A stretch of DNA of 39,190 bases from an uncultured Opitutia bacterium (lineage in GTDB: Bacteria; Verrucomicrobiota; Verrucomicrobiia; Opitutales; Opitutaceae): NCBI GenBank assembly GCA_903830425.1, contig CAIKTR010000093.1:1-39190 (forward strand), given 5' to 3'. Under the pieces are notes generated by a model. It searched no databases. It saw only the letters and a list, made by a program, of their open reading frames with translations, and was not told the DNA's origin. How positions within the stretch are numbered: position 1 is the first letter of the stretch; every line of letters starts with the position of its first letter. A program made the position numbers and the translations under genes. Below are positions 1-39,190 of this stretch, piece after piece.

Positions 1-621
1 CGTCGTGAGGCCCCCATACGTCGCACCCCAACCCGTGGTCCCATTCATATAATAAACGGTGCCCGGGACATCCAAAAATGCGCCCAGTTCGAGGGCGGGC
101 GCGTTGCCTAGGCAATTCACGCTCGTCAGGCTGGTGCAGTTGTAGAATGCGTACGCCCCGAGTCTGGTGACGCTGCTCGGGATCGTCACGCTCGTCAGGC
201 TCGTGCAGCTGCTGAACGCATCGTTCCCGAGGCTGATGACGCTGCTCGGGATCGTCACGCCCGTCAGGCTGGTGCAGTAGGAGAATGCGGATTCCCCGAT
301 GCTGGTGACGCTGCTCGGGATCGTCACGCTCGTCAGGCCGGTGCAGCCGTAGAACGCCAAGGTCCCGAGGCTGGTGACGCTGCTCGGGATCGTCACGCTC
401 GTCAGGCTGGTGCAGCCGAGGAATGCGTACCCCCCGATGCTGGTGACAGGATGGGATGAGGGCCCGAGCACGCTTGGGATGGTCACGGCGCCGCCCGCAC
501 CGCCGTAGCCGGTAATCGTGACGGTACTGCCATCGTCGGTGTAGACATAGTCCCCGGAGGTCAGGGCCCAGGCGCGGGGGGCCGCGAACAGGAGGCAGAC
601 GCAAAACAGTAAACGGGCCAT
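1..621 (-). CDS. Secreted BspA-type leucine-rich-repeat protein, N-terminal 207 residues (partial, runs off left edge)
   Basis: The minus strand is open from an ATG at 619-621 to the window edge without a stop, so the C-terminus is missing. The first 19 residues (MARLLFCVCLLFAAPRAWA) form a Sec signal peptide, followed by a short Thr/Gly-rich stretch. About five 23-residue units of the type CTSLTSVTIPSSVTSLG-x-x-AFxx follow; this is the LRR_5 (BspA, Treponema pallidum-like) repeat. After the last unit the sequence departs from the pattern (Asn-Gly-Thr-Thr-Gly-Trp-Gly), which suggests a following domain. Proteins with this repeat are surface or secreted binding proteins; the ligand cannot be read here. 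No Shine-Dalgarno sequence is visible. The repeats are nearly identical at the DNA level, which suggests recent duplication or ongoing homogenisation. The LRR call is firm; the function is unknown. Confidence 0.88.
   Translation of the reverse strand, partial: MARLLFCVCLLFAAPRAWALTSGDYVYTDDGSTVTITGYGGAGGAVTIPSVLGPSSHPVTSIGGYAFLGCTSLTSVTIPSSVTSLGTLAFYGCTGLTSVTIPSSVTSIGESAFSYCTSLTGVTIPSSVISLGNDAFSSCTSLTSVTIPSSVTRLGAYAFYNCTSLTSVNCLGNAPALELGAFLDVPGTVYYMNGTTGWGATYGGLTT
121..445 (-). repeat. Tandem 69-bp coding repeats in the LRR gene
   Basis: The plus-strand string gctgctcgg recurs at 172, 241, 310 and 379, exactly 69 bp apart, within longer near-identical units. Each unit encodes one 23-residue LRR_5 repeat. 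Because the unit length is a multiple of three, gain or loss of a unit keeps the reading frame. Confidence 0.9.
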
Positions 622-1442
622 TTGCTTGGATGTCGTTTTCAAAAAAAATCTGGGCAGGCGACCAACACAGGGAGCGAACGGGGCGGCACAACCCGGGTGC
701 GTCCGATGCAACGGCCAGCGTTTTCACGACCGGACCGGCGGCGATCAGGCCAAGCGCAGGTTGCACTAGCGGCAGCCGACTCGAACCGGTCCTGCCGGCC
801 GGCACACGACGGGCGGGCGCGAGGAGCCGGATGTTTTCCCAAATCCTCTCTCGGGGCGCAGCAGCAGACGGCTCGGGCGGAGGACGCCCAAGCTCCATCA
901 ACTGCGACTCGTGAAGTATCCCGCACGCAGATGATTAAGATGATCGGCTATTATTTTAATACCCTGAATAAGTAGAAATTTTAGCTAATTGCTAGGGGTT
1001 ATCCCCTATGGGTTCGCATGCCTGCCACTCTCTGGGCAATCATGGCTAGATTGGCTTCCTGGTTGCCGCGCATGAGGCGCGGCATGCCGCCTAGTCTGTA
1101 GTTAGCTGTATCGGGGCAACCGGCATGCCTTGCAGGTCAGGCGAATTCGCTTCGACGCCACCTCGCCTACGGTCGGACGCGGCGGAGGCCCTCTTCGCGC
1201 TGAAACGGACGAGCATGCGGTAGGCGTCAGCAACTCAGCCAGCGGTCGCCGTTGTGGCATCGGGCCATCCCAACTGCTCGCGGCACTCCCCGGCAAGGCG
1301 CCTCCAGTTGGATTGCGGATTTTCCACCTCGGCTTTCCGTGCCGAGCCTTTTCCGGGTCGCCAGTCGTCAACGCCCCGGGGCATTGGGAGCAGCCATGAC
1401 CCAGACCCCACAGCGGCCCGTTCCCAACTCCTGGGTTCGCCC
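622..1442. other. Region of about 820 bp with no convincing gene
   Basis: Open frames here (for example 622-975 plus, 639-926 minus, 1102-1371 minus, 1130-1399 plus) overlap one another on both strands. They have Arg/Ala/Pro/Gly-rich translations without recognisable domains, as expected from GC-rich noncoding DNA. The 930-1000 stretch is clearly AT-richer than its surroundings and could hold promoter elements, but none can be assigned. Palindromes at 993-1129 are listed separately. The segment lies between an LRR gene and a tRNA fragment, so it may be remnant DNA around a recombination point. Confidence 0.55.
993..1129. repeat. Cluster of palindromes in noncoding DNA
   Basis: At 993-1008, TAGGGG-TTAT-CCCCTA is a perfect 6-bp stem with a 4-base loop. 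At 1064-1084, TGCCGCGC and GCGCGGCA form an 8-bp stem around ATGAG. The 8-bp palindrome GGCATGCC occurs at 1081-1088 and again at 1122-1129. GGTTGCC (1061-1067) can pair with GGCAACC (1115-1121), closing the whole segment. The layout could be a structured RNA, a recombination site or a dispersed palindromic repeat. No family is recognised. Confidence 0.5.
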
Positions 1443-1476
1443 AACAAAAAAGCCCGCAACCTTTGAGGCTACAGGC
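1443..1476 (-). terminator. Intrinsic terminator downstream of the tRNA fragment (minus strand)
   Basis: Read on the minus strand, GCCTGTAGCCT and AGGTTGCGGGC pair over 11 bp (including G-U pairs) around a 3-base loop, followed by TTTTTTGTT. It starts 7 bp after the encoded CCA end of the tRNA fragment, the usual place for a tRNA terminator. It would also end transcription of the GH78 gene. Confidence 0.7.
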
Positions 1477-1483
1477 GTTAAAA

Positions 1484-1511
1484 TGGCGGGATGGACGGGA
1501 CTCGAACCCGC
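1484..1511 (-). pseudogene. Orphan 3' end of a tRNA gene (T-arm, acceptor strand and CCA only)
   Basis: On the minus strand GCGGG-TTCGAGT-CCCGT is a full T-arm (5-bp stem with one G-U pair and the canonical loop). It is followed by the acceptor 3' strand CCATCCC, discriminator G and CCA. A complete gene would need GGGATGG about 45 nt upstream; instead there is the coding end of the GH78 gene, whose stop lies 4 bp from the T-arm. The amino-acid identity cannot be read because the anticodon arm is gone. Such fragments are typical of sites where an element integrated into a tRNA 3' end. The matching intact tRNA is not in this window. Confidence 0.78.
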
Positions 1512-1515
1512 GGGG

Positions 1516-3822
1516 TCACCGGCAGGCCGCCAGCGGCCAGGACGCGGTGAAGGTGCGGTCGACGGCGACGCGGCGCGGCGTCCCGCCGGCGAGGCTGGCG
1601 GCGAGGTGCAGCACGAGCGGGACGGGCGTGGTCAGGGTGTAGTGCAGGCCCGCGGCGTCCTTCGTCCAGGCGACCGTGACCACGCCCTCCTGGCCGGCGA
1701 GCGGCACGGTGCCCGCGGCCTGGGTGAGCGAGCCGGTGGCGAGGGCCACGGCGAAGTTCGCGGCGCCGAGGTCGTAGCGGGGCTGGAGGCCGAGCAGGTA
1801 GCGCGAGAGCTGCCAGGTGGGGCAGCCGGCCCATTGGTGGCAGTGGCTCCAGCGGGTGTCGAACACCTCGAGCCAGGTGGTGCGGCCGTCCCCCAGCGAC
1901 CAGCCCCAGCAGGTGCGGTACTGGCCGAGGACAAAGTCCATGTCGCCGTGCTCGATCAGCTCCGGCAGCGCGAAGTGGCCGAAGTAGGGGGTGATGAGCC
2001 GCGGGTGGTTCGCGCCGGGGTCGCTGAGCCGGGGCGCCGCGGGGTCGTTGGGAAAGCAGCGCCGCATGTGCGCCTTGAGGAAGGCCCGGCCGCCGGCCGC
2101 CGGCGTCGCGTCGAACAGGCCGAGGCGCAGGCCCAGCGCCGCGCGGTGGTAGCCGATGCGCTCCCAGGCGTCGCCGCCGGCGGCGAATTCCGCCGCGTAG
2201 TAGCGCGCGATGATCGCCGCGAGCCGGGCGGCCAGGGCGCGGTGGTGCGCGGCGCGGTCGGGGTGGCCGAGCGCGTCGCACCAGCGGGCCAGGTCGCGCA
2301 TCGCGGCCAGGGCGTGCAGGTTCACCCCCTGGTCGCTCGGGCCGGGGTTGCGCACGTAGCCCCAGTCCACGAAGCCCCAGCCGAGTCCGTCCTGCACCCC
2401 GTCGTCGGTCAGCTGCTGGGCAAACGCCGCGAGGTTCCGCTCGGCGGCCGGCAGCATCTCCGCCAGCAGCGCGCGGTCGCCGGTCAGCTCCCAGTAGTGC
2501 AGGCAGGCGGTGATCCACTGCGCGGCATAGGTCGTGAGGTACTCGGGGGTGCCCGGGCAGAGCCCCGCCACCAGGCCGTCGGCCCGGGCGCTCTGCGCGC
2601 ACTGCACCAGCCCGCGCCGGCACATCCGCAGGTCGGCGAACGCCGCCGCGGCGATGTCCATGCCAACCGTGACCACGTCGCCCGCCCACTGGCCGCGTTC
2701 GCGCGTGGGATTGTCCGTCAGGGCGTCCTCCGCGCACGCGCGGTGGGTCTCGACGCCCACGGTCCAGATCTGGTCGAGCAGCGCGTCGCCGGTGCGCAGC
2801 GACCCGCCGGCCGCGCCGTAATAGGCGCGCTCCACCACGGCCTCGCGGTGGAAGGCCACGGCGGCGGGCGGCGCGAGGACGTGGACCTCGAGGAACCGGC
2901 CGCCGCGCGGGGCGAGCGGGCCGAACTCCTGGCGCCCGCCGCGCGCGACGTAGTGGTCGAGGTTGCAGGATTCGCCGGTGGAGAGCGTGATCCACGGGGC
3001 GACGCGGCCGTGGTGGAGGGCCTCGCTGTAGGCGAACTCGACGACGGCGCCGGCCGGCAGGTCGAGTTCGAAGCGCGGCCGCATCAGCCGCACGCGGCCG
3101 AGGTCGTAGCGGCGCCACACGCCCTGGGGCGGGAGCCCGGCCGGGGCGAGGTCGCGCAGGAAAAACCGGGCCGGGGGGTCGTCGCGCTCGTAGCCGAAGG
3201 TTTCGACCAGGAGGCCGGCGGCGGCGGGGGTCAGCTCGAGCGGCAGCGAGCGCGGGTTCGCGCAGGAGAGGGGGCGCACCGGCCCGAGCGGGCGGGTCAC
3301 CGGCACCGCCGGCACCCAGGCGCCGTCGTCAAACCCGGCGGCGGTCCAGTCGGGCACCTGCCGGGTGTCGCACCACTCGATGAAGCCCAGCACCGGGTTG
3401 ATGCGGCGGACGTGCGGGGTGTAGCCGGCCAGCGGCGCGCATTTCCAGGGCAGCGGGAGCTCGCGGCCGGCGGCCCGCACGCTGCAGGCGAGGAACGGCT
3501 CGATGCCCTGGAGGAAGCGCGTGATCACCCCGGCGTGGTTGACGTGGAAGGCGAGGGGGTGGCGGCCGGCGGCGAGGGTCGCGCGGAAGGTCGAGTACTC
3601 GGGAAACCCCGCCGGGAAGCGCGCCGGGCCCTCGCAGAACGGGCGGCCGTCGATCCAGCCGACATACCACGAAGCGCCGAGCACGCGGAACTCCACCTCG
3701 CCGGCCGCGGGCAGCTCGAACTCGGCGCGGAAGGCGACGTGCAGGTCCTGCGCCCCCGGCGCGAAGGCGGGGTGCCAGCACGGCGTCAGCGGCGGGGCGC
3801 ACTCGGCGGAAGGGGTGGGCAT
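1516..3822 (-). CDS. GH78-type alpha-L-rhamnosidase-like glycosidase, cytoplasmic
   Basis: The 768-residue product has an N-terminal region rich in beta-strand-like sequence (about 1-340) and then an (alpha/alpha)6-barrel-type domain. Residues 370-382, DNPTRERGQWAGD, match the family 78 signature D-x-P-x-R-x-E-R-x-G-W-x-G-D, in which the Glu is the likely general acid. Gln-Trp replaces the usual Gly-Trp, so the specificity may have shifted. The C-terminal third holds further Trp-rich substrate-cleft motifs (WGWSLGDGRTTWLEVFDT, about residues 640-660) and a beta-sandwich-like tail. There is no signal peptide, so it would act on imported oligosaccharides or glycosides. The gene stands alone: it is divergent from msrA (128 bp apart) and its stop abuts the tRNA fragment. 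Family assignment is strong; the substrate (rhamnose or another sugar) is inferred. Confidence 0.85.
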   Translation of the reverse strand: MPTPSAECAPPLTPCWHPAFAPGAQDLHVAFRAEFELPAAGEVEFRVLGASWYVGWIDGRPFCEGPARFPAGFPEYSTFRATLAAGRHPLAFHVNHAGVITRFLQGIEPFLACSVRAAGRELPLPWKCAPLAGYTPHVRRINPVLGFIEWCDTRQVPDWTAAGFDDGAWVPAVPVTRPLGPVRPLSCANPRSLPLELTPAAAGLLVETFGYERDDPPARFFLRDLAPAGLPPQGVWRRYDLGRVRLMRPRFELDLPAGAVVEFAYSEALHHGRVAPWITLSTGESCNLDHYVARGGRQEFGPLAPRGGRFLEVHVLAPPAAVAFHREAVVERAYYGAAGGSLRTGDALLDQIWTVGVETHRACAEDALTDNPTRERGQWAGDVVTVGMDIAAAAFADLRMCRRGLVQCAQSARADGLVAGLCPGTPEYLTTYAAQWITACLHYWELTGDRALLAEMLPAAERNLAAFAQQLTDDGVQDGLGWGFVDWGYVRNPGPSDQGVNLHALAAMRDLARWCDALGHPDRAAHHRALAARLAAIIARYYAAEFAAGGDAWERIGYHRAALGLRLGLFDATPAAGGRAFLKAHMRRCFPNDPAAPRLSDPGANHPRLITPYFGHFALPELIEHGDMDFVLGQYRTCWGWSLGDGRTTWLEVFDTRWSHCHQWAGCPTWQLSRYLLGLQPRYDLGAANFAVALATGSLTQAAGTVPLAGQEGVVTVAWTKDAAGLHYTLTTPVPLVLHLAASLAGGTPRRVAVDRTFTASWPLAACR

Positions 3823-3950
3823 GGGGCGGCCGCTGCATGGAACAGCAACCCGGGGCCGATTCGAGCCGATTCGCGCGGCGGGACGCCGGCCGGCAATCGC
3901 GCCCGGGCACTTGCGGCGGACGGCGTTCCACCCACCGTGGTCCCACCCGC

Positions 3951-4571
3951 ATGAACCGCCTCGCCCTGCTGCTCAGCCTCTGCGCCCTCTCCCTCTCCCC
4001 CATGACCGCGAACCCTCCTCCCCCGGCCCAACTCGAGTCCATCGTGCTCGGCGGCGGCTGCTTCTGGTGCACGGACGCCGCCTACCAGCTGCTCCCCGGC
4101 GTGAAACATGTCACCTGCGGCTACGCGGGCGGCACCCAGCCGAACCCCACCTATGAGCAGGTGTGCCAGCACCGCACCGACCACGCCGAGGTGGTGAAGG
4201 TGGAGTTCGACCCGGCGGTCCTCCCGCTCGCGGCGGTGCTCGATTATTTCTGGGCGGTGCACAATCCCACGCAGGTCGGCGGGCAGGGCAACGACCACGG
4301 GCCGCAGTACCGCTCCATCCTGCTCTATGCGAACGCCGCGCAGCAGGCCGTCGCCGAGCAGTCCCGCGCAGCGGCGCAGAAGATCTTCCGCGACCCGATC
4401 ACCACCGAGCTCCGGCCGCTCACGCAGTTCTGGCCCGCGGAGGATTACCACCAGGACTACTTCGCCCGCCACCCCGAGGCCGGCTACTGCCAGTTCGTGA
4501 TCGCGCCGAAGCTCAGCAAGCTGCAGTCGCACCTGCCCGCCCCCCGTCCCGGCCCGGCCGGCGCGCCCTGA
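3951..4571 (+). CDS. msrA: Peptide-methionine (S)-S-oxide reductase MsrA, exported form
   Basis: MsrA reduces methionine-S-sulfoxide in proteins, using thioredoxin-like donors in cytoplasmic forms. From the ATG at 3951 the 206-residue product begins with a hydrophobic signal-like stretch (MNRLALLLSLCALSLSPMTA). It then has the active-site motif GGGCFWC with nucleophilic Cys37. The second Cys (Cys40) replaces the Gly of the common GCFWG motif. Also present are HNPTQVGGQGNDHGPQYRS (with the conserved Asp-His-Gly-x-Gln-Tyr-Arg-Ser) and a late Cys in HPEAGYCQF. An in-frame ATG at 3837 would add 38 residues of low-complexity Arg/Gly-rich sequence and bury the signal peptide, so it was not chosen. 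Export implies repair of envelope proteins. The stop is 54 bp before the hslO homologue, so the two may be co-transcribed. Confidence 0.92.
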   Translation: MNRLALLLSLCALSLSPMTANPPPPAQLESIVLGGGCFWCTDAAYQLLPGVKHVTCGYAGGTQPNPTYEQVCQHRTDHAEVVKVEFDPAVLPLAAVLDYFWAVHNPTQVGGQGNDHGPQYRSILLYANAAQQAVAEQSRAAAQKIFRDPITTELRPLTQFWPAEDYHQDYFARHPEAGYCQFVIAPKLSKLQSHLPAPRPGPAGAP

Positions 4572-4625
4572 CGGCCGCCCGGGCGGGAACGCTGGGCGTG
4601 ACTTTACAACGGCCGGTTCGCGGCA

Positions 4626-5450
4626 ATGGTGGTGCCCATGCCCGAGGTCCCCACGCCCCCTCCCGCCGACGCCGGCCTGGAAGTGCGCACGCATTTTGTG
4701 CGCGGGCGGAACGTCCTGCTCGCGCGGGTGGATTGCCGCGACCTGTTTGTGGACTACTACCTGCACCTGGGCGCGCAGCGGATGCAGCCGTCGGCCGCGG
4801 CCGATGCGCGGTTCAAGCGCGCGCTGGCCGCCCTGGTGCTGCACGGCGCCTCCCGGCCCCGGAACGAGCTGACGGCCTGGACGATCAACTTCCAGCAGCC
4901 GCGCCTGAACCTGTTTCTCGTGGCGGACAACGAGACCGGCGCGGTGGCCGGCCGGTCGTTTGAGGAGCACGTGAAGGAGCTGCCGGAGAACCTGTTTTAT
5001 GCGGACGTCGTCCGCGGCGGGCAGCCGAAGCGGCGCAGCACGGTGACCTTCGCCGGCGACGACCCGCTGGTGGCGGTCGAGAAATTCTACGCGCAGAGCG
5101 AGCAGCGGCTCGGGCGGTTCTTCCAGCTGGGCGAGGAGGAGTTTGCCCTGGTCACGGAGCATCCCGACTGCGACCTGGCCTGGCTGCGCGGGCTGACGGC
5201 GGACCAGGTGGCGCGGCTGGACGGGGCCGAGACGCTGGCGCTGCTGGAGCGGCGGATCGTGCGCTGGCACTGCGGCTGCAACCAGGCGCGCCTGCTGGAG
5301 GTGCTGGCGCCCGCCATGCGGCAGGACCCGGCCGGGCTGTTCGCGGACGAGCCCAAGCTGGAGGTGCGCTGCCCGCGCTGCGGCGCGCGCCACATCCTCA
5401 CCCGCGAGGCGATGGAGGCGTTCGTGGCGGCCACGGCCGGACCCCGGTGA
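4626..5450 (+). CDS. hslO: Hsp33-family redox-regulated chaperone
   Basis: Hsp33 is a cytoplasmic holdase switched on when oxidation releases its zinc. The 274-residue product is close to the usual length. Near the C-terminus Cys216-x-Cys218 and Cys249-x-x-Cys252 are 30 residues apart, matching the CXC-X27-32-CXXC zinc site, followed by the conserved C-terminal ILTREAMEAF-type helix. The N-terminal core is divergent but keeps the family layout (ALxALVLHG at about 66-74). ATG codons at 4626 and 4638 are both possible; the first is given. The stop TGA overlaps the pnuC ATG by one base, indicating translational coupling. Its placement next to msrA and NAD-salvage genes suggests a shared redox-stress theme, which is an inference. 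Confidence 0.85.
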   Translation: MVVPMPEVPTPPPADAGLEVRTHFVRGRNVLLARVDCRDLFVDYYLHLGAQRMQPSAAADARFKRALAALVLHGASRPRNELTAWTINFQQPRLNLFLVADNETGAVAGRSFEEHVKELPENLFYADVVRGGQPKRRSTVTFAGDDPLVAVEKFYAQSEQRLGRFFQLGEEEFALVTEHPDCDLAWLRGLTADQVARLDGAETLALLERRIVRWHCGCNQARLLEVLAPAMRQDPAGLFADEPKLEVRCPRCGARHILTREAMEAFVAATAGPR

Positions 5451-6064
5451 TGCCCGAGATCCTGCGCACCATCTGGAGCGGCCTGACCACCGCCGCGCCG
5501 CTCGACCAGCTCAACCTCGTGCTGGGGGTGGTCGGGGTCGGGCTGATGATCCGGCGCAGCCTCTGGGCCTTCCCGGTCGGGCTGGCGGCGGTGACGGTGC
5601 AGGGGGTGCTGTTCTACCGGGCGCACTTTCCCGCGGATGCCCTCCTGCAGGTCTTTTATTTCGTGACGCTGGCCTGGGGCTGGCGGCACTGGGTGCGCGA
5701 CCGCGGCCCGGCGCCCGAGCTGCCCGTCACGCGGCTGTCGGCCCGCGGCCGCGGGGCCTGGCTGCTGGCGGCGTCCGCGGCCACGGTGGGGTGGGCGCTG
5801 CTCATCGGCCCGTGGCTGCAGGCGGTGATGCCCTGGCGCGACGCCTTCATCGCGGCCTTCAGCGTGGCGGCGCAGGTGCTGCAGGTCCGGAAGCAGATCG
5901 AGAACTGGCCGCTCTGGGTGGTGGTGAACCTGGTGGCGGTGGCGTCGTACGCGACGGCGGCGCTGGCCTACACCGCGTTCCTCTACGCGCTGTACCTCGG
6001 CTTGGCGCTGGCGGGCTGGCGGGAATGGCGGCGGGCGATGCCGGGAGGGCCCTCCGGTGCCTGA
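5450..6064 (+). CDS. pnuC: PnuC-family nicotinamide riboside transporter
   Basis: PnuC proteins are inner-membrane facilitators that bring in nicotinamide riboside or a related vitamin, trapped inside by phosphorylation. The 204-residue product is almost entirely hydrophobic, with about seven predicted membrane spans. It carries the family motifs W-G-W-R-H-W (about residues 76-82) and A-Q-V-L-Q-V-R-K-Q-I-E-N-W-P-L-W followed by N in the C-terminal half. The start ATG shares its A with the stop of hslO; a GTG three bases earlier is also in frame but less likely. The downstream kinase gene overlaps it by 8 bases. The pairing with a NadR-type kinase supports nicotinamide riboside as the substrate rather than thiamine or riboflavin. 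Confidence 0.9.
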   Translation: MPEILRTIWSGLTTAAPLDQLNLVLGVVGVGLMIRRSLWAFPVGLAAVTVQGVLFYRAHFPADALLQVFYFVTLAWGWRHWVRDRGPAPELPVTRLSARGRGAWLLAASAATVGWALLIGPWLQAVMPWRDAFIAAFSVAAQVLQVRKQIENWPLWVVVNLVAVASYATAALAYTAFLYALYLGLALAGWREWRRAMPGGPSGA

Positions 6065-6629
6065 GCGGCGGCCAGCCGCGGGCGGAGCGCCGGCCATCCG
6101 GCGCGTGGTCATCTTTGGCACGGAGTCCACGGGGAAGACCACGCTGGCCCAGGAGCTCGCGGGGCATTTTGACGAGCCATGGTCGGAGGAATTTGTGCGG
6201 GAGTTCTGGGACCGGCGCGACGGCCGGATCACGGCCGCGGACCTTGGCACGATTGCGCTCGGGCAGATGGCGAACGAGGACGACGCGGTGCGGCGGGCGC
6301 GGCGGGTGGTGTTCCACGACACCGACCTGCTGACCTGCACGCTGTGGGACGACGCGCTGTTTCCCGGCCAGTGCCCGGCCTGGGTGCGGGCCGAGGCGGA
6401 ACTCCGCGCGCAGGGCGTGGCGCTGTGGCTGCTCTGCGACACGGACCTGCCGTTTGCGCCGGACCCGCAGCGTTCCTGGCCCGACGCGGCCGGCCGGGCC
6501 GAGGGCCGGCGGCGGTGGCGCGCGGCGCTGGAGCCGGCCGGGCGCCCCTGGGTCGAGATCCAGGGCGGGGGCGCGGAGCGCACCCGGCGGGCGATCGACG
6601 CCGTGACCCGCCTGCTCGCGACGGGCTGA
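6057..6629 (+). CDS. nadR: NadR-type ribosylnicotinamide kinase (AAA ATPase)
   Basis: This 190-residue protein matches the C-terminal kinase domain of NadR and lacks the N-terminal DNA-binding and adenylyltransferase domains of the enterobacterial protein. The P-loop GTESTGKTT lies at residues 21-29. Further motifs are EEFVREFWDRR (about 44-54), which matches the conserved NadR E-x-x-R-x-Y/F segment, and VFHDTDLLTCTLW (about 83-95) after the Walker B position. It would phosphorylate nicotinamide riboside to NMN using ATP, trapping what PnuC imports. Translation starts at GTG 6057, inside the end of pnuC. The pair forms a minimal NAD-salvage unit. No NMN adenylyltransferase is encoded nearby. 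Confidence 0.88.
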   Translation: MPERRPAAGGAPAIRRVVIFGTESTGKTTLAQELAGHFDEPWSEEFVREFWDRRDGRITAADLGTIALGQMANEDDAVRRARRVVFHDTDLLTCTLWDDALFPGQCPAWVRAEAELRAQGVALWLLCDTDLPFAPDPQRSWPDAAGRAEGRRRWRAALEPAGRPWVEIQGGGAERTRRAIDAVTRLLATG

Positions 6630-6632
6630 CCG

Positions 6633-6676
6633 GGCCGGCGGGAGCGCCGACCGGCGGGGCCCGCCGGGAGCCGGCC
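6633..6676. terminator. Nested GC-rich inverted repeats between convergent genes (possible bidirectional terminator)
   Basis: An inner palindrome CCGGCGGG-G-CCCGCCGG (6651-6667) lies inside an outer pair GGCCGGC (6633-6639) and GCCGGCC (6670-6676). It occupies the 60-bp gap between the convergent nadR and malic-enzyme stops. There is no T-run on either side, so it may act as an RNA 3'-end stabiliser or a Rho-assisted site rather than a classic terminator. Confidence 0.45.
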
Positions 6677-6689
6677 GGGGCGCGGGGCC

Positions 6690-8333
6690 TCAGACGTAGT
6701 CCGGGTAGTTCGGGTCGTACATCTGCGCCTTCACGCGGGCGGCGAGGTCCTCGGGGCAGAGCATCTGGGTGAGCCCGCGCTGGAACACGACCTGGGCCAC
6801 GGCGGTGGCGATGGCCGCGGACACCTCGCGGATGCGCTGCAGGTTGGGATACACCCGGCCGACGGCGAGGTCCTGCTCGGTGACCAGGCTGGCGAGGACC
6901 TTGGCCGCGACGAAGAACATCTCGTCGGTGACCCGCTGGGACTGGCTGACGATGATGCCGAGGCCCACGCCGGGGAAGATGTACGAGTTGTTGCCCTGGC
7001 CCGACTGGTAGGTCCGGCCGTTGAGCACGAAGTCCGGGAACGGGCTGCCGCTCGCGAAGATCGCGCGCCCCTCGGACCAGGTGTAGGCCTGCTCGGCGGT
7101 GCACTCGGCCTTGGAGGTGGGGTTGGAGAGGGCGAAGACGACCGGGCGGGCGTTGCAGCGCGCCAGCGCGCGCACGACCGGCTCGGTGAAGGTGGCGGGC
7201 ATGCCCGAGACCCCGATGAGCATGGTGGGCTGGAGCGTCTCGACGGCGGCGAGCAGCGAGGTTGCGCCGGGATGGTCGTGGGCGAAACGCCGCTTGTGCT
7301 CGACGAGGTCGGTGCGCCCGGCGACGACGAGCCCCTGCGAGTCCACATACCAGCACTGCCGGCGGGCGGCGTCCTCGGACACGCCCTCGGCCCTGAGCGC
7401 CCCGACGATGAGCTCGCCGATGCCGATGCCGGCCTCGCCCGCGCCGAGGAAGAGGAAGCGCTGGTCCGCGAGACGCCCCTGGGTCAGGCGCAGGGCGGAA
7501 TACACGCCGGCGAGGGTGACGGAGGCGGTGCCCTGGATGTCGTCGTTGAAGGTGCAGATCTTGTCGCGGTACTCGCGGAGGAGCCGGAAGGCGTTGGCGT
7601 TGCCGAAGTCCTCGAACTGGATGCAGGCCCGCGGGAAGATCTCCTGCACGGCGGCGACGAACTCCGCGACCAGCGCGTCGTAGGCCGGGCCGCGCTCGCG
7701 GGGCTGGGCGGTGCCGATGTAGTGCGGGTCCTGGAGGAAGGCGGCGTTGTTCGTGCCGACGTCGAGCATGACGGGCAGGCACTGGTCCGGGGCGACGCCG
7801 GCGCAGGCGGTGTAGAGGGAGAGCTTGCCCACGGGGATGCCCATGCCGTTGGCGCCGAGGTCGCCGAGCCCGAGGATGCGCTCGCCGTCGGTGACGACGA
7901 TCATGCGCACGTCGGCGTGGGGCCAGTTCTGCAGCACCTGCTTGACGCGGCCGCGGTCGTGCAGGCTGAGGAAGAGCCCGCGGGGGCGGCGGAAGATGAG
8001 CGCGTAGCGCTGGCAGGCCAGGCCGACGGTGGGCGTGTAGATCAGGGGCATCATCTCGGTGACGTGGTCGGTGACCAGGCGGTAGAAGAGGTTTTCGTTC
8101 CGCTCCTGCAGCGAGATGAGGTAGATGTAGCGCTCGAGGTCGGTGGGCTTGCGGCGGACGGTCTCGAGCACGCGGGCCACCTGCTGGTCCTGGGTGGCGA
8201 CATGCGGGGGCAGGAGGCCGCGCAGCCCGAGGGCGTCGCGCTCGGCCTCGGTGAAGGCCGTGCCCTTGTTGAGCAGCGGATCGTGGAGGAGGTCGGCGCC
8301 GCGTTTGCCGTGGAGGTGGGATTTTAGTTTCAT
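6690..8333 (-). CDS. maeA: NAD-type malic enzyme (oxaloacetate-decarboxylating)
   Basis: This enzyme converts malate to pyruvate and CO2 with reduction of NAD(P) in the cytoplasm. The 547-residue length fits the large MaeA/eukaryote-like class. Visible are the catalytic Tyr region PLIYTPTVG (residues 96-104) and VGKL with Lys170. Metal ligands lie in FEDFGN (240-245) and FNDDIQGTA (262-270). The Rossmann motif GAGEAGIGIGE is at about 297-307, and the conserved SNPTSKAE with late NNSYIFPG follows. The ATG at 8331-8333 gives the normal N-terminus (MKLKSHLHGKRGADLLHDP); the frame stays open upstream but that part is unlike any enzyme and runs antisense to tcdA. NAD rather than NADP specificity is inferred from the class. 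It is divergent from tcdA, with 231 bp between starts. Confidence 0.93.
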   Translation of the reverse strand: MKLKSHLHGKRGADLLHDPLLNKGTAFTEAERDALGLRGLLPPHVATQDQQVARVLETVRRKPTDLERYIYLISLQERNENLFYRLVTDHVTEMMPLIYTPTVGLACQRYALIFRRPRGLFLSLHDRGRVKQVLQNWPHADVRMIVVTDGERILGLGDLGANGMGIPVGKLSLYTACAGVAPDQCLPVMLDVGTNNAAFLQDPHYIGTAQPRERGPAYDALVAEFVAAVQEIFPRACIQFEDFGNANAFRLLREYRDKICTFNDDIQGTASVTLAGVYSALRLTQGRLADQRFLFLGAGEAGIGIGELIVGALRAEGVSEDAARRQCWYVDSQGLVVAGRTDLVEHKRRFAHDHPGATSLLAAVETLQPTMLIGVSGMPATFTEPVVRALARCNARPVVFALSNPTSKAECTAEQAYTWSEGRAIFASGSPFPDFVLNGRTYQSGQGNNSYIFPGVGLGIIVSQSQRVTDEMFFVAAKVLASLVTEQDLAVGRVYPNLQRIREVSAAIATAVAQVVFQRGLTQMLCPEDLAARVKAQMYDPNYPDYV

Positions 8334-8564
8334 GGGGGAGCTGAGGTTCGGGCGTGGCCCGGGGGACTTGATAGGGCCGGAGCCTAATCCCGCCCCGGCG
8401 CGCCCTGAAGCCGGAAACCCCGCGCCGGCGCAGTCATCACGGACGGGATGCCGGACCCCTGCTCCGGCTAATGACAAAAAATGCGCCAAGTTTCCGCGCC
8501 GGGGCGCCGCGGTCGGCGCCGTTTTGGGGTGGCGCCGGGCGCGGGGCGCGCTAGCAGTGCCGGC

Positions 8565-9362
8565 GTGAACGACGATTATCTCCAGCGTTTCGGCGGCCTC
8601 GGCCGGCTCTACGGCGCGGCGGCGCTGCCGCGGCTGCAGGCCGCGCATGTCTGCGTCGTCGGCGTGGGCGGCGTGGGCTCGTGGACGGTGGAGGGGCTGG
8701 CGCGCAGCGGGGTCGGCGCGCTGACGCTGGTGGACCTCGACGACGTGTGCGTGACCAACGTGAACCGCCAGCTCCCGGCGCTCGACGGCCAGATCGGCCG
8801 GCCCAAGGTGGCGGTGCTGGCCGAGCGCGTGCAGGCGATCAACCCGGCGTGCCGGGTCACGGTGCTGCCGGAGTTTTTCACGCCGGCGTCGGCGGACCGG
8901 CTGCTGGCGGCGCCGTTTGACTGGGTGGTCGACGCGATCGACCGCCGGTCGCACAAGGCGCTGCTGATCGGGGAATGCCGGGCGCGGGGCCGCCCGGTGC
9001 TCACGGTCGGCGCGGCGGGCGGCAAGCGCGACGCGACGCTGATCCGCGCCGGCGATCTGGGCGAGGCCTGGAGCGACGAGCTGCTGCGGCAGGTGCGGAA
9101 GAAGCTGCGGCGCGACCACGGCTTCACCCCGGGCACGACGAAGGGAAAGATGCATTTCGGCGTGCGCTGCGTGTGGTCGAGCGAGCCGCCGGTTTATCCG
9201 TGGGCCGACGGCACCTGCGCCGCGACGCCGGAGCCGGGGGCGAACCTCGCGATGGACTGTGCGAGCGGGTTGGGCGCCGCGGTGTTTGTGACCGGCGCCT
9301 TTGGCCTGGCGGCCGCGGGCGAGGTGGTGAAGCAGCTGGTGGCGCCCCGCCCGGAGTCGTAG
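8565..9362 (+). CDS. tcdA: tRNA threonylcarbamoyladenosine dehydratase TcdA
   Basis: TcdA is an E1-like enzyme that cyclises t6A37 of ANN-decoding tRNAs to ct6A using ATP. From GTG 8565 the product has 265 residues, close to the 268 of E. coli TcdA. The nucleotide-binding motif GVGGVGSW lies at 33-40, followed by V-D-L-D-D-V-C-V-T-N-V-N-R-Q, the conserved metal and ATP contacts of the family. Later parts match the family (D-A-I-D-R-R-S-H-K-A; G-A-A-G-G-K-R-D-A). The longer frame from ATG 8481 adds Arg/Gly-rich sequence that does not belong. The stop is 21 bp from that of the convergent tatD. The sulfur-relay genes sometimes associated with this family are represented only by sufE nearby, on the other strand. 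Confidence 0.9.
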   Translation: MNDDYLQRFGGLGRLYGAAALPRLQAAHVCVVGVGGVGSWTVEGLARSGVGALTLVDLDDVCVTNVNRQLPALDGQIGRPKVAVLAERVQAINPACRVTVLPEFFTPASADRLLAAPFDWVVDAIDRRSHKALLIGECRARGRPVLTVGAAGGKRDATLIRAGDLGEAWSDELLRQVRKKLRRDHGFTPGTTKGKMHFGVRCVWSSEPPVYPWADGTCAATPEPGANLAMDCASGLGAAVFVTGAFGLAAAGEVVKQLVAPRPES

Positions 9363-9383
9363 CCGGACTGGGGCGCGGTCGGC

Positions 9384-10223
9384 TCAGCCGAACAGCCGGG
9401 CGAAATTTTCCTGCACCTGGGCCGCGAGGGCGGCGGGGGTCACGCCCCGCCATTCGGCCAAGCCGGCGTAGGCGGCGCGGAGATTGGCGGGGTGGTTGGC
9501 GGGCGCGCCGTCCGCGACCGGGAACGCGGCGAACTCCTCGCGCGGCGCGGGCAGCCGCATCGCCGGGGCGTCGGTCTCGACGAGCAGCCGGTCGGCGGGC
9601 ACGGCGGCGTAGACGGCGCGCAGGCGGGCCTGGCGCGGGTCGAGGAAGGCGCCGTTGAAGGAGAAGTAGGCGCCCAGCGTGGCGAAGCCGGCGACCCCCT
9701 CGGCGGAGCCGCTGTAGGCGTGCAGGAGCCACCCCCGCTCCGGGCGGCGGGCGGTGCGCAGCAGGTCGAACAGCGCGCCTTGGGCGCCGAGGCAATGGAG
9801 GGAGGCGGGCCGCTGGCGGTCGGCGGCGAGCGCCAGCTGCCAGCGCAGGGCCTCGGCCTGCTCCGCCAGCGGGGCGCGGCGGAGGCCGGCGAGGCGGGGA
9901 TCGTCCGGCGCCGCGCGGTCGAGCATCCAGCGGTCGAGGCCGATCTCCCCGACGGCGGCGCGGGGGTCGGCGTCGAGGCAGGCCGTGAGCCGGGCCTGCC
10001 AGTCCGCCGTGCGGTTGCCGACATCCCAGGGATGCAGGCCGTAGCTGGGCCGCACCAGCGGCTGGGCGGCGGCGAGGGCGGCGACCTCGGGCCAGTCGGC
10101 CTCGGACGAGCCGTTGACCACCGCGGCCTGCACCCCGGCGGCCGCGAGGTCGGCGAAAATCCCGGCGCGGTGGGGGGCGAGCACCGCGTCGTGCAGGTGA
10201 TTGTGGGCGTCGCAGAGGACCAT
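9384..10223 (-). CDS. tatD: TatD-family metal-dependent hydrolase
   Basis: TatD-like proteins are TIM-barrel metal hydrolases, several of which have DNase activity. From ATG 10221-10223 the product has 279 residues. It opens with D-A-H-N-H-L-H-D (metal ligands His7 and His9) and carries YGLHPWDV, V-G-E-I-G-L-D (Glu metal ligand), L-H-C, H-A-Y-S-G-S and V-E-T-D-A-P (Asp), in the family order. The frame is open 50 codons further upstream, but those overlap sufE and are not conserved-looking. The start is 7 bp after the sufE stop, so the two are almost certainly co-transcribed. The biological substrate is unknown. Confidence 0.88.
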   Translation of the reverse strand: MVLCDAHNHLHDAVLAPHRAGIFADLAAAGVQAAVVNGSSEADWPEVAALAAAQPLVRPSYGLHPWDVGNRTADWQARLTACLDADPRAAVGEIGLDRWMLDRAAPDDPRLAGLRRAPLAEQAEALRWQLALAADRQRPASLHCLGAQGALFDLLRTARRPERGWLLHAYSGSAEGVAGFATLGAYFSFNGAFLDPRQARLRAVYAAVPADRLLVETDAPAMRLPAPREEFAAFPVADGAPANHPANLRAAYAGLAEWRGVTPAALAAQVQENFARLFG

Positions 10224-10230
10224 GGGGGCG

Positions 10231-10641
10231 CTAGGCCGCGGCGCGGGCCAGCTCGCGGAGGCGCGCGCGGACGGCGGCGAGCCCGTTCTGGCGGGTGGGG
10301 GACAGGTTGCGGAGCAGGTCGAGCGCCGCGAGCGGGTCGGCGTCGCTGGCGGCGATCTCGGCGGGCGGGGCATCGCTGAAGAAATCCGCCAGCAGCACGA
10401 CCAGGCCCCGGACGAGCGGGCTGTCGGCGTCGCTGCGGAAATACAGGCGGCCGTCGCGCGCCCCGGCGAGGAGCCACACCTGCGAGAGGCAGCCGTGCAC
10501 GCGGTGGGCGGCGGTGCGCTCGGTCTCGGGCAGCGGCGTCCGCCGCTTGGCGCGATCGACGACCACGGCCAGTCGCTCCTGCGGGTCGGGGATGATCCCG
10601 AGGTCGTCCACCAGTTGCTGCTGTTTCTCGGCGAGGGTCAT
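10231..10641 (-). CDS. sufE: SufE-family cysteine desulfurase sulfur acceptor
   Basis: SufE accepts persulfide sulfur from the desulfurase SufS and hands it to the Suf scaffold for Fe-S cluster assembly. The 136-residue product is the normal length. It has the active Cys at position 51 in H-G-C-L-S-Q-V-W, matching Cys51 of E. coli SufE, and the C-terminal L-S-P-T-R-Q-N-G-L motif that is diagnostic for the family. It is not next to sufBCDS in this window. It lies immediately upstream of tatD on the minus strand and 109 bp downstream of the NERD-domain gene. Confidence 0.93.
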   Translation of the reverse strand: MTLAEKQQQLVDDLGIIPDPQERLAVVVDRAKRRTPLPETERTAAHRVHGCLSQVWLLAGARDGRLYFRSDADSPLVRGLVVLLADFFSDAPPAEIAASDADPLAALDLLRNLSPTRQNGLAAVRARLRELARAAA

Positions 10642-10750
10642 GGGAAATCAAGGGCCCGGTCGCGCGGACGCGCGGAGCGGTGCCAGTGGGTCGAAGTGTT
10701 CCGGGTGGTCTGGGTGGCGGCCGGCGCCGCGGGCCGCCGGGCGCGGCGGC

Positions 10751-11614
10751 TCAGAACTCCACGTCCCGGCAGCGGACCTCGAGCTGGCGGGCGATGTGGT
10801 CGAGCTGGGCGGGGGTGAGGAGGGCGGGGTGGTTGCGCACGAGGCCGGGGATGGCGCTGGGCGCGAGCACGTGCACCTCGGAGCCGGCGGCGGTGGTGGC
10901 GACGTTCCAGCCGGGAAAGGTGAGGATCGGCACGGCGGTGACGGGCTCGCCGGCGGCGTCGCGCAGCCAGGTGGTGAGCCAGGCGGCCCGGTGCATGGCC
11001 TGGTCGAGGCCGAAGGTGTCCTCGCCCCAGGGGAACACCAGCTGGGCGCCGTCGAAGACGATCTCGTCGGGCCGGCGGCCGGCGAGGGCGCGGCCGGCGC
11101 GGCGGGTCTTGGTCTCGATGGCGAAGACGCCGGTCGGGCCGACGACGACATGGTCGAGGTTGAAGGCCCCGGCGGGGACGTCGTGGTAGATCCGGGCGCC
11201 CTCCGCCGCGAGCGGGGCGAGGGCCTCGGCGACGATCTTCTCGCCGAGCAGCCCGAGGTGGCAGTCGCGGCGGAGCGTGAACTTCGCCAGCAGCCAGCGC
11301 CCGGCGAAGAGCAGGGTGAGCACGAAGAGCACGAACACGCCGAGCATGAGGCTGTCGCGCTCCTCGCCCGGCAGGTTGAGGGTGAGCATCAGGCCGCCGA
11401 TGAAGACCCCCATGGGAAAAAAGGCGGCGCCGAAGGCCTGGAGGAGCAGCGCATCGTCGAGCCGCTGGAGGCGCCAGCGGAGGGATTCGCCGGGGCCGCG
11501 GAGGAGTTTCGGCGCGACGGGCGGGCGTTCGCGGCGCCGGTTGACGCGACCGACCCAGAGCCCGCCGAGGCCCAGGACGTAGGCCGCGAGGTAAAGCGCG
11601 AGGGCGAGGAACAT
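10751..11614 (-). CDS. Membrane-anchored NERD (nuclease-related) domain protein
   Basis: The 287-residue product (ATG 11612-11614) has three hydrophobic segments, at about 1-20, 57-80 and 89-112. A NERD domain follows: G-L-L-G-E-K-I at 121-127, N-L-D-H-V-V-V-G with Asp154, and F-A-I-E-T-K with Glu167 and Lys169. Asp, Glu and Lys in that order are the candidate catalytic residues of the restriction-endonuclease-like fold. The domain faces the cytoplasm if the last span enters from outside. Substrates of NERD proteins are mostly unknown; RNA or DNA cleavage or processing is possible. An upstream in-frame ATG (11656) adds 14 residues. No defence genes are adjacent, so a housekeeping or stress role is as likely. 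Confidence 0.82.
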   Translation of the reverse strand: MFLALALYLAAYVLGLGGLWVGRVNRRRERPPVAPKLLRGPGESLRWRLQRLDDALLLQAFGAAFFPMGVFIGGLMLTLNLPGEERDSLMLGVFVLFVLTLLFAGRWLLAKFTLRRDCHLGLLGEKIVAEALAPLAAEGARIYHDVPAGAFNLDHVVVGPTGVFAIETKTRRAGRALAGRRPDEIVFDGAQLVFPWGEDTFGLDQAMHRAAWLTTWLRDAAGEPVTAVPILTFPGWNVATTAAGSEVHVLAPSAIPGLVRNHPALLTPAQLDHIARQLEVRCRDVEF

Positions 11615-11668
11615 GGCCGGATCATCAACGCGGGGCCGGCCGGGAGGCAAACGCATTGACGCGGCGCC

Positions 11669-12259
11669 TCAGTGCCGCGGGGTCGGCGCGGGCGGGACCT
11701 TTCCCTTTTCCAGTTTTTGCGCGGTCCCCTCGACGTCGAGGAGCTCGGCCCAGCGGCGCTTGGCCTCGACGCGCCCATCGATCAGCTGGGCGCGCTGGCC
11801 GTCGTTCAAGGAGTTGAAGGGCACGAACGGAATCCGGCCCAGCACGGGAATCGACTGCCAGAGCTCGGCGAGGGTCACGGCGTTGAGCGTGCGGTCCAGG
11901 TTGCCCTTCGGTCCGAGGTAGCGCCGGGCGGCGTCCGCCTCCCAGCCCTGGGCGGTCAGGAGGTCTTCCGGCGCGGGCAGGCGATGCTCGCGCACGATGT
12001 AGTCGGGGAGGCGGATGATGTCGTTCTGCGGCTGATCCGTCCGGGGCGCCCGGTTGGCGCCGGCTGTCGCGCCCCCCGGCGTGGGCGCCTCGTATTTGGG
12101 CAGCGTCGCCGCGAGGACGGAGGCGAGGCGCGGAGAAAGGGCGCGCTCCCGTCGGGCCGGCGAGGCGGAATCCGCGGGCGCGGCCGACTCGGCGTGGACT
12201 AGGACGGCCAGCAGCGGCGCGCAGAGGGCCAGGCGCAGCGCGTGGGGGAGGGCGGACAT
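11669..12259 (-). CDS. Exported hypothetical protein
   Basis: The product has 196 residues and is not recognised. A Sec signal peptide covers about residues 1-23 (hydrophobic core LRLALCAPLLAVLV, ending near HAE-S), followed by an Ala/Ser/Pro-rich linker. The mature part has no Cys and contains the stretch IIRLPDYIVREHRLP at about 80-94 and a helical, charged C-terminus (ending KLEKGKVPPAPTPRH). There is no lipobox and no further membrane span, so it is probably periplasmic. It lies between the GH29 gene (60 bp upstream) and the NERD gene (54 bp downstream) in the same orientation, so it is probably in their transcript. No function is assigned. Confidence 0.75.
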   Translation of the reverse strand: MSALPHALRLALCAPLLAVLVHAESAAPADSASPARRERALSPRLASVLAATLPKYEAPTPGGATAGANRAPRTDQPQNDIIRLPDYIVREHRLPAPEDLLTAQGWEADAARRYLGPKGNLDRTLNAVTLAELWQSIPVLGRIPFVPFNSLNDGQRAQLIDGRVEAKRRWAELLDVEGTAQKLEKGKVPPAPTPRH

Positions 12260-12319
12260 CGCGCGGAGGATGAAACCGGCGGGAGGGGCTCCGCGCGTGG
12301 CGGGTGAGGCCGCGGCGGC

Positions 12320-14086
12320 CTAGGCGGGCAGCAGGCGCACGCCGACGATCAGCGGCGAGAGGTCGTCCCAGAGCGGCCTTTCCTTGGGCGGCGGCAGGAT
12401 TTTGTCGAGGTGCAGGCGCAGCGTGAGCTCGCCGGCGGCGGCCACGTGCAGCCGCCCCATCCGGGTGGCGAGGCGCGGGAAGTAGGCGGCCTGGGCGTAG
12501 GGGATCTCCGCGTCGCGGGTGAGCACGTGGCGCAAGGTCTGACCGGCGGCCTCGATGCGGGCGGTGTGGCCCCCGCTCCACGGCTCGAGATGCTGGTGGG
12601 TGGTGATGACCTCGACCGTGAAGTCGCCGGGCGCCAGCACGGTGGCGCGCCACTCCAGCCAGTCGGCGGGGCGCGTCCAGCGGAGCGTGAGCCCGAGCGG
12701 CGAGAGGCCCAGTTTGGCGCGGGTGGGCCGGACCCGGGCCTCGCCGGAGAGCAGCGTGAGCGTGCGATCGGGTTCCTGGATGGGGCCGGGGACGACGGCG
12801 GGCGCCGCGGCGAGGTGCAGGGCGACCACGGTGACGGGCGCGGTGAAGCGCAGGGTGGCGCAGTCGAGCCGCAGCACGGGGGTGCCGGTGGCGGGGTCGA
12901 GGCCCTGGGCGACCGGGATTTTTTTTCCGGGGGCGAGGAGCGGCGCCGCGGTGCGGACCCGGGTGCGCAGGCCGCGGAGCTCGAAGTGGCGCGGGGGACG
13001 GGAGAAGAAATGCAGGTAGAGCACCCGCCCCCGGGTGGTCATGCGCCCCCAGGGGAAGTCGTGGGCGAAGGGCGAAGGCGCGGTGCCGTAGACGGACGCG
13101 CCGTTGGCCCGCAGCCAGCGGCCGATGGCGCGCAGGCGCGTCGCGCTGGGGCCGGGCACGCGGCCCTCCGCGTCCGGGCCGATGTTGAGGAGGTAGTTGG
13201 AGTTCTTGCTGGCGGACTCGACGAGCGTCTGGATGAGCCGCCCGGCGGGTTTCCACGCGTGGTCGTGGCGCTTGAAGCCCCAGGTATGGTTGAGGGTGGC
13301 GCACACCTCCCAGTCGCCGGTGGGGCGCCCGGGCGGGATCTGGTTGTCCCGCGGGATGCCGTAGTCGCCCAGCCCATGGCCGATGCGGCCGGAGACGAGG
13401 CAGCGCGGCTGGAGGCGCTTGACGAAGCGCCGGATGGCCGCGGCGTGCGCCCGGGTGATGGTGAGCGGGGTGTCGAACCAGATGAGGCCGACCGGGCCGT
13501 AGCGGGTGAGCAGCTCGCGGAGCTGGGGGTAGACCTTGGTGCGGAGGTAGCGGCCGGTGTCCTTCTTCGCGGCGGCGAAGTCCCAGGTGTTCCACGCGCC
13601 GTCGGGGTGATGCCAGTCCAGGTCCTGCGAGTAGTAGAAGCAGAGGGTCACGCCCTGCCGCCGGCACTCGCGCGCGAGGTCGGCGAGCGGGTCGTGGTGC
13701 CACGGCGTGGCGTCGACGACGTTGTACGGGCTGGACGCCGAGTGGTACATGGCGAAGCCCTCGTGGTGCTTGGCGGTGATGACGAGGTAGCGCTGGCCGG
13801 CCTCCCGGGCGAGGCGGACGATGGCGGCGGCGTCGAAGTGGCGGGGATGAAAGCGCGTGGCCAGCTGGGCGTAGTCGGCGACGGGAACCTTCTTGGAGAA
13901 CATGAGCCACTCGCCGATGCCGGGGACGCGCTCGCCCCGCCAGACGCCGGCGGGGAGGGCGTAGAGGCCCCAGTGGATGAAGAGGCCGAAGCGGGCCTCG
14001 CGCCACCAGCGGAGGGGGTCGCGGGCGGAGCCGGGCCGGGGCAGCCGGGTGGTTTGACGGAGGGTGGAGGGGTCGCGGCGGGGCAT
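12320..14086 (-). CDS. GH29 alpha-L-fucosidase, without signal peptide
   Basis: The 588-residue product has the GH29 barrel hallmarks in order. These are A-R-F-G-L-F-I-H-W-G-L-Y at about 31-42, the His pair in T-A-K-H-H-E-G-F (104-111), Y-Y-S-Q-D-L-D-W-H (151-159), and L-I-W-F-D with nucleophile Asp205. The segment N-S-N-Y-L-L-N-I-G-P-D closes the barrel. A C-terminal beta-sandwich region (about 370-588) follows and is longer than in minimal enzymes. There is no signal peptide, so it would hydrolyse fucosides after uptake. No transporter, fucose catabolic gene or sulfatase lies nearby, so this is not a polysaccharide utilisation locus. The gene sits 53 bp downstream of the M48 protease gene. 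Family call is firm; linkage specificity unknown. Confidence 0.92.
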   Translation of the reverse strand: MPRRDPSTLRQTTRLPRPGSARDPLRWWREARFGLFIHWGLYALPAGVWRGERVPGIGEWLMFSKKVPVADYAQLATRFHPRHFDAAAIVRLAREAGQRYLVITAKHHEGFAMYHSASSPYNVVDATPWHHDPLADLARECRRQGVTLCFYYSQDLDWHHPDGAWNTWDFAAAKKDTGRYLRTKVYPQLRELLTRYGPVGLIWFDTPLTITRAHAAAIRRFVKRLQPRCLVSGRIGHGLGDYGIPRDNQIPPGRPTGDWEVCATLNHTWGFKRHDHAWKPAGRLIQTLVESASKNSNYLLNIGPDAEGRVPGPSATRLRAIGRWLRANGASVYGTAPSPFAHDFPWGRMTTRGRVLYLHFFSRPPRHFELRGLRTRVRTAAPLLAPGKKIPVAQGLDPATGTPVLRLDCATLRFTAPVTVVALHLAAAPAVVPGPIQEPDRTLTLLSGEARVRPTRAKLGLSPLGLTLRWTRPADWLEWRATVLAPGDFTVEVITTHQHLEPWSGGHTARIEAAGQTLRHVLTRDAEIPYAQAAYFPRLATRMGRLHVAAAGELTLRLHLDKILPPPKERPLWDDLSPLIVGVRLLPA

Positions 14087-14139
14087 GAGGACAGAGACGA
14101 CGGACCGCGGGAGGGCGCAAACCTGTTTCCCGCGAATGT

Positions 14140-16107
14140 TCAGGCGGCGGCCAGCGGCGGCATCGGGCAGTCGAGGGCGGCGGCGACGGCGCGGAGCAGC
14201 TCGGCCTCGGCGACGAGGATGCGGCCGTCGGCGCCCACCAGGTGGGCGCAGGCGAGGAGCAGCCGCTGCTTGATCGGGCCGCTGGCCGACGCGAGCTTGT
14301 CGAGGGCCGCGTCGAGCCGCCCCAGATCGCAGTCGGCGGGCGGGAGCAGCACGAGCTGTCCCGCGATGAGCTTCAGCTGCGCGGCCCCGGCGGCGAAGGC
14401 GCCGGCGGCGCCCATTCCGTCATTGCTGGCGGCGTGGGCGAGCGCGGAGAGCACGAGGCTGATCTCGGCCACGACGGCGTTGAACGAGTAGACCTGCACG
14501 ACCCCGGCCTGCGGGGTGCGGCCCAGCGCGAGGGTCCGGGTGAGGAGCTTGAGCAGCGCAAACTCGAAGGTGGAGACGCGGCCGTCGGCGTGGACGAGTT
14601 CATCCAGGGTGCCGAGGAACGGCGGGAGCGCCGCGGGCGGGAGCTGGCGGAGGGCGGGCAGGGTGAGCTGGAGCAGCGGCAGCCGGTGTTCCGGGCCCAG
14701 CTGGCGGAGGGCGGGGTCGAGCTCGTCGAGCGTGCCGAGCGCCGCGGGGCCGGCGCCGCTGGCAACCAGGGCGCGCTGGCGCTCCCGCAGGGCGGGCTGG
14801 GAATCGAGCAGGAGGCCGTAGACCATGACGCCCGCCTCGGTGGGGGAGCGGACGGCCGCGCGCAGGCGGGCCGGCACGGAGGCGAGCAGGGACTCGGCGT
14901 GGGCGATGGTCTCGGGTGAGAGGACGCCGATGCTGGCGACGAAGGCCGCGGGGGTGGGCGGCGCGGCGGGGATGAGCGGGGGCTGGCGGAGGGCGCCGGG
15001 CGCGAAGCCGGCGGTGGCAAAGGACTCGCGGGCGACGTCGACGACCTCGGGCGGGTCATACATCCGGCCGTCGAACTGGGGGTCGATGGCGCGGATGCGC
15101 TGGTCGAGCGGCGGGTGGGTGGCCCAGAGCCCGCCGAAGCTCGAGGCGAAGCCCTGGGCAAAAAAGAAGTGGCCGATGGCGGCGCTCTTGTTCGAGGCGA
15201 GGGAGGAGCCGAGGGCGAAGCCGCCGATTTTCCGCAGCGCGCCGGTCAGCCCGGCGGGATTGCGCGTGAACTGCACGGCCGAGGCATCGGCCAGAAACTC
15301 GCGCTGGCGGGAGACCGCGGCCTGGATGAGCCGGCCGAAGAAGTAGCCCACGTACCCGACCAGGAGCAGGGCCAGGCCGACGGCGGCGATCGCGATGACG
15401 GCGCCGCCGGAATTCTTGTCGCTGCGCACCCGGCCGCGCAGGGTTGCCCACAGGATGCCCCGGCCGGCCAGCCCGATCACGAGGATGCCGAAGATCAGCG
15501 CGCTCAGCCGGAGGTTGAGGCGCATGTCGCCATTGAGAATGTGGCTGAACTCGTGGCCGATGACGCCCTGCAGCTCGTCCCGGGTGAGCTTCTCCAGGGT
15601 GCCGCGGGTGACCGCGACCACCGCGTCGCTGGTGGTGAGCCCGGCCGCGAAGGCGTTGAGGGAGGGCTCCTCGTCCAGCACGTAGACCGTCGGCATGGGG
15701 ATGCCGGAGGCGATGGACATCTCCTCGACGACGTTGAGCAGGCGGCGTTCCTTGAGCTCGAGGGTATGCGGATCGATGCGGCGCCCGCCGACGCTCTCGG
15801 CCACGGCGGAGCCCCCGACGGAAAATTCCCGCCACTTGAACAGTGAAGCGAGCCCGACCACGGCGAGGGTGCCGAGGGCCACGGGGAAGAAGATCTGCGG
15901 CTGCCAGAGCCGCGGGCCGGCGGCGGCCGCGGCGGCGGCGGGGTCGTCGGAGGGGTGGTGGCGCCGGCTGCGCCCGGACAGCTGGGCGAGGAGGAAGAGC
16001 GACGCGAAGTAGCTGGCGGCGATGGTGCCGGCGACCGCGACCGCGAAGAGACCGACGAGGCGGGAGGTGCGCTGCTTGGCGTGGACCTGGGCTTCGAAGA
16101 AATCCAT
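14140..16107 (-). CDS. M48-family (HtpX-like) membrane metalloprotease with C-terminal TerB-like region
   Basis: The 655-residue product is about twice the length of HtpX. It has N-terminal membrane spans at about 17-42 and 71-90. The zinc motif H-E-F-S-H is at 185-189, spans follow at about 201-222 and 235-258, and the third zinc ligand Glu270 lies in R-Q-R-E-F-L-A-D. W-A-T-H-P-P-L-D-Q-R-I-x-A-I follows at about 330, as in the family. The remaining 300 residues are Ala/Leu-rich helices with two copies of an acidic L-V-x-A-D-G-R-x-S/L motif (near 531 and 628) resembling TerB/tellurite-resistance-like domains. It follows lemA, a recurrent M48 partner. It probably takes part in membrane-protein quality control; the role of the tail is unknown. 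Confidence 0.88.
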   Translation of the reverse strand: MDFFEAQVHAKQRTSRLVGLFAVAVAGTIAASYFASLFLLAQLSGRSRRHHPSDDPAAAAAAAGPRLWQPQIFFPVALGTLAVVGLASLFKWREFSVGGSAVAESVGGRRIDPHTLELKERRLLNVVEEMSIASGIPMPTVYVLDEEPSLNAFAAGLTTSDAVVAVTRGTLEKLTRDELQGVIGHEFSHILNGDMRLNLRLSALIFGILVIGLAGRGILWATLRGRVRSDKNSGGAVIAIAAVGLALLLVGYVGYFFGRLIQAAVSRQREFLADASAVQFTRNPAGLTGALRKIGGFALGSSLASNKSAAIGHFFFAQGFASSFGGLWATHPPLDQRIRAIDPQFDGRMYDPPEVVDVARESFATAGFAPGALRQPPLIPAAPPTPAAFVASIGVLSPETIAHAESLLASVPARLRAAVRSPTEAGVMVYGLLLDSQPALRERQRALVASGAGPAALGTLDELDPALRQLGPEHRLPLLQLTLPALRQLPPAALPPFLGTLDELVHADGRVSTFEFALLKLLTRTLALGRTPQAGVVQVYSFNAVVAEISLVLSALAHAASNDGMGAAGAFAAGAAQLKLIAGQLVLLPPADCDLGRLDAALDKLASASGPIKQRLLLACAHLVGADGRILVAEAELLRAVAAALDCPMPPLAAA

Positions 16108-16180
16108 CGCGAGGTCGGCCGGGGTGGGCGGCGGGCGGAACCGGCGGCCGGCGCGGGTCGGCGGCCGGCCGCGGGCGCGC

Positions 16181-16783
16181 TCAGGTGAACTGAACCTTGG
16201 GCGCCGAGCGCTCCGTCGGGTCTTCGATCTTGAAGAGCTCGGCCGGCAGGAAGCCGAACAGGCCGGCGAAGATCACATTGGGGAACGTCTCGCGCGTCGT
16301 GTTGTAGGTCATGACGCTGTCGTTGTAGGCCTGGCGGGCGAAGGAGACCTTGTTCTCGGTGGCGGTGAGCTCCTCGGTGAGCTGCATCATGTTCTGGTTG
16401 GCCTTGAGGTCCGGGTACTGCTCGGAAACCACCATCAGGCGGCTGAGCGCGCCGGAGAGGCCGCTTTCCGCGGAGAGGAGGCCCTTGACGGCGTTGGCAT
16501 CGGCGGGGTTGGCCGCGGCGGACTGCGAGGCGGCGAGGGCGATGTTGCGCGCCTTGATCACGGCCTCGAGCGTGCTGCTCTCGTGCTTGAGGTAGCCCTT
16601 GGCCACTTCCACGAGGTTGGGGATGAGGTCGTAGCGCCGCTTGAGCTGCACATCGATCTGGGCGAAGGCGTTCTTGAAGCGGTTGCGCAAGGCGACCAGG
16701 GCATTGTAAATGCCCGCGATCCAGAGGCTGAGGATGACGACGAGGGCGAGCAGCGCGAGGAGGACGATGAGGACGGGGGTCAT
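16181..16783 (-). CDS. lemA: LemA-family membrane protein
   Basis: The 200-residue product has one N-terminal membrane span (about residues 4-25), then a helical-bundle domain with the family signature: Y-N-x-L-V-A-L-R-N-R-x-K-N-A-F-A-Q-I-D-V-Q-L-K-R-R-Y-D-L-I-P-N-L-V. Later it has Y-P-D-L-K-A-N and the conserved Y-N-D-S-V-M-T-Y-N. The start ATG (16781-16783) excludes a long unrelated N-terminal extension. LemA proteins are anchored with the bulk outside the cytoplasm or at the membrane face; a role with M48 proteases is inferred from their frequent adjacency. The M48 gene begins 73 bp downstream in the same direction. The gene is divergent from the TPR gene, with a 124-bp shared upstream region. 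Confidence 0.93.
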   Translation of the reverse strand: MTPVLIVLLALLALVVILSLWIAGIYNALVALRNRFKNAFAQIDVQLKRRYDLIPNLVEVAKGYLKHESSTLEAVIKARNIALAASQSAAANPADANAVKGLLSAESGLSGALSRLMVVSEQYPDLKANQNMMQLTEELTATENKVSFARQAYNDSVMTYNTTRETFPNVIFAGLFGFLPAELFKIEDPTERSAPKVQFT

Positions 16784-16907
16784 GGGTGGAGGGGGATGAG
16801 GCTTAGCGGAATCGAGCATGGCGAGGGAACCGCGGCGCGCCAGAAGGAACTGTTTACAACGCGGTTGATTGTTTCCATGGGGAGCGGCAACTTGGCCGCG
16901 TCTTCGC

Positions 16908-19541
16908 ATGCGCCGCCGATTCCTTCCTGCCCTCCTGCTGACCCTCGCGGTGGCCCTGCGCGCGCAGGGGCCGCTGAATCCGCCCGTGCCCCTCCTGACG
17001 GTCAGCCCGCAGGCGTCGCCGGGGGAAAACGCGCTGCAGCTCGCGGCGGCGGACCGGGCGCAGGAGCTGGGTTTTCCCACGCTGGCCGCGGGCCTCTATC
17101 GGAACCTGCTGGCGGCGGGCGGGGGCGACCGGGGCCGGCTGGTGCTCGGGCTGGCGACGGCGCTGCTGGACGACGGCCGGGCCGCCGAGGCCGAGCAGGC
17201 GCTGCAGGGCTTCCCCGGACCCCGCGGCGCCGCCTGGCGCCTGCGCCGCGCGCTCGCGGCCGCCGAGCAGCAGCAGCCCGCCGTCGCCAAGGCCGAGCTG
17301 GCCACCCTCAAGCCCGAGGAACTGAGTGCGACGGACCGCGCCTGGTACCACTACCTGCAGGGCCAGGTGGCGGAGGCGGCGAACGACTGGAACCGCGCCA
17401 AGGAGTTTTACCAGCAGGCCGAGGGCGCCGCCCGGAACAATCTCGCCCGGGCGCGCTTCGTGCTGCTCCGGGAGCAGGCGCGCCTGCGCCTCGGGCCCGT
17501 CACCGAGGCGGAGGCGGAGGTGCAGCGCAAGAACCTGGAGCAGTTTCAAGGCCGCAAGATCAGCTACGGGATCGCGCGCACCTACGCCACCATGCTGGAC
17601 ACGCTCGGCCGCAAGTCCGAGGCGGTCGCGCTGCTGCAGCGCCAGCTCGCGGCGATCATCCCGCTGGTGGAGCGCGACGAGCTGGACACCACCCGGCTGG
17701 TGCTGGGCCTGATGGCCGGCGCCACCGAGGGAGTGGGGCGCAACGCCCTCGGCGAGCTCCTGCGCGACGGCACCGACCGCGACAAGCAGCGCGTCGCGCT
17801 CCAGTTGCTGGCCCGGGCCTCGGTGCGCGAGCCGGCGCGCGCCGATTTCCGGCGGCGGCTGGACGGCCTGATCGGCCTGTCGACGCCGCATCCCATCCTG
17901 GAGGACCTGCTCCTGTTCCGGGCGGTGCAGGCGCTGGCGGACAAGAACTATGCGCTGGCGGAGGATGACGCGCGGGCGCTGCTGCAGAAATTTCCCGGCT
18001 CGCCCCTCAAGGCGCACGCGCTGGGCGTGCTGACCGCGTCCGCCTGGGAGCAGGTGCGGTATCGGACGGCGGCGGATTACGCGGGCAAGGCCCGGGCGGA
18101 GCTGCCGGCCGGGCCCGCGCATGCGCAACTCGGCGTGCTGGTGGCCGAGGCGTGGTTCCGCGCGCGGGATTTCCGCAACGCGGCCGAGGCTTATGCCGCG
18201 GCACTGAGCGAGCCGTCGCCCGGCGTGGCCAAGGGCGACCTGATGTTCCAGCGGGTGCTGGCGGAAATCGAGGCCGGGTCGCTCGCCGCCGCCCAACGGG
18301 TGCTGGACGAGCTGGCCAAGGATCCGGCCTTTGACGCGGTCAACCTCTGGCAGGCGGAGTGGAATCTCGCGCGGGCCCTGCAGGTGCAGGACCAGACGCC
18401 GGCCGCCTATGCGCGGGTCAACCGGCTGCTGGGGGCGACGCGCCCCGCCGCGGGGCAACTCTCGCCGGAACTGCGCGCCCGGATGGCCTGGCTGCAGGCC
18501 AGCCTGTCGCTCAAGGCGGGGCAGGCGGAGCAGACCCTGAGGCTGGTCGACGCGCTGCCGGCCTCGCTGGACGGCGTCTCGCCGGAACTGCGGCGGGAAA
18601 TCACCAGCACGAGCGCGCTGCTGAAGGGCCGGGCGAGCTTTGACCTGGGGCGCGCGGCGGCGGCGCTGGAGCTGCTGAAGAAGCTGCGCGCGGACTTTCC
18701 CCGTTCGGACGCCGCGGTCTACTCCTATTTCGACGAGGCGAGGTACTACGACCAGCAGGACAAGACGGTGGAGGCGCAGCAGCTGCTGACCCGGCTGGCC
18801 GATGAGTTCTCGGGCAACCCCTATGCGCCGTACGCCCTCTATCAGGCGGCGCTCCAGGCCGAGCGCCGCGGGCAGGAAGCCAACCTGGCCGAGGCCAACC
18901 GGCTGATCGAGGACCTGGTGAACAAGTACCCGCAGAGCGACCTCGTGTTTTATGCGCGGCTCAAGCAGGGCGACCTGCTGCGGAAGCTCAACCAGTTCCA
19001 GCAGGCGCAGCAGGTCTACGAGTCGCTGGTGAACAACTATGCGCAGCACCAGGAGGTGACCCTGGCGCAGCTGGCGTTGGCCGAGTGCCACCATGCGCAG
19101 GCGGCGGGCGACCCGGCCCATGCCGAGAGCGCCACGGTGCTGTTCGAGCATTTGCGCGACCGGATGGACGCGCCGGTGGACGTCCGCGTCGAGGCCGGCT
19201 TCAATCTGGGCTATCTCTATGTGCGCCGCAGCGCCACCGCCCGGGAGGGGGGAGACCGGGTGCGGGAGCAGGAGAACACCGCCCGGGCCCTGGAGGTGTG
19301 GTGGAAGGACGTGGTGCACGAGTTTCTGGTCAAGGACCCGGCGGTGGCGGCGCAGCTGGGGGCGAAGGGCCGCTACTGGATGGCGCGCACGCTGCTGGAA
19401 CTCGGGGCGCTGTTTGAGCGGCAGGAAAAACTCGAGCAGGCGCGGGAGGCGTGGCGGCTGATCCTGAAGTTTGGGCTGCCGGGCGGGGAGGTGGCGCAGG
19501 CGCGCCTCGCCCGCTTTGATCCCCCCGAGGCCAAGCCATGA
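16908..19541 (+). CDS. Large secreted TPR protein, first gene of the ExbB/ExbD-like module
   Basis: From ATG 16908 the product has 877 residues and begins with a signal peptide (MRRRFLPALLLTLAVALRAQ), so it is periplasmic or outer-membrane associated. The remainder is almost wholly helical, with repeated 34-residue-type TPR units. The clearest units are in the 570-760 region (for example A-L-Y-Q-A-A-L-Q-A-E-R-R-G and R-L-K-Q-G-D-L-L-R-K-L-N-Q-F-Q-Q-A-Q-Q-V-Y-E-S-L). These resemble the BamD/YbgF-like TPRs of envelope proteins. It is followed after 64 bp by the ExbB-like gene in the same orientation. Envelope TPR proteins encoded with ExbB/ExbD (for example TtpC beside TonB2 systems) act as partners of the energising complex; the same role is inferred here. 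An upstream ATG (16869) would mask the signal peptide. Confidence 0.82.
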   Translation: MRRRFLPALLLTLAVALRAQGPLNPPVPLLTVSPQASPGENALQLAAADRAQELGFPTLAAGLYRNLLAAGGGDRGRLVLGLATALLDDGRAAEAEQALQGFPGPRGAAWRLRRALAAAEQQQPAVAKAELATLKPEELSATDRAWYHYLQGQVAEAANDWNRAKEFYQQAEGAARNNLARARFVLLREQARLRLGPVTEAEAEVQRKNLEQFQGRKISYGIARTYATMLDTLGRKSEAVALLQRQLAAIIPLVERDELDTTRLVLGLMAGATEGVGRNALGELLRDGTDRDKQRVALQLLARASVREPARADFRRRLDGLIGLSTPHPILEDLLLFRAVQALADKNYALAEDDARALLQKFPGSPLKAHALGVLTASAWEQVRYRTAADYAGKARAELPAGPAHAQLGVLVAEAWFRARDFRNAAEAYAAALSEPSPGVAKGDLMFQRVLAEIEAGSLAAAQRVLDELAKDPAFDAVNLWQAEWNLARALQVQDQTPAAYARVNRLLGATRPAAGQLSPELRARMAWLQASLSLKAGQAEQTLRLVDALPASLDGVSPELRREITSTSALLKGRASFDLGRAAAALELLKKLRADFPRSDAAVYSYFDEARYYDQQDKTVEAQQLLTRLADEFSGNPYAPYALYQAALQAERRGQEANLAEANRLIEDLVNKYPQSDLVFYARLKQGDLLRKLNQFQQAQQVYESLVNNYAQHQEVTLAQLALAECHHAQAAGDPAHAESATVLFEHLRDRMDAPVDVRVEAGFNLGYLYVRRSATAREGGDRVREQENTARALEVWWKDVVHEFLVKDPAVAAQLGAKGRYWMARTLLELGALFERQEKLEQAREAWRLILKFGLPGGEVAQARLARFDPPEAKP

Positions 19542-19605
19542 GCCCCCGGTTCCGACTGATTTCAGGTTTACGCCGCCGGGGGAACCCGCTCTAACCCTTT
19601 CACCA

Positions 19606-20268
19606 ATGTCCGCGCTCGACTTCAGTCTTTTTGCCCGGGGTGGCCCGATGATGTGGGTGCTGCTGGCGCTCGGCCTGCTGGGGCTGATCCTCTTCATCGA
19701 GCGCACCCTGTATCTTCATCGCGGGCAGATCCGCTCGACGGCGTTCATCGGCGGGATCAAGAACATCCTCGCCAAGCGCCGGATCGTCGAGGCGCTCACG
19801 GTGTGCGAGGAAACGCCGGGGCCCGTGGCGGCGGTCGTCAAGGCGGCGCTGCTGCATGCGGACGACGACGCGGACGCGATGCGTTTCCATGTGCAGGAGG
19901 CCGCCGTCGTCGAGCTGCCCGCCCTGGAGCGCCGGCTGGCCAGCCTCGCGGCCCTGGCGCAGGTGGCCCCGCTGGTGGGCCTGCTCGGCACGGTGCTGGG
20001 CATGATCGAGACGTTTTTCGCCTTTGAGAAGGGGGGCAACTACGCGATGGGGAGCGCCCTGTCGGGCGGCATGTGGCAGGCGCTGCTCAGCGTGGCGGGC
20101 AGCCTGATGCTCGCCATCCCCGCGCACCTGGCCCACCACTTTCTCAGCGGCCGGGTCCGGGCGATCGTCCGCGACATCGAGTGGGCCGGGAATGAAATCA
20201 TGAAGTACCTGCTGACCGAGTACCGCGGTCCCGGGGCGTCCAAGGGTGGGGCGGAGGGGGCGCAGTGA
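19606..20268 (+). CDS. ExbB/TolQ/MotA-family inner-membrane protein with altered pore residues
   Basis: The 220-residue product has three membrane spans, at about 15-31, 113-137 and 157-180. The signature A-P-L-V-G-L-L-G-T-V-L-G-M (121-133) keeps the Thr equivalent to E. coli ExbB Thr148 (here Thr129). In the third span, E. coli E-A-L-L-A-T aligns with Q-A-L-L-S-V (158-163), so Glu176 becomes Gln158 and Thr181 becomes Val163. The following A-I-P-A is conserved and anchors the alignment. ExbB forms the pentameric shell around ExbD that normally conducts protons. The start ATG at 19606 is chosen because upstream codons overlap the TPR gene. Its stop overlaps the next GTG by 4 bases. Confidence 0.88.
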   Translation: MSALDFSLFARGGPMMWVLLALGLLGLILFIERTLYLHRGQIRSTAFIGGIKNILAKRRIVEALTVCEETPGPVAAVVKAALLHADDDADAMRFHVQEAAVVELPALERRLASLAALAQVAPLVGLLGTVLGMIETFFAFEKGGNYAMGSALSGGMWQALLSVAGSLMLAIPAHLAHHFLSGRVRAIVRDIEWAGNEIMKYLLTEYRGPGASKGGAEGAQ

Positions 20269-20714
20269 TCACCCGTCCGCTGGATCTGGCCTCCCGGCTG
20301 CGGCCCGAGCCGCGGAACTTCGACACGCTCTTCTTTGTGAACGGGGGCCTCCTCGGGCTGTTTTTCATGCTGTTTGGCTCGCAGCTGGTGCTCGCGCCGG
20401 GGCTCGGTGTGGACTTCAAGCTGCCGGAGATGCCGGGGTCGCTGGTGAACGCCACGGCCACGACCAGCACGATCAGCGTCAAGAACTCCGGCCAGATTTT
20501 CGCGGACGGCCTGCTCACCATGGAGCAGCTGCGCGAGTGGCTGAAGAGCGAGGCCCGGAAAACCAAGCGCCCCTCCTTGCTCGTCCGCATGAGCGCCGGG
20601 GTGCCGGTCTCGGTACAGAACAGCATTGTCGGCGCGGCGCGGGAAGCTGGCTTCGGGTCTAGCATCGTGCTCGCCTCCGAGGAGCCGAGTGGCGATGCTT
20701 CCCGTAGCCGCTGA
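20265..20714 (+). CDS. ExbD/TolR-like protein lacking the membrane Asp
   Basis: The 149-residue product starts at GTG 20265, overlapping the exbB stop. It has a short cytoplasmic N-terminus, one membrane span (about 21-44) and a periplasmic domain. The segment F-F-V-N-G-G-L-L-G-L-F-F-M, followed by P-G-L-G-V-D-F-K-L-P, lines up with the family pattern P-L-I-D-V-V-F-L-L-L-I-F-F-M ... P-G-I-D-V-x-L-P. Asn26 falls on the conserved proton-carrying Asp (E. coli Asp25). The only nearby acidic residue, Asp20, lies at the membrane edge. The periplasmic part matches ExbD/TolR (D-G-x-x-x-x-x-x-L, then V-R-M-S-A and a C-terminal helix). The family call is good; whether it supports proton flow is doubtful. 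Confidence 0.82.
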   Translation: MITRPLDLASRLRPEPRNFDTLFFVNGGLLGLFFMLFGSQLVLAPGLGVDFKLPEMPGSLVNATATTSTISVKNSGQIFADGLLTMEQLREWLKSEARKTKRPSLLVRMSAGVPVSVQNSIVGAAREAGFGSSIVLASEEPSGDASRSR

Positions 20715-20716
20715 TA

Positions 20717-21439
20717 ATGAATATATTAACTGGAAACCGGGGCAGGTGGTCCTTGGCGGTGGCGGGCGGATTGGTCATGCTGGGCCTGGTGGCGTTCCTC
20801 TTTCGCGCGCCGCCGGGGGGAGTGAGGCCGGTTAAGATACTATCGCGGCCGCCGCCGGCTGGCCCCGTCAGTTTAGTGAACCTGCGGGAAAATGAGGCTG
20901 CGCTGACGGATCCGACCCCTCTTTTTTTACCAACCAAATGGAATGCGGGTCAAAACGCCCTGCCAGCCAACGCCCAGCGTGAACCCGATACGGTGTTTGC
21001 CGGCTATCCGGCCAAGCTAAAATACGCCGAGAACGAATTGGGACTCGATTTCCCGGCCGACATCGCCGTCCCGATGACCCCGGCGCACGCTCTTTCCTCA
21101 GGCAAGCCAGACCAGATGTTTATCGGGTTGGACTACGGGAATAATGAAGTTAAGCAACTTATTGAAAGAAAAGGGTATGTAGAAATAACGACCGCAAAAA
21201 ACGGGCGCCGGGTGCTGGTCCAGTCGTTGGCGGATGCCCGGCCGCCTGAAGGGAAAGGGTGGCAGCCCATGGAGTTTTTGGTGGCGGTGGACCCCATGGG
21301 TCTGGTGGGTCCGCCGATTCTTACCGAGAGTTCTCGTGTTACGGCGGTGGACGGTTACTTTCAGAACTACCTAGTTAAAACGCTTCGCGCTGGCGAGCGA
21401 CTCTCCCCGGGATTTTATCGGATATGCGTTGGACCGTAG
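20717..21439 (+). CDS. Single-pass protein with TonB-like C-terminus, last gene of the ExbB/ExbD-like module
   Basis: The 240-residue product has one membrane span (about 11-30), a short Pro-rich stretch (31-50) and a periplasmic domain. The end, from about residue 183, has the rhythm of a TonB C-terminal domain (x-E-F-L-V-A-V-D-P-M-G-L-V-G-P-P-x-L-x-E-S-S ... G-x-Y-R-I-C-V-G-P). The likeness is weak, so the call is tentative. The membrane span has no His equivalent to TonB His20. The gene begins 2 bp after the exbD stop. Parts of it, notably 21090-21200, are AT-richer than the neighbours. It could instead be a lineage-specific partner of unrelated fold. A tRNA-Thr gene starts 94 bp after the stop. 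Confidence 0.6.
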   Translation: MNILTGNRGRWSLAVAGGLVMLGLVAFLFRAPPGGVRPVKILSRPPPAGPVSLVNLRENEAALTDPTPLFLPTKWNAGQNALPANAQREPDTVFAGYPAKLKYAENELGLDFPADIAVPMTPAHALSSGKPDQMFIGLDYGNNEVKQLIERKGYVEITTAKNGRRVLVQSLADARPPEGKGWQPMEFLVAVDPMGLVGPPILTESSRVTAVDGYFQNYLVKTLRAGERLSPGFYRICVGP

Positions 21440-21533
21440 AATTTCGGAGAAAAGAGCAAGTTTGCTGTTGACGGGGTATTTTGCGGACTGCACTTTCTTC
21501 CCTCTTTTTCGTTTTTTGACCCTCCCTTGGTCT

Positions 21534-21609
21534 GCCCAGATAGCTCAGTTGGCAGAGCACGTCCTTGGTAAGGACGAGGTCGCCGGTTCGAATCCGGTTC
21601 TGGGCTCCA
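21534..21609 (+). tRNA. tRNA-Thr (anticodon GGT)
   Basis: Acceptor strands GCCCAGA (21534-21540) and TCTGGGC (21599-21605) pair perfectly. The anticodon arm CGTCC-TTGGTAA-GGACG gives anticodon GGT, reading ACC/ACU Thr codons. The T-loop TTCGAAT is canonical, and CCA is encoded at 21607-21609 after discriminator T. It lies 77 bp upstream of tuf, as the tRNA-Thr that precedes tufB does in E. coli. A -35-like TTGACG occurs at 21468-21473, but no good -10 is seen. Confidence 0.97.
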
Positions 21610-21614
21610 GGTCA

Positions 21615-21636
21615 ACGTCGCACGACTTCGCGACGT
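21615..21636 (+). other. Hairpin between tRNA-Thr and tuf
   Basis: ACGTCGC (21615-21621) and GCGACGT (21630-21636) form a perfect 7-bp stem with an 8-base loop, 5 bp after the tRNA CCA and 50 bp before the tuf start. It is followed by A residues rather than T, so it is not a plus-strand terminator. It may guide processing of the tRNA-tuf transcript or protect the tuf mRNA 5' end. Confidence 0.5.
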
Positions 21637-21686
21637 AAAAATAGAGGTCACATTCATCATCTAACCCGCTAACGCTCAAACTCCAC

Positions 21687-22877
<1,191 letters not shown>

Positions 22878-22906
22878 GTCGTCCCTCAACCGTTTAACTC
22901 GACTCC

Positions 22907-22934
22907 GCCGAGGCCTCGATTTTGGGGCCTCGGC
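22907..22934 (+). other. GC-rich hairpin between tuf and tRNA-Trp
   Basis: GCCGAGGCC (22907-22915) and GGCCTCGGC (22926-22934) form a perfect 9-bp stem around a 10-base loop, 29 bp after the tuf stop. No T-run follows, so full termination is unlikely. Partial termination, or RNA processing that separates the abundant tuf mRNA from the tRNA-Trp/secE transcript, would fit. Confidence 0.55.
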
Positions 22935-22959
22935 TGCGTCGTCTAAGAAAGCCCCTCAC

Positions 22960-23035
22960 AGGCGTGTAGCTCAATTGGTAGAGTAGCGGTCTCCAAAACC
23001 GTTGGTTGGGGGTTCGATTCCCTCCGCGCCTGCCA
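22960..23035 (+). tRNA. tRNA-Trp (anticodon CCA)
   Basis: Acceptor strands AGGCGTG and CGCGCCT pair with one T-G wobble. The anticodon arm GCGGT-CTCCAAA-ACCGT has anticodon CCA, the T-loop is TTCGATT, discriminator G is followed by encoded CCA ending at 23035. It lies 11 bp upstream of secE, the position of tRNA-Trp in many bacterial tuf-secE-nusG clusters. Confidence 0.97.
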
Positions 23036-23046
23036 AATTTCTGCCC

Positions 23047-23250
23047 ATGAAAAATCCGTTCAGCAGCACCCGCATCTTCCTCGGCGAAATGGTCGGGGAA
23101 CTTCAGAAAGCCACCTGGCCCACGCGCACCGAGCTGCGCGACTCCACCATCGTGGTCATTGTCGCCGCGGTCATCCTCGGCGGGTTCACGGCCGTCAGCG
23201 ACTTCTCCCTCTTCCAGTTCGTGGACCTATTCACGAGGATGGCCAGCTAA
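23047..23250 (+). CDS. secE: Preprotein translocase subunit SecE
   Basis: SecE clamps SecY in the inner-membrane translocon. The product has 67 residues, the short single-span form. It has an amphipathic helix with the family motif E-L-Q-K-A-T-W-P-T-R-x-E-L, then one membrane span at about residues 36-55. An in-frame ATG inside the tRNA-Trp gene (23002) is rejected; the ATG at 23047 gives the typical start. nusG follows after 9 bp, so the two are co-transcribed. Confidence 0.95.
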   Translation: MKNPFSSTRIFLGEMVGELQKATWPTRTELRDSTIVVIVAAVILGGFTAVSDFSLFQFVDLFTRMAS

Positions 23251-23259
23251 CCCCCCGTC

Positions 23260-23838
23260 ATGTCCACTTCCACCACCGTCCCTGCCACCGCCCAGTGGTT
23301 CGCCCTGCACACGCTCTCCGGCCAGGAGAACAAGGTGAAGAACTACATCGAGAAGTTCAAGAAAGCCGAGGAGCTCGACGACGCCATTTTCGAGGTGCTG
23401 CTCCCGACCGAGGTCGTGTCGGAAGTGAAGAACGGCAAGAAGAGCACGAAGGTGCGCAAGCTCTACCCGGGCTACGTCTTCATCCAGATGTGCCTGTTCG
23501 GGGAGGACAAAAAGCTCATCAACAAGCCGTGGTACTTCGTGAAGGAAGTCTCCGGCGTCATCGGCTTTGTCGGCGGGGAAGCCCCGGCGGCCCTCCGCCA
23601 GTCCGAAATCGACGAGATTCGCGCCCGCATCGAGGCGGCCAACGGCAAGGAAGTGCCGAAGGTCCAGTACAGCATCGGCGAGGAAGTGAAGATCAACGAC
23701 GGCGCATTCGCCAGCCTCACCGGCCGGATCGACGAGATCGATCCCGACCGCGGCAAGCTCAAGGTTTCGGTTTCAATTTTCGGCCGGTTCACCCCGGTCG
23801 AGCTCGAATACTGGCAGGTGCAACGGGTCACCGAGTGA
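23260..23838 (+). CDS. nusG: Transcription termination/antitermination factor NusG
   Basis: NusG binds RNA polymerase and links it to Rho or to ribosomal S10. The 192-residue product has the NGN domain (Q-W-F-A-L-H-T-L-S-G-Q-E-N-K-V; Y-P-G-Y-V-F-I-Q-M at about 69-77; G-V-I-G-F-V-G-G) and the C-terminal KOW domain (G-E-E-V-K-I-N-D-G-A-F, then R-F-T-P-V-E-L). The start is preceded by a C-rich stretch without a Shine-Dalgarno sequence. rplK begins 68 bp downstream. Confidence 0.97.
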   Translation: MSTSTTVPATAQWFALHTLSGQENKVKNYIEKFKKAEELDDAIFEVLLPTEVVSEVKNGKKSTKVRKLYPGYVFIQMCLFGEDKKLINKPWYFVKEVSGVIGFVGGEAPAALRQSEIDEIRARIEAANGKEVPKVQYSIGEEVKINDGAFASLTGRIDEIDPDRGKLKVSVSIFGRFTPVELEYWQVQRVTE

Positions 23839-23906
23839 CCCGCCGCCCTCTTTGCCCCTCCCCGCGTTCGCCGACCACCAACTAAACACCCGCTCCTCCC
23901 CCTCAC

Positions 23907-24332
23907 ATGGCTAAGAAGATCCAAGGTTACATCCGCCTCCAACTGCCTGCCGGTGCCGCCAATCCCGCGCCCCCCGTCGGCCCCGCGCTCGGTGCCCAGG
24001 GCGTCAACATCATGGCGTTCTGCAAAGAGTTCAACGCCCGGACCAAGGACCAGAACGGCATGATCCTGCCGGTGGTCATCACCGTCTTCTCGGACAAGAG
24101 CTTCACGTTCATCCTCAAGTCGCCGCCGGCGTCCGTGCTCCTGAAGAAGGCCGCCAACATCGCGAGCGGTTCCGCCCGCCCCAACCAGGACAAGGTTGGC
24201 AAGGTCACGAAGAAGCAGCTGCTCGAGATCTACAACCTCAAGAAGGCCGACCTGAACGCCCGGACCCCCGAGGCCGGCATCAAGGTCATCGCCGGCACCG
24301 CCCGCAACATGGGCATCGACGTCATCGACTGA
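23907..24332 (+). CDS. rplK: 50S ribosomal protein L11
   Basis: L11 forms the GTPase-associated stalk base with 23S rRNA. The 141-residue product has the N-terminal Pro-rich helix region ([16 protein letters not shown]) that contacts thiopeptide antibiotics and the C-terminal rRNA-binding domain ending in A-G-T-A-R-N-M-G-I. Length and motifs are ordinary. rplA follows after 72 bp. No Shine-Dalgarno sequence precedes the ATG (CCCCTCAC-ATG). Confidence 0.98.
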
Positions 24333-24404
24333 ATTTAGTCCGCAACCCAACCCAACTCGCCGCGGGAGTCTCATCCGGGACGTTCGCACCGCAAGGAGTC
24401 ATCA

Positions 24405-25103
24405 ATGCCCACCGCCCACAGCAAACGCTACGACAGCGCCGTCAAGGTCGCTGACCTCACCAAATCCTATCCACTGGCGGAAGCCGTGGAAATTCTCGCC
24501 AAATTTCCCAAGACGAAGTTTGACGAGACCGTCGAGCTCTCCTTCCGCCTCGGGGTTGACGCCACCGCCGGCGAGCAGATGGTCCGCGGCACCACGCCGC
24601 TGCCGAATGGCTCCGGCAAGAAGGTCCGCGTGCTGGTCTTCACCGACGATCCCGCGAAGGCCCTGGCCGCCGGTGCCGACCATGCCGGTCTGCAGGACAT
24701 GATGGCCAAGATCAACGAGGGCTGGCTGGATTTCGACGTCGCGATCGCGACGACCGAGGCGATGAAAATCGTGCGGACGATTGCCCGCGTGCTCGGTCCG
24801 AAGGGCCTCATGCCCAACCCGAAGTCCGGGACGGTGACGGATGACATTCCCGCCGGCATCAAGGCTGTCAAGGCCGGCCGGGTGGAGTTCAAAATGGACA
24901 AGGCCTGCAACATCGGCGTCGGCGTCGGCAAGCGCTCCTTCACCTCCGCCCAGATCCTTGAAAACGCCCTCGCGGTCATTGAGGCCGTGGGCAAGGCCAA
25001 GCCGGCCACGTTCAAGGGCAGCAACTACATCAAGACGGTCGCGATCTCTTCCAGCATGAGCCCGGGCGTGCACGTCGCTTCGTCTGAGTTCAGCAAATAT
25101 TAA
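24405..25103 (+). CDS. rplA: 50S ribosomal protein L1
   Basis: L1 forms the mobile L1 stalk at the E site and in many bacteria represses its own operon. The 232-residue product has the family signature K-x-x-R-V-L-V-F-T-D-D and G-P-K-G-L-M-P-N-P-K-S-G-T-V (about 130-143) and a normal C-terminus. A clear Shine-Dalgarno sequence (AAGGAG, 9 bp before the ATG) is present, unlike most genes of this block. rplJ starts 14 bp after the stop. Confidence 0.98.
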   Translation: MPTAHSKRYDSAVKVADLTKSYPLAEAVEILAKFPKTKFDETVELSFRLGVDATAGEQMVRGTTPLPNGSGKKVRVLVFTDDPAKALAAGADHAGLQDMMAKINEGWLDFDVAIATTEAMKIVRTIARVLGPKGLMPNPKSGTVTDDIPAGIKAVKAGRVEFKMDKACNIGVGVGKRSFTSAQILENALAVIEAVGKAKPATFKGSNYIKTVAISSSMSPGVHVASSEFSKY

Positions 25104-25117
25104 AAGGAGTCCCAACC

Positions 25118-25621
25118 ATGAGAGCCGAAAAAAACTATCTGATCGCCGAGGTTGAGACCCACCTCAAGAAATCCGACTACGTCATCCTGGCCAACTTCAC
25201 GAAGGTCACCGTGGCCGACGTGGCCGAGCTGCGCAAGCGGCTCGATGCCGAGAAGGCCGAGTTCCACGTCGTCAAGAACAGCTCGCTCCGCGTCGCGGCC
25301 AAGGCCCTGGGCCTGCCGGAATTCGAGAGCGCCCTGACCGGCCCGACCGCGGTGGTCGTGGGCGGCCGGAACTCCGCCGGCGTCGCCAAGATCCTCAAGA
25401 AATTCTTCGAGGAAAAGCAGAAGCTCGAGGTGAAGGTGGGCGTGGTGGACAAGAAGATCATCACCGCCGCCGACCTCGCCAAGATTGCCGACCTGCCCTC
25501 GTTCGAGGCGCTGCGTTCGCAGTTGCTCGGCCTCTTCTCGCAGAACGCCGCGGCCTTCGTCCGCGTGCTCGATGCCAAGGTCAAAAAGGAGCAGCCCGCT
25601 CCCGCGGCCCCCGCCGCCTAA
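25118..25621 (+). CDS. rplJ: 50S ribosomal protein L10
   Basis: L10 anchors the L7/L12 dimers to the ribosome. The 167-residue product has the globular rRNA-binding N-terminal domain (K-N-S-S-L-R-V-A-A at about 47-55; G-P-T-A-V-V at about 76-81) and a C-terminal helix for L12 dimers. It has a good Shine-Dalgarno sequence (AAAAGGAG). Only 14 bp separate it from rplA, so there is no room for the long L10-binding leader found before rplJ in E. coli. Confidence 0.97.
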   Translation: MRAEKNYLIAEVETHLKKSDYVILANFTKVTVADVAELRKRLDAEKAEFHVVKNSSLRVAAKALGLPEFESALTGPTAVVVGGRNSAGVAKILKKFFEEKQKLEVKVGVVDKKIITAADLAKIADLPSFEALRSQLLGLFSQNAAAFVRVLDAKVKKEQPAPAAPAA

Positions 25622-25643
25622 CTCCACCCTTTACCCAAACATT

Positions 25644-25679
25644 TTCCGGGGCGGCGCGGATTTCCGCGCCGCCCCGGAA
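25644..25679 (+). other. Perfect 16-bp hairpin in the rplJ-rplL gap
   Basis: TTCCGGGGCGGCGCGG (25644-25659) and CCGCGCCGCCCCGGAA (25664-25679) are perfectly complementary around the loop ATTT. The stem is almost all G-C. No T-run follows on the plus strand. It lies 22 bp after the rplJ stop and 91 bp before rplL. It could stabilise the upstream mRNA 3' end, serve as an RNase III site or pause RNA polymerase, helping L12 (several copies per ribosome) to be made in excess of L10. Confidence 0.7.
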
Positions 25680-25770
25680 GCAACCAAATCCACTGGAGCA
25701 GGCTAGGGGATACGTCTCTTAAACGCGTTTCACCTCCCGAAACCGCTAGTCCACTCCGGGAATCGTCACC

Positions 25771-26157
25771 ATGAGCAACATCACCAAAGACCAAGTTATC
25801 GAATGGCTCTCGAGCCAGACGGTCATCGACCTCGCCGCCCTCGTCAAAGATCTCGAGGGCAAGTGGGGCGTGTCCGCCGCCGCTGCCGTCGCCGCCGCTC
25901 CCGCGGGTGGCGCTGCTGCTGGCGCCGCGCCCGCCGCCGAGGCGCAGACCGAGTTCACCGTCGTCCTCAAGGAAGCCGGCGCGAACAAGATCGGCGTCAT
26001 CAAGGAAGTCCGTGCCATCACGGGTCTCGGCCTCAAGGAGGCCAAGGATCTCGTCGAGGCTGCCCCCAAGCCGGTCAAGGAGAACGCTCCCAAGGCCGAG
26101 GCGGAGGAAATCAAGAAGAAGCTCGAGGCCGCGGGCGCCAAGGTCGAACTCAAGTAA
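25771..26157 (+). CDS. rplL: 50S ribosomal protein L7/L12
   Basis: L7/L12 forms the flexible stalk that recruits translational GTPases. The 128-residue product has an N-terminal dimerisation domain (1-33), an Ala/Gly/Pro-rich hinge (about 38-59) and the conserved C-terminal domain with [10 protein letters not shown]-x-N-K-I-x-V-I-K-x-V-R and [11 protein letters not shown]. It is set apart from rplJ by a 149-bp gap with a strong hairpin and from rpoB by an attenuator-like hairpin. Confidence 0.98.
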
Positions 26158-26199
26158 GACCGCTTGGCGTTCTCGCTCGCATTACTTCCGTCCTCTTCC

Positions 26200-26237
26200 G
26201 GACGGGCCGGGTGTACCCCCGGCCTGTCCTTTCCCTT
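26200..26237 (+). terminator. Attenuator-like hairpin between rplL and rpoB
   Basis: GGACGGGCCGGG (26200-26211) and CCCGGCCTGTCC (26218-26229) pair over 12 bp with one G-T pair and a 6-base loop. They are followed by TTTCCCTTTT and a further T-run, the form of an intrinsic terminator whose U-tract is interrupted. It lies 43 bp after the rplL stop and 92 bp before rpoB. A partial terminator here would lower RNA polymerase output relative to ribosomal proteins, as known in E. coli. Confidence 0.72.
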
Positions 26238-26328
26238 TTCCGTTTTTGGTTCTTCCGCTGGTTTACCGCCGCGCTCTGAGCGCCGCGCCTAGTCCTTTGT
26301 TGTCTCTTAATCCTCACCGGGAACTCTC

Positions 26329-30108
<3,780 letters not shown>

Positions 30109-30161
30109 GCCGCCCGAATTTCGCAACCCGTCCTTCAACGATTACCTGGGAGAAAAATTAA

Positions 30162-34301
<4,140 letters not shown>

Positions 34302-34327
34302 GCGCAAAGCCACTGAGAGATCCTTTC

Positions 34328-34363
34328 AAAGCCGCAGTCCGCAAGGACTGCGGCTTTTTCTTT
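34328..34363 (+). terminator. Intrinsic terminator after rpoC
   Basis: AAAGCCGCAGTCC (34328-34340) and GGACTGCGGCTTT (34345-34357) pair perfectly over 13 bp around the stable tetraloop GCAA, followed by TTCTTT. This is a textbook Rho-independent terminator and marks the end of the rpoBC transcript. Confidence 0.96.
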
Positions 34364-34571
34364 GCTAGGCAGTAGGACCTGACTCGTCGACAGAGACCAA
34401 TCCTGGTCACGGCACAGCGCCCCAGCGCCAGTTGGAGATCTCCAGACACGCCGCCGTGTGTGGAAGCAGCTTCGAAGTTTCTGCCACACTTATGGCCGGG
34501 CTGGTGGGTGGGGTAGTTTAACCCTTTCGGAAATCCTATCGCTCCTGGTCGAAACCCGCTGGTCAATTATA

Positions 34572-34599
34572 TTGTTACTATCTGTATGTCACAATAATA
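34572..34599 (+). promoter_or_regulatory. Candidate sigma70-type promoter in the AT-rich stretch
   Basis: TTGTTA (34572-34577) and AATAAT (34594-34599) are 16 bp apart, matching 4 and 5 of 6 consensus bases. It would give a leader of about 400 nt ahead of rpsL. This is a consensus match in AT-rich DNA, so chance is a real alternative. Confidence 0.35.
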
Positions 34600-34762
34600 A
34601 GTAATATATAGCTGTCTGTTTGGAGCCTCAGATATGTGACACCCTACCGTCTAGACACTAATTAGGGTCTTTCCTGATCTGCCTGCACATGAGAAAACGC
34701 CGTAATACAGGTCCGGGGTGAGGTTAGGGAAGGGGAGTCATCTGTTTTTTGCCACTTTGAGG

Positions 34763-34768
34763 TATAAT
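34763..34768 (+). promoter_or_regulatory. Consensus -10 box TATAAT upstream of rpsL
   Basis: A perfect TATAAT lies about 250 bp before the rpsL start. The matching -35 position (about 34740-34745) has no good TTGACA. It is an alternative start for the str operon transcript. Confidence 0.35.
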
Positions 34769-34890
34769 TCGCGGCCAATTACTCTCGCGGATGGAATTTT
34801 ACTTGAGTTTGTCGCGCGGCACACGATTTTGCCCTCTCTTTCTCTTTTCAGCGCGTAACCGGGGCCATCGTCGGTTGACGCTCTAAAACT

Positions 34891-34926
34891 CGCGAGCCGG
34901 GGCCGAATCCCGGGTTTCGCGAAACC
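34891..34926 (+). promoter_or_regulatory. Overlapping, mutually exclusive hairpins in the rpsL leader
   Basis: Hairpin A pairs CGCGA (34891-34895) with TCGCG (34917-34921) and CCGGG (34897-34901) with CCCGG (34909-34913). Hairpin B is the perfect palindrome GGTTTCGCGAAACC (34913-34926), followed by TACTTCTTTTTG. The two share 34913-34921, so only one can form, a layout seen in attenuators and autoregulatory ribosomal-protein leaders. At the DNA level the palindrome could also be an operator. Confidence 0.4.
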
Positions 34927-35015
34927 TACTTCTTTTTGCCAGAAAGTTCTTGCCGAGCTTTTGGGGCTTGGTAGCTTTTTCCTCTTTTCCCTAATTCCCT
35001 CTCTACAAACCTCTC

Positions 35016-35396
35016 ATGCCGACCATCAACCAGCTCGTACGAAAAGGCCGCCGCAAGGTGCGTACTAAGTCGAAATCCCCGGCTTTAGCGGGCAACCCGT
35101 TTCGTCGCGGCGTGTGTGTGCAGGTCATGACCCGCACCCCCAAGAAGCCGAACTCCGCGATCCGCAAGGTCGCGAAGGTCCGTCTGACCAATGGCAACGA
35201 GGTCATCTCGTACATTCCCGATGAGGGCCATAACCTGCAGGAGCACTCCATCGTGCTCGTCCGCGGCGGTCGCGTGAAGGATCTCCCCGGCGTTCGTTAT
35301 CACATCGTGCGCGGCACGCTCGACGCCACCGGCGTCGAGAAGCGTCGTCGCAGCCGTTCCAAATACGGCGTCAAGCGTCCGAAAGCTGCCAAGTAA
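35016..35396 (+). CDS. rpsL: 30S ribosomal protein S12
   Basis: S12 lies at the decoding centre. The 126-residue product has the conserved loop [12 protein letters not shown] with Lys43 and Lys44, as in streptomycin-sensitive proteins, and the [13 protein letters not shown] loop with its Lys and Asp intact. It is the first gene of the str operon; rpsG follows after 27 bp. The ATG follows CCTCTC without a Shine-Dalgarno sequence. Confidence 0.98.
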
Positions 35397-35423
35397 TCCC
35401 TTCCACTTAGGAATCCTTCTCTC

Positions 35424-35897
35424 ATGTCACGTCGTCACAGAGCCGAGAAACGCCAAGTCGTTCCCGATGCGCGCTACAAAAGCCCGCTCGTTGCCCATCT
35501 GGTCAATGTCATCATGCAGGACGGCAAGAAGAACCTTGCCCAACGCATCGTCTACGGGGCGTTCGAAAAAGTTTCCGAGAAACTCGAGAAGGGTGACCCG
35601 GTCGACCTGCTGCTCGGCGCCCTTGAAAACGCGCGGCCTCGCCTCGAGGTGAAGAGCCGCCGCGTCGGTGGCGCGACCTACCAGGTGCCGATCGAGATTT
35701 CGTTTGAACGCCAGGAGAGCCTGGCGCTCCGCTGGATCGTCGCTGCCGCCACCGCCCGCAAGGGGGTGCCGATGAAGGACGCGCTCGCCGCTGAAATTGT
35801 CGATGCCTATAACAACACGGGTGGCGTCGTGAAGAAGAAGGAAGACACCCACAAGATGGCCCAGGCCAATCGCGCCTTCGCCCACCTCCGCTGGTAA
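35424..35897 (+). CDS. rpsG: 30S ribosomal protein S7
   Basis: S7 starts assembly of the 30S head. The 157-residue product has the family pattern [10 protein letters not shown], then D-x-R-Y-K-S-P-L-V-A and [12 protein letters not shown]. It ends with H-K-M-A-x-A-N-R-A-F-A-H-x-R-W. The start follows CTTCTCTC, again without a Shine-Dalgarno sequence. fusA begins 12 bp after the stop. Confidence 0.98.
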
Positions 35898-35909
35898 GGA
35901 CCCGAACCC

Positions 35910-38093
35910 ATGTCTGCTCCTGTCATCACCGTCGTCACCGACAAGGCCAAGATTTCCTCGGTTAACTCCAAGGACCGTCCCTTTCCGCTCGAGTGGACGC
36001 GTAACATCGGGATTGCCGCGCATATCGATGCCGGCAAGACGACGACGACCGAGCGCATTCTTTTCTACTCCGGCGCCGTCCACAAGATGGGCGAAGTCCA
36101 CGAAGGCACCACGGTGACCGACTGGATGGAGCAGGAGCGCGAGCGCGGCATCACCATCACCGCCGCCGCCATTTCCTGCGCCTGGAACGCCTCGTGCGGT
36201 CCGTGGAAGGGCATCAAGCAGCGGATTAATATCATCGATACGCCCGGGCACGTGGACTTCACCGCTGAGGTCGAGCGCTCGCTGCGGGTGCTGGATGGCG
36301 CGGTCGCCGTTTTCTGCGCCGTCGCCGGCGTGCAGCCCCAGTCCGAAACGGTTTGGCGCCAGGCCAACAAGTACAAGGTCCCGCGCATCGCCTTCATCAA
36401 CAAGATGGACCGCACCGGGGCCGACTTCTTCCGCGCGGTTGTCGAAATGCGCGAAAAGCTGAAGGCCAATGCGCATCCCCTTTTCCTCCCCATCGGCAAG
36501 GAGGAGGGCTTCTCGGGCCTGATCGATTTGGTGCAGAACGTCGCCTATATCTTCGACGAGACGAAGGATCCGCTCGGCCTGAGCCCGGTCACGTCTGAGA
36601 TTCCCGCCGAGATGCTGGCCCAGACCAAGGAATACCGCGACAAGCTGCTGGAGGCGGTTTCCGACTTCGATGACGTCATCGCTGAGAAATATCTCGGTGG
36701 CCAAGAGGTTACGGTCGAGGAATTCATGCTCGCGGTCCGCAAGGCCACCATTTCGCTGGGTTTCACCGGCGTGGTTCCTGGCTCGGCCTTCAAGAAGAAG
36801 GGCGTTCAGCGTCTCCTTGATTGCGTGGTCAACTACCTGCCGAACCCGATCGATGTCCCCCCGATGAAGGGCCAGGACAGCGACGGCAAGGAAGTCGAGG
36901 CCGTGGTGGATGACAATGCGCAGCTGGCCGGGCTTGCCTTCAAGCTCTGGACCGACCCGTTTGTCGGCAAAATCGTATTTTACCGCGTCTACACCGGGAC
37001 CCTGCCGAAGGGCATGTCGCTCTATAATCCCCGGACTCGCCGGAGCGAGCGCGTCTCGCGCCTTGTGCTGATGCGGGCGATGGACCGCGAGGAAATCGAC
37101 ATGGCCTACGCGGGTGACATTTGCGCCCTGGTCGGCGTCAAGGATGTCATCACCGGCGACACGCTGTGTGACGAAGATTACGACATTCGCCTCGAGCCGC
37201 CGTCCTTCCCGGAGCCGGTCATTTCGATGTCGATTGAGCCGAACTCGAAGGCCGACCAGGAAAAAATGGGCATGGCCCTCCAGCGCCTGGTCGCCGAGGA
37301 TCCCACCCTCAAGGTCAAGACCGACGTCGATACGGGGCAGATCATTCTCGCCGGCATGGGCGAACTGCACCTCGACATTATCCGCGACCGGATGAAGCGC
37401 GAATTCAAGGTTGAGGCGACCGCGGGCAAGCCGCAGATCGCCTATCGCGAAACCATCCTCAAGTCCGCGGACGGCGAGGGAAAGTTCATCCGCCAGTCGG
37501 GCGGCAAGGGCCAGTACGGTCACGTTTGCGTCAAGATCGAGCCCAACGTCAAGGGCAAGGGCGTCGAGGTCATCAACGAGATCGTCGGTGGCGCCATCCC
37601 GAAGGAATTCATCAAGCCGGCGACCGAGGGCATCCTCGAGGGGGCCAACAACGGCGCCGTGGCCGGCTATCCGGTGGTGGACGTCATCGTCCGCATCATC
37701 GATGGCTCCTTCCACGAGGTCGATTCGTCGGAACTCGCGTTCAAGATGGCCGGAATCTTCGGCTTCAAGGAGGCGATGAAGAAGGCCAACCCGATCCTGC
37801 TCGAGCCCATCATGGGCGTCGAGGTCACCACGCCTGAGGAATATCAGGGTGATCTCATGGGCGACATCAACCGCCGCCGGGGACAGATCCAAGGCATGGA
37901 AAACAAGACTGGCGCCTGCATCATCACCGCGCACGTCCCGCTCGAAATGCTGTTCGGCTACGTCACGGATATCCGCTCTCTCTCCAAGGGCCGCGCCAGC
38001 GCGTCCATCACCCCGTCGCACTTCGCGCAGGTTCCCAACGCGCTTCTCACCAAGATCGTTGAGACCTCCACGAAAGCCCCGGCCCGCACCTAA
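35910..38093 (+). CDS. fusA: Elongation factor G
   Basis: EF-G drives ribosomal translocation. At 727 residues it is slightly longer than E. coli EF-G (704), owing to about 20 extra N-terminal residues and a short insertion ([10 protein letters not shown]) between switch I and the G3 motif. G motifs are intact: [16 protein letters not shown] in switch I, D-T-P-G-H, N-K-M-D. The domain IV-V region is normal (G-G-K-G-Q-Y-G-H-V). rpsJ follows directly, without the tuf gene that often occupies this place. Confidence 0.98.
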
Positions 38094-38112
38094 CCCTCGT
38101 TCTTTGCCTCCC

Positions 38113-38421
38113 ATGAAAGGTCAACGCATTCGCATCAAACTCCAGGGCTTCGACTATCGCGTCATCGATCAGTCCGCGCTCGAGATCGTCGAGACCGCCA
38201 AGCGCTCCGGCGCCCGCGTTTCCGGTCCGATCCCGCTGCCCACCCGCATCGAAAAGCTCTCGGTCAACCGTTCCCCGCACGTCGACAAGAAGTCGATGGA
38301 GCAGTTCGAGACGCGCACCCACAAGCGCCTCATCGACATTATCGAGCCCACCGCCCAGACGGTGGACGAACTCAAGAAACTCAATCTCCCGTCCGGCGTG
38401 GATATCACCATCAACGTCTAA
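38113..38421 (+). CDS. rpsJ: 30S ribosomal protein S10
   Basis: S10 binds the 30S head and also partners NusB and NusG in antitermination. The 102-residue product is the standard length with motifs R-I-R-I-K-L-x-x-F-D-Y, G-P-I-P-L-P-T and F-E[10 protein letters not shown]. It is only 19 bp after fusA, so the S10 operon seems joined to the str operon. The start follows CCTCCC. Confidence 0.98.
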
Positions 38422-38448
38422 CCCTTCAACTCACAACGTTAGCAGTTG

Positions 38449-38517
38449 CCTGTGTGCCCAGTGGCACCGCCAGGTTTCGACTAATGTAGGTTGTTAAACG
38501 GAAATTCTTCCACCTAC
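38449..38517 (+). promoter_or_regulatory. Two hairpins in the rpsJ-rplC gap
   Basis: GTGCC (38454-38458) pairs with GGCAC (38463-38467) around CAGT, extended by CCTG/CAGG at 38449-38452 and 38471-38474. A second stem pairs GTAGGT (38486-38491) with ACCTAC (38512-38517), 10 bp before the rplC ATG. The 106-bp gap is longer than most in this operon and may hold a regulatory leader or a secondary promoter. Confidence 0.4.
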
Positions 38518-38527
38518 CGCTTAGCCC

Positions 38528-39181
38528 ATGATCTCATCGCTCCTAGGTAAAAAAATCGGCATGACGCAGGTCTACGACAGTGCCAACTGTCTGGTCCCCG
38601 TCACCGTGGTTGAGGCCGGCCCCTGCGCCGTCGTCCAAGTCAAGACCACGGAAACTGACGGCTACAACGCCGTCCAGATTGGCTTCTCGACGAAGAAGAC
38701 CAAGAACGCCTCCAAGGCCGAGCAGCAGCACGCCGCCAAGGCCGGCCTCGCCCACACGCCCCGCGTGCTGAGCGAAGTGCGACTCACCACCGCTTCCACC
38801 CTGAAGGTGGGCGATGTCGTCACCGTCGCGGCCTTCACCGAAGGCCAGTTGGTCGACGTCATCGGCGTCACCAAGGGCAAGGGCTTTCAGGGCGTGGTGA
38901 AGCGCTTCCGGGTCGCCGGCGGTCCCGCCGCCCACGGCTCGATGTTCCATCGCCGCATCGGCTCAATCGGCATGCGGCAGACGCCCGGCCGCGTCTGGAA
39001 AAACCAGGCGATGCCCGGCCACATGGGCAGCGAGGCCCGCACCGTGCAGAACCTGCGCGTGGTCAAGATTCTCGCCGAGAAAAACCTCATTCTGGTCAAG
39101 GGCGCGATCCCGGGCGCGAACGGTGACGATGTCATTGTCCGTGCCGCCATCAAGGGGCAGTCCAAAGCCGCCAAGGCCTAA
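38528..39181 (+). CDS. rplC: 50S ribosomal protein L3
   Basis: L3 helps shape the peptidyl-transferase centre. The 217-residue product is complete and has G-K-K-I-G-M-T-Q at the start, V-T-K-G-K-G-F-Q-G-V-V-K-R in the middle, and the loop S-I-G-M-R-Q-T-P-G-R-V-W-K-N that reaches the active site. In E. coli the residue after S-I-G is a Gln methylated by PrmB; here it is Met. The rest of the S10 operon would lie beyond the window. Confidence 0.98.
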   Translation: MISSLLGKKIGMTQVYDSANCLVPVTVVEAGPCAVVQVKTTETDGYNAVQIGFSTKKTKNASKAEQQHAAKAGLAHTPRVLSEVRLTTASTLKVGDVVTVAAFTEGQLVDVIGVTKGKGFQGVVKRFRVAGGPAAHGSMFHRRIGSIGMRQTPGRVWKNQAMPGHMGSEARTVQNLRVVKILAEKNLILVKGAIPGANGDDVIVRAAIKGQSKAAKA

Positions 39182-39190
39182 CCCGGAGAC

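Follow-up and report, generated by a model that had tools for sequence, protein, structure and literature searches.

An Opitutaceae ExbB-ExbD-TonB/TolA-like cassette with asparagine at the proton-carrier position of ExbD

The window analysed here is a stretch of 39,190 nucleotides from an uncultured Opitutia bacterium of the family Opitutaceae (GenBank assembly GCA_903830425.1, contig CAIKTR010000093.1), and its forward strand carries a Ton/Tol-like gene cassette. The first gene (16869-19541) encodes a TPR protein with YbgF/CpoB- and BamD-like repeats, which Pfam TPR_6 matches above its cut-off and NCBIfam tol_pal_ybgF below its cut-off. It is followed by an ExbB/TolQ homologue (19606-20268), an ExbD/TolR homologue in which Asn26 replaces the proton-carrying Asp (20265-20714), and a TonB/TolA-like protein (20717-21439). 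The order TPR, ExbB, ExbD, TonB/TolA-like protein and tuf is conserved: among the named loci with enough flanking sequence, all 77 have the TPR gene upstream, and 58 of 59 have EF-Tu downstream. In the window's genus (12 loci), the median dN/dS was 0.155 for ExbB and 0.169 for ExbD (66 pairs each), and 0.185 for the TonB/TolA-like partner (49 unsaturated of 66 pairs). Taken together, the low dN/dS and the conserved cassette indicate that the gene set is maintained, and a pseudogene was rejected because of purifying selection and synteny. On the reverse strand, at 14140-16792 and 12320-14086, the window also holds a LemA gene next to a gene for a large peptidase of family M48 that has a borderline match to TerB, and then an alpha-L-fucosidase gene.

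The ExbB protein has a MotA_ExbB domain (PF01618, E 1.6e-23) and a profile match to TolQ (8odt, E 1.5e-18). The ExbD reading frame encodes 149 amino acids from a GTG start, and overlaps the ExbB stop codon in the sequence GTGA. Pfam PF02472 (ExbD) scored 25.7 bits, just 0.3 above its cut-off of 25.4, with a match that begins at residue 32, past Asn26, so that Pfam alone leaves the helix unplaced. A profile of 31 rows (A1), made of ExbD relatives from the family, the order and the class, matched solved ExbD structures with E-values of 1.3e-19 (7ajq) and 5e-17 (6tyi), and TolR with 7.7e-11 (9ddm). The AF2 model built from A1 (mean pLDDT 82.8, pTM 0.57) shows a predicted helix spanning residues 21-38, with a periplasmic domain of the expected fold; the best five Foldseek matches of this domain were all ExbD (8pek with E 6.6e-5, and 8p9r, 8vgc and 8vgd among them), followed by TolR (5by4, E 4.7e-3). 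Judged by homology, ExbB and ExbD are clearly members of their families.

The Asp of ExbD, TolR and MotB is taken to define 5:2 ion-driven motors. In the profile alignment, the transmembrane helix of the window's ExbD lacks it: the column of Asn26 (codon AAC, 20340-20342; A1 profile position 19) falls on Asp25 of E. coli ExbD, within DINVTPFID. This is the placement made in the initial annotation, which had asked for a profile alignment to ExbD/TolR, and its view that the subunit is unable to bind a proton at the usual site is supported, with Asn occupying that position. Relatives from the same order have Asp in the Asn26 column and align without gaps up to the GSRFV/PG motif. Misalignment was rejected, since the Asp column is reached both gaplessly from close relatives and through the profile to solved ExbD. 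The initial annotation had also named Asp20 (codon 20322-20324, six residues before Asn26) as the only other acidic residue, which is true of the helix with its cytoplasmic border and not of the whole protein. Asp20 sits one residue ahead of the predicted helix start, and no alignment placed it in the Asp25 column, the outcome that had been named beforehand as decisive against the Asn26 assignment.

In ExbB, profile alignment to TolQ puts Gln158 (20077-20079) in the column of the canonical channel-entrance Glu (TolQ E173). The pair of pore Thr (TolQ T145 and T178) is incomplete: the first is retained as Thr129 (19990-19992), and the second is Val163 (20092-20094). PMC12583513 describes the TolQ E173 to Ala mutant as lethal, and in TolQR both pore Thr together are described as contacting the Asp. 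We compared these columns between family loci with Asp in ExbD (Asp-type) and those with another residue there (non-Asp). Gln fills the E173 column of 23 of 25 Asp-type loci and of 123 of 166 non-Asp loci, and Glu is found there in just 12 of 57 Asp-type rows from the phylum, hand-picked among the matches listed. Loss of the ExbB Glu as a specific companion of the Asp loss was rejected because Gln is already there in 23 of the 25 family loci of the Asp type; from these alignments the Glu seems widely dispensable in Verrucomicrobiota. While the first pore Thr is present in 25/25 Asp-type and 164/166 non-Asp family loci, the second is present in 25/25 Asp-type versus only 100/166 non-Asp loci (48 have Ala; Val in the window). 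Outside the family, in rows hand-picked among the matches listed, all 57 Asp rows have Thr or Ser at the second position, and 6 of the 38 non-Asp rows have Ala.

The partner protein directly downstream of ExbD has 240 residues, with an N-terminal transmembrane helix (residues 7-28), a linker and a C-terminal domain (about 150-240). Pfam gave no match to it, and NCBIfam no real one. The AF2 model of the partner (pLDDT 75, pTM 0.43) is confident for the helix and the C-terminal domain only. When the C-terminal domain was compared with VIA-align, ranks 1-6 and 8 were TonB C-terminal domains, TolA domain III or HasB, all with Z below 8; the best row was 9ddz (Z 5.8, rmsd 2.4, 65 residues aligned), E. 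coli TonB (1xx3) had Z 5.0 and the best unrelated structure Z 3.8. Foldseek of the partner model gave no match under 0.001 (the best, TolA domain III, had E 0.38), and the sequence profile against TonB was not significant (E 0.55). Since all Z are below 8 and neither Foldseek nor the profile is significant, we name the protein TonB/TolA-like rather than TonB, and the model suggests that it likely belongs with TonB/TolA.

PMC8928145 and PMC12204202 describe the transmembrane His of TonB and TolA (SHLS motif) as required for motor engagement, and PMC11658791 describes E. coli ExbD(D25N) and TonB(H20A) as both inactive. In one column of the partner alignment, this His is found in every one of the 25 Asp-type family loci and in none of the 166 non-Asp loci, the window's partner included among those without it; the non-Asp loci carry Leu, Val, Ala, Gly, Phe, Thr and other residues there. 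Judged by alignment, the first ExbB Thr is the only marker residue of a proton-driven motor that the window has.

We then consider how widely the Asn is found. Matches occur in 237 of the 252 genomes of the GTDB family and in 162 of its 165 good genomes, a few of the matches being paralogues (as in G381); the named relatives in this family are Opitutaceae or Opitutae. Of 205 loci fetched, three canonical paralogues (L107, L110, L111) and one that is not ExbD (L112) were removed, which left 201 orthologous loci from 200 genomes; one genome (G202) has two ExbD gene copies (L144 and L171), both counted. The residue in the Asp25 column of these loci is Asn in 169, Asp in 26, Ala in 4 and Ser in 2. 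A chance variant in a single assembly was rejected on this count. Ten of the 201 loci are without a complete partner gene, so that the tables of partner residues cover 25 Asp-type and 166 non-Asp loci. In the set of named genomes, which overlaps the family set in part, 79 of 80 fetched loci could be read, with 77 Asn and 2 Ser. Cultured bacteria that carry the Asn type include Cephaloticoccus primus, C. capnophilus and Geminisphaera colitermitum TAV2. As a control, paralogous ExbDs from nine family genomes, the window's own included, gave 60 distinct sequences, 59 of them with Asp, and two more loci had no alignment across the site. The sole non-Asp paralogue (L462, in G266) has Ser.

The initial annotation had held that close homologues with Asp would speak against its reading. 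Such relatives do exist (the 26 of 201 loci, in genera g122, g125, g128, g131, g132, g136 and g138-g140), and they are confined to one separate clade. In the ExbB tree, for which every fourth non-Asp family locus was kept (42 of 166, as in the dependence models below), the 25 Asp-type tips group in a clade of their own, as do the 42 non-Asp tips. Thus, a single change of the Asp suffices within the family, and on this tree the co-loss of Asp and His in the family is one evolutionary event. A basal position of the Asp-type members was rejected, since the tree places them in their own clade.

Beyond the family, we read the best-matching ExbD in 97 rows from the class and the phylum (98 minus the duplicate L348), hand-picked among the matches listed, 60 phylum stretches among the best such matches included, so that the proportions are not those of a random sample. 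In these 97 rows the site is Asp in 59, Asn in 30, Cys in 2, Ser in 2, and Gly, Leu, Ala and Thr in 1 each, and 23 of the 43 sampled families have a non-Asp member among these hand-picked matches. Replacements other than Asn (Gly, Cys, Leu, Ser, Ala, Thr) occur in single lineages (L041, L045, L054, L362, L385, L405, L406, L411). On the ExbB tree, parsimony places about 19 changes of the site outside the family and 20 in total.

The partner His could be scored in 92 of the 98 class and phylum rows, leaving out L348 (duplicate), L033, L053, L054 and L403 (no transmembrane partner found) and L377 (ambiguous, removed by hand). L030 was scored by hand as having no His, since the one it has falls past the helix; in 12 rows the reading frame was corrected by hand, and the partner of L380 is truncated by the contig end. 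Among these rows, hand-picked from the matches listed, the His is present in 42 of 56 Asp and 13 of 36 non-Asp rows (Fisher p 4e-4, uncorrected for ancestry), and the pairing is broken both ways, with 14 Asp rows without His and 13 non-Asp rows with it. When ancestry was modelled on 157 tips, the family included, a dependent model of Asp and His was preferred, both in the reversible form (LR 13.1, 4 df, p 0.011) and when losses alone were allowed (LR 6.5, 2 df, p 0.039; His loss rate 2.5 without Asp and 0.45 with Asp). In the 90 tips without the family, the link was not significant (p 0.20 in both models). On these trees, the family is therefore a striking single case, and outside it the link between Asp and His is only a trend.

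The window's genome has four further ExbB/MotA-type genes and four further ExbDs, all with Asp. Each of these ExbDs lies beside its own ExbB; three are near a TonB_C match, and TonB_C matches adjoin two of the loci, on contigs C25 and C199. TolB_N (PF04052) gave 0 matches at E 10 in this genome, which is 95% complete and has OmpA-type domains; thus the classical Tol-Pal set is not seen there. A further MotA_ExbB gene of the same genome (G000, contig C235:6714-7892; L424, L456) lies near an OmpA-domain gene, in the manner of a MotAB pair.

We propose that the cassette encodes a Ton/Tol-like complex whose proton coupling has been lost in the large Opitutaceae clade without the Asp and which is kept as a static structure, a reading that we hold to be somewhat more probable than its negation. 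With a neutral Asn, a partner without the motor-engaging His and a loosening ring of Thr, an unpowered complex is the simplest account, and the data favour the scaffold among the options of the initial annotation. ExbB and ExbD would still assemble, probably 5:2 as in their relatives, and the two neutral Asn in the pore would be a permanent mimic of the protonated state, in which protons could be neither taken up nor released. There would then be no proton-driven rotation or pulling. The complex may instead serve as a passive anchor that links the periplasmic domain of ExbD with the TonB-like domain and the TPR protein across the periplasm, and such a ring in the neutral state could tether the inner membrane, the wall and the outer membrane, which may be the reason for its retention. 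Proton-driven work would be left to the other ExbBD sets of the genome. Ala in 4 and Ser in 2 of the 201 loci indicate that small neutral residues are tolerated, and suggest that the site needs not even a carboxamide. On the other hand, four points from the alignments and the tree count against this explanation: the family co-loss is one event; outside the family the link between Asp and His is not significant once ancestry is modelled; position 20 is far more often acidic in the non-Asp loci, as a relocated proton site could explain; and most Asp-type relatives are also without the ExbB Glu, so that its loss is unspecific.

The main rival is a relocated proton site, with Asp or Glu at position 20, at the cytoplasmic border, replacing position 26 in a motor that is still proton-driven. 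Indeed, 147 of 166 non-Asp family loci have an acid at position 20, versus 4 of 25 Asp-type loci, so that the shift accompanies the loss of Asp26. However, the Asp-type loci mostly have Ser, Asn, Asp, Gly or Thr at position 20, and since the predicted helix starts at residue 21, a helix cap appears the likelier role. In addition, 16 of the 166 non-Asp proteins are free of acids across positions 17-45, including 3 with Ala26, and in this clade the partner lacks its His and the ExbB Thr is relaxed too. We therefore consider a relocated site unlikely.

More doubtful still is a mixed motor, in which the Asn-bearing ExbD pairs with an Asp-bearing ExbD of another locus to leave one proton site. The four other Asp-bearing ExbDs of the genome would make this feasible, and PMC12204202 describes PVC clusters with two different tolR-like genes. 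However, the cassette has its own ExbB and a single exbD, the other four ExbDs each lie beside their own ExbB, and without the TonB-type His the partner would still be disengaged. The same single exbD leaves unsupported the suggestion in the initial annotation that an extra subunit is needed, despite the Asp-bearing ExbDs elsewhere in the genome.

We give a slightly lower chance, and so regard as improbable, that the complex is a re-coupled machine driven by another ion or interaction partner instead of the proton. Purifying selection and retention across the family would fit such a machine, whereas the Ala and Ser found at the site do not, and sodium stators use the Asp as well. Different coupling had been another option of the initial annotation; the absence of the partner His and the relaxed second ExbB Thr in the non-Asp clade speak against mere re-coupling. 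A decaying gene without function would explain the lost motor residues, and is very improbable given the intact frame, an ExbD dN/dS of about 0.17 in 66 pairs, the flanking TPR and EF-Tu genes and the matches in nearly all good family genomes.

Compared with E. coli ExbB-ExbD-TonB and TolQ-TolR-TolA, the cassette shares homologous ExbB and ExbD, the gene order, and, in the VIA-align comparison, a C-terminal domain nearest to the TonB C-terminal domain and TolA domain III; with tol-pal it also shares the TPR protein. It differs in that the window is without the ExbD Asp, the ExbB Glu, the second Thr and the partner transmembrane His, and the genome without TolB_N. The nearest described arrangement that we have seen is the PVC cluster of PMC12204202 (TPR, tolQ-like, two tolR-like genes and a vWA transducer), which likewise has the TPR gene first, tolQ- and tolR-like genes and a tethered transducer, and occurs in Verrucomicrobia. 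As described there, its transducer carries a vWA domain and retains the His, whereas the window has one ExbD, a TonB/TolA-like domain and no His.

On a wider scale, we see an about even chance that the large family clade retains a Ton/Tol-like 5:2 complex no longer using the proton motive force, with the ExbD Asp and the TonB-type His both gone and the ExbB pore loosening, and that, with about 19 further Asp replacements in Verrucomicrobiota, 5:2 "motors" may repeatedly become static trans-envelope structures. In the open-access literature searched, we found no report of a naturally Asp-less ExbD/TolR. A natural and conserved set of this kind would separate the structural from the motor role of 5:2 complexes, and the sister clade, which retains the Asp, the His and the two Thr, provides a ready-made comparison pair. 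Annotating such genes as proton-channel parts would be wrong for the non-Asp clade. The laboratory mutants ExbD D25N and MotB D22N, the latter described as a protonation mimic in PMC9389320, carry the same Asp-to-Asn change, which here is natural and conserved in a clade.
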